Notes under the pieces: model-generated
Databases searched by the model: none
Told to the model about the DNA's origin: nothing
Seen by the model: only the letters and a program-made list of their open reading frames with translations
Position numbers and translations under genes: made by a program
Source: Candidatus Peregrinibacteria bacterium
GTDB lineage: Bacteria > Patescibacteriota > Gracilibacteria > UM-FILTER-43-11
Assembly (NCBI GenBank): GCA_016932495.1
Contig: JAFGCR010000025.1
Coordinates: 1-57,278 of the forward strand
DNA: 57,278 nucleotides
Direction of reading: 5' to 3'
Shown: positions 1-57,278 of the stretch, piece by piece
Position numbering within the stretch: the first letter of the stretch is position 1
How the letters are laid out: every line of letters starts with the position of its first letter

Positions 1-1614
1 CGGCACGATTCCGCTGCCCTGGATGCTGTTCTGGTGCGGGGTGAGCCATTCGGCCACGGTGAGCTTAAGACTGGAGGTGTCAGCGAAATAATTGACTTCC
101 TGGACCGTGCCTTTTCCGAAAGAGGTCTCGCCGATAAGGATGGCTTTTCCGTGGTCTTTCAGCGCGCCGGCCACGATCTCGGAAGCGGAAGCACTGCCCT
201 TATTGATCAGGACAACGACCGGGTAATCCTGAAGCTGCCCCTTTCCGCTCGTATACTGGGTAAAGTTGAAGTAGCTGTACCGGATATGGGACGCGACGCT
301 CTGAGGCGGCAAAAAGAAATTCAGCACGCCGATGGCCACATCCAGCAGCCCTCCCGGATTATCCCTTACATCCAGGATCACTCCTTTGATCTTAGGATTA
401 TTGCTGATGATATCCATCACTTCCTGAAGTTTTTCGGGCGCGTTCTGGTTGAAATTGAGGAGCCTGATGTGCATAATATCGCCCTGTCCGACCACTTCGT
501 ATTCAAGCGGTTCGATCACGATGACATCGCGTTTTACTTCGATTACTACGGTCTGCATACTTCTTCTGAGTGTGAGTTTAACGGTCGTTCCGCGCGGGCC
601 TTTGATCCGGTCGACCACTTCATAAAGCGTGGCGCCCTGTGCGTCAAAATCATCCACTTTCAAAACCACATCCCCTGCCCTGACCCCCGCTTTCTGTGCC
701 GGAGAGTCTTTAATGGGGGTGACGATGGTCACAAAGCCGTCATCATCCACGCCAACAAAGGCGCCGATGCCTTCGATCTCTCCGTCAAACTCATCGCTGA
801 AGGCGGAATTCTGTTCCTGGTCCATATAGGCGGAATACGGGTCGCCCAAAGCATCCACCATGCCCCGGATGGCTTCATCCGATAGTTTCTGTGTTTCGAT
901 ATTGTCCAGATCGACATAACTGGAATTGATGATCTCCCAGATGCTGACGATCTTCTGGAGGGAGGGTTCAAAGGTCTGGATGACCATTCTTTGGGAATCC
1001 GCGGTCGTCCTCAGGTCCACCAGGTCCATTTTGTAGATCATCTGAGCCGCTTTGGCGCGGGTGATCCGCCGGTACAGGCCAAAATAATCCTGGCGTTCAG
1101 GCTCCACAACCCCAAGCTCCACGGCCCGCATGACCAGGGCTTTGACATTGCTGTTCTTTTCCACATCCGTGTACGGACTTTTACCGACCCATTGGCGGGG
1201 AATGGGAATGCTCCGTGAATGGAACAGGAGCTCCAGGGCTTCAAAGACGGTCAGTTTTTTATAGGGGTCTATCTTTTGTTCGCGATCACTTAGGACGCCC
1301 AACCGGATCGCGTCCTGAAAGTAAGGCGCGTACCAGGCGCTGTTGTTTGTGTCTTCAAAAGGGAGATTTACTTTTATATTGGTCGTGAAATCCGGATTGT
1401 TGAGCAGAACCAAGTATTTGATAAATTCCGCTTTGGAAATGACCAGGTCCGGCCTGAACAGCTTCTTATCCGGGAAAACCCCGTTCTGGCGCAGGTAATG
1501 GATCGGATAAAAATATTCTGAGTCGCCAGGAATGTCGTCGTATGCAAACGCCGTCGCGTTAAAAATAAACAGGCTGATTAAAAAACCAGCAAGGATTTTT
1601 TTGATCGGATTCAT
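1..1614 (-). CDS. C-terminal processing peptidase (S41 family) with N-terminal SLH-like region and PDZ domain; C-terminus beyond window edge
   Basis: Manual minus-strand translation from ATG at 1614: MNPIKKILAGFLISLFIFNATAFA signal, SLH-like repeats (ISKAEFIKYLVLLN, ITRAKAAQMIYKMD), PDZ (GIGAFVGVDDDGFVTIVTPIKDSPAQKAGVRAGDVVLKVD), catalytic region VVLINKGSASASEIVAGALKDHGKAILIGETSFGKGTVQEV. Open to the window edge, so absent from the ORF track. Confidence 0.93.
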   Translation of the reverse strand, partial: MNPIKKILAGFLISLFIFNATAFAYDDIPGDSEYFYPIHYLRQNGVFPDKKLFRPDLVISKAEFIKYLVLLNNPDFTTNIKVNLPFEDTNNSAWYAPYFQDAIRLGVLSDREQKIDPYKKLTVFEALELLFHSRSIPIPRQWVGKSPYTDVEKNSNVKALVMRAVELGVVEPERQDYFGLYRRITRAKAAQMIYKMDLVDLRTTADSQRMVIQTFEPSLQKIVSIWEIINSSYVDLDNIETQKLSDEAIRGMVDALGDPYSAYMDQEQNSAFSDEFDGEIEGIGAFVGVDDDGFVTIVTPIKDSPAQKAGVRAGDVVLKVDDFDAQGATLYEVVDRIKGPRGTTVKLTLRRSMQTVVIEVKRDVIVIEPLEYEVVGQGDIMHIRLLNFNQNAPEKLQEVMDIISNNPKIKGVILDVRDNPGGLLDVAIGVLNFFLPPQSVASHIRYSYFNFTQYTSGKGQLQDYPVVVLINKGSASASEIVAGALKDHGKAILIGETSFGKGTVQEVNYFADTSSLKLTVAEWLTPHQNSIQGSGIVP

Positions 1615-1641
1615 CAGATTAAAAGCGTTAAGAGATTAAAG

Positions 1642-2889
1642 TTAGATTTTAATACCCGGGACCGGAAATTTAAGACAAAGTGTTTTGACTTCCTCTTTGA
1701 TGTCTGCCAGGGCTTTATCGTCATTGATAACGGACAGGGTGCGGTCGATCCATTCGGCGGTTTTTTCCATTTCCGCCTCTTTCATACCGCGTGTGGTGAT
1801 GGCAGGCGTGCCCATCCGAATGCCGGAGGGATCAAAGGGCGGGCGCGGATCATCCGGGACCGTGTTTTTATTGAGGGTGATCCCCACTTTATCCAATGCC
1901 ACCTGAGCGTCTTTGCCGGAAATCCCCTTGTTGGTCAGGTCCGCCAGAATAAGATGAGTGTCAGTTCCTCCGGAAACCAGCTCAAATCCCCTCTTTTTCA
2001 GTGCTTCGGCCAGATGATGGGCATTTTTTTTCACCTGCATGGCGTATTCTCTGAAAGCCGGCTGGAGCGCTTCCTGGAAAGCCACGGCCTTACCGGCGAT
2101 GGCGTGTTCGTGAGGCCCTCCCTGCAGTCCCGGGAAAACAGCCCTGTCGATTGCTTTTGCGTATTTTTCCTTGCACATGATAATAGCCCCGCGCGGGCCG
2201 CGGAGAGTTTTATGGGTCGTGGTGGTGATGACATCAAAATACGGCACGGGTGATTCCAGTACACCTGCCGCGACTAAGCCGGCCGTGTGTGAGATGTCCG
2301 CCATCGCGATTGCTCCCACTTCATCCGCGATCGCTTTAAACTTTTTCCATTCGATGTCACGCGGGTAAGCCGTGAAACCGGCCACGATCATTTTAGGCTT
2401 ATGCGTCAGGGCAAGCTGGCGCACTTCTTCCATATCCAGCCGCCCGGTTTTTTTATTTACCCCATACTGCACAAAATGATAAGCCCGGCCGGAAAACGCA
2501 ATGGGGAGTCCGTGGGTGATATGACCGCCATGGTCTAGTTTCAGGCCCATTACGGTGTCTCCGAATTCCAGCAGGGCAAAATAAACGGCCGTGTTGGCCG
2601 GAGAACCCGAATAAGGCTGGACATTTACATGTTCCGCGCAAAAGAGTTTTTTAGCCCGGTCGATCGCCAGGTTTTCAATCGTGTCGATGTTTTCCTGGCC
2701 TCCGTAGTAGCGTTTACCAGGGTAGCCTTCGGAATATTTGTTGGTAAGGATCGATCCGCAGGCTTCAAGCACCGCTTCTGACACGTAGTTCTCCGATGGG
2801 ATCAGTTCAATCCCTTCTGACTGCCGTTGTTCCTCCCTTTCAATGGCGCCATAGACCTCGGAATCCTGATTTTTAATAAAATCGTACAT
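1642..2889 (-). CDS. glyA: Serine hydroxymethyltransferase
   Basis: Full-length SHMT with PLP-lysine motif [22 protein letters not shown]. Confidence 0.98.
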
Positions 2890-2913
2890 GATCTTAGGGG
2901 TTAAAGGGCAAGT

Positions 2914-3480
2914 TTAAGAATGGCAACGATAAATATTCTGGTCTGTCACAATCAAATCGACTGTTACATCATAGAGGTCTTTAGGGACGTAATCAAGCAC
3001 TTGTTCCTCGTAAGCCAGAGCGATTTTTAAGGCAAAATGGTTTTGGGCAAAATAGCGGTCATAATACCCTTTCCCCATGCCGATCCGGTTCCCCTTTCTG
3101 TCAAAGGCCACTCCCGGGGTGATGATCAGTTCGATTTTATCGTCGTAAACACTGCTCGGTTCTTCATCGATGGGCTCCGGGACGTTTTCATATCCCGATC
3201 TTACATTCAGCGGTGCTTTAACCGGTACGGCCTGAAAATGACTTTTACCCCGGATGACAGGCAGGTAAAGTTGTTTGCTGTCAAGATGTCTTTCGATCAG
3301 CCTGCGGGTATCCGCTTCTCCCTTTACTGAGTAATAAAAAAGGATGTGATGCGCTTTTTTAAAAAGATCCAAAGACTCCAGATTGTCAGCGACCTTGCGG
3401 TCTTTTACTGCACGGGCTTTCGCTGAAAGGCCATTTCTTTTTTTAAGGGCCTTGCTTCTGATTTTGATCTTTTCATCCAT
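2914..3480 (-). CDS. 5-formyltetrahydrofolate cyclo-ligase
   Basis: Motif ITPGVAFDRKGNRIGMGKGYYDRYF; next to glyA. Confidence 0.93.
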   Translation of the reverse strand: MDEKIKIRSKALKKRNGLSAKARAVKDRKVADNLESLDLFKKAHHILFYYSVKGEADTRRLIERHLDSKQLYLPVIRGKSHFQAVPVKAPLNVRSGYENVPEPIDEEPSSVYDDKIELIITPGVAFDRKGNRIGMGKGYYDRYFAQNHFALKIALAYEEQVLDYVPKDLYDVTVDLIVTDQNIYRCHS

Positions 3481-3530
3481 ATTTTAATCGTGCAAGTGGC
3501 AAGTGTGTGTGCAAGGGTTTGATTCAATAG

Positions 3531-3559
3531 CTTGCACTTTAAACTTGCACTTGCACTGG
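3531..3559 (-). repeat. 29-nt spacer repeat (CCARTGCAAGTGCAAGTTTAAAGTGCAAG), copy 1
   Basis: 28/29 identical to 9161..9189 (+); directly downstream of the dnaX stop. Confidence 0.85.
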
Positions 3560-3560
3560 T

Positions 3561-5051
3561 TTATTGTCCAAATACCTCTTTAGCCATCTCGATAACAGAA
3601 GGGATTTCCTCTTTTTTATCCTCTTCTTTAACGGGTTTTAAATCCACTTTTTTCAATTCAAGTCTCAGAGTTACTTTTGAACTCAGTACTTTTTCAAAAG
3701 CTTTCAGTATTTCACCCTGATTCGTGGGTTTAGCTACTTTTTCCATCAGGGTGCTGGATTTAAAAGAAAGATGTAAAATCCCCTTTTCCAGCTTAATCGG
3801 ATCGCTGTCCATAAAGGACATGCGGATAAAGGGAGTTTCGATGTTTTCCGCGACCCGCTGCCAATTTTCTTTCACCGTTTCAATGGTTAAGTCGTCCGGA
3901 TTGGCCGGTTCTTTTTTCTCGGGCTTCTCAGGAAGCGGATCGGAGATTGTACCTGCTGTACCGGCCGCCCTGCCTTCGTGTACGGAAGATCTCTTTTCCC
4001 CCCCCTCCTCTTTCTCGGCCACTGCCTCCTCTGTTTTATTTTCATAACCGCAGGCTTTCATAACCGCGATCTCCAGGGGCAGCTGGGGAATAAGCGCCTG
4101 GTTGATCTGTGATTTGGCGGCAGAAAAGATGTCGATATAGCGGATAATATTCCCTACTTCTTCTTTGTCGTTTAAACCCAACAGCATCTGCTCCCGAAGA
4201 TAGGTGATGAGTTCGCGGCAGAATTGGTTCAGGTCCTGCCCCTGCCCGTTGATCTGATTGATCATCTCAATGGCTTTGGCGGCTTCTTTGTTGAGCAGTG
4301 CTTCAAAGAAAGCCTCGATCATCATATGCCCGGTGATCCCTAAATAAGCCACCACTTCCTGGTAGATCACGGCTCCGTCTATGGTCATCTGTTCAAACAG
4401 GCCGATCGCATCCCTTAAACCCCCGCTGGATATTTTGGCGATCAGTTCTAATGCGTCGGGTTCGGCCTGTACTTTTTCCTGATCCGCAATATATTCGAGC
4501 CGTTTGACAATAGCCTCTTTGGAGATCCGCTTGAAGCTGAACTGCTGACAGCGGGAAATAATGGTCTCCGGGATTTTATGGAATTCAGTGGTGGCCAGGA
4601 TGAAATAAGCGTGCGAAGGAGGCTCTTCAAGTGTTTTTAAAAGCGCGTTGAACGCCTCTTTGGTGAGCATGTGGACTTCATCGATGATGTAGATCTTGGC
4701 GCTCCCCTGATTGGGGGCAAACATGATCTTGTCCCGGAGTTCACGGATCTCATCGATTCCCCGGTTGCTGGCGGCGTCGATCTCAATGAGATCCACCATC
4801 CGGCCTGTCAGAATGCCTTCGCAGTTCTCGCATCGGTTACAGGGTTCGGAACCTTCCTGCAGATCCGTGCAGTTCAGGCTTTTTGCCAGTATACGCGCCA
4901 GAGACGTCTTCCCGGTTCCCCGCGGGCCTGAAAAAAGATAAGCGTGCGTGAGGGAATGATGCCTGATGGCATTTTTAAGAGTCGCCACAATATGGTCCTG
5001 TCCGACGACCGACTTAAAATCCTGAGGCCTGTATTTTAAATAAAGAGACAT
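3561..5051 (-). CDS. dnaX: DNA polymerase III subunit gamma/tau
   Basis: MSLYLKYRPQDFKSVVGQDHIVATLKNAI, GPRGTGKTSLARILAK Walker A, four-Cys zinc module, IYIIDEVHMLTKEAFNALLKTLEEPP. Confidence 0.98.
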   Translation of the reverse strand: MSLYLKYRPQDFKSVVGQDHIVATLKNAIRHHSLTHAYLFSGPRGTGKTSLARILAKSLNCTDLQEGSEPCNRCENCEGILTGRMVDLIEIDAASNRGIDEIRELRDKIMFAPNQGSAKIYIIDEVHMLTKEAFNALLKTLEEPPSHAYFILATTEFHKIPETIISRCQQFSFKRISKEAIVKRLEYIADQEKVQAEPDALELIAKISSGGLRDAIGLFEQMTIDGAVIYQEVVAYLGITGHMMIEAFFEALLNKEAAKAIEMINQINGQGQDLNQFCRELITYLREQMLLGLNDKEEVGNIIRYIDIFSAAKSQINQALIPQLPLEIAVMKACGYENKTEEAVAEKEEGGEKRSSVHEGRAAGTAGTISDPLPEKPEKKEPANPDDLTIETVKENWQRVAENIETPFIRMSFMDSDPIKLEKGILHLSFKSSTLMEKVAKPTNQGEILKAFEKVLSSKVTLRLELKKVDLKPVKEEDKKEEIPSVIEMAKEVFGQ

Positions 5052-5241
5052 GGTTTATTTGGTTGTAGTTGTGGTTGTGGCGGTTGGTCTTTTATATTAC
5101 CACAACTTTCGATTATACCGGTACCAGCAACCATCACTATACCTAACAACTATATTATCGGGTAAAACCAGCTTAACAAAACTCCTTTTTATTTACAATT
5201 CGGTTTGCTAGAATAAACGGGCTTTTTGTTTTAAAAATCCT

Positions 5242-5808
5242 ATGAGAAAGACGGTCTGCTATTTTTTTATTTTATTTTCTTTCCTGATCCTGGCTGGATG
5301 CAGTCCCGCTGATCAGGAGCCGCGGCCTGTGCTCGGGGATCCCGGGGCATCGGTTCTGGTGGAGGAATTTTCAGATTTTGAGTGCCCGGCCTGCGGGCAG
5401 GTGGGGCCGGCTCTTGAACAGCTGATCCGCCTGAATCCTGACTTAGCCCGTCTTGAATTTCATCATTTTCCCCTCTCTTACCATCAAAATGCCTTCCGGG
5501 CGGCTGAAGCGGCGGAATGTGCCGCCGACCAGGGGAAATTCTGGGAATTTTCTGAACTTAATTTTAAAAACCAGAAAAACCTTACCGATGACGCCCTTAA
5601 ATCCTTTGCCGATTATTTAAAACTGGACCGCACATCTTTTGACACCTGTTTTGACGGCAATGAAAAACGGGCAAGGATCAAAGCGGATATCCAGGAGGGC
5701 CTGCGGCGCCAGCTTTCTTATACTCCTTCCCTTTATGTGAACGGACAGCTGGTCCAGTGGGGCGGCGCGGAGGAATTTGACGCTTATTTAAAAAGTCTTA
5801 AGGAGTAA
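5242..5808 (+). CDS. DsbA-like thioredoxin-fold lipoprotein
   Basis: Lipobox LILAGC; EEFSDFECPACGQVGP active site; C-terminal TPSLYVNGQLV. Confidence 0.88.
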   Translation: MRKTVCYFFILFSFLILAGCSPADQEPRPVLGDPGASVLVEEFSDFECPACGQVGPALEQLIRLNPDLARLEFHHFPLSYHQNAFRAAEAAECAADQGKFWEFSELNFKNQKNLTDDALKSFADYLKLDRTSFDTCFDGNEKRARIKADIQEGLRRQLSYTPSLYVNGQLVQWGGAEEFDAYLKSLKE

Positions 5809-5853
5809 AGCCCTAAGTCTTCTGTCTTCAGCTTATAGCTTAGGGCTTAAAAC

Positions 5854-7251
5854 TTATGACTTATGACTGTTAGAATATCGCTGTTCCTTCTCCCGGTATT
5901 CCATCACCACCGGCGTGCCGGTAAAGCCGAATGCTTCACGCAGGCGGTTTTCGAAGTAACGCATATAAGAAAAGTGGAAATATTTTTTCTTATTCACAAA
6001 CAGCACAAACCGGGGGGGCTTAACATCCGTCTGTGTCACATAAAACAATTTTGGTGAAATGTTTTTGGTGCCCGTGGGCTTATGTTTTTCCACGATATTT
6101 TCCACAAAATGATTGAGTTTGGCCGTCGGGATACGCTTTTGGCGCTCCTGGATGATGGTGTCCAGCTGGTCGAAGATCTGGCCGAGGTTTTTTTTGGTCA
6201 CTGCCGAGGTGAAGATGACCGGCGCCCAGGAAAGGAAAGGAAATTTTTTCTGAAGGTGGCTGATATACGCCGCCCTCCGCTCTTCTTCCGGCTGGTCCTG
6301 GTCTTTTTTCAGGTCCCATTTATTTGCCAAAAGGATCAGCCCCTTGTTTTCTTTTAAGATTGTGTTTGCGATCTGCTGGTCCTGATGGCTTATCTCTTTA
6401 TTGCTGTCTATCACCAACAGTGCCACATCACAGCGTTCTATGGAAGAAAGCGTGCGCAGAATACTGAAGTGCTCGATACCCGTGCCCACTTTGCCGCGCC
6501 GGCGCATGCCGGCCGTGTCGATAAAATTATAATCTTTGCCCTTGTGCCGGATCAGTGTGTCGGTGCTGTCACGTGTGGTGTGTGGGGTGTCGGAGACAAT
6601 CAGTTTTTCCTGGTTTAAAAGGGCGTTGATGATAGAGGATTTTCCCACATTCGTCTTGCCCACCAGAGCAATGCTGAGATGATTTTCTTCAAACTGTTCA
6701 GCCGTCTTGTAGGATTTATCTTTTTTAGTCAGAAAATGTCGTTCTTTCAGATGGCTGACTATTTCGTTCATCAGGTGGTCGATTCCTGTATTATGCAATG
6801 CTGAAATGGCGAGGGGGCTTCCCAGCCCCAGTTCATAAAAATGAGCCAGACCGCTTTCCTCTATGATCTGATCACATTTGTTAATGATCAGCAGTATGGG
6901 TTTTTTAGCCAATTCCTTACGCAGTAATTCAGCGGCTTTGAAGTCATAGCCCGACAGATCTTCCTTAAAACTGACCATGAACAGGATCAGGTCGGATTCT
7001 TCGATAGCAATACGGGCCTGTTTCTGTATGTCGTCTTCAATGGTCGTATCCTCCTTTTTTTCAAACTCCAATCCGCCGGTGTCCACCAGAAAAAAGTCCA
7101 TTTCAGGATGGCCGATCTTGTAAAAAATACGGTCACGGGTGGTGCCCGCCTCTTCAGTGGTGATGGCAATGCGGGAGCCGGCCAGCCGGTTGAAAAAAGT
7201 AGATTTACCCACATTCGGCTTACCGATGATGGTGACGATAGGGACTTTCAT
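5854..7251 (-). CDS. der: Ribosome biogenesis GTPase Der (EngA)
   Basis: Two GTPase domains (GKPNVGKSTFFNRL and GKTNVGKSSIINALL) plus C-terminal KH-like domain. Confidence 0.98.
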   Translation of the reverse strand: MKVPIVTIIGKPNVGKSTFFNRLAGSRIAITTEEAGTTRDRIFYKIGHPEMDFFLVDTGGLEFEKKEDTTIEDDIQKQARIAIEESDLILFMVSFKEDLSGYDFKAAELLRKELAKKPILLIINKCDQIIEESGLAHFYELGLGSPLAISALHNTGIDHLMNEIVSHLKERHFLTKKDKSYKTAEQFEENHLSIALVGKTNVGKSSIINALLNQEKLIVSDTPHTTRDSTDTLIRHKGKDYNFIDTAGMRRRGKVGTGIEHFSILRTLSSIERCDVALLVIDSNKEISHQDQQIANTILKENKGLILLANKWDLKKDQDQPEEERRAAYISHLQKKFPFLSWAPVIFTSAVTKKNLGQIFDQLDTIIQERQKRIPTAKLNHFVENIVEKHKPTGTKNISPKLFYVTQTDVKPPRFVLFVNKKKYFHFSYMRYFENRLREAFGFTGTPVVMEYREKEQRYSNSHKS

Positions 7252-7390
7252 GATTAAAAAAACTGAGGTCTTAAAAAGCTGAGGAACTTATGAACCCTGT
7301 GAACCATCGGTTCTTCCGTTCTTCGTTTTGTCAGTTCCTGGATGGCAACGATTGACCTACTAGGTAACGGGTCTTCGTCAGACATTGAAA

Positions 7391-7597
7391 TTAGCTGTAA
7401 AATTGCTGTTTAGCTTTTCGGGAGCGGTGGCCGGCGCGCATAACGGCAGCGGCCCGGACAAACTTTTTAGTGGGTTGCCGCTTATGAAAACGTTCCTGTT
7501 TAGCCTTTAAGATCAGCCGGCTGCGCTGAACGACCTGCTTGAAACGGTTGATAAGCCGTTCATTGCTTTCGCCTTGTTTTTTAGTCGCGTAAATCAT
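7391..7597 (-). CDS. rpsU: Small ribosomal subunit protein bS21
   Basis: Short basic protein GESNERLINRFKQVVQRSRLI...KRQPTKKFVRAAAVMRAGHRSRKAK. Confidence 0.85.
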   Translation of the reverse strand: MIYATKKQGESNERLINRFKQVVQRSRLILKAKQERFHKRQPTKKFVRAAAVMRAGHRSRKAKQQFYS

Positions 7598-7735
7598 TAA
7601 ACCTCCTTTAGTTGGTTAGTTAAAGCCCAATTATTTTACCTAAGTTCAGTGAAAAAGCAAATGTTTCTTTCTTTTCCTTTCCCCTTTTCTTTCTTACCCC
7701 CCAATAGAATTGGGGCCCCAGGGGAAAATAAAAGT

Positions 7736-7768
7736 AAAACACTAAGGTGAGGGATGGTGTTCGCAAAC
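7736..7768 (+). repeat. Left arm of an imperfect ~33-bp inverted repeat flanking CDS 7824..8636
   Basis: AAAACACTAAGGTGAGGGATGGTGTTCGCAAAC, against reverse complement of 8668..8700 (AAAACATTAAGGTGAGATGGTGTTCTCGCGAAC). Confidence 0.8.
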
Positions 7769-7823
7769 TAAAAAGCTTTTGAACCCCACCACTCACTTCA
7801 TTTGTTCATCGTAAGGGTGTAGG

Positions 7824-8636
7824 TTACAGCTTTTTGGCTGCCTTTCTGGCGCGCCGTTCAGCGTCCTTCATGAGGGCGAGATATGTCCGGATGAGCTTAG
7901 GGTCACCGCGTTCCAGCTGTCTCATGGCCCAGAGGAAATTGTTTAACTCACCATCAAGCCAGTAAGTTGAAGGATTTTTAATCTTAGCCTTAAAATCTCT
8001 CTTAAGGATTTCGATCAGTTTTTCCTTCATCCTCTCTTCACAATCCCTATCGGGGCAGTATTTTACAATGTCCTTGTATGCGCTCAGGAGGAGGCGGCCT
8101 TTTTCGCTTTTTTCATTTGCTTTCAGCGCAATCCGCACAATAGCTCGTGCTTCTTTCAGCTTTTCTGCGTACAGGTTCAGCATCTGCTTGATCTGCTTAT
8201 CGGACATTGGCTTATGACCGCCATAAAGCCCATCTGGAACCTCTTTCCTGGCATACAGGATCATTTCCGGAATGACTTTTGGGGCAACCCGTTTGTAAAT
8301 TGCCCTGAGTGTAATTGAAGACCTCATGTTGGCGGCGGCATCCAGAAATTTTTCCCGTAAATTGCAGTTTGCAACTGAATTCCAGGATTTCGATTCCGGA
8401 TAACCCTTTGCTTCGCTGATGAGAAAATGAGCTCTGGTAAGATAAGAGAGCCTTGCGGCATTATCAACCACGCTCATTTCATCCGATTCCGATGACATGT
8501 TAATACCATCGACCAGAGCTGCTGCTATCCATCTTGCTGTCTTGTCACCGATGATCTCAATGGCTTCATCGGCCAAGCTGGTGACTGCAAACACAGCCAC
8601 GATCACGATTACAACTACTCTTGTTACTTTTCCCAT
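7824..8636 (-). CDS. Hypothetical exported/membrane-anchored protein
   Basis: N-terminal hydrophobic segment VTRVVVIVIVAVFAVTSLA; upstream AAGGAG; no family recognised. Confidence 0.7.
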   Translation of the reverse strand: MGKVTRVVVIVIVAVFAVTSLADEAIEIIGDKTARWIAAALVDGINMSSESDEMSVVDNAARLSYLTRAHFLISEAKGYPESKSWNSVANCNLREKFLDAAANMRSSITLRAIYKRVAPKVIPEMILYARKEVPDGLYGGHKPMSDKQIKQMLNLYAEKLKEARAIVRIALKANEKSEKGRLLLSAYKDIVKYCPDRDCEERMKEKLIEILKRDFKAKIKNPSTYWLDGELNNFLWAMRQLERGDPKLIRTYLALMKDAERRARKAAKKL

Positions 8637-8667
8637 CTAGAATCTCCTTAGGGTTAATTTTTTATCC

Positions 8668-8700
8668 GTTCGCGAGAACACCATCTCACCTTAATGTTTT
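8668..8700 (-). repeat. Right arm of the inverted repeat flanking CDS 7824..8636
   Basis: See 7736..7768. Confidence 0.8.
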
Positions 8701-8860
8701 GTTATCATCGGATTTTAAAAGAACAGACTGAAATTTTACTATATTTTTCCAAATTTGTCAATAAAATATTTCGAGTTTCGGATTTCGATATTCGGATTTT
8801 AAAGCCATAAGGGTTATGATAAACTGCACTTACGTAATTTATCATTTAAAATCAAAAACT

Positions 8861-9157
8861 ATGGGTTTCATGGATAAGGCCAAGGACTTGTACAAGCTCC
8901 AGAAACAGGCCAAAGAGATCAAAAAACAGCTTAAAAACATCCATATCGAAGCGGAAGCAGATGGTGTGACGGTGGTGTGCGACGGCGAACAGCATTTTAT
9001 GGAGGCAAAGGTGGATGAGGCACTTTTATCCGACAGTAAAAAATTAGAGAAAGCCTTTGTGGAAGCGGCCAATAAAGCTATTAAAAAATCCCAGCTCATC
9101 GGTGCGGAAAAGATGAAAGACGTGATGGGGGGGTTTGGTGGAATGTTTGGACAGTAA
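8861..9157 (+). CDS. ybaB: YbaB/EbfC family nucleoid-associated protein
   Basis: MGFMDKAKDLYKLQKQAKEIKKQLKNIHIEAEADGVTVVCDGEQHFMEAKVDE; start moved downstream of the ORF-track start. Confidence 0.88.
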   Translation: MGFMDKAKDLYKLQKQAKEIKKQLKNIHIEAEADGVTVVCDGEQHFMEAKVDEALLSDSKKLEKAFVEAANKAIKKSQLIGAEKMKDVMGGFGGMFGQ

Positions 9158-9160
9158 AAA

Positions 9161-9189
9161 CCAATGCAAGTGCAAGTTTAAAGTGCAAG
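9161..9189 (+). repeat. 29-nt spacer repeat, copy 2
   Basis: CCAATGCAAGTGCAAGTTTAAAGTGCAAG, directly downstream of the ybaB stop; 28/29 identical to 3531..3559 (-). Confidence 0.85.
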
Positions 9190-9233
9190 TATATACCCCT
9201 TGCACATGCACTTACACCTTGCACTTTTAAAGT

Positions 9234-10226
9234 ATGAAAAAAATAATTTCCCTTCTCATCGTCGGCCTGCTGGTATTTGGTTTATTCTATTTTTACCAAT
9301 TTTATGCGGGGGCCCTGAATTATGCGTATGACTCCGATTCAGAAGCCCGGGTCGTGGTAGAGGTGAAGCAGGGCAGTACGGCTTCAGATGTGGCAGATAT
9401 TCTATACCGCCAGAAGCTGATCAAAAGCCCGTTTGTCTTTAATCTTTACCTTAAACAGAATGACCTGGCAGGTCAGATGAAGGCCGGACGGATCGTCTTG
9501 CGGGAGAATTTTGACTTAAAACAGATTGCCCAGGCTTTAGCGGAAGGAAAATCAGAAGAAATGGCCGTTACTATTCTGGAAGGCTGGACAATCAAACAGA
9601 TTGCCGACTATATGGAAGAAGCCGGGCTGACCACCGCCGATGCCTTTTTATCCTGTGCGGCCAGCTGTGAATTTATTTTCGACTTCCTGCCCGCGGGTTA
9701 CGTGGAAGGGTATCTTTATCCGGATACCTATTTCGTTAATTCAGGCACGTACAGCGATGACAGTTTTATCACCCGCCTGATCCAGACACTGGAAAACAAA
9801 CTGTCTACCGACGACTGGAACGCGGTGGACACGAGCGGACGGACGTTTGAGGAGATCATGATCATGGCCAGTATCGTGGAACGTGAAGAGCGCGACCCTG
9901 ATGAACGCCCCACGGTAGCCGGAATCTTATGGGACCGGTTTGATAACGGTGTTGGATTGGGCGCTGATGCCACGGTTTTGTACGCACTGGGGCGCACCAA
10001 AGGCGGACTGACGTACGACGACCTCCAGGTCGACAGCCCCTACAACACCCGCAAATACCGCGGCTTGCCTCCTACTCCTATCTGCAGTCCCAGCCTCTCC
10101 AGCATCCACGCGGCGCTGTACCCCGAAAAAACCGCCTATTTTTATTACCTGCACGATTCGGACGGCGAGGTGCATTACGCGGAAACACTGGAGGAGCATA
10201 ACGCGAATAAGCGGAAATATCTTTAA
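9234..10226 (+). CDS. mltG: Endolytic murein transglycosylase MltG (YceG-like)
   Basis: N-terminal TM; ASIVEREERDPDERPTVAGILWDRFDNGVGLGADATVLYALG; PYNTRKYRGLPPTPICSPSLSSIHAALYP. Confidence 0.96.
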   Translation: MKKIISLLIVGLLVFGLFYFYQFYAGALNYAYDSDSEARVVVEVKQGSTASDVADILYRQKLIKSPFVFNLYLKQNDLAGQMKAGRIVLRENFDLKQIAQALAEGKSEEMAVTILEGWTIKQIADYMEEAGLTTADAFLSCAASCEFIFDFLPAGYVEGYLYPDTYFVNSGTYSDDSFITRLIQTLENKLSTDDWNAVDTSGRTFEEIMIMASIVEREERDPDERPTVAGILWDRFDNGVGLGADATVLYALGRTKGGLTYDDLQVDSPYNTRKYRGLPPTPICSPSLSSIHAALYPEKTAYFYYLHDSDGEVHYAETLEEHNANKRKYL

Positions 10227-10636
10227 TGACTAAAAAAAGACAATACATCGCGCTCGCCCTTATTCTGGTTATCCTTCTGTGCCTTTCCCCTTTTGTGAGA
10301 CCGGCTTTTCCTTATGCCTATAAAGTCGTTAAGCGGAGGGTCGTTTATATGTTCAATCATGATTATGTACCGGATGAGGTAATCGTTAAGCTCAAGGTAA
10401 AGGCTTTTAACCTCAGGGAAGAGCCTGGGCGGCAGGGGGCGGAAGCGTTCTTCCATGAAATCGATCCCTCTTTCCAGATTGATGATTATAACCGGTCACT
10501 GAATTTTGTTGTCCTGAAACTGCCTAAAAAGGGAATGGTCCTGCGGACGATTGAGCGGCTGGAAATAAAACCGGAAATCGAATACGCGGAGCCAAATTGG
10601 ATCATACGGGCTGTCAATAAAGGTGAGTGGTTTTAG
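10226..10636 (+). CDS. Membrane-anchored small protein resembling a detached subtilase (S8/fervidolysin-type) prodomain
   Basis: One TM, then DEVIVKLKVKAFNL...LERLEIKPEIEYAEPNWIIRAV, like S8 propeptides that end in VEYAEPN; start overlaps mltG stop (TAATG). Confidence 0.6.
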   Translation: MTKKRQYIALALILVILLCLSPFVRPAFPYAYKVVKRRVVYMFNHDYVPDEVIVKLKVKAFNLREEPGRQGAEAFFHEIDPSFQIDDYNRSLNFVVLKLPKKGMVLRTIERLEIKPEIEYAEPNWIIRAVNKGEWF

Positions 10637-10770
10637 GGTGTTTTTATTTCTCACGTGCGTACACACCCCCTCATTCCCCTACGGGGTTAGTGGGTAAGAA
10701 AGAAGGGAAAAGAAAATATATAAAAAGAAAAGGAAGAAAGAAAATTCCTTACTTTTTTAATCTTTTTGGA

Positions 10771-12807
10771 TTACGGATTATACGTAATCTCGATCTCTGC
10801 CTTTCCCACCTGTTCCCCCGCTTTTTCAGCGGTGACCACGATGGTGTTTTTTCCGGGGTTCAGTTTGATGGACATACGCCACTGCTCACTGCCGGGGATG
10901 TAATCGGTGATCTCCTTGTTATCCACATACATGCGGGTGACCCATTTGCCGACAGTACCGCCTACTACGAGCGTATCCAGTGTAGTGGCATACGATCCGC
11001 TGCTGGTGGGGATCGTAATAACGGGCGCGGAGCTAGCTCCGCTTTCCACATCGATCGTAATGCTGGCTTCGCCCAGGACACCGCCGTCTTCATCGTAAGC
11101 CTTAACCGTGTAAGTGTTTTTTTCACCGATCTTTAAATTGCCGATGCTTACAAACGCGCGGTATTTAAAGTTGGTGTTGCCCGGTTCGAATAAAGAAAGG
11201 GCATAATCATTCACCTCCACTTTAGCCGTTCCGTCCGGCACGGTGCCGGTGATTTCGAATTCGGTTTCGCTGGTGGTGAAACTTTCCCCGCCATTGGGGG
11301 CGGTGATGACCACTCCGCCCGAAGAGCTGGCCTGAGGTAATTCGTCCTCATCATCCTGAGAGGCAGGATCCTGCGTCTCTACGGATGCTTCGTCCTTATT
11401 TCCGGCTTCATCCACGACTTCCTGGGTAAGGGTCAGATTGATGATAGCGGATTCGCTTTGATTGCCCGCCTTGTCTTCAGCGATCACTTTATATTCGTTG
11501 TCCCCCACTTCCAGATTGCCGTATTCCGTTTTGGCGTAATATTCAAAGGTCCCGCTGCCGGGAACGTATTTGGTCAGACGGTAATCGTTGACGATGACGG
11601 CGGCCGTGTCTTTACTGACCGTTCCTTTAATGATCTGTTCGATGTCTTCGATCTCCACGGTTTCATCATTGGCGCCCGGATCCGTGATGGCCGGTGTGTC
11701 GGGGGCAGTCTTATCGTAAACCACTACTAAAGGTTCCAGAGCGGTCTTAATGCCATCCAGCTGTTCCGCTTCGATATCGATTTCATTTTCACCTTCGAAG
11801 GTCAATTTTACTGAATCAGCCTTCCATTTGCCGGTTCCGGTAACGGCCGCCTTCTGGCCTTCCACATAAATAGCGTTGATCTTTTCCGGGTCAAAATTGC
11901 CTTCCACGGTGAGGGTGGATTTATTGGTTTCAGTGTCTTTAGAAGGCTTGGTCACATACGCGACACGGCCCACATTGGCCAGGTCTTCTGCTCCACCGCC
12001 CGCCTCTTCATCTTCAGTTATAAGTCCTTCTGCTGTTTCAGCTCCTTCTTCGCCCAAATCGGACTCTTCAAACGCGTTCACCGCCCCGTCCTTTTTAATG
12101 TTCCAGCGATACCAGTTGGTCTGTTTAAAGGAATCGCTCAGCGCGAAGATCACTTCGGTATCCTCTCCCCTTTCAATGGCCTGGGCTTTGGCTTCGTCCA
12201 CCAAAAACTGCTGGCCCACACCGAGCGTGTAAGTCTTGATCACATCATCCTCGTATTTAACGCCGATCTGGGCGGTTCCCTCCAGCATATAGACCGTGCC
12301 CGGCGCACTGATCGCAATGACGCCGCCGCGGCTGTCGACGGTGATGAGGCCGGTCGTGATTCCAAAAGTAGATCCGGGATTCGTGATCCGTTCGACCTTT
12401 GTCCACACATCCCCCCGTACCAGCTCCACTTCGATATTATACGTATCGTTTTTCTTTTTAAGGGAGGTAAAAGTCACTTCGGTATTGGTGTTGAGCCGCA
12501 TGAGGCTCTGGTCAAAAAAAGTGAAGGTGGCACGGCCGTCCGCACCGGTCTTAAACCGTTCACCGCGGTAAAGATAGATCTTGTCGGGAGCGTTCTGCCA
12601 TTCGCTTTTACCCACGGTCATGGCTTTGGCGCTGCCGCTTTCAATATTCAGGAACACTTTTTCGTTCGAGGTGCTGCGGTTCTGGTCGATCAGGATATCG
12701 TTTAAGGCGCGCCAGCCGAATACGATCCCGGCAAAAATAAGCACGATAACCAGAAAAGGCATCAGGTAACTATAAAACCTTTTCCGCGGCGGGCGTTTAT
12801 AATACAT
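10771..12807 (-). CDS. FecR-domain membrane protein with repeated Ig-like domains
   Basis: N-terminal TM; FecR-like segment (GRATFTFFDQSLMRLNTNTEVTF, RGDVWTKVERITNPGSTFGITTGLITVDSRGG); three similar modules (GTVSKDTAAVIVNDYRLTKYVPGSGTFEYYAKTEYGNL, GTVPDGTAKVEVNDYALSLFEPGNTNFKYRAFVSIGNL, GTVGKWVTRMYVDNKEITDYIPGSEQWRMSIKL). Confidence 0.85.
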   Translation of the reverse strand: MYYKRPPRKRFYSYLMPFLVIVLIFAGIVFGWRALNDILIDQNRSTSNEKVFLNIESGSAKAMTVGKSEWQNAPDKIYLYRGERFKTGADGRATFTFFDQSLMRLNTNTEVTFTSLKKKNDTYNIEVELVRGDVWTKVERITNPGSTFGITTGLITVDSRGGVIAISAPGTVYMLEGTAQIGVKYEDDVIKTYTLGVGQQFLVDEAKAQAIERGEDTEVIFALSDSFKQTNWYRWNIKKDGAVNAFEESDLGEEGAETAEGLITEDEEAGGGAEDLANVGRVAYVTKPSKDTETNKSTLTVEGNFDPEKINAIYVEGQKAAVTGTGKWKADSVKLTFEGENEIDIEAEQLDGIKTALEPLVVVYDKTAPDTPAITDPGANDETVEIEDIEQIIKGTVSKDTAAVIVNDYRLTKYVPGSGTFEYYAKTEYGNLEVGDNEYKVIAEDKAGNQSESAIINLTLTQEVVDEAGNKDEASVETQDPASQDDEDELPQASSSGGVVITAPNGGESFTTSETEFEITGTVPDGTAKVEVNDYALSLFEPGNTNFKYRAFVSIGNLKIGEKNTYTVKAYDEDGGVLGEASITIDVESGASSAPVITIPTSSGSYATTLDTLVVGGTVGKWVTRMYVDNKEITDYIPGSEQWRMSIKLNPGKNTIVVTAEKAGEQVGKAEIEITYNP

Positions 12808-12907
12808 AATTCCAAATTAAAGGTAGAATGCTTTGAAATCTTACAAAAATGCGTTTTGTTTGTCAATCAGGCCCCCCTTCACTATAATCAGTTAGCTACT
12901 TAATTAC

Positions 12908-12994
12908 GAATTGACTTCGAATGGAAATCGAATAGACGTCGAATAGACTGTCCATCCGAAGTCAATTCGCAGTCGATACGAAGTCAATACGAAT
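12908..12994 (+). repeat. 11-bp-periodic palindromic spacer array, copy 1 (secA leader)
   Basis: GAATTGACTTC/GAATGGAAATC/GAATAGACGTC/GAATAGAC, then inverted units GAAGTCAATTC/GCAGTCGATAC/GAAGTCAATAC; arms 12908..12925 and 12951..12968 are 17/18 complementary. Confidence 0.85.
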
Positions 12995-12995
12995 T

Positions 12996-15644
12996 ATGTT
13001 AAAAAGATTAATCAAATCCATTCTCGGCGATTATAACGAGAAGGAGCTCAAGAAAATCGAACCGCTGATCCCTGAGATCAATCAGAAGGAAGAAGAATAC
13101 CAGAAACTTTCGGATGATGAGCTGAAAGCCAATACGGAAAAATTTAAAGAACGGCTGAAAAACGGGGAGGCTGTGGATGACCTTTTAACCGAAGCTTTCG
13201 CGACCGTTAAAAACGCGTGCCGGCGCCTGATCGGGACTAAGTATAAACTGGGCAAAGAAGAAGGCACATGGGATATGATCCCCTATGACTGCCAGCTGGT
13301 GGGCGGCATTGCCCTTCATAAAGGCAAGATCTCAGAAATGAAGACGGGTGAAGGGAAAACGCTGGTGGCGGCCCTGCCGGTCTACTTAAACGCGCTCACG
13401 GGGAAGGGGGTGCATGTGGTCACGGTGAACGATTATCTGGCCAAACGCGACGCCGAGTGGATGGGGACAGTCTACCGTTATCTGGGCCTGACTGTCGGGA
13501 CCATTGTCCACGGCCTGGACCATGAGGAAAGGCAGGAGGCTTACCGCGCGGATATCACCTACGGCACTAATAATGAATTCGGATTCGATTATCTGCGCGA
13601 CAACATGGTCACCAGCCTGGAACGGCGTGTCCAGCGGGAACTGAATTATGCGATCGTCGATGAAATCGACTCGATCCTCATTGACGAAGCCCGTACGCCG
13701 CTCATCATCTCATCCCCCGCTGAAGAATCGACCAAGAAATACATGCAATACGCCCAGCTCATCAACCGGCTCCAGCCGGAAACCCACTACGCCATCGACG
13801 AAAAAGCCCGCACCGCCACCCTGACCGAAGAAGGTATCGCGGAGCTGGAGAAACTTTTAGGAGTGGAAAATATTTACACGGACGCGGGTTTTCAGGAAGT
13901 CCACCATATTGAGCAGGCCCTGAAAGCGAAGGCAATCTTTAAACGCGACACGGACTATCTGGTCAAAGAAGGTGAGATCATTATTGTGGATGAGTTCACC
14001 GGGCGCCTGATGCCGGGCCGGCGTTACAGCGACGGCCTCCATCAGGCCATCGAAGCCAAGGAAGGCGTGGAAGTGAAGCAGGAAAGCAAAACACTGGCCA
14101 CGGTGACTTTCCAGAATTATTTCCGGCTTTACAATAAACTTTCCGGCATGACCGGCACCGCGAAGACGGAAGAGGAGGAATTTTATAAGATATACGGGCT
14201 GGAGACGCTGGTCATCCCTACCAATAAGCCCGTTGTCCGCAAAGACCACTCCGACCTTATTTATAAGAGCCAGAAAGGCAAAGTGATGAGTGTGGTAAAA
14301 GCCATCCAGGAATATTACAGCAAGGGCCAGCCCGTGCTGGTAGGCACGGTCTCGGTGGAAAAATCCGAGATGCTCTCCAAGCTCCTGAAGATGAACGGAG
14401 TCCCGCATGAGGTGCTCAATGCCAAAAACCATGAACGGGAAGCCGAGATCGTGGCGCAGGCCGGCCAGAAAGGCGCGGTGACCATTGCCACGAACATGGC
14501 AGGCCGGGGAACGGATATCAAACTGGGCACAGGCGTTAAAGAGTTGGGCGGACTGGTTATCATCGGCACGGAACGCCATGACTCCCGCCGCATCGACAAC
14601 CAGCTCCGCGGCCGTGCCGGGCGCCAGGGAGACCCCGGGGAAACCCGTTTTTATGTGTCGATGGAAGACGACCTGATGCGCCTGTTCGGCGCCGACAAGA
14701 TCAAAAACATGATGGAGCGGCTGGGGCTTCCGGATGACATGCCGATTGAGAACCGCCTGATCAACCGCAGTATCGAATCCGCCCAAAAACGCGTGGAGGG
14801 TCATAATTTTGACATCCGGAAACACCTTCTGGAATACGATGACGTGATGAATAAACACCGCGAGATCATTTACGCGCGGCGGCTGAAGATCCTGGAAAAC
14901 GATGACCTGAAAGCCGAAGTGCTGGAACTCATGAAAAAAGAGGCGGAAGACATCGTCCATTCCCGCACCCAGTCCCCGAACTATACAGACTGGGATTTAA
15001 GCGGCATTGCCGAAGCCGTCAACGCGCTGCTGCCCCATGAGACCAAAGCGGTGGATGTGGCGGATTTTGAAAAACTGGATAAACCGGAAGACATCGCCGA
15101 TTATCTTACCAACGTCCTTCATACCGAACACCGCTTAAAAGAAGAGGCGCTCCCCGATCCCGGTATTCTGCGCCAGGTAGAAAAAAGTATCCTGTTCCGG
15201 GTAGTGGATACGTTATGGATGGAGCACATCGATGCCATGACCAACCTGCGTGAATCCGTGGCGCTACGCGGGTACGGCCAGAGGGACCCGCTAATCGAAT
15301 ATAAACAGGAATCCTTTGTCATGCTGAAAAAACTTCTGGCCTCCATCCAGCACAATGCGATCAATACACTGTTTAAGGTCCAGATCAATCTGGAACAGCC
15401 GGTCCTGGCGCCTAAAGGGCAGCCTGATCCCGGTAAACTGCAGACCAACGAAGACAAAATCGAGGCAGGGCTTACTGATCCCCGCCGGAAAATGACTGCC
15501 GCCTCTCCGGAGGCGCGTGTGGCCCAGCGGATTTCAGCTGCGTCCTCCACCCCGCCGCCCAGCGCCTTCCCCAAAGTCGGCCGCAACGATCCTTGTCCTT
15601 GCGGTTCCGGCAAGAAATATAAAAAATGTCACGGGGTAGCTTAA
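12996..15644 (+). CDS. secA: Preprotein translocase ATPase SecA
   Basis: [44 protein letters not shown]-terminal SEC-C motif [17 protein letters not shown]. Confidence 0.99.
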
Positions 15645-16168
15645 TCAGAATCGTTGATCAATATCTTTTCAATCGCTTTTTGGACTTCTTCTTCGCTTGG
15701 CAGCCATTCTTCAGCGCCTGTTATTTCTGCCAGCCTGCTGCGCAGCAAAATCACAGAAATGATAAATGTCTTCCTGATTGATTCTCTGTCATTTCCCAGC
15801 AGACTTTCACCATTGCCATAAGTCTGCTGAAGTCTGTTCAGCAAATCGGCGTCCCCATCGGCTAAAGCCTCTTTCGCGATTTCTCTTACGATGTCATAAA
15901 AAAAGTTATTCTGATGAAAAGCTTCACGGTCTGCCCCGCGTAATATTATCCCTACAGCCGTATACCTTTCCGCAGCTTTCATATCCCCTCTCCTCAAATG
16001 ATGCCTGAACCCCTCTTTGACCTCTTCGATAAACGAAACGCCGGAATTATCGGTAACAATCCTTTTGAGCTGTGGCCACGGGGGCGGAGTTTTAAGCCAA
16101 TATAAAAACTCTTCTCTGATTGCAGCCAGCTCTGATGATTTTTCATTTTTTTGAGGGCTCTCCAGCAT
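15641..16168 (-). CDS. Hypothetical protein
   Basis: 175-aa ORF, helical; converges with secA, the two stops sharing TTAA. Confidence 0.6.
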
Positions 16169-16230
16169 GATTATGGGTTTAAGTGGTATATTTTAAACTA
16201 TTTTTTAATTAAAGCAAGTTTAAAAGCATT

Positions 16231-16258
16231 TTGACAGAACTTATATTCAAGGTAAAAT
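16231..16258 (+). promoter_or_regulatory. Sigma70-type promoter of hrcA
   Basis: TTGACA (16231..16236), 16-nt spacer, TAAAAT (16253..16258). Confidence 0.75.
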
Positions 16259-16260
16259 AA

Positions 16261-16287
16261 TTAGCACTTAATCCTTTTAATTGCTAA
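16261..16287 (+). promoter_or_regulatory. CIRCE operator (HrcA binding site)
   Basis: TTAGCACTT-N9-AATTGCTAA; close to consensus TTAGCACTC-N9-GAGTGCTAA, overlapping expected +1 of hrcA. Confidence 0.88.
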
Positions 16288-16312
16288 TCCCTCATTAGGG
16301 ATCTGTAAACTG

Positions 16313-17020
16313 ATGGACCCGCGACAGCAGAAAATCCTCAAGGCGATCATTGAACAGTTTATCCAGACGGCCCTGCCCGTAGGGTCTAAACTGATCTATG
16401 AAGAATATGACCTGAATGTGTCCCCCGCTACCATCCGCAATGAAATGGCGGTCCTGGAGCGGGAGGGTTTTATTAAACAGCCCCATACCTCCGCCGGCAG
16501 GATTCCCACCAGCCAGGCCTACCGTCTTTTTGTGGACCAGCTGAAATATAACCTAAAACTTTTAGACAAGGCTAAAGAAGACATAGAACTGATCCGTCAC
16601 CAGTATTATCTGGACCGCGCTAAGGAAAAATTATACGGGATGGTCTCTATTCTGGCCACTGCCACGCGAAACGTTAGTTTCGCCACCCTGCCGGATAACA
16701 AACGCCTATTTTATATGGGTATCAGCCACGTTTTAAGACAGCCGGAATTCCAGGCAGACCCCTCCAAAGCCACCCAGGTGGTCGAGGTGCTGGAAAACCG
16801 CTTCAGCGATCTTTTGGGCAGCCTGGATATCAGCGAAGAACCCTCTTTTTATATCGGTGAAGAGAATCTGATCCCGGAGATCCAGAGCTGTAGTCTTCTG
16901 GTTCAGCAATACCGCTATAAGGGTTTTAAGGGGGCAATGGGGATTTTGGGCGCCACCCGCATGAATTACGCTTACAATATGGCGGCGCTTAAATCAGCGA
17001 TTGATTTACTTAATGATTAA
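16313..17020 (+). CDS. hrcA: Heat-inducible transcription repressor HrcA
   Basis: RQQKILKAIIEQFIQTALPVGSKLIYEEYDLNVSPATIRNEMAVLEREGFIKQPHTSAGRIPTSQAYRLFVDQL; C-terminus GAMGILGATRMNYAYNMAALKSAIDLLND. Confidence 0.93.
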   Translation: MDPRQQKILKAIIEQFIQTALPVGSKLIYEEYDLNVSPATIRNEMAVLEREGFIKQPHTSAGRIPTSQAYRLFVDQLKYNLKLLDKAKEDIELIRHQYYLDRAKEKLYGMVSILATATRNVSFATLPDNKRLFYMGISHVLRQPEFQADPSKATQVVEVLENRFSDLLGSLDISEEPSFYIGEENLIPEIQSCSLLVQQYRYKGFKGAMGILGATRMNYAYNMAALKSAIDLLND

Positions 17021-17092
17021 GTTAAGAGTTAAGAATTAAAAATTAAAAGTCAAACTCTCAACTCTTAACTTTTAACTCTTAATTAAAAAAAT

Positions 17093-17593
17093 ATGTCAGT
17101 TATTTTAGGAATAGATCCGGGATTGGCGACTGTCGGTTTCGGCGCTATTAAATCTGAAAAAGGGCGGTTGGAGTATCTGGACTGCGGGGTGATCAGGACG
17201 AAGGCCGGTTTAGATCTTCCTGAACGGCTCCACATCATCAAACAGGATGTCATGACACTCCTTGAGACCTTTAAGCCGTCGGTGGTCGGGGTCGAGGAAT
17301 TGTATTTTGCCAAAAACGTCACTAACGCCATCAAAGTGGCCCATGCGCGCGGTGTCATTCTGGAATCCTTATATGAGAAGCGGATTCCTTTGGTCAACTT
17401 CACCCCGCTTCAGGTCAAGAACAACATCGCGGGAGACGGACGGGCACAGAAATGGCAGATCCAGGAAATGGTCAAACGATTCCTGCATTTAAAACGTCAT
17501 CCCAGGCCGGATGACGCGGCGGATGCGCTGGCGATAGCGATATGCACGGAGAGGGGTCTTAAGTCACAAATATCTGTAAGTGCGATTAATTAA
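17093..17593 (+). CDS. ruvC: Holliday junction resolvase RuvC
   Basis: ILGIDPGLATVGFGAI, VGVEELYFAKNVTNAIKVAHARGVI, HPRPDDAADALAIAIC. Confidence 0.96.
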   Translation: MSVILGIDPGLATVGFGAIKSEKGRLEYLDCGVIRTKAGLDLPERLHIIKQDVMTLLETFKPSVVGVEELYFAKNVTNAIKVAHARGVILESLYEKRIPLVNFTPLQVKNNIAGDGRAQKWQIQEMVKRFLHLKRHPRPDDAADALAIAICTERGLKSQISVSAIN

Positions 17594-17621
17594 TCGCACT
17601 GGCGAGGATAATATCCTCGCC
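17581..17621 (+). terminator. Twin palindromes over the ruvC stop codon
   Basis: TGCGATTAATTAATCGCA (perfect 18-nt palindrome) then GGCGAGGATA-A-TATCCTCGCC (10-bp stem); no T-tract, so terminator function is tentative. Confidence 0.5.
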
Positions 17622-17691
17622 TTCAGATGCCCTTGTGGCTTGTGACTAACTTTGTTACTATTTTCTCCGCTATTTTATTTATGCTGAACTG

Positions 17692-19140
17692 ATGAAAAAG
17701 ATTACCGCCATCATCGCCGCTGTTATCCTGGCGTTTGTTATCGCCCTGGGCGACCAGATCATCAAACTGAACGCTTTTGATTCCATCCGCTCCTTTCTGG
17801 GACTGGAGGAAGAAACCATCACCATTCCCCATAAACCGAAACTTCCTACCATCGTTGAAAAAAAACCGGAAGAGCTGAACCTGTCTTATGAAGAACGGAT
17901 GGATAAGGGGGACGATTATTATGACCGGGGATTTTTAACGCTCGCCTCAAATGAATACGTTAAGGCGGCCAATCTGGAGCCTGACCGCGTTAAGCCTTAT
18001 CTTCAGCTTATCAAGGTCAATTTTGACCTGACGGATTATGATAAGGCCCGCAATAACGCTGAGGAGGTACTGAAACTTGAGCCCGGCAATTACGAAGCCC
18101 GCTACTTTCTGGTGCTGACGGCTATCAAACAGAGTGATTTTAACGAGGCTGAACAGCGCATCGATCAGTTACTCGGCGAAACCATCACCGACGCCCGGCT
18201 GCTGTATTATCAGGCCCTTATCAAAATCGCCTTCAGCCAGCATGACGAGGCAAAAACCCTTTTAAATGAAGCAAAGGCTAACCTGGCAGCCGGTGATGAA
18301 CTCATCGCTAAAATCGACAGGATCCTCGCGGGTTATAATGAGTTTGAATTTGCCAAGGCGGCTGAAGAACTGTATCTATCCGAGCTTTTGACCCGCGCCT
18401 TTAACCAGATCGGTGAATATGAGCTGGCCGTTTATAAATCCAAAGAGATCCTTAAAACCCGGCCGGAACTGCGGGATGCCTGGATATTACTGGGGTTTGC
18501 TTACCTGAATCTTGAGAAATACCTTTTTGCGCTGACCTCTTTTGAACACGCGTATGAGATCGACCCGGAATGGCCGGCGACCCAATACTTCCTCGGCATC
18601 ACCTACGCCGAGATCCCCCGCAACGAAGACGCGATTGTTTATCTGAATTATGCCCTGAACAATGGGTTTGAACCCGCCATCGTCGTGAAACAGAAACTGG
18701 CCGACCTGTATCTGGATGTGGGTAATTATGAAGAATCCGTCAAAGCTTATCAGGAGGTGCTGGATTACAACAAACAGGATATCAACGCGTTTGTGCGGCC
18801 TATCTGGATTTACCTGGATTTTCTCAACCAGCCCGATAAAGCCATGAAACTGGGGGAAGCGGCCGTCATCAGTTTTCCGGAAGATGCCATGGCTTATAAC
18901 CTGCTTGGCTGGAGCCAGATCGGCACCGGCAATCTAATTGAAGCGGAAAAGAATCTGAAAAAAGCTGTCGGCATGGACGCGGACCTGACGGCGGCGTATT
19001 ACAATCTGGCCAAACTGTACGAATCCCAGGATGAGGTGGAACCGGCCCTTGAGAATTATCAAAAGGCGTATGAGCTCGACCAGAACGGTTCTATTGGCAA
19101 TCTGGCGGCTAAGCGCTATAATGCTCTCCTGCTTAAATAA
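17692..19140 (+). CDS. Tetratricopeptide-repeat membrane-anchored protein
   Basis: N-terminal TM; many TPR units, e.g. AWILLGFAYLNLEKYLFALTSFEHAYEIDP. Confidence 0.9.
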   Translation: MKKITAIIAAVILAFVIALGDQIIKLNAFDSIRSFLGLEEETITIPHKPKLPTIVEKKPEELNLSYEERMDKGDDYYDRGFLTLASNEYVKAANLEPDRVKPYLQLIKVNFDLTDYDKARNNAEEVLKLEPGNYEARYFLVLTAIKQSDFNEAEQRIDQLLGETITDARLLYYQALIKIAFSQHDEAKTLLNEAKANLAAGDELIAKIDRILAGYNEFEFAKAAEELYLSELLTRAFNQIGEYELAVYKSKEILKTRPELRDAWILLGFAYLNLEKYLFALTSFEHAYEIDPEWPATQYFLGITYAEIPRNEDAIVYLNYALNNGFEPAIVVKQKLADLYLDVGNYEESVKAYQEVLDYNKQDINAFVRPIWIYLDFLNQPDKAMKLGEAAVISFPEDAMAYNLLGWSQIGTGNLIEAEKNLKKAVGMDADLTAAYYNLAKLYESQDEVEPALENYQKAYELDQNGSIGNLAAKRYNALLLK

Positions 19141-19237
19141 TTCAAATAGTGGAGCATTAGTGGGGCAAATTGTGGAGCAATAGTGGCCACGATCGCCCTA
19201 CGCGAAGCGGCTCCACTATAGCCCCGCAATAGAGACG

Positions 19238-19801
19238 ATGCTGAAAAAATATAAAAAATCACTGGCCTTTCTGTTTCTCCTTGCCGTGATTGGCCAGTTG
19301 ATTTTTTCGCTGGCGGCCTGGCGCTACACGGTTCCTTTTTACGAAAACCGGATCTTTGCCACGGTCGGCATCCAGTTTGAAGGCAGTGACCTCCATAAAC
19401 TGAACGAAGGGGCTCATTACTTCGGCCAGACCATGATCGGGTGGACGAAATTCCCTCATTTTAAAAGTGAACTGATGGAAAATGCACAACTGCCGGAAAG
19501 CCTTGAGATCAACATGCATATTCAGGAGCGCCAGAACATCATTTTTACCCTTACGACCGATACGCCTATCACCTTTGAACAGCTCAAAGCCGCCAAGACT
19601 TTCCTCCAAGATAAGCTGGATGATTACAACGATAAAACCCACACAAAATTCGTCCTGACCAATGTGGATTACAATCAGACAGAAGTGAAACGGTCTTACC
19701 CCTTTGGCGCTTTAACGGTTTTTATCTTATCAGTTGTTTTGGGGATGGCTATTCTTTTTGTCCGCAAAGAGTTTTTCAACCAGGCCTCTATGAAACTCTA
19801 G
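19238..19801 (+). CDS. Hypothetical protein with N- and C-terminal TM helices
   Basis: TM at both ends (SLAFLFLLAVIGQLIFSLA; FGALTVFILSVVLGMAILFV). Confidence 0.7.
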   Translation: MLKKYKKSLAFLFLLAVIGQLIFSLAAWRYTVPFYENRIFATVGIQFEGSDLHKLNEGAHYFGQTMIGWTKFPHFKSELMENAQLPESLEINMHIQERQNIIFTLTTDTPITFEQLKAAKTFLQDKLDDYNDKTHTKFVLTNVDYNQTEVKRSYPFGALTVFILSVVLGMAILFVRKEFFNQASMKL

Positions 19802-20087
19802 TTTCATCAAATGCAATTAAAAGTGCGTCCATATCATTGCGGCATAATTTTAGATTTTTGAATGTCCGCAAAGAGACGACTGGTTGCCTTTTAAGCTGAT
19901 CAGACAGCAATTCAAACATCCGCCTTCTTAAGTCCTCGCAGCCAAGCCAGAAACATTCCTGCACATCATCGGCATTTACTGAAGGCGCCCCCCTGTCCTG
20001 AAAATTCATTAGCTCATTTGCATACCTCAGTATTTGTTCTGAGCTAAAATCACACTTGCCGCCAAAGGTGCATGGCTCTGGATTCAT
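19788..20087 (-). CDS. Hypothetical small Cys-containing protein
   Basis: 99-aa ORF overlapping the next CDS by 4 nt; weak similarity in layout to its partner. Confidence 0.5.
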   Translation of the reverse strand: MNPEPCTFGGKCDFSSEQILRYANELMNFQDRGAPSVNADDVQECFWLGCEDLRRRMFELLSDQLKRQPVVSLRTFKNLKLCRNDMDALLIAFDETRVS

Positions 20088-20287
20088 GGGGTACGATTAA
20101 CAACAAATCTCATTCTGTTCTGACAATCAAGACATCCGTTTATGTGATTACGCATTTCTTCTATAACTTGTGCACCACCTAAATTTTCTGCTATTTGAGC
20201 AAGCATTACATCGGACTTAACAATTGATGCTCGGAATATTTCTCTTAACTGGTCATCGGAATAACGGTTGCATTCGTCGGTTTCCAT
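20084..20287 (-). CDS. Small protein with HxxxCxxC (zf-HC2/ZAS-like) motif
   Basis: RNHINGCLDCQNRM; operon-like overlap with 19788..20087. Confidence 0.55.
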   Translation of the reverse strand: METDECNRYSDDQLREIFRASIVKSDVMLAQIAENLGGAQVIEEMRNHINGCLDCQNRMRFVVNRTP

Positions 20288-20384
20288 AGGTTGGAGGGTT
20301 AATGTTGTTTAAATGAGGTCATCATAATAACCTTTGCTTGGTCTCTTTTCTCAGTCATTATTTATCAAGTTAATGATTAAAATT

Positions 20385-20819
20385 TCAATTTTTATCAGTA
20401 CTGCCGAATCCGCCGCGGCTTTCTTTTGTGATCTCATCCACCTCTTCGAATTCTAAGCGGTCCACGCGCACAAACAGCCCCTGGGCGATTTTGGTGCCTT
20501 TTTTAATGGTGACCGGCTGTTTGGTAAAATTCATCATCTGGATCTTTACCTCGTCTTCCTTTCCGCAATAATCCTGGTCGATGATGCCGATGCCATGGGG
20601 CTTGGTGAGGCCGTGTTTACGGGGGGTGGAACTGCGCGAAGCGACGATTAAAGAATATCCGTTCGGCACTTCCACAATAGCGTTGGCCGGAATCAGCTCA
20701 ATGGCATCCGGTTCGATCACCTTATCTTCCCGCGCGAGCAGGTCAAAACCCACCGATCCACCGGTTTCGTAAATCGGTAGCGGGAGGGATTTGTCGATAC
20801 GTTTGATGCGGACCTTCAT
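20385..20819 (-). CDS. dut: dUTP diphosphatase
   Basis: GSVGFDLLAR, ASRSSTPRKHGLTKPHGIGIIDQDYCG, KIAQGLFVRV, RGGFGSTDKN. Confidence 0.95.
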   Translation of the reverse strand: MKVRIKRIDKSLPLPIYETGGSVGFDLLAREDKVIEPDAIELIPANAIVEVPNGYSLIVASRSSTPRKHGLTKPHGIGIIDQDYCGKEDEVKIQMMNFTKQPVTIKKGTKIAQGLFVRVDRLEFEEVDEITKESRGGFGSTDKN

Positions 20820-20908
20820 AAATTTTAAATTTTAAATTACCAATAACAAATTACAATTTTTTTGCTGTACAGCTAAATTAAAATTTGTAATTTAAAATTT
20901 GTCATTGA

Positions 20909-21616
20909 TTATTTCAAAAGTGATCCCATCACCTCATTTACATCCAGTTTTATGGAAGGCCCCATCGTGGTGCAGATGGTAATGGAATTGATGTACGTCC
21001 CCTTGATCCCGCTGGGCTTGTTTTCACGAAGCGTCTGGAGTAAAGTCCTGAGATTGTTTTCCAGTTCATCTTGCTTAAAAGAAACTTTTCCGAAAACACT
21101 GTGCACATTTCCTTCTTTGTCGTTACGGAGTTCGATCCGTCCGCGTGAAAGTTCCTCAATCGTTTTTTCTATATTTGTCGTAACGGTTCCGGATTTAGGG
21201 TTGGGCATCAGCCCTTTCTGGCCAAGGTTCTTGGCGACCTTCCCTAGATGCTTCATGACATCCGGCGTCGCCACAACGACATCGTAATCAAATTTGCCGC
21301 TTTCAAATTCAGCGATCAGATCTTCTAAGCCAGCAGCGGCCGCGCCGGCAGCCTTGGCGATGCTGACTTTGCCATCGGGAACCACAGCGGCGATCTTCAG
21401 TTTTTTACCGGTCCCATGCGGCAGGACAACCGTGGTGCGGACAGCCTGGTCTGCCTGCTTAGGATCGATACTCAGGTTAAAATGGATCTCTGCGGTGCTG
21501 TCGAACTTAGTCGCGCCGGTCTCTTTGATCAGCTTAGCCGCTTCGCTGAGCGAAGAAACGACTTTACCTTTTACGAGCCCGGCAGCGTTTTTATACTTTT
21601 TACCGTATTTTTTCAT
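20909..21616 (-). CDS. rplA: Large ribosomal subunit protein uL1
   Basis: KFDSTAEIHFNLSIDPKQADQAVRTTVVLPHGTGK; GLMPNPKSGTVT. Confidence 0.98.
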   Translation of the reverse strand: MKKYGKKYKNAAGLVKGKVVSSLSEAAKLIKETGATKFDSTAEIHFNLSIDPKQADQAVRTTVVLPHGTGKKLKIAAVVPDGKVSIAKAAGAAAAGLEDLIAEFESGKFDYDVVVATPDVMKHLGKVAKNLGQKGLMPNPKSGTVTTNIEKTIEELSRGRIELRNDKEGNVHSVFGKVSFKQDELENNLRTLLQTLRENKPSGIKGTYINSITICTTMGPSIKLDVNEVMGSLLK

Positions 21617-21818
21617 GATGGTGTAAATTGCGTGGTGTTACCCTTCGATAATCTCAGGGTAATTGGCGGCTGTCGAGGCCTCCCACTTTAATACATGTGA
21701 CATGTGACAATTGACAATTGACATTATAACCTTAACCGGCTTTCGTTTATCGTATCACGATGCTCGATCGAGCTTCGAGTTACGAAAACCGATTTTGTCA
21801 GTTGTTACATGTTAATTG

Positions 21819-22244
21819 TTATTCTTCTATAGTTACCCCCATGGAACGGGCGGTGCCGGCGATGATCTTCATGGCCTGTTCCACATCGTTCGCGTTCAGA
21901 TCCTCCATCTTTTTTTCCGCAATCTCTCTGAGCTTGGCTTTAGGAAGTACACCCACTTTTTCTTTATGAGGCACGCCGCTCCCCTTCTTCAGACTGATGG
22001 CCTTTTTGATCATTTCAGCGGCAGGGGCCGTTTTCATGATAAAGCTGAAACTGCGGTCGTCGTACACGCTGATGACCACCGGCACGACCGTGTCGCCCAA
22101 TTCTCTGGTCTTTTCATTGAACTGGTTACAGAAATCCTGGATGTTTAATCCGTGCTGGCCCAGCGCCGGACCTACGGGGGGAGCGGGATTGGCCTTCCCG
22201 GCCGGGATCTGTAATTTGATGAATTGAATGATTTTCTTAGCCAC
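21819..22244 (-). CDS. rplK: Large ribosomal subunit protein uL11
   Basis: [35 protein letters not shown]. Confidence 0.99.
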
Positions 22245-22263
22245 GTTAGGTTTGGGTTAAAGA

Positions 22264-22881
22264 TTATGAGGCTTGAGATATTAATGACTGGATGATGCGC
22301 TTGACATCGTTGTACACCGCGGTTTCGCTTTTGTCGTACTGGAAGCTGAATAAATTATCATGGATCTGCACCAAAAGGAAGGCGGTGTTTTCGTAATTTT
22401 TATCATTGAAAAAGAAACTGTTTTGCCCGAATTCAGATGTCTCGTTGATGGTTTCAGCCGTCGCGCTGATCTGAGCGATGAACTGCAGTTTGACATTCAG
22501 GTAAGTGAGGCTTCCCTGGTCTGCCGGACCGCGGATCTCATAAATAAACAGGGGGGTTAATGTCTTCTTTTCCGTTTCCTCTCTTTTAACCAGTTCATTC
22601 CGGGTGATCGTGATGTTATTGATATTGCTGAGATCGATTTTTTCAAAGATCTGATGTGTCTGTAGCTGACTTGTTACCTGGTAACCTTCCAGTTCCTGAT
22701 CGATCATAAACTGGGAGACAATAGCCGGCGGCTCAGGCGGTTCAGGGGCGGCTGTGACTTCCGTCACCTGATCTTTCAGGTCCAGCAGCACCCGGCCGTC
22801 CAGATCATTAAGGTAATAATCAGCCGCGGCAAAGGCAGAGAGGGCAATGACGATTATAATGAACAGGGGGAATTTTTTCAT
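22264..22881 (-). CDS. Hypothetical exported protein between nusG and rplK
   Basis: N-terminal signal/TM, Pro-rich linker; complete ORF in operon orientation. Confidence 0.75.
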   Translation of the reverse strand: MKKFPLFIIIVIALSAFAAADYYLNDLDGRVLLDLKDQVTEVTAAPEPPEPPAIVSQFMIDQELEGYQVTSQLQTHQIFEKIDLSNINNITITRNELVKREETEKKTLTPLFIYEIRGPADQGSLTYLNVKLQFIAQISATAETINETSEFGQNSFFFNDKNYENTAFLLVQIHDNLFSFQYDKSETAVYNDVKRIIQSLISQAS

Positions 22882-22898
22882 AATTTTCGTATAAACAT

Positions 22899-22975
22899 CG
22901 TATTGACTTCGGATGGACTTCGCATTGACCGGTCTATTCGACGTCTATTCGATTTCCATTCGAAGTCTATTCGGA
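22899..22975 (-). repeat. 11-bp-periodic palindromic spacer array, copy 2 (nusG 3' side)
   Basis: 22932..22972 (-) matches 12908..12948 (+) at 40/41; arms 22902..22917 and 22955..22970 complementary at 14/16. Confidence 0.85.
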
Positions 22976-23521
22976 TTATTTCTTCTTGACCTGCGTAAAA
23001 TCAAGTTCCACAGGCGTCTCACGGTCGAAGATGGAGACCAGTACTTTCACCTTCCCTTTTTCCGGGTCGATCTTATCGATGATCCCGTCGTAATTGGCAA
23101 AAGGTCCGCTGATGATCCCCACGTGCTCCCCGACTCTGAAGTCGATCTTGAATTTGGGCTGTTCCACGCCGGTACGCTTTTCGATGACCCCATATTCCTC
23201 GGGTGTGACGGGCACCGGGATATTTCCCGACCCCACGAACCCAGTGACATTGGGTGTGTTACGGACCACATACCAGGAATAATCCGTCACGATCATGTCT
23301 ACCAGAACATAACCAGGGAAAATACGCTTTTTTTCCTGAGTCGGTTCGCCGCGTTTGATCACAATCTGCGTTTCTTTAGGAACCTTCACGTCGAAAATAT
23401 ATTCCTGCATATTAAAGGCATCAATGCGCTGACGTAATGCTTTTTCAACCGCGTCTTCGTAGCCAGAATAAGTATGGAGGACATACCAGTTTCGGCCGGT
23501 TCCTTTAGCCTGTTTAGCCAT
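22976..23521 (-). CDS. nusG: Transcription termination/antitermination protein NusG
   Basis: NWYVLHTYSGYEDAVEKAL; FPGYVLVDMIV; VGEHVGIISGPFANYDGIIDKID KOW. Confidence 0.98.
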   Translation of the reverse strand: MAKQAKGTGRNWYVLHTYSGYEDAVEKALRQRIDAFNMQEYIFDVKVPKETQIVIKRGEPTQEKKRIFPGYVLVDMIVTDYSWYVVRNTPNVTGFVGSGNIPVPVTPEEYGVIEKRTGVEQPKFKIDFRVGEHVGIISGPFANYDGIIDKIDPEKGKVKVLVSIFDRETPVELDFTQVKKK

Positions 23522-23532
23522 AGACGATTAAA

Positions 23533-23721
23533 TTAGGATAATGATAAAAGGACTTGGTAACCGCTGGCGAGCAGACGATCCACAATCCCCAATACAATCG
23601 CACTGACGATCATAAAAACGAATACGATGGTGGAAATACGGACGGCCTGTTTGCGCGTGGGCCAGGTGACATTGTTGAATTCCTGAATGCTGTCTTTAAA
23701 ATACTGCTTTAAAGTCCTCAT
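23533..23721 (-). CDS. secE: Preprotein translocase subunit SecE
   Basis: EFNNVTWPTRKQAVRISTIVFVFMIVSAIVLGIVDRLL; upstream of nusG. Confidence 0.95.
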   Translation of the reverse strand: MRTLKQYFKDSIQEFNNVTWPTRKQAVRISTIVFVFMIVSAIVLGIVDRLLASGYQVLLSLS

Positions 23722-23868
23722 GGTAGTAAGAATTAAATATACCGTTAAAAAGCGGCGGAAAAATATTATCAGAACACCTAGTTAATAGCAAGACAAAAAA
23801 ACATTTCTGATCCCGGATTTCTGATTTCTGATTCAAATCTGAGATCCAGGATAAGAAACCTGAAATAT

Positions 23869-24462
23869 TTAGTTCTTTTCTCCCCCCTTAGTCACCCTCT
23901 CATCTTCACTTATGGGCTGGGGCTGTTTTTTAATGGCTTCCAGCACTTTTTCGAGCAATTTTCTGGGATCTTTGTCAAATACGATGGTTGCGTTCATTTC
24001 CCGGTGGCAGATCTTCAGAATATCTTCAATATGATCTGAAACGCCGCCGCTTCCCTCCAGCACTCCTATCACCTTCCCTTCATCATAAGCCACAGTAAAT
24101 TCATTCATCGTCCCGATTCCCCCACCCAGAAGGACGATGGCGTCACTGCTTCTGATATTGATGATATCGCGTTCCATCAGCCCTAAACCGGTATAAAGGA
24201 TAATGTCATAATATTCCTTGGGGGATTTATATTTTTTGATGTGTTCTTTCTCGCTGAAAGCGGGTGAAACGCCCATCACGACCCCCCCTGCTTTGTGCGC
24301 GCCGTACGCCGCTTCATCCGGCAGGCCCGGACAGGCTCCGTTGACCAGGATGCAGTCAGCTTTAGCAATAGCGTCCCCTAAAATGATGGCATTTTTAATA
24401 TTTTCCTGATTTTCAATGGTGGGCCCCTGGGCCGATCCCATCACACCGATTCGCAGTTTCAT
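23869..24462 (-). CDS. LOG/TIGR00725-like Rossmann-fold protein
   Basis: LVNGACPGLPDEAAYGAHKAGGVVMGVSP; IVLLGGGIGTMNEFTVAYDEGKVIGVL. Confidence 0.8.
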   Translation of the reverse strand: MKLRIGVMGSAQGPTIENQENIKNAIILGDAIAKADCILVNGACPGLPDEAAYGAHKAGGVVMGVSPAFSEKEHIKKYKSPKEYYDIILYTGLGLMERDIINIRSSDAIVLLGGGIGTMNEFTVAYDEGKVIGVLEGSGGVSDHIEDILKICHREMNATIVFDKDPRKLLEKVLEAIKKQPQPISEDERVTKGGEKN

Positions 24463-24667
24463 ATTTTTTTATTGAAGATTGAAAATTGAAGATTGAAGAT
24501 TAATTTTCAATGGCGAAGCGTTTCAATTTTTAATCTTCAATGAATTTCTCTATCATATTATACCAAATTTTCCCTCTATTTACAAGGGAGTATGAGAGCG
24601 AAGGGCTCTTTACAAGTTCCTAAGTTTTTAAATTATGCTAAAATACCTCTTGCTAAAAAAATAAAAT

Positions 24668-26959
24668 ATGAAACGAGGTACGGTTTACCGCCAGCACACC
24701 AACGAAAACTCCAGCCAGACCGGCCGCATCCTTCTGCTAGCCGTGTTTGCTTCAGTCCTCTTTATGGTCATCATCGGCCGTCTTTTTCAATTACAGGTAA
24801 TACGGCATGATGAATATGGCGAAATCGCCCGCAATCAGCATTTCGGCTCGATCACCCTGCAGGCCAAGCGCGGAGAGATCTTGGTACGCGACACGCATTC
24901 CGGCGAACTGAGTAAACTGGCTACTAATACCACCCTGGATCTGGTTTATGTCGATCCGATGGTCACGGAAGATAAAGTGGGAACCGCCAAAACGCTCGCC
25001 CCGCTTTTATTCACCCGCAAAGAATATGAAACCTGTTTGGGCGTGCCGGATGAATGCGCGTATGAGATCAAAGAAGTGCCGGATCTGGGATCCTTTGTCC
25101 CGGTTGAAACCCTGTGGACGATCGATGACTCTAAACAAGTGGAAATGCCTCCGGAGGACATTGAATTTAAAACTTATTCAAAGATGGTGGATGAAGTCGC
25201 GGCCCAGATCCTGCGGAAAATTTCCAAATCCGAGGTGGACTTTGTGGTCCTGAAGCGTGATGTGGACCAAAACCTCATGGCGGATGTGGTGAATGAAAAC
25301 CTGCCGGGCATCTTTGTGGATACCAAGCGGTTCATGATCTACGGAGATCCCACTCTGATCCCCGAAAGCCGCCTGAAAGATGTTTCCAGAGTCCTGGCAA
25401 GCCATTTAAAAGAACTGCCCGGAGACATTGAAACAAAACTTTCACGCCGGAAGGTCCGTTACGTCTTCCTTAAAAACCAGCTGGAGCCCGAGATCTCCCG
25501 CAAAATCAAAGAACTGGATTTAAAAGGCGTGGTTTTAATCCCTGAGCACTGGCGTTTTTATCCGGAAAACAGTTTAGCGGCTCATGTGACCGGCTTTTTA
25601 AACCGTGACACGATCGGCCAGTATGGGATCGAGGGATATTTCAATACCGAGCTGGAAGGTCAGAAAGGGACCATTTATGCTGAGAAAGATCCTCTGGGCC
25701 GCCAGATCACTGTGGGAGACAGCCAGATCGTCAATGCGGTGGATGGCGAGACCGTGATCCTGACCATCGACCGCATCATCCAGAAAAAAGTGGAGGAAAT
25801 CCTGGCCGAAGCGGTCGAGCGCTACAAAGCGGACAGCGGACAGGTGATCATTATGGACCCTTTTTCCGGCGCTATTATCGCCATGGCCAATTACCCGACG
25901 TTCGACCCCAATGAGTACACGGATGTTTTTGTGCTGCGCGCCCTGGAAAAAGATGAGCTGGTGGAAAAGACCGTCCCTGTTTTCAAGCTGAATGAAAAAA
26001 ACAGATACGTGCCGGTCACGGATGAAGACCTTTTTAATGAAGAGATCCAGAAATACATCTACGAAAACAAGTTTGGCCCCGCCGTCTTTAAAAACAAAGT
26101 GGTGTCCGAATACTATGAGCCCGGTTCGGTTTTTAAGCCGGTGGTTATGGCCATGGCACTCGATGCCAAAGAAGTGGAGCCCCAGACGACTTTTATAGAT
26201 GACGGCCCGCTTGAGATCGATGACTTCGAAATCAAAAACGCGGACGGGAAATACCGGGGCAAGACGTCCATGTCGGAAGTGCTGGCCTATTCCATGAACA
26301 CGGGGATGGGCTTTGTGGCCAAAAAGCTCGGTAAAAAACTGATGTACCAGTATCTGACAGACTTCGGTTTTGGCGATTACACCAATATCCGCCTGGAAGG
26401 CGAAACAAAAGGGAATGTGGATTATTACAAACGATGGTCCAAGGCTCAGCTTTTAACCACCGCTTTCGGCCAGGGTATTGTGGTGACCCCGCTTCAGCTT
26501 TTAACGGCCTGGGCTTCGCTTGCCAACGGCGGTAAACTGCTGGAACCTTATATTGTCGACAGTATCATCCATGAAAACGGCGTGGAAAAAACGGAACCCC
26601 AGGTCATCAAACGCGTGATCTCAGAGGAGACCTCCAGCATCATTACTTCTATGCTGGTAAATTCGGTCAATGTCGGTGTAGCGAAACCCGCCGCTATTCC
26701 TGGCTACGTTATTGCCGGAAAGACCGGCACCTCGCAGATCGCGGGAGATGACGGCAAATATGAAACCGGTGACGGTTCCACCGTCACGTCATTTGCCGGC
26801 TACGCTCCGGCCCTGGAGCCCAAATTCGTGATGCTCGTCAAATTCGACCGTCCGCGTTACGGAGCCGAAAGCACTTGGGGAGCTACTACCGCCGCCCCCA
26901 CCTTCAAAAAGATCACGGAGTTTTTAATGGATTATTATAACATCCAATCATCGATTTAG
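24668..26959 (+). CDS. Class B penicillin-binding protein (FtsI/PBP2-type transpeptidase)
   Basis: N-terminal TM; AKRGEILVRD; transpeptidase SEYYEPGSVFKPVVMAMALD, SMNTGM, AGKTGTSQIAG. Confidence 0.95.
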   Translation: MKRGTVYRQHTNENSSQTGRILLLAVFASVLFMVIIGRLFQLQVIRHDEYGEIARNQHFGSITLQAKRGEILVRDTHSGELSKLATNTTLDLVYVDPMVTEDKVGTAKTLAPLLFTRKEYETCLGVPDECAYEIKEVPDLGSFVPVETLWTIDDSKQVEMPPEDIEFKTYSKMVDEVAAQILRKISKSEVDFVVLKRDVDQNLMADVVNENLPGIFVDTKRFMIYGDPTLIPESRLKDVSRVLASHLKELPGDIETKLSRRKVRYVFLKNQLEPEISRKIKELDLKGVVLIPEHWRFYPENSLAAHVTGFLNRDTIGQYGIEGYFNTELEGQKGTIYAEKDPLGRQITVGDSQIVNAVDGETVILTIDRIIQKKVEEILAEAVERYKADSGQVIIMDPFSGAIIAMANYPTFDPNEYTDVFVLRALEKDELVEKTVPVFKLNEKNRYVPVTDEDLFNEEIQKYIYENKFGPAVFKNKVVSEYYEPGSVFKPVVMAMALDAKEVEPQTTFIDDGPLEIDDFEIKNADGKYRGKTSMSEVLAYSMNTGMGFVAKKLGKKLMYQYLTDFGFGDYTNIRLEGETKGNVDYYKRWSKAQLLTTAFGQGIVVTPLQLLTAWASLANGGKLLEPYIVDSIIHENGVEKTEPQVIKRVISEETSSIITSMLVNSVNVGVAKPAAIPGYVIAGKTGTSQIAGDDGKYETGDGSTVTSFAGYAPALEPKFVMLVKFDRPRYGAESTWGATTAAPTFKKITEFLMDYYNIQSSI

Positions 26960-27015
26960 TTTTCTCGAGTTTGCCTTGAATAAGCGTTAAAATTTAATTA
27001 AAATCATCAAGGCCT

Positions 27016-27090
27016 GCGGGTATAGTATAATGGCTATTATGTCAGCCTTCCAAGCTGAAGATACGGGTTCGATTCCCGTTACCCGCTCCA
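27016..27090 (+). tRNA. tRNA-Gly(UCC)
   Basis: Acceptor GCGGGTA/TACCCGC, anticodon loop CTTCCAA, TTCGATT T-loop, encoded CCA. Confidence 0.95.
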
Positions 27091-27134
27091 CAAAAAATGT
27101 TCTGCTCACCGAAGGTATGGCAGGCTGTTTTTAT

Positions 27135-28844
27135 TTAAAACCAAGTGACTGGTGGTTTATCTTCAGCAGTATTATCCTCAATCATAATTCCATCATAATA
27201 GCAATGGTCTTTGTCCCGGCTTTCATGGTAATTGATCACCTGAAAGGTTTCCGGGTCTGCTTTCTCGACGATATTCACTTCACCCCAGGTGATATAAAAG
27301 ACATGGTCTTTATCGGTGAAAAAGCCGTATTCAATATGTTCCATCGTCTCTTTGTCGATTCCTTCAACGGGCAACCCGCCGTAATAAAAATGATTTTTAT
27401 CAAACGCCATCCAGCGGTCGTCTTCAACGTAATAAAAGGAGTCTAAATCCACCCCTTCGATCTTTCGGTTATTAAAATAGAGTTCTCCTTTATATTTTTT
27501 ATACCCGCCACCCAGGTCTTCGACTTCCGGATTCTCACCCTCTTTTCTGGCCCCCTGCTGGAATCTGGAGTATTTATCTTTGGCTGTGCCGTGCTCAGAA
27601 GTGAACGTTTCAAGATCGGCTCCCACCAGAACGTTCTCGCGGTAATAGACCTTGTTTCTGTCTTTCGCGTAATCTCCTTCCAGTATTTCGAAGGTTGTCA
27701 GGTCGACATCCGGCATTTTAAATTCCCTGAAATAGACATTGTTTTTATCTTTCGAATATTCCGGATCCCCCGGATTACGGGAGGGCATTATTTCAAAAGT
27801 ATTCAGATCCACGTCTTCAAGCGGATGACAGAAGTAATAGGCATGGTTTTTATCGATGGCATATCGCTGGGGCTGGAACCGGTTATCCTCCATGATCGGT
27901 GAGTGGAAAGAGGCGTAATCCGCTCCCCTAAGTTCATAAAAATCACAGTAGATCCGGCTCCTATCTGCCGCGTACAGATTGCCGAGCCTTACAAACGTGT
28001 TCACATTTACTCCTTTTATTTTTACCTCATCATATTCTGCATATTCATTGGTTTTAAGGTGGTGGTTTGTAAAATCACAGGGGACGGCCCATGATCGGTT
28101 ACCTTCTTCTACTTTTCCTTTCGGAGCATTGTCGAAAAAAACCCCCACAGACCCTGCCTCTTTCCTCTGTATTTCTCCCCAGCAGTAAAGATTGTCCTTA
28201 TCTCTGGCATAATCTTCACCAAGTACCTCAAAGCTTTCGTAATCCGGCTTTACATCATTGTCCTGAGATTCCATGTTGATCTCATAGTTTTCATAAAAAA
28301 TGTTTTCCGCATCTTTCCCGTAATTAAAGCCAATCACTTCAAAGGTCGCCGGATCCGCGTTTTTAATCACCGCATTTCTGAAATAGACCGCGTTTTTATC
28401 TTTGGCATAATCCGAAGTCAGCGGTGTGAAGCTTTTCAGGTCTGCGCCTTTCACTTCATATTCCGCGTAGGTCACCTTACCGCCTTCAGTCTTAAATCGT
28501 GTGGAATTGAATAATTCAAGGGTTTTTGTGTGTCTGATATTCAGTTTCGCGATGCGCTCCTCCACACCTAATGAAGCGGGCCACTCCTCTTGATCCGGCT
28601 GATAAGGTATTGTATTTTCCGGATCGTCCGGCTGTTCAGCCGGCTTCTCTTCTTCGGGCTGCTGTTCCTCCTTTTCCTCATAAAACACTGACGATGATTC
28701 GACTGGTTTTTCAGGTTCTGTTTCTTCCGTTTTGTGTTTTGGATATTTTGAGTTTTTCAGTGGTGATTGCATAGCGCAGCTGACCAGCAGGAAGCCGGCC
28801 ACGAAACAAAGGATGGTGATGAATGGATTTTTGACTATTTTCAT
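27135..28844 (-). CDS. DKNYY-repeat lipoprotein
   Basis: LVSCAM lipobox; repeated (Y)AKDKNxVYxR units. Confidence 0.85.
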   Translation of the reverse strand: MKIVKNPFITILCFVAGFLLVSCAMQSPLKNSKYPKHKTEETEPEKPVESSSVFYEEKEEQQPEEEKPAEQPDDPENTIPYQPDQEEWPASLGVEERIAKLNIRHTKTLELFNSTRFKTEGGKVTYAEYEVKGADLKSFTPLTSDYAKDKNAVYFRNAVIKNADPATFEVIGFNYGKDAENIFYENYEINMESQDNDVKPDYESFEVLGEDYARDKDNLYCWGEIQRKEAGSVGVFFDNAPKGKVEEGNRSWAVPCDFTNHHLKTNEYAEYDEVKIKGVNVNTFVRLGNLYAADRSRIYCDFYELRGADYASFHSPIMEDNRFQPQRYAIDKNHAYYFCHPLEDVDLNTFEIMPSRNPGDPEYSKDKNNVYFREFKMPDVDLTTFEILEGDYAKDRNKVYYRENVLVGADLETFTSEHGTAKDKYSRFQQGARKEGENPEVEDLGGGYKKYKGELYFNNRKIEGVDLDSFYYVEDDRWMAFDKNHFYYGGLPVEGIDKETMEHIEYGFFTDKDHVFYITWGEVNIVEKADPETFQVINYHESRDKDHCYYDGIMIEDNTAEDKPPVTWF

Positions 28845-30313
28845 CAGAAAATGGGATGTAAATACCGTACCTGCAAGGACTGGCTGGTCAGTTTACACAG
28901 CAGGTAGTCGGCCTTGTTTTTCTGTACCGAGGCATAAATCTGTTTTATATCGTTTTCATATTCATACATGCCTGTGTCGGTAATGTGTATCCCGTTGTCT
29001 TTTAGGATTTTGACTGCCTCTTCTTTGGGCATATTTGGACTGAAATCAATGATGGCATCCACCCATTCATTGTCGTCGGGAAGGTCCGCGATGCCGGGAT
29101 AGTCGCGGTCACAGTTCCAGACCAGGTCGTTATACATAGCGATTCGCCTCGCAGGATTTTTAATATACTGATAAACATTCGGCTCAATGAATACTGCGAA
29201 AACCTGCAGGTCTTCTGAGGGCTGATCGAGGTATTTAATCAGGTAAGGATTGATGAATATCAGCTCCAGCAGTTTTATTTCGTCATATGGCTTTTCCAGT
29301 TCAGCCAGTGCCGCTTCCGGCTCATTGATGACCTTTAAAAGATGCTCTTTTTCCTGCTCCAGGTCCGGAAAAAACTCTTTCGCCCGGCTGATTCCGCCGA
29401 TATCTCTTTTGACCGCCATTCTCACTTCTTCTTCGTTAGGATCTTCGGGCATGCTGGGTGTCGGGCTGCGGAAATTACCCTGTTGAACTCGGTGGATTTG
29501 ATCTTCCGTCAGCGTGGGTGCCAGTTTTTTCATCAGTTCCCTGAACCGTTCTATATTTTCCTGATCCAGCTCTCTATATTCGTCAGGGAAATAGCCATGC
29601 TTCTGCGTCAGTGACATCAGTTCTTCATCGGGATCTTCCAGGTATGTTATTCCCTCCGGATAGGATTCAAGGGCCAGTTTTACAATGTCATCCGGCAGAT
29701 CTTTTAAAAAATTCAGCGCTGTGGGGCAGTTTTTCACTGCCTCTCCCAGAATCGTCTTCCCCGGATTTTTAATGTATTCCACTACGCAGCCGTTTGCCTT
29801 CACCGCTACCAGCTGAAGTGTCTCTGAGGGATTTTTTACGTAACGGATGTCGGCTGGATTATTTTTGATGATTTCGATCAGCGTGCTTTCGTCGTTTATG
29901 TATTTTAAGTTTTCAGGATTTTTACCGACGATGATGTTTAACTGTTCAGGCGTTTCGTTTTCAGCGATCTCTTTTATTGACACACTGCCCTTCTTCAGCA
30001 GATAACTCAGGTAATCCTCATAGCTTTCCCTGGCCGCGCTGAAAGCTTCCAGGTCGATACCGCAATGTTGGTTTTTGTTTCCGGAATCCCATAGGCAATA
30101 TTCCGGGCAGAACCGTTCCCGCTTAAAAAGCCCGCAGTTTTTACTCAATACCGCCTCATCCATAAAGATCAAATCCTCGTAAGCGATTCTCATGGATTCC
30201 TGTTTCTCAGCATAATTCTGCAGGTACTTATGAGTAACAGAGCCGATCAGAAAAAGAATGACTAATAAAGCGATCAGCCAGGTATATTTTGGAGAACGTT
30301 TGAATAATCTCAT
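28844..30313 (-). CDS. Membrane-anchored repeat protein (DUF4116-like repeats)
   Basis: N-terminal TM; repeats such as LQLVAVKANGCVVEYIKNPGKTILGEAVKNCPTALNFLKDLPDDIVKLALESYPEGITYL; overlaps next gene by 1 nt. Confidence 0.65.
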   Translation of the reverse strand: MRLFKRSPKYTWLIALLVILFLIGSVTHKYLQNYAEKQESMRIAYEDLIFMDEAVLSKNCGLFKRERFCPEYCLWDSGNKNQHCGIDLEAFSAARESYEDYLSYLLKKGSVSIKEIAENETPEQLNIIVGKNPENLKYINDESTLIEIIKNNPADIRYVKNPSETLQLVAVKANGCVVEYIKNPGKTILGEAVKNCPTALNFLKDLPDDIVKLALESYPEGITYLEDPDEELMSLTQKHGYFPDEYRELDQENIERFRELMKKLAPTLTEDQIHRVQQGNFRSPTPSMPEDPNEEEVRMAVKRDIGGISRAKEFFPDLEQEKEHLLKVINEPEAALAELEKPYDEIKLLELIFINPYLIKYLDQPSEDLQVFAVFIEPNVYQYIKNPARRIAMYNDLVWNCDRDYPGIADLPDDNEWVDAIIDFSPNMPKEEAVKILKDNGIHITDTGMYEYENDIKQIYASVQKNKADYLLCKLTSQSLQVRYLHPIF

Positions 30314-30427
30314 ATTTTTATTTTTATTTCAGGAAAATTGTATCACAAAATCACTTTTTTAATCAGTATTTCAGATAAATTCCTTCTTGAATAAGCTCCC
30401 GTAAGGAACTCCGCAAAAATCAATTCC

Positions 30428-32854
30428 CTAAATAATATTCGTCTGCAGGTGGTAGTAAGGCGGGCGGTTTTTGTAGCGTTCGATGGCTGAACGGATGATC
30501 TCTTCCAGAAAATCCCCGTAATCCATATTCACCAATTTAGCCACTGTCGGCAGGCAGTCGCCGATGTTGATGGAAGGATTAGGGTTCAGTTCCAAGACAT
30601 GCGGATTGCTGTTTTTATCCACTCTTATTTCCACCCGCCCGTAATCGTGGCAGCCGAGGATGTTATAGGTATCGATAGAGATTTCGGTAATAAGAGAGGC
30701 GAGCCTTTTACTGATCCCTTTCGGGGGCTTCTGGACGATGATTTTTTTATAAACGGGGTCAGGAGTCCATTTTGAATCAAAAGGGTAAATATGCCAGTAA
30801 CCTTCCGGCATCGCGGAAAAAATCGACCGGGAAAGCGGTAAAACCAGCAGATCCTCTTCATTCCCCAAAATCGACACATCGTATTCATCCCCTTCGATAA
30901 ATTCTTCCAGTAAGGCCGGACTGCCTAGGCCGATGATGATCTTTTCCATCTGTCTTAAAAGTCCTTTTTTATCCGTTACCACCGATTCATTCGTGATGCC
31001 GATCGAATTGTCGGTATTGGCTGGTTTTACGATAATGGGGTATTTCAGGGCATCGTTCAGATCATCATCCATGGTGTAGGCGTAATCCCATTTAGGAGTG
31101 GGGATGCCGTGGTAAGCGAAGATCTTTTTAACACGGATCTTATCGATGCAAAGTGCCAGTGTAAAAGGGCTTGAGCCGCTGTAGGGAATCTGTAAAATAT
31201 CGAAAATCGCGGCGGCATGAGGTTCCAGTAAGCTGGTGTTATTGATCCGTTCACATACATTGAAAATAAAATCCACGTTGCTCCGGCGGAGTTCCTCGAA
31301 CACATCCGGCATTTTATTAAAATCAAAAAACGTGACTTTATACCCTCTCTCGGCAAGCGCTTCTTCGATATTTTTACCCACGGTCGTCAGTTCACTTTCC
31401 ACTGATCCGCCCTCCCCTTCAGTGTATTCATTGCAGGCGATGCCGATATGAAGATTCCGCTGATTTCTCAGGGAAAGCTTCCGGATTTTCTCGATTTTGG
31501 CGCTCCGGATCAGAATATTTTTATTGATGGAGGCGGCTGAAAAATGATTTTTGCGAACGGTCTTTCCGATGGATGAGGCCGGGTGAAAACGGGATACCTC
31601 GAAACAAACATCTTTCATCACCGTGTTCATGTTGTTCTGCGCATCCATCATCGTCTCCCCGGATACGGTCACCCATCCGAAATATTCAAAGCCTTCCGGC
31701 GGGACCAGTATGGGATCACCTATTTTTTTATGGATCTGGAGTTCTTCGATATATTTCTGGCGCTTGAGATCGCCGTCCGCGTCCAGTTTGCTGACAATTC
31801 CCGAATGCTCTGAAAGAAAATACTGGCCGATGATATATTTTTTCGGCTGGGCGGGTTTTCTGATTTTGGGAATATAAAGCCCAAGGGCGATTTTGACGGC
31901 ATTCTCGATCAAATCCACTCCCCACACCCCTTTGACCACTGAATAGACTTCATCGCCTCCCATGCGCAGGTTCACTTCGATGGGCACTGCCCCGTTTTTG
32001 GCGGATTTGGCTTCAAAATGGATACAGCCGTTCTGGACATTCAGTTTTTCCAGAGTCTCTTCCGCCAGCGCGAATAATTCCTCCTGGCGGGCAATGGGCA
32101 GACTGGAAGGGATCGACTCCCCCGCTTCCACAAAAAACGGTTCACGGGTCTTAAAGTTATCGGTAATGGAATAAAATTTTACCTTCCCGTTCTGCAGGAG
32201 GATATCAATATCCACTTCGTCCCCTTCGATGTACTCTTCCGCGATAATATCAGACCCCTCATGAAGCGCGGACTCGATCTGGGCGCTCAGATTATTCCTG
32301 ATGTAATGGAACGCGTTTTCAAGCTCATCCCTCTCCTCCACTTTCACCACGTAAGCGCTGCTGGATCCATAAGCGGGTTTTAAAACGACCGGAAATGAAA
32401 ATTCGTTCCGCACAAAATCCAGATCCTCCCCGTTTTTAAGCAGGCGATACTGAGGTGAAGCAATGTTGTTCTCACGGCAGAAATCACGGAATTTATATTT
32501 ATTCCGCACATTTTTCGTGATCTCGTACGGAATACCGATCCAGCGGAATTTATCGGAAATCTTTGAGGTCAGAATCACATCATCTTCCCAGAAGGTGATG
32601 ACACCCTCTATTTTGATATGAGGATTGGTCTTTAAAAAATGTCCTACAGCTGAAAGAGACTCCTGATGGTCTTCTGTATTGGCCAGAATCCATTGGTCCA
32701 CATAAGGCTGTGCCCAGTTTTTTTCTTTATTTAAAGCGATGACCTGAAGCCCCAGTTTTTTCAGTTTCTGGAGCACAAATCGTTTTTTTATGTTTCCGGT
32801 GTTGACCAGAAGGATCGTTTTCCCCTGGAGAACAGCGTTTTCGGTTGATTTCAT
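30428..32854 (-). CDS. Double ATP-grasp ligase: N-half carboxylase/CPS-like, C-half D-Ala-D-Ala-ligase-like
   Basis: N-half FPVVLKPAYGSSSAYVVKV...IAEEYIEGDEVDIDILL...IHFEAKSAKNGAVPIEVNLRMGGDEVYS; C-half YPIIVKPANTDNSIGI...LLEEFIEGDEYDVSILG...YGRVEIRVDKNSNPHVLELNPNPSI. Confidence 0.85.
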   Translation of the reverse strand: MKSTENAVLQGKTILLVNTGNIKKRFVLQKLKKLGLQVIALNKEKNWAQPYVDQWILANTEDHQESLSAVGHFLKTNPHIKIEGVITFWEDDVILTSKISDKFRWIGIPYEITKNVRNKYKFRDFCRENNIASPQYRLLKNGEDLDFVRNEFSFPVVLKPAYGSSSAYVVKVEERDELENAFHYIRNNLSAQIESALHEGSDIIAEEYIEGDEVDIDILLQNGKVKFYSITDNFKTREPFFVEAGESIPSSLPIARQEELFALAEETLEKLNVQNGCIHFEAKSAKNGAVPIEVNLRMGGDEVYSVVKGVWGVDLIENAVKIALGLYIPKIRKPAQPKKYIIGQYFLSEHSGIVSKLDADGDLKRQKYIEELQIHKKIGDPILVPPEGFEYFGWVTVSGETMMDAQNNMNTVMKDVCFEVSRFHPASSIGKTVRKNHFSAASINKNILIRSAKIEKIRKLSLRNQRNLHIGIACNEYTEGEGGSVESELTTVGKNIEEALAERGYKVTFFDFNKMPDVFEELRRSNVDFIFNVCERINNTSLLEPHAAAIFDILQIPYSGSSPFTLALCIDKIRVKKIFAYHGIPTPKWDYAYTMDDDLNDALKYPIIVKPANTDNSIGITNESVVTDKKGLLRQMEKIIIGLGSPALLEEFIEGDEYDVSILGNEEDLLVLPLSRSIFSAMPEGYWHIYPFDSKWTPDPVYKKIIVQKPPKGISKRLASLITEISIDTYNILGCHDYGRVEIRVDKNSNPHVLELNPNPSINIGDCLPTVAKLVNMDYGDFLEEIIRSAIERYKNRPPYYHLQTNII

Positions 32855-32871
32855 GTTAAAGGGTTAAGCGT

Positions 32872-33063
32872 TCACCAGTCTGAGTCATCTTTTTCTTCCG
32901 GTCCTGTTTTAAAACCGTCGTCTTTCCCCTTTTCTCCGTCCGGATAATCCAGGTCACACCTGCATTCACATTCCGGGTAACCGCACCCTTCGCAGAAAGG
33001 GCAGTCGCACCCGCATTTGCAATCGTCGCTCATAGGGTGAAATAAAATATTAAATTGGCTCAA
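32872..33063 (-). CDS. Cys-rich mini-protein with acidic/Lys-rich tail
   Basis: MSDDCKCGCDCPFCEGCGYPECECRCDLDYPDGEKGKDDGFKTGPEEKDDSDW; 17 nt upstream of the double ATP-grasp gene; start may be the internal Met. Confidence 0.6.
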   Translation of the reverse strand: MSQFNILFHPMSDDCKCGCDCPFCEGCGYPECECRCDLDYPDGEKGKDDGFKTGPEEKDDSDW

Positions 33064-33098
33064 TTATTATCTTTTTTCCAGAAAAATCAATCGGGATT

Positions 33099-33947
33099 TT
33101 AAATCTTCTTTTTAGTCCTTGTCACGCCTTCTTCCAGTTCCCGGATATCTACTTCCGCCCCCACCTCCGAACCGAAGAGGGAAGTCATCATGTACTTGCC
33201 GATGACATTCATCAGCAAACCGAAAAGCGCCAAACCTGAAAACATGGTAAACACGGCCACGACCCGCCCCAAAAAGCCGACCGGATACATATCCCCGTAT
33301 CCTACCGTTGTGATCGTGACGACGCACCACCACATCGCCTGAGGAATAGACGTGAAAGCCGTCCCTTCAATCCCCCTTTCCGCGTAGTACATGAGCGTGC
33401 TGAAGATCACGACCACCGAAAACATGGCGATAAAGTAGATCTGCAGGTCCATTTTAAGCGTATCGAATTTATTCGTCTTTTCTTCATGTTTATGGCCTTT
33501 TGTCACATGTTTGGCCAGTTTCAGGAGGCGGAGCATCCTCATCAGGCGCAGGAAGCGGAGGACCCTGAGGACCCGGAAGACTTTGATGGCGCGCAGGTCG
33601 ATGATATTGAGGTAAGAAGGCGCGATGGCCAGGATATCTATGATCCCCCATGGCCCGAAAATATATTTTGTCTTCTTGGGCGCCACGTAGATATTAGCGA
33701 TGTACTCAATGGTGAAAATGACCACCACGATCATTTCTGACGTGTCGAAAAAAGTCTGGTGTTTAGCATAAAACTCTTCCATCGAAGCCGCCACAATGGA
33801 ACCGATAGAGAAGAAGATCAGGATGACGATGATATCGTTGATGATCCTGTAAGCCGTAGACTGCTCATTGGAAAAACCCTCATGGATCCAGTGGTCCACG
33901 CGGGCCCAAAAATACCAGAAGCCTTTAGATGATTTTTTTGTGTCCAT
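33099..33947 (-). CDS. Voltage-gated potassium channel-like protein
   Basis: S4-like LRAIKVFRVLRVLRFLRLMRMLRLLKLAKHV and selectivity filter VTITTVGYGDMYPV. Confidence 0.95.
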   Translation of the reverse strand: MDTKKSSKGFWYFWARVDHWIHEGFSNEQSTAYRIINDIIVILIFFSIGSIVAASMEEFYAKHQTFFDTSEMIVVVIFTIEYIANIYVAPKKTKYIFGPWGIIDILAIAPSYLNIIDLRAIKVFRVLRVLRFLRLMRMLRLLKLAKHVTKGHKHEEKTNKFDTLKMDLQIYFIAMFSVVVIFSTLMYYAERGIEGTAFTSIPQAMWWCVVTITTVGYGDMYPVGFLGRVVAVFTMFSGLALFGLLMNVIGKYMMTSLFGSEVGAEVDIRELEEGVTRTKKKI

Positions 33948-34094
33948 AATTTTTAATTTTAATTTTACTTATTTGATTATGTTTTGTTTTTAAAAAAAAT
34001 CAATACAAAAATCAATAGACGTCATCAACTCGTGTTGCCAAACCATTGATTAATCATTAATCTGAGTTGGCTTATTTTTTAAACCCAAACAAAT

Positions 34095-34502
34095 ATGCCC
34101 GACCCAAAACCCCACCAGATCGAGAACCTGCTCCTGGAGTTAGTGGAGCTTAAGGAAAAACTTCAGGACGCCCGAGCCATTTTAAGGGGCTATAAAGTCA
34201 CCTCCGACCGGTTGACTCAGCTGAAACGCGCCAAAAAAGATTTGGGTGACCAGATGGAGGAGGAAAAAAAGAACATCGAAGATGAATTTCTGGAAGACAC
34301 GGATTATGAAAACGCCCACAACGATGAACTCGACTATAAAAATAAGATCAAAGACAAGAACGCGGAACTGCGCAAACTGATGGCGGAAGTAAATAAAAAC
34401 CAGGACCTTTCTACCTACGATTACAATATTAAAGGGGAACCGATGAAAGTGCAGGTGCAGCGGGTGGTGAAAGTATTCATTAACGGGAAAGAAGAAAAAT
34501 AA
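34095..34502 (+). CDS. Hypothetical coiled-coil protein
   Basis: Charged heptad-rich 135-aa ORF. Confidence 0.65.
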   Translation: MPDPKPHQIENLLLELVELKEKLQDARAILRGYKVTSDRLTQLKRAKKDLGDQMEEEKKNIEDEFLEDTDYENAHNDELDYKNKIKDKNAELRKLMAEVNKNQDLSTYDYNIKGEPMKVQVQRVVKVFINGKEEK

Positions 34503-34509
34503 CCTTTTG

Positions 34510-34537
34510 TTGACAAAGTAATCTTTTTAAGTATAAT
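34510..34537 (+). promoter_or_regulatory. Consensus sigma70 promoter
   Basis: TTGACA (34510..34515), 16 nt, TATAAT (34532..34537), upstream of CDS 34586. Confidence 0.75.
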
Positions 34538-34585
34538 AACAGGCCGTTGTTCCTTTACAGGCAGCCATGAAATGGAGGTTTCATC

Positions 34586-35146
34586 ATGGCACGAAAAGTC
34601 CTGATCACCATTCTCTTTCTGTTGGCCCTTTCAGGAGCCACGATGGCAAGTGTCGACGACATGGTCTCCGACTTCGAGGCCGGCAAGCCCATCGTCAAGC
34701 TCACCCCCATGCCGAAGGACGAGTACCTCTGGGCAACCGACCTGAATGGAGTTCGCTTCATCATGGTCACCCAATGGCCTGAAGTTGACGACTGTGTCCC
34801 CTTCGACCAGTACGTCTGCCCGGCCAAGTCCAAGTGCGAGGGGTCCGCTGAGTCCTGCCTTACCAAACCGGCCAAGTGCCTAAGGGTGCCTTATCACGTC
34901 CTTTCAGAACCGACGAAGTTCGTTCGGCATCACGTGTTTCGGGAACAGAGAACGTGGAACTTCCTTGCCAATGAGATCTCAGAAGCCTATTTCCCACCCT
35001 ACAAGCGCAAGCTCAAGCTTCTGCTGGGCAGCTATGAGTGGACCTGCGAGGAGGATCCGAACCATTGCCTCGAGCTTCCGGTAGGCAAGGAGCGGGACAA
35101 CTGCCTGAAAAGCATGCCTTCATGCCATGCGCATGGCGGCTGCTAG
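34586..35146 (+). CDS. Hypothetical secreted Cys-containing protein
   Basis: Signal peptide MARKVLITILFLLALSGATMA; multiple Cys; strong GGAGG. Confidence 0.75.
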   Translation: MARKVLITILFLLALSGATMASVDDMVSDFEAGKPIVKLTPMPKDEYLWATDLNGVRFIMVTQWPEVDDCVPFDQYVCPAKSKCEGSAESCLTKPAKCLRVPYHVLSEPTKFVRHHVFREQRTWNFLANEISEAYFPPYKRKLKLLLGSYEWTCEEDPNHCLELPVGKERDNCLKSMPSCHAHGGC

Positions 35147-35163
35147 AACAACCACCTCCAACC

Positions 35164-35196
35164 CCCGGGCGTCTTCTTCAAAAGGAGACGCCCGGG
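35164..35196 (+). terminator. Strong hairpin downstream of CDS 34586..35146
   Basis: CCCGGGCGTCTTCTT-CAA-AAGGAGACGCCCGGG, 15-bp stem with one G.U; no T-tract. Confidence 0.6.
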
Positions 35197-35273
35197 ACCA
35201 CCAAAACCTCAAAAGACTCTTCTTAAAATTAGAAAAATATGCTATAATAATAGGATTGTATTTTTGAACTATT

Positions 35274-35846
35274 GTGAAGAAACAGACTTTCAACAAAGCG
35301 CTTAAGATCCTGCTGGCGACCAATGGCCTTATTCTGATCGCCGGCGCCATGCTGGGCCCCATTTACGCCCTGTTTGTGGAGCAGGTGGGCGGGGATTTAC
35401 TGGACGCGAGTATTGCCGGGGGGCTGTTTGCCCTGTCGGCCGGCTTAGTCAGCCTGGTCTTCGGGAGGCTGTCGGATGAGATCCGGCACAGTGAATGGGT
35501 GATGGTGCTGGGCTATTCGCTCATCGGCCTGGGTTTTCTGCTCTATCTGTTTGTGGATTCGGTCTTGTTCCTCTTTGCTGTCCAGATTCTTATCGGTTTC
35601 GGGGAAGCTATTTACTCCCCTGCTTTCGATAAACTCTATTCCCTCCACCTGGTTGACGGGAAAGGCGGCACGGAATGGGGCGCGTGGGAATCCATGAACT
35701 ATTTCACTGCGGCTTTCGGTGCGCTGGCAGGCGGTGTTATTGTGAGCCGGTTCGGTTTTAACGCGATATTTCTGATCATGGCGATTCTCTGCTCTCTGAG
35801 CGCCAGTTATCTTTATTTACTCAGTCCGAAAAGAGTGCTTTCTTAG
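35274..35846 (+). CDS. MFS-type transporter, half-length (~6 TM)
   Basis: GGLFALSAGLVSLVFGRLSDEIRHSEWVMVLGYSLIGLGFLLYL; stops after one six-helix half; GTG start. Confidence 0.8.
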   Translation: MKKQTFNKALKILLATNGLILIAGAMLGPIYALFVEQVGGDLLDASIAGGLFALSAGLVSLVFGRLSDEIRHSEWVMVLGYSLIGLGFLLYLFVDSVLFLFAVQILIGFGEAIYSPAFDKLYSLHLVDGKGGTEWGAWESMNYFTAAFGALAGGVIVSRFGFNAIFLIMAILCSLSASYLYLLSPKRVLS

Positions 35847-35850
35847 ATTG

Positions 35851-35901
35851 ACTTAATGTTTTTATTGTGTTTTAATTATTCACTAAACATTAAGTTTTTT
35901 T
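35851..35901 (+). terminator. Hairpin plus T-run between MFS gene and next CDS
   Basis: ACTTAATGTTT...AAACATTAAGT followed by TTTTTT directly before the ATG at 35902. Confidence 0.5.
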
Positions 35902-36669
35902 ATGTCTGAAAAACTGAGTGACAAGGTTAACGAAAATCAGAAATTTTCCCTCTCTGTCATTAATCAGAAAAGACTGGAAATCCTTAAAGAATTTTTCTGC
36001 TCCCATCCCGATCAGCCCGCCTTTGACGATCAGGCCGTCATTCGCTATTTAAATGATACAGGTGGCGCGCCGGAGGAACTTAAAAGGCAATATCCTTTTT
36101 TCGCACACGTTTTAAATTTCGCGAATATATCTTTTTTAAGATTTTTGATCTTTTACGGAATCGATTCACCCTCCGACCGAATCGCTTACCCCATGGATAG
36201 CGAAGAAGATGAAGAGGCGTATATTGAATGGATCGATCGGAATAATGCCTACTTTGATGATGATCTGGCGATATTCCGTTCTTATACACTGCTTTTAAAA
36301 ACGCTGAGGCCGGATTACGCTATGATCGCCAAAGAGGTACTCAGAAAACATCTTATCGCTGAGTATCAATCCTCCGGCATGCCCATTCCCCCGCAATGGC
36401 TGCTCGGCCTCCCTCATAACATCGTGCGGATTATCGAAGCGTCAGGAAAAAATCCTCCTCCTGATTTACTTTCCCCGCAGACAAAAGAAAAAGCGCTTTC
36501 TATGGGGATCAATTTAAATTCTCCGGACATTAGGGCTGACATAGAAAACACGCTGACTCAGGATCAGGATCCGGCGCAGGAAGAAGAACAGCGGCTCCGT
36601 TTTGCGGACGCTTTTAAAGACCTGGACAAGTTGGCCGAACAGTTAATCGGTGACCTCAGCGTTTTATAG
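35902..36669 (+). CDS. Hypothetical protein
   Basis: 255-aa complete ORF, no family recognised. Confidence 0.65.
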   Translation: MSEKLSDKVNENQKFSLSVINQKRLEILKEFFCSHPDQPAFDDQAVIRYLNDTGGAPEELKRQYPFFAHVLNFANISFLRFLIFYGIDSPSDRIAYPMDSEEDEEAYIEWIDRNNAYFDDDLAIFRSYTLLLKTLRPDYAMIAKEVLRKHLIAEYQSSGMPIPPQWLLGLPHNIVRIIEASGKNPPPDLLSPQTKEKALSMGINLNSPDIRADIENTLTQDQDPAQEEEQRLRFADAFKDLDKLAEQLIGDLSVL

Positions 36670-39055
36670 CGTTTTCCACAATCTTTTCCAGAAACTCCAT
36701 CGGGTACATCGGAGGCTGTTCGGCCAGCGCCTGATGGTAGATGACGGTGGAGGGGGTCAGGCCGGGAGTCGAATTGGCTTCGATGATGATGAGTTCGCCG
36801 GTTTTGATGTGCATAAAGGCGTCGATACGGGCGTACCCGCGTACACCCAAAACTTTTGCCACTTTCTCCATTCGCTGTTTTGCTTTTTTAACCGCGCCCG
36901 ATTTTACGTATTCCGGGGGCGGCGGAGTGATGTTCACGCCCGTGCCACCCTGGAATTTTTCTTCTAACGTCAGAATGTTTCCAATAGCGACTGTAAGAGA
37001 GGGGTTCATGGCTTTCATCACGCCGTTTTGTTCGATCACGCCCATGGTCGTCTCGATCCAGTTGCTTTTTATCTGCCATTTGAGCTTATTGCCTATCACG
37101 CGGACCTTGTCGGTGATGATGAACCGCTCAAACATCACCTGGGCCATAGCGCACACCGGCATCTCGATGATCCCGTGCTGGTTTTTTAACGTGCCATGAG
37201 GGATGATATCCGCCCCCTTCATAACATACGCCATATATTTCTCTAAATCCGCCGCGGAATACAGGCGGGCAATGCCAGCGCTGCATCCGTCTCCATGGGG
37301 TTTGGCGATGAGGGATTTTCCGCCCAGTTCAAAGGTCAGTTCTTTCCAGTACCGTTTATAATCAATCGTTTTAAAAGATTTGAAAACCTGGATACTCTCA
37401 CGTTTTTTAGGAGCCGTGTAAATCCCCTCTTTTTCAAGCTTTTTAATCACGTCGCCCGTCGCGTATTTGTCCATGCATAAGTGAGAAGCCTGTGAACCGG
37501 AGCCGTTGAACGGAATTTTGGCTTTTTCGAGCATCTTCTGGAGCGTGCCGTCCTCACCGATCCCGCCATGCAGACCGATAAAGACAAAAACTGAATGGCG
37601 GATGAATTCCGGAAGCGTCGTCTTCTCCGGCAGAAATAGTTCCTCGGTGATTTCACCAGGCTCTGCCCCGAGCTTAGTGAGCACGCGGGTCTTCAGACGA
37701 TGGAGTCTTTTTTCAGACTGGGGCGCCTTTTTACACATTTCCTGGATCTCCTCAACCGTATGATTAAGAGTAAAGTTGTAAGGCAGACGCCACACGTTGT
37801 GGTCCATGTCCAGCAGATAAGGACGAGGGTCGTATTTTCCGGAATTCCTGAGTTTCAGCCATACATTCGTTCCGCTCATCAGCGAGACCTGGCGTTCAGC
37901 GGTGCGGCCGCCGAAAAGGATGTTTATTTTCGATTGTGGGGCGGTTGTGGGGCCGTTGTGGGGCGATTGTGGAAAAGAAATGTTATTTCGGCGGCAGGCG
38001 TTTTTAACAATAAAACGAAGAAGATCTTTGTGGCTCATGCCGATCTGGGAGGTCTGCTGGAAAAGGAAACTGTTCTGCTCCATCCCGCTGATGGGATTGA
38101 AATCGGAAAACCACAGATTTCCATCTGCCATTAGCCAACCGTCGAACCGCGCGAAATCGCGCATACCCAAAAGCTTATATAGCTGTTCGGCCTGGATCTG
38201 GATACGCTCCACGACGTCGTCATCAAAACGGGGCGGGCAGTGATAGGTAACATTCCGCGTGGCCAGGTATTTTTTGCGGTAATCAAAAATCTGGTGATCT
38301 TTATAACTGATCTCGATCTCCGTCGGCAGAATGGCCACAGGCATGCCGAAGCGGTTTTCCAGGATGATCACGGTGAATTCGGTCCCTTCGCAGAACGGTT
38401 CCACCACCACGCGCGTGTCCACCCGTTTACTGAAAAGCTCATGGGCTTTTTTGAGCGCCTCATCCACGGTTGAAACCGAATAAACCCCAATACTTGAACC
38501 CCCCGTTGCCGGCTTTACCACCGCGCGTTTTATTTTATGCGCCTTAAAAAAATCAGCCAGGACCTTTTTATGATTTTTAAGGTGGCTTTTAAGGACTACA
38601 GATGGGAGCGTGTAAAACCCGTGTTTTTTAATGAATTCATTGGCCCGGTGTTTATCGAACGCGCGCTTGCAGGCTTCTGCCGGTGATCCCGCATAGGGAC
38701 AATGATTTTTTTTAAGGAGGCTCTGGATCTGACCGTCTTCTCCAAAATCCCCATGCATCACAGGAAAGGCCAGATCCACGTTTTTTAAAAAGCGGGCAAA
38801 AGCCGATGGATTCAGAGGTTTGGCGGAGGATTGCAGTTTAAAATCAAAATCCGATGGTGTGTTGCTGTAAAGCTGGGCGCGGGAGATCTGGTAAACGTTT
38901 TTAAAGTGGTCGAAATAAATCGGTAAAACTTCGATCCCATCCGATTGCAAATGGTCGCATACCGAGCGTGCCGAATTCAGGGATATCCCCCGCTCCAGCG
39001 AAGGACCGCCGCACAGCAAAGCTACTTTTAACCTTTGACTTTTAACATTTGACAT
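36656..39055 (-). CDS. Tandem D-Ala-D-Ala-ligase-like protein (two fused Ddl modules)
   Basis: N-half VALLCGGPSLERGISLNSARSV...AVVKPATGGSSIGVYSV; C-half INILFGGRTAERQVSLMSGTNV...LIAKPHGDGCSAGIARL...YARIDAFMHIKTGELIIIEANSTPGLTPSTV. Confidence 0.9.
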   Translation of the reverse strand: MSNVKSQRLKVALLCGGPSLERGISLNSARSVCDHLQSDGIEVLPIYFDHFKNVYQISRAQLYSNTPSDFDFKLQSSAKPLNPSAFARFLKNVDLAFPVMHGDFGEDGQIQSLLKKNHCPYAGSPAEACKRAFDKHRANEFIKKHGFYTLPSVVLKSHLKNHKKVLADFFKAHKIKRAVVKPATGGSSIGVYSVSTVDEALKKAHELFSKRVDTRVVVEPFCEGTEFTVIILENRFGMPVAILPTEIEISYKDHQIFDYRKKYLATRNVTYHCPPRFDDDVVERIQIQAEQLYKLLGMRDFARFDGWLMADGNLWFSDFNPISGMEQNSFLFQQTSQIGMSHKDLLRFIVKNACRRNNISFPQSPHNGPTTAPQSKINILFGGRTAERQVSLMSGTNVWLKLRNSGKYDPRPYLLDMDHNVWRLPYNFTLNHTVEEIQEMCKKAPQSEKRLHRLKTRVLTKLGAEPGEITEELFLPEKTTLPEFIRHSVFVFIGLHGGIGEDGTLQKMLEKAKIPFNGSGSQASHLCMDKYATGDVIKKLEKEGIYTAPKKRESIQVFKSFKTIDYKRYWKELTFELGGKSLIAKPHGDGCSAGIARLYSAADLEKYMAYVMKGADIIPHGTLKNQHGIIEMPVCAMAQVMFERFIITDKVRVIGNKLKWQIKSNWIETTMGVIEQNGVMKAMNPSLTVAIGNILTLEEKFQGGTGVNITPPPPEYVKSGAVKKAKQRMEKVAKVLGVRGYARIDAFMHIKTGELIIIEANSTPGLTPSTVIYHQALAEQPPMYPMEFLEKIVENAIKR
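37932..37972. repeat. ~3.7-copy 11-bp tandem repeat (GRTTGTGGGGC) in the interdomain linker
   Basis: GATTGTGGGGC/GGTTGTGGGGC/CGTTGTGGGGC/GATTGTGG. Confidence 0.85.
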
Positions 39056-39192
39056 TTGACTTGATTACAGATTTTCGTAAAAACTGTAATCTATTTTTAT
39101 GCCTTAATCAAGCCATTTTTTTAAAATTTTTTCATATTTTTATATTTTTTCATATTTTTTGAATAATTTTTTATATTTTATTTTTTATCTAT

Positions 39193-40626
39193 ATGAATTG
39201 TCAGTCTTATGTTAAAATAAGGCCGCCTTTTAAAAACAAAAAAGTGATCCAGCAGAATATCTTCCGCGCTTATGATATCCGCGGCATCTATCCGGAGGAA
39301 CTGAATGCCGACACAGCCACCCTGATCGGCCGTGGTTTTGCCGCGTACCTGATTAAAAATAAGGGAATGGAGCGGCCGCGGGTCGTAGTGGGCCAGGATA
39401 ACCGTACTCATGGCGAGGAACTCAAAAAAGCATTTATCAGCGGTCTGGCGGAATCCGGCTGTCAGGTGATTGATATCGGCCTGTCCCCTTCCCCCTATCT
39501 ATACTTCGTCAACACGTTTGGCCAATTCGACGCGGGGTGTAACGTGACCGCCAGCCATAATCCAAAAGAATATAATGGCTTTAAACTGATAACCCGAAAC
39601 GCCCATGCCGTATTTGGCGATGACTTGCAGAAGATCTATCAGATCATTGTGGGGGATGAGGAATTTCCGGCCGGCTCAGGCAGTATGAAAGAACAGGATT
39701 TTCTGGCATTCTACCTCGATAAACTGAAAGAGCTTTTTAGGTACCCTCGCTCTCTTAAAATAGTGGTGGATACGGGCAATGGCGTGGCCGGCAACTTATA
39801 CCCTCTGGCGCTGAGGTCGCTGGGGCATGAGGTGGCGGAGCTTTATACCGAACTGGACGGCACCTTTCCTCATCATGTGCCCGATCCGATCGTAGAAGGC
39901 AATCTGACAGCCCTGAAACAAAAAGTACTGGATGAGAAGGCGGACATCGGTCTGGCGTTTGACGGGGACGGCGACCGGCTGGGCGTGGTGACGGAAAAAG
40001 GCGACTTTATTGACGCGGACAAAACGCTGATGCTGCTTTCCAGAGACGCACTGTCCCGCTACCCCGGCCGTGCCGTGGTATTCACGGTGAGCAATTCCCA
40101 GACGCTTTTTGACCTGGTCAAAGAGTGGGGCGGAAATCCGGTGATGTGTAAAGTAGGCCATTCGTATGTGGAAGACGCCATGAACCAGAACAAGGCGATC
40201 ATCGGGGGGGAGCAGTCGGGTCATTTTTTTCTGCCGGAAAAATATTATCCATATGATGACGCGCTGGTCACCGCTTGTCGCCTTCTTAAAATCGCCAGCG
40301 ACACCGGAAAACCGGTTTCCCTCCTATTCGAAGCATTCCCCAAAACCTACGCCCTCCCGGAAATAAGACCCGAATGCCCGGATGACGTCAAATTTAAGGT
40401 CATTAAAAAAGTAACCGATTATTTTGTCGATAAATATCCCTGCACCACATTAGATGGTATCCGGATGGATTTCGGAGACGGCGGCTGGGCCGGTATCCGC
40501 GCCAGCAACACCAGCCCACGCCTTTCCATCACCATGGAGGCAAAATCTGAGGAAGGGCTTGAGAAAATAAAACAGACTATCCTGGGCCATTTGAAAACAT
40601 ACCCGGATATCAAGTGGGTCAACTGA
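39193..40626 (+). CDS. Phosphomannomutase/phosphoglucomutase
   Basis: FRAYDIRGIYPEELN, NVTASHNPKEYNGFK, LAFDGDGDRLGVV, GGEQSGHFF. Confidence 0.96.
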   Translation: MNCQSYVKIRPPFKNKKVIQQNIFRAYDIRGIYPEELNADTATLIGRGFAAYLIKNKGMERPRVVVGQDNRTHGEELKKAFISGLAESGCQVIDIGLSPSPYLYFVNTFGQFDAGCNVTASHNPKEYNGFKLITRNAHAVFGDDLQKIYQIIVGDEEFPAGSGSMKEQDFLAFYLDKLKELFRYPRSLKIVVDTGNGVAGNLYPLALRSLGHEVAELYTELDGTFPHHVPDPIVEGNLTALKQKVLDEKADIGLAFDGDGDRLGVVTEKGDFIDADKTLMLLSRDALSRYPGRAVVFTVSNSQTLFDLVKEWGGNPVMCKVGHSYVEDAMNQNKAIIGGEQSGHFFLPEKYYPYDDALVTACRLLKIASDTGKPVSLLFEAFPKTYALPEIRPECPDDVKFKVIKKVTDYFVDKYPCTTLDGIRMDFGDGGWAGIRASNTSPRLSITMEAKSEEGLEKIKQTILGHLKTYPDIKWVN

Positions 40627-40730
40627 TTGCCCGCTTGTCATCAGGAGGGTATAATAGCCTTGTTCTATGTTTTATAAAGAATCACGTTACGCAATGAGCG
40701 TCCCGACACTGGTTCAATAGGGAACTTCAA

Positions 40731-40835
40731 AAATCTTCTGCACAGATTTTCAAAGATTTATCCTCATTTTACTTCAGACTCCCCTTCGGCTTTACTCAGG
40801 GTCGTCTTCGTTCCATCCGGAACGTGTTTCTCACT
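40731..40835. repeat. Dispersed intergenic repeat B, copy 1
   Basis: ACTTCAAAAATCTTCTGCACAGATTTTCAAA...CCCTTCGGCTTTACTCAGGG...CCGGAACGTGTTTCTC resembles 54605..54710. Confidence 0.65.
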
Positions 40836-40842
40836 ACTCAAC

Positions 40843-41085
40843 ATGAAAAAACCACGAGTCGCCAAAAAAATGTTCAGGATCTTAACCGGTGTCATTGTCG
40901 GTTCAGCCATCGGTTCGATCCTCGGTCTGACCCTGGCTCCCAAAAAGGGGGCTGAGACCCGCAAATACATTAAGGATAAATCCATGGAGATCTTCCTGAG
41001 GAGCAAAGAAGCTATGAAAAATAAAGAGAATGACATGGGATTTTTTAAGCGGCTGGTCGTTAAGCTTCTCACGCGGAAAAAATAA
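40843..41085 (+). CDS. YtxH-like small membrane protein
   Basis: TGVIVGSAIGSILGLTLAPKKGAETRKYIKDKS. Confidence 0.8.
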   Translation: MKKPRVAKKMFRILTGVIVGSAIGSILGLTLAPKKGAETRKYIKDKSMEIFLRSKEAMKNKENDMGFFKRLVVKLLTRKK

Positions 41086-41105
41086 TCTTATCCCAGAAAC
41101 TCTTT

Positions 41106-42365
41106 TTGAAAACAAAATATTTCCTCCTTGCCGCCCTTACCTTACTACTCCTTGCCCCCGGAGAACTTTTTGCCCAGGAGGATTTTTCTTCCATCCGCTT
41201 AAAAACCGATTTTAATATATGGAAAATCAATTTAAACCGTTTGGACTGGGTAAAAGAATATCCAAAAACAGTCTGGAACGGCTTCCCTGTCAGACTCCCC
41301 CGCTATCTTCCTGATGAACTTTCGGAAAGCACGGCACCTTACCTGGTCAATGAAACCGTCAAACGCATCGATCCGGATGAGGTGACCGCCTATCTGGAGA
41401 AATACGTAACCCCGGATATCCACCGCGAAAAACAGGATGTGACCATCGCTTTGGACGAAGAGGGTAAGATTATTTTCGACGGATTCGCTTTCAGCGGTCA
41501 GGAAATCGATTATAAAAAAACAGCTCACCTGATCAATGAAGCCTATCTCCAGAAACAGGAAGATGTCCGTCTGCCGATCGAGGTCATTCCGCCTACCGTG
41601 ACGGTGCAAAGCCAGGAGCTGATCGATCAAGGCATTGTTGAACTGATCGCTACCGGTGAAACGGATTATTCAGGCTCCCCTTCCAACCGGCGCAATAATA
41701 TACGGGTGGGGCTAAGCCGGTACAACGGATGGCTTATTGAACCGGATGAACAGGCAAGTGTTATTAAGCGGTTAGGCGCGGTCAATGAACACACCGGTTA
41801 TCTGCCCGAACTGGTGATTAAAGGAGACCAGACAATCCCGGAATACGGAGGAGGCCTTTGCCAGGTCTCCACCACGCTTTACCGCAGTATCTTATTTGCA
41901 GGCCTCCCCGTCAACGAACGGAAAAATCATTCATATGCGGTCACGTATTACGACCCTCAGGGGCTGGATGCTACGATCTATATTCCCAACCCTGACCTCA
42001 AATTCACCAATGATACCGGGCAGCACATCCTCTTCCAGACCACTATGATTGACAACAAGGCCTACGCGAATATTTACGGCACCCAAATGGACCGCCATGT
42101 GGATCTGATCGGCCCCTGGTATTACAGTTACCGTTCCGCACCGGCCGCTAAAGTGCAGTACACAGACAAGCTGGCGCCCGGACAAAAAGAAGTCATCAGC
42201 GGATCCCACGCCGGTTTTGAGGCCAGCTGGTACCGGCGCATCAGTTACGCGGAAGAGGGAGCCGATGATGTGATCGAACATATTTACAGCAAATACGATG
42301 CCAGAGGTCTGGTGACCCTTATGGGCACCACCGCGCCTCCGATACCGAGTGAAGATGGATATTAA
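41106..42365 (+). CDS. VanW family protein (TTG start)
   Basis: IPEYGGGLCQVSTTLYRSILFAGLPVNERKNHSYAVTYYDPQGLDATIYIPNPDLKFTNDTGQHILF. Confidence 0.9.
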   Translation: MKTKYFLLAALTLLLLAPGELFAQEDFSSIRLKTDFNIWKINLNRLDWVKEYPKTVWNGFPVRLPRYLPDELSESTAPYLVNETVKRIDPDEVTAYLEKYVTPDIHREKQDVTIALDEEGKIIFDGFAFSGQEIDYKKTAHLINEAYLQKQEDVRLPIEVIPPTVTVQSQELIDQGIVELIATGETDYSGSPSNRRNNIRVGLSRYNGWLIEPDEQASVIKRLGAVNEHTGYLPELVIKGDQTIPEYGGGLCQVSTTLYRSILFAGLPVNERKNHSYAVTYYDPQGLDATIYIPNPDLKFTNDTGQHILFQTTMIDNKAYANIYGTQMDRHVDLIGPWYYSYRSAPAAKVQYTDKLAPGQKEVISGSHAGFEASWYRRISYAEEGADDVIEHIYSKYDARGLVTLMGTTAPPIPSEDGY

Positions 42366-42432
42366 ATTTACAGGAATCAGGAGTCGGGATTCAGGAATCA
42401 GCTATTTATAATCTGTTAAAGGATTATCATGG

Positions 42433-42670
42433 TTATTTTTTGTTTTTGCCAGTTAAATCACTAATCAACTTAAATAATTCTCCAATAAATAGCCAAAGTA
42501 TACTCCCGATAACGATTGCCCAAAAAGCAATAACGCCTATTCCCGTGTATGTGGAACATATATCATCGCAACGACCTACGTACGCTTTCATGCCTCCATA
42601 TACCCACATGCCAAGTGATATGACTTGCTAATAATGCCAATAAAATAATTATTTTTGTCTTTTTCTTCAT
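42433..42670 (-). pseudogene. Frameshifted paralog of the small membrane protein at 42962..43177
   Basis: MKKKTKIIILLALL then, one base shifted, QVISLGMWVYGGMKAYVGRCDDICSTYTGIGVIAFWAIVIGSILWLFIGELFKLISDLTGKNKK, aligning with MKKKTIIILLVILTVISLGLWLFGALLLMGG...FYMFFAIIIAGILWFLLGKDIGNFFKKQK. Confidence 0.75.
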
Positions 42671-42676
42671 AAAATA

Positions 42677-42949
42677 TTAGTTATCTGGATAAATCGCGAT
42701 ACCGCCGTCTTCTTCTAATTTAATTATTCCCCATGCCTTTCTCCAGCATTTATCCGGCATTTTTTCCAGCCACGCGCGGAATTCCTTAATAAACTCTCTC
42801 TCCAGATCAGACGGCATATTACCTGACAATCCAAGATCGCCTGAAAGCATTTCTATGAATCTGTGATTAAGAAAATTCCCTTCGGTAAGCGGCACCCTTT
42901 CCATATGTATACCTTCGGCCGTCCTTGAGATTCCCCCCAGTAAACGCAA
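42677..42949 (-). CDS. Hypothetical protein
   Basis: 90-aa ORF in orientation with neighbours; start uncertain. Confidence 0.45.
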   Translation of the reverse strand: MRLLGGISRTAEGIHMERVPLTEGNFLNHRFIEMLSGDLGLSGNMPSDLEREFIKEFRAWLEKMPDKCWRKAWGIIKLEEDGGIAIYPDN

Positions 42950-42961
42950 TAGATGGATTTA

Positions 42962-43177
42962 TTACTTTTGTTTTTTGAAAAAATTGCCTATATCTTTGCC
43001 AAGTAAGAACCATAAAATTCCTGCGATGATTATGGCAAAAAACATATAGAAACCTGTAGCTGCGAGCCAACGATATTCTACAGCACCTCCCATTAGCAAT
43101 AAAGCGCCAAAAAGCCATAAGCCAAGCGATATGACTGTCAATATTACTAATAAGATAATTATTGTTTTTTTCTTCAT
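42962..43177 (-). CDS. Small two-TM membrane protein
   Basis: MKKKTIIILLVILTVISLGLWLFGALLLMGG...FYMFFAIIIAGILWFLLG; has a paralog at 42433..42670. Confidence 0.7.
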   Translation of the reverse strand: MKKKTIIILLVILTVISLGLWLFGALLLMGGAVEYRWLAATGFYMFFAIIIAGILWFLLGKDIGNFFKKQK

Positions 43178-43191
43178 AAAATAGTGATTAA

Positions 43192-43791
43192 TTAATATTC
43201 CATCCGTCCTTCAAAAGCCCGTTTAAGTGTTTGGCTGTCCGCGTATTCCAGATCACCGCCGACAGGTATACCGCGGGCGATGCGGGTGATCTTAAGGTCG
43301 TAGGGTTTCAGGTAACGGATGATATAGGCAGCGGTCGCCTCCCCTTCCAGCGATGGATTGAGGGCTAATATGACCTCTTTGATCCCACCCTTTTTTACCC
43401 GTTCAGTAAGCTCCGCGATCTTCAGTTCATCCGGCCCCACGCCGTCCACCGGCGAAATGACCCCATGAAGCACGTGGTAATGCCCTTTGAAATCGTTGGC
43501 CTTTTCCAGGGCGATGAGGTCGAGCATTTCTTCCACCACACACACGACCGACGGATCACGATCCGGATTCTGGCAGATCCCGCACATCTCTTCCGTCGTC
43601 ATGTTCTGACAATTCGGGCAGTAGTTAAGCCCTTCTTTTAACTGGCGGACCGTGTCGCCGAACTGTTCCACATCCTGTTTCTTTTTACGCAGCAGGTAAA
43701 ATGTCAGCCGGGCCGCGGATTTCTGGCCGATCCCGGGCAGTTTGCTGAATTCCTCGATCGTCTTCTCGATGTTTTTGGGGATGAAGCCCAT
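43192..43791 (-). CDS. recR: Recombination protein RecR
   Basis: LPGIGQKSAARLTFYLL, CPNCQNMTTEEMCGIC, VVEEMLDLIALEKA. Confidence 0.98.
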   Translation of the reverse strand: MGFIPKNIEKTIEEFSKLPGIGQKSAARLTFYLLRKKKQDVEQFGDTVRQLKEGLNYCPNCQNMTTEEMCGICQNPDRDPSVVCVVEEMLDLIALEKANDFKGHYHVLHGVISPVDGVGPDELKIAELTERVKKGGIKEVILALNPSLEGEATAAYIIRYLKPYDLKITRIARGIPVGGDLEYADSQTLKRAFEGRMEY

Positions 43792-43845
43792 AGGTTCTGT
43801 TTTTACTGAATCCTATATTATCAAAATCCCTTTCCGTGGTCATGG

Positions 43846-45333
43846 TTAAAAATCAAGCGGGGTGGACTGGTCGCCGACCTCATGGTGTTCGCGTACTTCG
43901 ACCTTATGGACGTTATCCCCCAGATCTTTGGGGGAGCGGTCCCGGGTCCTCTTTTTAAGTTCCAGAAATTTATCCCGGTTTCGGCCGGTCAGTATTTCTT
44001 TTATAAATTCACTTTGTTCAAAAAGGTCCACCGCCTCTTTTAAAGTCGTCGGCAATTTTTCGATTTCTCCCTCTCGCGCCTTCGCGAATTCAGCCTGCTG
44101 TTCGGGTGTCCCGAAAACACTACTGAGCCCGGCCCGGATGGTCGCAAAAAGCATCAGGTAAGGGTTAGTATCCGGCGCAACGGTCCGTTTTTCAATGCGG
44201 GCCGATTTTTCATTGCCAAGCGGAACGCGGATCATGGCACCCCGGTCGGAATCGGAGACTTTGATGGCGTTGGGGGCTTCAAATTTTGGGTCATAACGGC
44301 GGTACGCGTTGATGCTGGACGCGTCGATCAGGCTGGTGGCCTTGGCGTGAAACAAAACCCCGTCAATGAAACGATGGGCGAATTCGGATAAATGGAATTG
44401 CCCCTTCTCGTCGTAAAATATATTTTTCCCCTCTTTGCTCATCGATAAATTCACATGCATACCGCTTCCGTTGATCCCTCTGATCGGCTTGGGCAAAAAA
44501 GTGGCGGTACAGCCCATAAAATTAGCGATCTGACGGGCCACTATTTTGTATAACTGGATCTGATCCGCCGCGTAAAGCGCGTCCGCATATTTATAACTGA
44601 GTTCAAATTGGCCGGGCGCCACTTCGGGATGGTCTTTTTCATTTTCAAAACCCATGGCGGATGTCGCTTCCGCCACTAAATCGATAAAACGCCTTAATCT
44701 GTCCTGCGGGAGACAGCTGAAATAACCGGTTTTGGAAGCAGGTTTAAATCCCTTTTCTTCTTCAAAATCCTGTTCAGCGTATTCTCCTTCAACTAAAAAT
44801 CCTTCCACTTCCGGCGCCACATTGACCGTCAGTTCATGTCCACCCTTCAGTTCATCCAGAAGCAATTTTAAATTAGACCTGAAATCGCCAAGATAGGGAG
44901 AATCATCCTGATCGTGCACATTTGCAAAAACGATGACTTTGCCCGCCCCGAACACATCGGCCGGGACCCAGCGGAAGCTTTTCCAGTCGATTTTCAGCCT
45001 TAAATCAGATTTGTTCTGAGCCGAAAAACCTTTGATAGATGAACCGTCGAATGTCAGATTATCTTCCGACTCAAGCACATGCCCCGGCGCGAAATCAAGC
45101 ATATGGAACCGGCCTTCCATATCCGAAAAACAGACAATGACCGATTTAATCCTTTTTTCCTCCTTAAGTTTTTCTTTTATCGCTTCTTCTTTGATCTCAC
45201 CATGCTTGATCTTTAAATTGCGTTCCCGCAATTCTTCATAACTTAACTCCAGATAATTCGGATGTTCTTTAAAACGGGGAGTCTTTTTGGGTAAAGAGTC
45301 TCCGTTGAAAGGAAGGGCATCGGTGGATTTCAT
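43846..45333 (-). CDS. glnA: Glutamine synthetase, type I-like
   Basis: LTFDGSSIKGFSAQNKSDLRL, INGSGMHVNLSMSKEGKNIFYD, APDTNPYLMLFATIRAG. Confidence 0.93.
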   Translation of the reverse strand: MKSTDALPFNGDSLPKKTPRFKEHPNYLELSYEELRERNLKIKHGEIKEEAIKEKLKEEKRIKSVIVCFSDMEGRFHMLDFAPGHVLESEDNLTFDGSSIKGFSAQNKSDLRLKIDWKSFRWVPADVFGAGKVIVFANVHDQDDSPYLGDFRSNLKLLLDELKGGHELTVNVAPEVEGFLVEGEYAEQDFEEEKGFKPASKTGYFSCLPQDRLRRFIDLVAEATSAMGFENEKDHPEVAPGQFELSYKYADALYAADQIQLYKIVARQIANFMGCTATFLPKPIRGINGSGMHVNLSMSKEGKNIFYDEKGQFHLSEFAHRFIDGVLFHAKATSLIDASSINAYRRYDPKFEAPNAIKVSDSDRGAMIRVPLGNEKSARIEKRTVAPDTNPYLMLFATIRAGLSSVFGTPEQQAEFAKAREGEIEKLPTTLKEAVDLFEQSEFIKEILTGRNRDKFLELKKRTRDRSPKDLGDNVHKVEVREHHEVGDQSTPLDF

Positions 45334-45399
45334 ACGTTTTTGTTTAAAAATAAGAGCTTATTGTAATCATTAACAGGCTCTTATGCAAATTTTAATTCC

Positions 45400-46383
45400 C
45401 TATTCTTCTTCATCAGTCTCTTCTTCTGCCTCTCCGTCAGCCCCTTCCCCTTCCACGAAGACAAATCTTCTATAAGCTTCCGGCGTCATTTCGTCTGAAC
45501 CGGTTTCAGAAAAAATATCCAGAACGAGCTGGTCGGCCAATACTTCCGGCCCATAATAAAAATTCCGCATGAACTGCATGCCGTTCAGTTCCGCTGCCCT
45601 GAAACTTTCCATGACCGACTTTTTAGCCCCCTCTTCCCAGTCAGGGAATTGATTTCTGAACTTGTCTTTTCCGAGGATCCTGATCAGCTCTTTCCTGGCA
45701 TGGTCGATGAAGTGCATCACCTGGATTTTGATGAGCTCAGGATGCATCTGGGTAGTGATAATATGATCATCGATCCTTAATACCTGATTAGGGTACTGAT
45801 CAGTTTGCGCCAGCACCTGCACCCGTTTGCATTTATAGGGCGGCTGTTTCACATGGTCCATATGAGTCATGTAAAAAACAGGATCAAAAATGGACTCTTC
45901 TTCCTCGCCTTCTTTTCCTCCGGCTCTTAAACGATTAAAAATCGGGTCTTCCATCCCTTGCGGCGTGAGTTTTAAAGGGACAACGCCAAATTCGGGCCTA
46001 AGCGGTATATCCGGATATTCCTGTGCCACAAATACTTCTCCGCCTAACCGTTCCGCAATAAACTGATGCCCCCAGCAGATGCCAAGAAGCCTTTTCCCTT
46101 TTTCCCGTGCCATATTGATGACATCCGCAATTTTTTCTTTATAAGGGATCCTCTCATGGACACTTTTGTCAGATCCGCTGATGATAATGTGACTTTCCGA
46201 TATCTTATCGACCTCCAGTTCACCTAGATTATTTTGGTTAAAAACCCGTATCCGGGCCGTGACCGGCGCCGCCAGACGGATAACGCTTTCTATACTGGTC
46301 ACTTCTGTCGGGAAAAAATCCCCTTCCAGAGGAGAAATCAAAAGAATGCTTAAATCATCGTTTTTCCCTTCCGGTCCGCCCAT
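45400..46383 (-). CDS. Class I glutamine amidotransferase-like protein
   Basis: KRLLGICWGHQFIAERLGGEVF; TTQMHPEL; start set at MGGPEGKNDD because the longer ORF overlaps smpB. Confidence 0.85.
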   Translation of the reverse strand: MGGPEGKNDDLSILLISPLEGDFFPTEVTSIESVIRLAAPVTARIRVFNQNNLGELEVDKISESHIIISGSDKSVHERIPYKEKIADVINMAREKGKRLLGICWGHQFIAERLGGEVFVAQEYPDIPLRPEFGVVPLKLTPQGMEDPIFNRLRAGGKEGEEEESIFDPVFYMTHMDHVKQPPYKCKRVQVLAQTDQYPNQVLRIDDHIITTQMHPELIKIQVMHFIDHARKELIRILGKDKFRNQFPDWEEGAKKSVMESFRAAELNGMQFMRNFYYGPEVLADQLVLDIFSETGSDEMTPEAYRRFVFVEGEGADGEAEEETDEEE

Positions 46384-46394
46384 AAGATAAAAAA

Positions 46395-46841
46395 TTAAAC
46401 GCGTTTCCTTACGGCCCGGTCGAGCTGCCTTTTCACTTCCCGTTCTCTGATCACATGGCGTTTGTCCGCCTTCTTGCGGCCACGGACCAAGGCGATAAGG
46501 CATTTAGCATAACTCTTTTCTATGAATATGTCAAGTGGTACTACGCTCACCCCCTGAGTGTTTAACTGATTAGCGATTTTTTCGATTTCCCGTTTATTGA
46601 GCAATAACTTCCGGATACGGAAGGGGTCATAATCCGCCTGTTGGGCATAAGAATATTTTGAAATATGCATATTCTTCAAAAACGCCTCCCCCTGCTGGAT
46701 AGTGACATAGGCACCTTTCAGGTTCACTTTTCCCTCGCGGATGGACTTGATCTCAGGGCCGGTAAGCACCATTCCTGCTGTAAACTTCTGCAGGATCTCG
46801 TAATCAAAGTAAGCCTTTTTGTTCTTGTGGATGATCTTCAT
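46395..46841 (-). CDS. smpB: SsrA-binding protein SmpB
   Basis: NKKAYFDYEILQKFTAGMVLTGPEIKSIREGKVNLKGAYV; KKADKRHVIREREVKRQLDRA. Confidence 0.98.
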   Translation of the reverse strand: MKIIHKNKKAYFDYEILQKFTAGMVLTGPEIKSIREGKVNLKGAYVTIQQGEAFLKNMHISKYSYAQQADYDPFRIRKLLLNKREIEKIANQLNTQGVSVVPLDIFIEKSYAKCLIALVRGRKKADKRHVIREREVKRQLDRAVRKRV

Positions 46842-47410
46842 TAATAATTTTCTATTAGGCAGTTGGTATCTTCGGGTTTATACACTTCGCGGGCTTTATT
46901 ATATGGAATATTGTGTTTATAAGCATACAGCACCCTGAATATGCCTGCATGTGTAACCAATAATATATTTTTATCAGAGTATTTTTTTAATAAGCTATCC
47001 ACCGCTTCAATAATCCGCTTGCAGAAATCATGTACCGGTTCAGCCTCCGGAAATTCATTTTCCAGAATCAGTGTGCCTTTTTCGCTCATATACTCAGGAT
47101 ACATTTTTTTAAGATCCTTTTTGGATTTTCCTTCAATACTTCCATAATTCCTCTCACGGAAGGCAGGCTCAATCATAACAGGCAAGCCGATTTTTTTGCC
47201 GATTGCCTCAGCTGTCTCCTTTGCGCGCTTTAGATCACTGGTAATCAGAATATCGATACCTAAATTTTTTACTTTTTCAGCAGCTTCTTCAGCTTGCCGG
47301 CGCCCTGTTTCATTCAGCGGCCGGTCAGTACTGCCCGCTATAATCCCCTGCCGGTTGTAATCCACTTCCCCATGACGTACCAGGAAGAGATTTTTATTGA
47401 ATTGAATCAT
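46841..47410 (-). CDS. Histidine phosphatase family protein
   Basis: LFLVRHGEVDYNRQGIIAGSTDRPLNETGRRQAEE; FRERNYGSIEGKS; LLVTHAGIFRVL. Confidence 0.93.
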   Translation of the reverse strand: MIQFNKNLFLVRHGEVDYNRQGIIAGSTDRPLNETGRRQAEEAAEKVKNLGIDILITSDLKRAKETAEAIGKKIGLPVMIEPAFRERNYGSIEGKSKKDLKKMYPEYMSEKGTLILENEFPEAEPVHDFCKRIIEAVDSLLKKYSDKNILLVTHAGIFRVLYAYKHNIPYNKAREVYKPEDTNCLIENY

Positions 47411-47465
47411 AATTATTTAATGACGGAGAAGAAGGGTTATTCTTGCATTCTCACAGTAAAATTTA

Positions 47466-47556
47466 TGGCGGAAGGGAAGGGATTCGAACCCTTGATACCG
47501 CATAACGGTATACCGCTTTTCGAGAGCGGCGCCTTCAGCCACTCGGCCACCCTTCC
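47466..47556 (-). tRNA. tRNA-Ser(CGA)
   Basis: Acceptor GGAAGGG/CCCTTCC, anticodon loop CTCGAAA, long variable arm, encoded CCA. Confidence 0.95.
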
Positions 47557-47585
47557 TGGTTTTAAAATTTTACAGCTCTGGGGTC

Positions 47586-47624
47586 GCTCCTTCTTATGCG
47601 TGATAAATCACGCATCTACGGAGC
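47586..47624. repeat. Nested hairpin upstream of tRNA-Ser(CGA)
   Basis: GCTCC-TTCTT-ATGCGTGAT-AA-ATCACGCAT-CTAC-GGAGC. Confidence 0.65.
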
Positions 47625-47691
47625 TCCTTTCCAATTGCAAAGAACAGTATGATGAAACCGTCACCAAAACTCAAATCAAAAACGGACAGGC

Positions 47692-48999
47692 TTACCTCCT
47701 GTTTACCTCATATTCTTTAAATAAATCGGCAAACAGTTCCGGAACGAGTTTCATCTCATCGGGCGGGACTACATAAGCAATACGCATCTGCGTCTTCCCC
47801 GGATTTTCTTCACCGGGCTTTGGATTGTAAAAACCATCCATGGGTGAGACCAGCAGGGTCATCGGCTTTCCGTTCACAGCTACGTTTCCTTTCCGGGCGC
47901 AGTAAAGGACAAAATCTTTGGCGTCAAAACCGGGTTTCGCTATTTTCCTCACATCCACCACAGAATAAATGGATGCGTCCGGGCTTGAGATCATGATTCC
48001 CTGCAGTCTTTTTTTCAGTTCTGCCGTGAATTCGACCATTAATTTTTTATAATATTCCCTTTGGTCATGAAACCATTTTCCCAGAGCTTCCGCTTTTTCA
48101 TGGGCTAGGGCCCCAAAAATATACTGGCCGATGGCATTGGGGCATAAGCTGGCGGTATTTTCCGCGACTGCCTTTTCATGAAATTCCTTATTATCGGTAA
48201 CCAGGGCGCCGATCCTTAAACCGCAGCCATTCCAGACTTTAGAAGCGGATTCGATACTGATACGCCGCCCCGTGATGCCCGGCACCTCCGCTTCGGTCAG
48301 CCCCCAGACACTGGAGGTCTTCTGATCGGTGTAATGCAATTCACGGTAGGCCTCATCGCTGATCATCCATAACTGATTTTCCGCGCAGATCCTCCCCAGC
48401 ATGACCATCGTTTCATGATCGCAAAAATGTCCGGTGGGATTGTCATAAGGGATGACCACCATAGCGCCCGGGCGATGTTCCCGGACGATTTTTCTGATCT
48501 CGTTTTCATCCGGCAATGTGAATTTTTCATTTTCCCCGAAAGTCCTTGTGACCGATACGATTCCCCGCCCCAAACGCTCCGCCATGGATTTGTAATTGGT
48601 ATAGGCAGCGTCAATGAGGAGTAAAGGTTCTTTATCAGTGCCCGCAGGGCCGCAGCAGCCGATCACCACCAGCTCCATGGCCTGGGAACCGCCATCGGTG
48701 ATCTGGACATGCAGCCCGCCTGTTTCAAACCCGCTTGCCTTTATGATGTTCAGAAAAGCGTCTCTGGCTTCTTTGGTGCCGACGGTTTCGGTGTACTTGA
48801 CCACTCCATTTTTAAAAGGGCTTTCCGGCGCGTTTAAATGAAACATCCGCTCCTGCATAACAGGATGCATGGGAAGCGATACGTTTCCGATAGCGGTATT
48901 GATAGCCGTCACCCCATCGTTCCTTTTCAAAAACTCGATTTGAGCCAATCGGATCGCTGACGGCGTCCTGGTTTGAAAGTGTGCTGACAGTTTAGACAT
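47692..48999 (-). CDS. PLP-dependent aminotransferase, class I/II
   Basis: VVIPYDNPTGHFCDHETMVMLGRICAENQLWMISDEAYRELHY; SIESASKVWNGCGLRIGALVTDNKEF. Confidence 0.92.
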   Translation of the reverse strand: MSKLSAHFQTRTPSAIRLAQIEFLKRNDGVTAINTAIGNVSLPMHPVMQERMFHLNAPESPFKNGVVKYTETVGTKEARDAFLNIIKASGFETGGLHVQITDGGSQAMELVVIGCCGPAGTDKEPLLLIDAAYTNYKSMAERLGRGIVSVTRTFGENEKFTLPDENEIRKIVREHRPGAMVVIPYDNPTGHFCDHETMVMLGRICAENQLWMISDEAYRELHYTDQKTSSVWGLTEAEVPGITGRRISIESASKVWNGCGLRIGALVTDNKEFHEKAVAENTASLCPNAIGQYIFGALAHEKAEALGKWFHDQREYYKKLMVEFTAELKKRLQGIMISSPDASIYSVVDVRKIAKPGFDAKDFVLYCARKGNVAVNGKPMTLLVSPMDGFYNPKPGEENPGKTQMRIAYVVPPDEMKLVPELFADLFKEYEVNRR

Positions 49000-49080
49000 T
49001 CCGGAGGGAGTTAACTTTAAACCTATTCTACTAAAAAATCAGGAAATATGATACGTTGAATCAGCTTAATAAAACCCTTC

Positions 49081-50430
49081 ATGCTCAAAGAGCGCGTGGC
49101 AGCCTTTATCCGGCATCCCAAAAAATCTTTATTCATCCTCGCCAGTCCGGTGATCGTCGGGATGATCGTGCAGACCCTTTATAATCTTGTGGACACTGCT
49201 TACGTGGGCCGGCTTGGGGCAGAATCGATTGCAGCGCTTACTTTCTCCTTTCCGATCTTTTTCATCCTGATCGCCATCAACGCGGGCATGGCTGCCGGCA
49301 TGGGTTCGCGGATATCACGGTATCTCGGCGAAAACAATAAAACCGCCGCTGAAAACACGGCGATGCACGGATTGCTCATTTCCCTGATTCTGTCTTTTCT
49401 GCTGGTTTTCTTCGGCCATCTTGTTTTAGAGCCTTTATTTTTGCTGCTGGGGGCTAGCGGAAATGTTTTAAAACTGGCGATGGATTACACGTCGATCATC
49501 TTAATGGGGGTCGTTTTTATGCTTCCCGGTTATATTTTAAACAGCATCTTCTCCGCCCAGGGCGATACTAAAACCCCTATGAAAATCCAGATCAGCGCCC
49601 TGATAATCAACATCATCCTTGACCCTATTTTTATATTCGGTTTCGGATTAGGCGTTAAGGGGGCGGCAATCGCGACCGTCATTGCCTTTACCATGGCGCT
49701 TCTGATCGCCATTTACTACATCAAAACTGTTTCTCATCTTCATATCCATACGAGCTCCTATCACTTTTCTCCTTTCATCATCAGAAATATTGTAACGGTC
49801 GGCATCCCCGCCAGTATGGTCATGCTGCTTATGTCCGTCTATATTATGATCATCAACCGGTTTATGGCCCATTTCGGAACGGATTATGTGGCCTCTTTCG
49901 GGCTCGCCAGCCGTCTTGAAAGCGTTGCCGTGCTTCCGGTCGCCGGATTATCCATGGCGCTTCTGACGCTTGTGGGCATCTTTGAAGGCGCAAAACAATA
50001 TCATCTCATCAAATCCATCAGCTGGTTTGCCATAAAGATCAGCGTGCTTGCAACGTCTTTTGTCGGACTCGTGTTCTTTGGATTTCCCTATATTATATTA
50101 AGGATCTTTACCTCAGACCCCACCCTGCTTTCTTTTGGCGGCGCCTATTTAAGAATTGATGTTTTTACTTTTCCGCTCATGGCGGTAACGATGTCGATCA
50201 GCCGGATCATGCAGGGTATGGGATATGGGTTCCCCGGTTTTATGATCAACCTGATCCGCGTTTTTGCCGTTTCTATTCCCCTCGCCTATTTGTTTGTGTT
50301 CATCCTCGGCTATTCTTACCTTTCGGTGGCTGTTGCTATGGTGCTGGGAAGCCTCACGGCCAGCGTTATCGCGGTTTCCTGGCTGGAAATAAAACTGAAG
50401 AAAAAATCGGCTCTTAAGGCTTCATCTTAA
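49081..50430 (+). CDS. MATE family efflux transporter
   Basis: ~12 TM; SPVIVGMIVQTLYNLVDTAYVGRLGAESIAALTFSFP; GYILNSIFSAQGDTKTPMKIQI. Confidence 0.96.
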   Translation: MLKERVAAFIRHPKKSLFILASPVIVGMIVQTLYNLVDTAYVGRLGAESIAALTFSFPIFFILIAINAGMAAGMGSRISRYLGENNKTAAENTAMHGLLISLILSFLLVFFGHLVLEPLFLLLGASGNVLKLAMDYTSIILMGVVFMLPGYILNSIFSAQGDTKTPMKIQISALIINIILDPIFIFGFGLGVKGAAIATVIAFTMALLIAIYYIKTVSHLHIHTSSYHFSPFIIRNIVTVGIPASMVMLLMSVYIMIINRFMAHFGTDYVASFGLASRLESVAVLPVAGLSMALLTLVGIFEGAKQYHLIKSISWFAIKISVLATSFVGLVFFGFPYIILRIFTSDPTLLSFGGAYLRIDVFTFPLMAVTMSISRIMQGMGYGFPGFMINLIRVFAVSIPLAYLFVFILGYSYLSVAVAMVLGSLTASVIAVSWLEIKLKKKSALKASS

Positions 50431-50437
50431 TAAAATA

Positions 50438-50467
50438 AATGGACGGCAGCCGAAAAAGCCTCCGGAA
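50438..50467. repeat. 30-bp perfect direct repeat, copy 1
   Basis: AATGGACGGCAGCCGAAAAAGCCTCCGGAA, also at 50570..50599. Confidence 0.9.
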
Positions 50468-50507
50468 TATACAGAAGTATTTCAGGGTTCGTCATGATAA
50501 TCCGGTT

Positions 50508-50640
50508 CCCCGAAAAATGCGAGGAGGTCTGGAAGAAGGCGCGGGGTATTTTTCGGGGCGGGGCCCCAAAATGGACGGCAGCCGAAAAAGCCTCCGGAAC
50601 AACGTGGGGGAGGATTTACAGGCTAAAGTCCATTTTGGGG
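50508..50640 (-). repeat. tRNA-trailing two-hairpin element, copy 1 (after tRNA-Ser GGA)
   Basis: Reading (-): CCCCAAAATGGAC...GTCCATTTTGGGG (13-bp perfect arms) then CCCCGAAAAAT...ATTTTTCGGGG (11-bp perfect arms); starts right after tRNA CCA. Confidence 0.85.
50570..50599. repeat. 30-bp perfect direct repeat, copy 2
   Basis: Identical to 50438..50467. Confidence 0.9.
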
Positions 50641-50730
50641 TGGCGGAGAGACAGGGATTCGAACCCTGGATACTCTTGCGAGTATACTCGCACTCCAAGC
50701 GAGCGCTTTCGACCACTCAGCCATCTCTCC
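50641..50730 (-). tRNA. tRNA-Ser(GGA)
   Basis: Acceptor GGAGAGA/TCTCTCC, anticodon loop TTGGAGT, long variable arm, encoded CCA. Confidence 0.95.
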
Positions 50731-50816
50731 ATATGAACGGAACAACGAAACGACAATATAACGATGTAACAAAACGATATTTACATCATATTTTACTGAT
50801 CGTTCAGTTACGCAAA

Positions 50817-51008
50817 CTATTTAACCTTTGAAGTCGTGCGTAAACACTTGGCACAGATTTTCATCTTCTTAGTTTTTCCTGTTTTAAAGTCCAGGATCTT
50901 TTTTTCAACCAGATTAGGCAGGAACCGGCGCTTGGTGCGGCGCACGGAATGGCTGACATTGTGGCCGGTCTGGGGACCTTTCCCACATTTTTCACATACT
51001 TGTGCCAT
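50817..51008 (-). CDS. rpmB: Large ribosomal subunit protein bL28
   Basis: [34 protein letters not shown]...[11 protein letters not shown]. Confidence 0.96.
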
Positions 51009-51169
51009 AAGTTGTCTTTAAAAATTAGCCCACATAAACTATCATTTAGCTATACCCTTGTCAAATCAATCTTACTTCTTAATTTTGAAAACTTGAAAAC
51101 TTGAAAAATATATTAAAAAGTTCAATTATAATTTTATAGTTTTCAAATTTTCAAGTTTTCAAGGTTCTT

Positions 51170-51784
51170 ATGGATATTCTCTATCTTTTAATCGCCCTGG
51201 CTGTCTGCATCTCTGTACATGAGGCGGCCCATGCCTGGATGGCCTACAAGCTTGGCGATCCCACCGCTAAGATGGCCGGACGGATGTCTTTAAACCCGCT
51301 ACGCCATCTGGACCCTTTGGGAACGGTCATGATCTTTATCGCGCATTTTGGCTGGGGCAAGCCGGTACCGTTTAACTATTATAATCTTAAACATCCCCGC
51401 CGGGACGCGGCCCTGATCGCCATTGCCGGCCCCCTTAGTAATTTGCTCACGGCGTTTGTTATCGCTATCCTGTTCAAATACGTCGAAACGATGCCTGCTC
51501 TGCTGATGGGCATATTGCGGGCGACTTTCAGTCTAAGTATCATCCTGTTCCTTTTTAACCTCCTCCCCATTGCCCCTTTAGACGGCTCCAAACTAATCGG
51601 GCTTATTGTGCCGAAATCCAAAGAACAGTGGTATCAGCGCTTTCTGGCGCAAGGCCCGTTCTATCTTATCCTTCTTATTGTGTTCGACCGGCTGCTGGCT
51701 GGTGTGATGGGATTTTCGTTTCTCGGCATTTTTCTTCAGTTCGGTTATGAGTTCACCACCACCCTGATTTTTCTTGCAACCTAA
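51170..51784 (+). CDS. Site-2 protease family (M50) membrane metalloprotease
   Basis: SVHEAAHAWMAYKLGDPTAKMAGRMSLNPLRHLDPLGT; LLPIAPLDGSKLI. Confidence 0.95.
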   Translation: MDILYLLIALAVCISVHEAAHAWMAYKLGDPTAKMAGRMSLNPLRHLDPLGTVMIFIAHFGWGKPVPFNYYNLKHPRRDAALIAIAGPLSNLLTAFVIAILFKYVETMPALLMGILRATFSLSIILFLFNLLPIAPLDGSKLIGLIVPKSKEQWYQRFLAQGPFYLILLIVFDRLLAGVMGFSFLGIFLQFGYEFTTTLIFLAT

Positions 51785-52135
51785 ATGGCTTGAGTACTTT
51801 TTTAGTTCAATGAAATACGGCCTGCTCAGTGTCAAGCTGTGTTTCTTGCAAGTTGTATACATTTTTGGTTCAATGAAAATAACAAAGCATCCTCTCTTAG
51901 TCATGATGCTAAAACAAAAACAAAAGTCTCGAATGTGTTCGCTTAGCTTTGTGTGCTGAATCGGTCATAACATCTATGGGAATGGGTTTTACTTCGTTTA
52001 TAACGAACCGGCCCTTCCCCCTTAAAAAAAGGATCTCAGCATCATGGAGCGAATGGCACATTGGTGCTTTTGTTAAACAATCAGAAAAGTTCGTTTAACT
52101 TTGCTGTCCGCTCGTCCGGAGAGAATAAACTTTTC

Positions 52136-52164
52136 TTGACTTTACCGGGTTAGGTCTGTAATTT
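52136..52164 (+). promoter_or_regulatory. Probable promoter for tRNA-Thr(GGU)-rpmG
   Basis: TTGACT (52136..52141), 17 nt, TAATTT (52159..52164). Confidence 0.5.
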
Positions 52165-52175
52165 ATTTTCTGCCT

Positions 52176-52251
52176 GCCGTTATAGCTCAGTTGGTAGAGC
52201 GCACCCATGGTAAGGGTGAGGTCCCCAGTTCAATCCTGGGTAACGGCTCCA
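52176..52251 (+). tRNA. tRNA-Thr(GGU)
   Basis: Acceptor GCCGTTA/TAACGGC, anticodon loop ATGGTAA, encoded CCA. Confidence 0.94.
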
Positions 52252-52275
52252 CCTTCTATCTTAATCCACTCTCTC

Positions 52276-52452
52276 ATGCCAAGAGGAAAAAACACGAATG
52301 TCTATCTGATCTGCAAGGAATGCAAAATGCAGAACTATAAGACACGGATCAATAAAAAGACCACTGCTAAACTGGAGCACAAAAAATATTGCGCCAAATG
52401 CAATAAGTCCACCCTGCATGCCAGCGGAAGTGAGATTAAACATAGCAGCTAA
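52276..52452 (+). CDS. rpmG: Large ribosomal subunit protein bL33
   Basis: NVYLICKECKMQNYKTRINKKTTAKLEHKKYCAKCNKSTLHAS; start moved from ORF-track start, which overlaps the tRNA. Confidence 0.94.
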   Translation: MPRGKNTNVYLICKECKMQNYKTRINKKTTAKLEHKKYCAKCNKSTLHASGSEIKHSS

Positions 52453-52549
52453 TTCATTTTGCATTTCAGATTTCACATTTCTGAATCAGATGTGACATTC
52501 TTAAGTGGTTAAATCGAATCTGAAATCTGAAATGCAAAATCTGAAATAA

Positions 52550-53971
52550 TCAGGCGCCATCGGCACGGAAGACAACGCCGATGCTTTTTAAAATCAGCTT
52601 GATATCCATCCAGAGTGACCAGTTTTCGATGTAATACACATCCAGCTTCACCTCTTCTTCAAAGTCCAGATTACTGCGGCCGCTGATCTGGGCAAGTCCG
52701 GTCATCCCCGGTTTGATGGCAAACACCTGGTAATGATGGCTTTTGTATTGCTCGATCTCTTCCGGTAAATGCGGGCGCGGGCCCACCAAGCTCATATTTC
52801 CGATCAGCACATTAAAAAGCTGAGGGAGCTCGTCCAGGCTGGTCTTCCTTAAAAACCGGCCCATTTTTGTGACACGGGGATCCTGTTTGATCTTAAACAA
52901 AGGCCCTTTCCGTTCATTGTGGTTTAAAAGGTCCTCTTTTTTCAAATCTGCATCCGCTACCATGGAACGGAATTTATAAACATTAAAAAGCCTGTCCCGG
53001 TGCTGCCGCCGGCTTTTATAGATAACCGGCCCTTTAGAACCCGCTTTGATCCAGATGGCAAGGATGATCCACAGCGGAATAAAAAGGATGATCAAAACCA
53101 GACTCACTAAAATATCAAAAAGGCGCTTGTACACATGTCCCCATCCGTCCAGCGAGGTCTCTTTCAGGCTGACCAGCGGAATATCATCCACCATCTGGAC
53201 CTCGACATTGGTGCGCTGAAGCCGCACTAAATCCGGAATAAAACTGTATTTGATCTGACGGCTCCGGCAGAAGGAATGCAAATCACTGGCTTTCCGGTCT
53301 TTCAGCTGCGGGACTGCCTGGATGATCTCTTCCACGCCGTACTTGTTCACAATCATCTTCAGCTGGTCCAGCGTGCCGACGATCCTGAGCTGGTCTTTTT
53401 TGCGGGAGTAGACCGTTTCATCCAACGCGCCGATTACCTTATAATAACGGTCTTTTTTAATAGATTGATAAAAACGGTCCACCAAAGCGTTCGCCCCTAT
53501 AAAAAGAACACGCCGCTGTCCTACTCCAAAGCGGAGCAGAAAAGACTGGATGACCACGATAAGAATCCGCCCCAGAGACACAAGAAAGATGGCAAAAATC
53601 CAAATGTGCGCCAGAGCAATGCGGGAGAAGAACAACTGATGCACCACCAAAAAGTAGTAAGCGATGATGAACATCAGCCAGGCGGAGACTAAAAAGGTGA
53701 TCTTAAAAAACTCCTTGCTGAACCGATGGGTGATCTTCAGTGAATACAGATGATTGAAAGCGAACAGGATCACTAAAAAAAAGGCGCTGATTACGGCAAG
53801 CCACAGATATTCATCAAAAGGAGGACGGAGTTCAGAGCCGAAAGTGTACTGAACTCCTGGAATCAGATCGGTGATCGGACGCAGATAATAAGCCAGCAGA
53901 AAAGCCGCCATAATGGCAAAATAATCAACCGGCAAACGTAAAGCCCCAAAAATGATTTCCGACCTCTTCAT
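52550..53971 (-). CDS. Exopolysaccharide polyprenyl glycosylphosphotransferase (WbaP/WcaJ-like)
   Basis: Multi-TM N-half; KRLFDILVSLVLIILFIPLWIILAIWIKAGSKGPVIYKSRRQHRDRLFNVYKFRSMVADAD; RKTSLDELPQLFNVLIGNMSLVGPRPHLP. Confidence 0.95.
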   Translation of the reverse strand: MKRSEIIFGALRLPVDYFAIMAAFLLAYYLRPITDLIPGVQYTFGSELRPPFDEYLWLAVISAFFLVILFAFNHLYSLKITHRFSKEFFKITFLVSAWLMFIIAYYFLVVHQLFFSRIALAHIWIFAIFLVSLGRILIVVIQSFLLRFGVGQRRVLFIGANALVDRFYQSIKKDRYYKVIGALDETVYSRKKDQLRIVGTLDQLKMIVNKYGVEEIIQAVPQLKDRKASDLHSFCRSRQIKYSFIPDLVRLQRTNVEVQMVDDIPLVSLKETSLDGWGHVYKRLFDILVSLVLIILFIPLWIILAIWIKAGSKGPVIYKSRRQHRDRLFNVYKFRSMVADADLKKEDLLNHNERKGPLFKIKQDPRVTKMGRFLRKTSLDELPQLFNVLIGNMSLVGPRPHLPEEIEQYKSHHYQVFAIKPGMTGLAQISGRSNLDFEEEVKLDVYYIENWSLWMDIKLILKSIGVVFRADGA

Positions 53972-54028
53972 AACATGAGCTGTTTAGCTGTTTAGGCATT
54001 TAGCAAATACTAAGCTAAACACCTATAT

Positions 54029-54437
54029 GATTTAAATAAACTCATAAGCCGAGTTCTGTCCTGCCAAAACCCGTAAGGGCTAAGGAGGAGTAGTCATCTA
54101 TCTTGTCCCAGATCCTGAAACAAGTTCAGGAGGGATCTAGCAGTTGTAAGGATGGGGCGACGAGCCGCCTCCTTGATCCATCCTTCCATTACAACCTTGC
54201 ATCAGGTGGGGTTTACCACCCCGTTGCGCTTACGCGATCGGGGACCGTGCTGATTATCACGGACGTTTCACCCTTAGCCCCGACGTTACATCGGGGCAGG
54301 TATGGTTTCTGCGGCACTTTCCCTTGCTCCCGATTACTCGGGAACCGGCGCGCGGTTAGCGGCCACCCTGCTCTTGGATGCTCGGACTTTCCTCCCCCGA
54401 AGTACATCGGGGGCGACTACTACGGTTTACTTAAACC
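54029..54437 (-). ncRNA. rnpB: RNase P RNA, bacterial class A
   Basis: Minus strand has GGAGGAAAGTCCGAGCATCC, GGGTGAAACGTCC, GGTAAACCCCACC and 3' GACAGAACTCGGCTTATGAGTTTA; ends pair as a 13-bp P1. Confidence 0.95.
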
Positions 54438-54604
54438 AATAAGCGAAGAATTTATAACATAATTAATTTAATCAGTCCACAATAAAAATGGAATTGATTG
54501 TGATGAATTTTTCGGATACATTGTTGTTTGCGGTGCAGTGTTTCGGTTGAGGAGCGGTTTTTCGCCCGCACCGCGTTACCCGCATCTTTCAGAAGGGAAA
54601 TCCT

Positions 54605-54710
54605 CGGACTTTCAAAAATCTTCTCCGCAGATTTTCAAAAGTCCGTTCTCACTTCGCTGCGGCCCATCGACAAGCTCAGGGCCTTACTCTGTCCGAAACG
54701 GATTTCTCGC
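54605..54710. repeat. Dispersed intergenic repeat B, copy 2
   Basis: ACTTTCAAAAATCTTCTCCGCAGATTTTCAAA...GGCCCATCGACAAGCTCAGGGCC...TCCGAAACGGATTTCTC; compare 40731..40835. Confidence 0.65.
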
Positions 54711-54718
54711 ATCTTCCC

Positions 54719-54794
54719 GCCACCTTAGCTCAGCTGGTAGAGCAACCGCCTTGTAAGCGGTAGGTCGTCGGTTCGAATCCGACAGGTGGCTCCA
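54719..54794 (+). tRNA. tRNA-Thr(UGU)
   Basis: Acceptor GCCACCT/AGGTGGC, anticodon loop CTTGTAA, encoded CCA. Confidence 0.96.
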
Positions 54795-54876
54795 CTTATT
54801 ACAATTGACATGCAACAATTAACATTTGACAGTTTATACAAAGTCAAATGTCACATGTCAGGTGTCAAATGTTCAC

Positions 54877-54953
54877 CGGGGAGTAGCTCAGTTGGCTAGA
54901 GTGCGTGCTTTGGGAGCACGAAGTCGCAGGTTCGAGTCCTGTCTCCCCGACCA
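54877..54953 (+). tRNA. tRNA-Pro(UGG)
   Basis: Acceptor CGGGGAG/CTCCCCG, anticodon loop TTTGGGA, encoded CCA. Confidence 0.96.
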
Positions 54954-55078
54954 CCCCAAAACGGGTCTCCAGCTTGCGAATCATCCTACGCGTTGCTTCG
55001 GAGGCTTTTTCAGCTTACGCCCGCTTTGGGGCCCCTTCCCCGGAAAATACCCCTGGCCAAGCCTCGCATTTTCCGGGG
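54954..55078 (+). repeat. tRNA-trailing two-hairpin element, copy 2 (after tRNA-Pro UGG)
   Basis: CCCCAAAACGGG...CCCGCTTTGGGGCCCC then CCCCGGAAAATACCCC...GCCTCGCATTTTCCGGGG; aligns along its length with 50508..50640 (-). Confidence 0.85.
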
Positions 55079-55185
55079 ATCCCGATTTTTTTGGCCGGAT
55101 TTCCATTCTTCGGACTGATTATTTATTTTTTTATTGCAATTCTATTTTAAAAATTTTAATATTCTGTGGCCTCGAAAAAAAACCT

Positions 55186-55245
55186 GGGGTCCCCGCAAAA
55201 TGCGAGCACAATCCCGCAAAGCGGGACGAGCAGTATTTTGTGGGG
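55186..55245 (-). repeat. Partial copy of the element (hairpin 2 only), upstream of tRNA-Tyr
   Basis: GGGGTCCCCGCAAAATGCGAGC...CAGTATTTTGTGGGG. Confidence 0.7.
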
Positions 55246-55320
55246 CAGGAGGAAGAATTTGCACAAACGGCAGTTTGCGAATAAAATGAGCAAACGGAAG
55301 TTGAAGCAAATTCTGACGGA

Positions 55321-55406
55321 GGGCAGATACCAGAGCGGTCAAATGGGCCTGGCTGTAAACCAGGTGGCGTGAGCCTTCGGGAGTTCGAATCTCTCTCTGC
55401 CCACCA
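55321..55406 (+). tRNA. tRNA-Tyr(GUA)
   Basis: Acceptor GGGCAGA/TCTGCCC, anticodon stem/loop CCTGGCTGTAAACCAGG, long variable arm, encoded CCA. Confidence 0.95.
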
Positions 55407-55508
55407 TTCAAACTATTCTACTTTCGGGTGGAATTTTTTGAATAAGAAAAATTAAAAAATTAATTCTTCTTATGTCAATCAATTTTCTCTCTCAGGTGTT
55501 GTAGTTTA

Positions 55509-55538
55509 TTGACTACCTTAAAAGAAATTTGATATAAT
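55509..55538 (+). promoter_or_regulatory. Probable promoter of pilin-like gene
   Basis: TTGACT (55509..55514), 18 nt, TATAAT (55533..55538). Confidence 0.6.
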
Positions 55539-55570
55539 TTTTTTTGAAATAATTATTAACTAAACAGAAA

Positions 55571-55930
55571 ATGAAAAATTTAATTAAAAAAACATCCGGC
55601 GCCTTTGCTATGACGGCTTTCTTCGTCAACAATGCTCTGGCTCAAGGCGGTGCTTTTTTTGACAATCCTCAAGGGGGTGCAGCCCCTAATGTAGCCGCTC
55701 AGGGAACCCTGGGGCAGAATATCACCACGATCATCAACTATTTCCTTGGCCTACTGGGCCTGATTGCTGTTGGCTTCCTGATTTACGCAGGTATTTTGAT
55801 GGTAACGGCTGGCGGTGCCGAAGAACAGGTCACCAAAGCCCGCAAGATCATCATGTACGCAGTGGCCGGTATCGTAATCATCCTTCTGTCTTACACGGTT
55901 GTCACGTTTGTCTCCAGCGCCCTCGGCTAA
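55571..55930 (+). CDS. VirB2/TrbC-like small pilin-type membrane protein
   Basis: Signal-like N-terminus ending NNALAQ; ITTIINYFLGLLGLIAVGFLIYAGILMVTAGGAEEQVTKARKIIMYAVAGIVIILLSYTVVTFV. Confidence 0.85.
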   Translation: MKNLIKKTSGAFAMTAFFVNNALAQGGAFFDNPQGGAAPNVAAQGTLGQNITTIINYFLGLLGLIAVGFLIYAGILMVTAGGAEEQVTKARKIIMYAVAGIVIILLSYTVVTFVSSALG

Positions 55931-55951
55931 AACGGTCTGACATATAATCTT

Positions 55952-55986
55952 AAAAACCCTGCTTCTTTTAGTGAAGCAGGGTTTTT
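55952..55986 (+). terminator. Rho-independent terminator, likely bidirectional
   Basis: AAAAACCCTGCTTC-TTTTAGT-GAAGCAGGGTTTTT. Confidence 0.92.
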
Positions 55987-55998
55987 GGTACGTAAATT

Positions 55999-56541
55999 TT
56001 AAGCATCCATAACCGGCTGTTCGTCTTTCAGTATGCTGGTATTTTTCACCTTTTCTTTCTTGCTTTCCAGCTCCTGAACTACAATATAATCCGGGGTCAC
56101 CTGGATAATCGTATCGTAATTAAACAAGCGCTGGTCATATTTAAAAATAAAAAAACTTTTTTGGGTATACATATTCCGTAAATAAAGTTTTTCCGTATCA
56201 AAATCCAAATCAAAAACATGGCCCAGGTATAGGCCTGCCTCATTTTTCACCTGATTCCCCATAAAAAGAGTATCGCGTGAAAGGATCTCGGTGATTTTGA
56301 TGATATCTCCCGGTTCAGCGATCTCCCGCTCATCTTTTATATAAACATTCTTCTTCCATTCCAGAATCGATTCGCTCGGGATAACGGCGTTGTTTACGGG
56401 AAGTATCAGGGATTTTACCCAGAATCCTTCGATCTTCCCGGTATCCGGATGAATGATGATGTCCTGAAGCAGGGCCGCAGGCTCGCCATCCCCTTCCCGT
56501 AAAACCGGATTCCCGATGATTTGGCTGTAAGTTCGTATCAT
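55999..56541 (-). CDS. PRC-barrel domain protein
   Basis: Two PRC-like units: GNPVLREGDGEPAALLQDIIIHPDTGKIEGFWVK and GNQVKNEAGLYLGHVFDLDFDTEKLYL. Confidence 0.8.
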   Translation of the reverse strand: MIRTYSQIIGNPVLREGDGEPAALLQDIIIHPDTGKIEGFWVKSLILPVNNAVIPSESILEWKKNVYIKDEREIAEPGDIIKITEILSRDTLFMGNQVKNEAGLYLGHVFDLDFDTEKLYLRNMYTQKSFFIFKYDQRLFNYDTIIQVTPDYIVVQELESKKEKVKNTSILKDEQPVMDA

Positions 56542-56638
56542 CAGTTAAAAGAATAGGTATTTTTAGGTTGATTGGCAAAGTTTTTTACTATAAATTTTCT
56601 ATGTTATATTTAAGCGGATTGATTTTTCACATTTCTCC

Positions 56639-56714
56639 GCCACCTTAGCTCAGTTGGTAGAGCGACGCACTCGTAACGCGTAGGTCGCCGGTTCAATCCC
56701 GGCAGGTGGCTCCA
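56639..56714 (+). tRNA. tRNA-Thr(CGU)
   Basis: Acceptor GCCACCT/AGGTGGC, anticodon loop CTCGTAA, encoded CCA. Confidence 0.94.
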
Positions 56715-56776
56715 TTTATAACTAATGACAAGTGACATTTGACGGTCTATTATACAGTTAATCGTCAGGTCAATAT

Positions 56777-56853
56777 CGGGGTGTAGCGCAGTTGGCTAGC
56801 GCGTACGCATGGGGTGCGTGAGGTCGCAGGTTCGAGTCCTGTCACCCCGACCA
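56777..56853 (+). tRNA. tRNA-Pro(GGG)
   Basis: Acceptor CGGGGTG/CACCCCG, anticodon loop ATGGGGT, encoded CCA. Confidence 0.94.
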
Positions 56854-56864
56854 CTTTAAATCAC

Positions 56865-56941
56865 CGGGGTGTAGCGCAGTTGGCTAGCGCGCGTCGTTCG
56901 GGACGACGAGGCCGCAGGTTCAAGTCCTGTCACCCCGACCA
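56865..56941 (+). tRNA. tRNA-Pro(CGG)
   Basis: Acceptor CGGGGTG/CACCCCG, anticodon loop TTCGGGA, encoded CCA. Confidence 0.95.
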
Positions 56942-57018
56942 TATTGCAAGTTTGCTATTCTTACGACAATCTCACCTACGAAAAAGGCGTTTCGAGGATG
57001 TTTCGAGAAAAACAAAAA

Positions 57019-57278
57019 TTATTTGTCCAGTTCTTTTTTGAGAATATCACATAATTCCGGGGAATAGTGTTCTCGGAGTTTTCCTACTACATCTTTATAA
57101 TCCATAAACCATTCTGGATGAGTATCGCGAAAAGTATCTGCTCTCACCTTAACAGTTCTAAAATCTACTTCTAATTCCGATGACAACCTAGTATTCGTCA
57201 TCCAGCCTTCGGGGGCTTTTTCATACTCATTTATTTTTGTACGAATGATGTCACATAATTCGGGTGAAAAATGTTCAC
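57019..57278 (-). CDS. C-terminal part of a protein with a repeated module; N-terminus beyond window
   Basis: The frame stays open past the track start: EHFSPELCDIIRTKINEYEKAPEGWMTNTRLSSELEVDFRTVKVRADTFRDTHPEWFMDYKDVVGKLREHYSPELCDILKKELDK; EHxSPELCDI occurs twice. Confidence 0.75.
   Translation of the reverse strand, partial: EHFSPELCDIIRTKINEYEKAPEGWMTNTRLSSELEVDFRTVKVRADTFRDTHPEWFMDYKDVVGKLREHYSPELCDILKKELDK

Follow-up and report, generated by a model that had tools for sequence, protein, structure and literature searches.

Gene-less two-hairpin DNA elements at the ends of tRNA and tmRNA genes in Patescibacteria

Elements and their tRNA anchors in the window

The window analysed here, a stretch of 57,278 nt, is contig C39 of a 98%-complete genome of 1.18 Mb (G000), and a Patescibacteria MAG is its sister genome within the genus. 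It contains the elements A, B and C, each next to a tRNA gene, together with a short fragment of a tandem second unit (Table 1). Read from the CCA of tRNA-Ser(GGA), element A runs through CCCCAAAATGGAC...GTCCATTTTGGGG, the arms of a first hairpin (H1), then a linker, and then CCCCGAAAAAT...ATTTTTCGGGG, the arms of a second hairpin (H2). A sequence-only reading of this DNA had described a two-hairpin element with perfect arms of 13 and 11 bp directly behind the CCA, and both its position and its arms were verified; the homologous element which it had noted behind tRNA-Pro(TGG) was confirmed as well, and is 73% identical to element A. The antisense element C at tRNA-Tyr and the second-unit fragment had escaped it.

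Table 1. Elements and anchoring tRNA genes in the 57,278-nt window
Feature	Position	Strand	Description
Two-hairpin element A	50508..50640	-	Starts at the base after CCA of tRNA-Ser(GGA); from sequence
H1 of element A	50564..50640	-	Perfect 13-bp arms, 50628-50640 / 50564-50576
H2 of element A	50508..50558	-	Perfect 11-bp arms, 50548-50558 / 50508-50518
Tandem second-unit fragment	50437..50467	-	31 nt; identical to 3' half of H1
tRNA-Ser(GGA)	50641..50730	-	Anchor of element A; ARAGORN; Rfam 58.7 bits
Element B	54954..55079	+	0 nt after CCA of tRNA-Pro(TGG); R1 131.8 bits, copy in training set
tRNA-Pro(TGG)	54877..54953	+	Anchor of element B; ARAGORN; Rfam
Element C	55186..55318	-	Antisense; left end abuts 5' end of tRNA-Tyr; starts CGTCAGAATTTGC
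tRNA-Tyr(GTA)	55321..55406	+	Anchor of element C via its 5' end; ARAGORN; Rfam

Two covariance models were built, R1 from nine copies, with tRNA sequence left out, and R2 from 88 copies. Element A scores 123.2 bits with R1 and 105 bits with R2, being itself in the training sets of both, and element C, which stands outside the training set of R1, is found by that model with 50.4 bits (E 7.8e-12) and is 88% identical to the copy at the same tRNA in genome G001. Folds of elements A and B are more stable than those of 200 shuffled sequences, with z of -5.5 and -3.5, respectively. The two-hairpin observation is real and far above chance. The window also holds AT-rich intergenic palindromes of short degenerate repeats (e.g. 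AAGTTAAGAGTTAAG) at 17008-17096, 20818-20918, 51085-51162, 52446-52547 and 54801-54872, one of which is located between tRNA-Thr and tRNA-Pro.

Copies of the family are about 110-165 bp long. In H1, an outer stem of 12-13 bp, with arms variable yet complementary, encloses a long, conserved interior (GCTTACGAAT ... CTTCTTCAGC) that is folded further; in H2, 11 bp of stem (CCCCACAAAATAC ... CTCGCATTTTGTGGGGACCCC) surround an unequal internal loop, and the core CCCC..AAAATAC / CTCRCATTTT..GGGG is followed by ACCCC. The left end takes several forms. Sense copies begin NCCA|CCCCAAA.. or NCCA|TCGCAAA.., in G295 NCCA|CGTCGGA.., and antisense copies begin N|CGTCRGAAT... Every one of the 35 antisense copies placed at a tRNA 5' end has the CGTC tag, which sits at the 5' foot of H1, and so do 5 of 64 sense copies overall, those of G295 having it; most sense copies carry TCGC or CCC. 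Copies combine H1 and H2 modules in shuffled fashion, and in tandem second units the left H1 arm is missing. No ORF was found in the element copies or in the downstream sequences, and an all-against-all comparison of downstream sequences, looking for a longer autonomous version, gave just tandem units and a structured 88-nt tail module (GTTGTTGCAACTGTGTGAG...GACACAGAAACTTGCACAG), which follows the element at several loci of G008 (L148, L149, L156, L159, L161, L163).

Placement across genomes

All 46 tRNAs of G000 were inspected for the placement of the element. It lies at the 3' end of ten of them, directly after the CCA (0 nt) in eight (Ser-GGA, Pro-TGG, His, Met, Cys, Ser-GCT, Leu-GAG and Phe) and after 2-3 extra bases in two (Arg-GCG and Leu-CAA), and is missing from the other 36. 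R1 recovered these ten copies and three on the opposite strand at the 5' ends of Tyr, Ile and Arg-GCG, and the few other matches in this genome are the reverse strand of true copies; all 13 copies of G000 are situated at tRNA ends. Using R1, the family was found in 13 of the 118 genomes searched, all of the same taxonomic family. With R2 it was found in 21 genomes out of 360 from the class; G295, which belongs to another taxonomic family, holds eight copies, and weak copies occur singly in families f7 and f8. A pattern scan of GTDB matched just the sister MAG, and the pattern was therefore too strict; the covariance models performed better.

Among 135 copies placed in the class genomes, 104 are directly at the end of a tRNA or tmRNA gene, 67 in sense orientation at 3' ends and 37 in antisense orientation at 5' ends. 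The remaining ones comprise 10 tandem units behind another copy, 5 copies at contig edges (the genomes are MAGs, whose contigs are frequently broken at element repeats) and 16 others. At least 10 of these 16 follow a duplicated tRNA end or half-tRNA (L113, L130, L131, L150, L152, L159, L176, L273, L277, L289), two come after a GTACCTCCA end (L134), one after GAGCTCCA (L290) and one is tandem (L266), and at L272 and L283 no tRNA end was seen at the element junction. Some tRNAs bear elements on both flanks, and placement is the same in genomes from other families of this class (G295, G113, G055, G077, G094, G024). The rule is that the element, always pointing outward, has its left end attached to the acceptor-stem end and may lie on either strand: a sense copy follows NCCA, and an antisense copy follows the complement of tRNA nucleotide 1 plus N-CGTC. 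Because both ends are used, in tmRNA genes as well as in tRNA genes, the "3'-end-targeting" of the sequence-only reading is too narrow; its targeting of tRNA ends stands, its restriction to the 3' end does not.

Several loci show further features at the junction. At two sites of L134 (G014, contig C33), the elements follow a hairpin GTTTAGCT...AGCTAAACGATCTGTACCTCCA, which is not a recognisable tRNA and whose end resembles that of tRNA-Cys; it is possibly an unknown tRNA-like RNA or a tRNA relic. In L273 (G359) and L176 (G014), half-tRNA duplications cut near the anticodon stem border the element. In addition, a group I intron (Rfam 53.5 bits) splits the tRNA gene at L130 (G011, contig C58).

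Mobility, pairing and rival explanations

Movement of the element is strongly supported by comparison of copies and sites. In G008, copies of 148 nt after Ser-GCT and Met-CAT are 100% identical, and the copy after Leu-TAG, of which a contig end leaves 124 nt, has the same sequence; the identity begins just after the CCA and stops at GGGGACCCC. Between genomes, copies at one and the same tRNA have a mean identity of 70%. Empty sites were also found, in comparisons that are few and made at genus-level distance. The 5' end of Arg-GCG is vacant in G001 and occupied in G000 exactly at nucleotide 1 of the tRNA, and no target-site duplication was found there; the 3' end of Gly-GCC is occupied by an element in G001 and followed by a simple terminator hairpin in G000; the interval between Leu-CAG and Leu-TAG holds a sense and an antisense copy in G001 and a remnant of 17 nt in G000; and Phe in G001 has a truncated copy. 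At tRNA-Ala(TGC) of G001 (L209), a truncated tandem tRNA-Ala, consisting of anticodon arm, T arm and acceptor, comes right after the intact gene; this truncated copy is missing in G000. Some copies, such as those at Met in G000 and G001, appear to be orthologues preserved through compensatory changes, and these could have a function for the host. Compared with what defines a MITE, the family has near-identical gene-less copies at unrelated sites and polymorphism of empty sites (the Arg-GCG 5' end and the Gly-GCC 3' end); terminal inverted repeats with direct target duplication were not found, and part of the copies have an inverted copy of the tRNA end. Direct target duplication was rejected as a general rule.

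This inverted copy is seen at the far end of the element. In g1, the home genus of the family in G000, a stretch a little beyond H2 often matches the reverse complement of the end of the same tRNA, as in the Arg example of 11 nt, CAGGCGCACCA / TGGTGCGCCTG. Over 17 sense copies of g1, the longest matches sum to 99 against 68 under permutation, and none of 20,000 permutations was as high (P<5e-5). Outside this genus the effect is weak, with P=0.09 for the sum and 0.0003 for matches >=7. Since it includes the complement of CCA, the inverted copy is not simply a tRNA 5' end.

The pairing itself was examined for the level at which it is kept. Both-sided changes occur in 24 of the 27 hairpin pairs in an alignment of 112 rows, where the covariation score reaches 0.415; shuffling gives 0.152, and sliding the partners no more than 0.093. 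The sequence-only reading had named copies placed randomly relative to tRNAs and free of covariation as the outcome that would speak against it; the observed covariation, and the concentration of copies at gene ends described above, are the reverse of that outcome. RNA selected for its folding tolerates G.U and rejects A.C, whereas the strands of DNA treat both as mismatches. In the hairpins of 88 clean copies the ratio of G.U to A.C is 57:69 (34:40 if sense copies only are counted), against 73:4 in the acceptor and T stems of tRNAs from the same loci. The Fisher P for this difference, 2e-14, is nominal because the element copies are not independent, and the contrast is nevertheless large. G.U being no commoner than A.C, we infer that the hairpins are kept as Watson-Crick DNA, which argues against an RNA trailer; pairing is maintained at the level of DNA, not of RNA. 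This comparison of G.U with A.C offers a simple means to discriminate DNA-level from RNA-level hairpins in metagenomes.

The sequence-only reading had left three possibilities, namely a structured tRNA trailer, a small RNA linked to tRNAs, and a mini-element. The last of them is supported by the fixed phase to CCA in many tRNAs and genomes, the identical copies at unrelated tRNAs, the empty sites and the covariation, and the former two are disfavoured. An RNA freed in tRNA processing, like RtT of E. coli tyrT, would fit the fixed position after CCA and the strong covariation too, and RtT-like sRNAs freed from tRNA operons are known (PMC4986893); moreover, a sub-threshold RtT match (33 bits, with a cut-off of 45 bits) lies between tRNA-Tyr and the element at L277. 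We regard this explanation as improbable in view of the G.U and A.C counts, of the antisense orientation of 37 among the 104 anchored copies, which are at 5' ends, and of the fast turnover of sequence between orthologous tRNAs. The element itself matches no Rfam family, and the RtT model RF00391 gave no match to it in the window and in 10 loci. That the hairpins are intrinsic terminators of tRNA genes sharing sequence by chance is hardly credible: the base of H2 is GC-rich and T runs sometimes follow it, and Gly-GCC has the element in G001 where a plain terminator stands in G000, but a run of at least five T follows only 20 of 64 sense copies and is as frequent (10 of 35) behind antisense copies, on the side where no tRNA transcript terminates, and 36 of 46 tRNAs in G000 do without the element. 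Ordinary terminators, as the sequence-only reading had argued, would not share a two-stem sequence of about 130 nt, and the identical copies at unrelated tRNAs reinforce the point.

Larger tRNA-targeting elements moved by a tyrosine integrase might have left the copies as attL/attR relics. Direct repeats of the tRNA 3' end do exist at Cys (15 nt), Ser-GCT (18 nt) and Gln-CTG (16 nt), and also at L113, L152, L150 and L277, and tyrosine recombinases are encoded in nearly all these genomes. However, direct repeats are absent from most copies, integration at a tRNA attB site does not place elements antisense at the 5' end, recombinases are equally present in genomes without elements, and no cargo ORF was seen; we therefore give this origin very little credence. 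The reading of the Cys and Ser repeats as att sites of the two-hairpin element was dropped because they mainly accompany a second, different module. The latter consists of direct repeats of 15-20 nt of the tRNA or tmRNA 3' end, often with an inverted copy inside, and resembles the RtT repeats of E. coli; it occurs at L058 (G000, contig C20, 1-700), L007 and L006, with relatives at L113, L130, L150, L152 and L277, where the sub-threshold RtT match falls on this module and not on the element. Integrase att relics would account for this module, not for the two-hairpin unit. At L058, the tRNA-Gln(CTG) gene (C20, 298-370) does not encode CCA, unlike nearly all other tRNAs of G000, and CCCGAGC is the terminal sequence of this gene and of its downstream duplicate alike.

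In our judgement the family is therefore quite probably REP/MITE-like, a non-autonomous and gene-less mobile DNA that inserts at the ends of tRNA and tmRNA genes. A specific form of this reading, in which the element is a standard REP mobilised by RAYT (a Y1 HUH transposase), draws on its palindromic and gene-less nature, on CGTC at the 5' foot of H1 in the antisense copies and the sense copies of G295, and on RAYT-like genes in many genomes that bear the element. It remains rather unlikely, for the flanks of 18 Y1/RAYT-like genes in 8 genomes contain no copies, three element-bearing genomes (G005, G015, G018) have no match to Y1_Tnp, and in their exclusivity for tRNA ends, long stems and two-hairpin build the copies are unlike the CGTC REPs that have been published (PMC3733652). 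Y1/RAYT was consequently rejected as the linked mobiliser.

Candidate mechanism and known systems

We infer a single-strand mechanism, in which the element would move as single-stranded or extruded hairpin DNA, as in IS200/IS605 and REP systems (PMC8266576). A hairpin-recognising nuclease or transposase, in the style of IS200/IS605-REP, may act on it in trans, and this putative enzyme would attach the element, by its left end, to the 3' side of DNA folded in the shape of a tRNA. Such a fold would be available on both strands, sense and antisense folding much alike; the stems of tRNAs are palindromic and therefore fold on both strands, giving one rule for both orientations. As one gene end lies near the D arm and the other near the T arm, whose sequences differ, recognition of the fold is favoured over recognition of sequence. 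The inverted acceptor copy might then be a by-product of fold-back synthesis at joining. Taken as a whole, that the target is the acceptor stem folded as DNA on either strand, that joining often leaves an inverted copy, and that the enzyme lies outside known transposon families is put forward tentatively, as something possible rather than probable.

Other candidates for the enzyme were searched for. IS110 transposases are missing from most of the element-bearing genomes searched, and so are reverse transcriptases, which are present in three genomes without elements. Tyrosine recombinases, found in nearly all genomes searched and equally in those without elements, are near-universal and thus uninformative on the mobiliser. 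A viral origin was set aside, the H2 pattern being unmatched in IMG/VR. Genes for tRNA are classic landing sites of integrases, which read the 3'-end sequence of one or a few tRNAs. In the present family many tRNAs and the tmRNA are used, at both ends and on both strands, under one geometric rule, and recognition of a folded DNA shape is therefore indicated; with the tRNA-end element family, this kind of recognition can be put to the test. For Patescibacteria, whose genomes are strongly reduced, the family would also be a prolific mobile element, and a literature search, not exhaustive, found no paper joining this group with such repeats.

Among known systems, REP palindromes tagged with CGTC, including RPE-4/6 of Rickettsia and dRS3 of Neisseria, have no dedicated transposase known (Di Nocera et al. 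2013, PMC3733652). Like them, the element is a multi-copy DNA palindrome without genes. The tag of the REPs is an unpaired CGTC (or TGTC/CCTC) at the foot of the stem-loop, and in the element CGTC is found there in the antisense copies at tRNA 5' ends and the sense copies of G295. The published ones have stems of 8-9 bp with loops of 4-5 nt and are dispersed between genes (PMC3733652), whereas H1 and H2 do not have such dimensions, the two-hairpin units of about 130 bp are almost confined to tRNA and tmRNA ends, copies away from these ends are nearly all tandem, at contig edges or behind tRNA-end fragments, and most sense copies of family f1 lack CGTC. REPINs, the REP doublets mobilised by RAYT (PMC3116915, PMC8266576), are likewise miniature mobile hairpin pairs with a proposed single-stranded hairpin substrate, but they carry a GTAG tag, form inverted doublets and are dispersed intergenically, while the tRNA-end element has a fixed target and, from the 18 gene flanks mentioned above, no copies next to the transposase gene and no linkage to RAYT.

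RtT RNA and the tyrT repeats (RF00391) go back to Bosl and Kersten 1991, as cited in PMC4986893. They share with the element a location downstream of tRNA genes and a tie to tRNA 3' ends; RtT is a released RNA, in contrast to the DNA-like pairing, the antisense copies at 5' ends and the lack of Rfam matches of the element. The units of rtT carry the tRNA 3' end, and the RtT-like module of the genomes studied here is the second one, with its direct repeat of that end. Class IIC group II introns insert in a defined orientation at the 3' side of DNA stem-loops, and the oriented insertion of the element is similar, although it has no intron RNA and most of the carrier genomes searched have no reverse transcriptase. 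In integrons, attC sites serve as recombination substrates in the form of folded single-strand hairpins, and their tandem arrays grow from a fixed anchor; hairpins and tandem units are alike in both, but the element has no visible cassettes and its anchor is a tRNA end. Set beside these systems, the family would be REP/MITE-like in kind, and what is new about it is the target and the presence of inverted acceptor copies.
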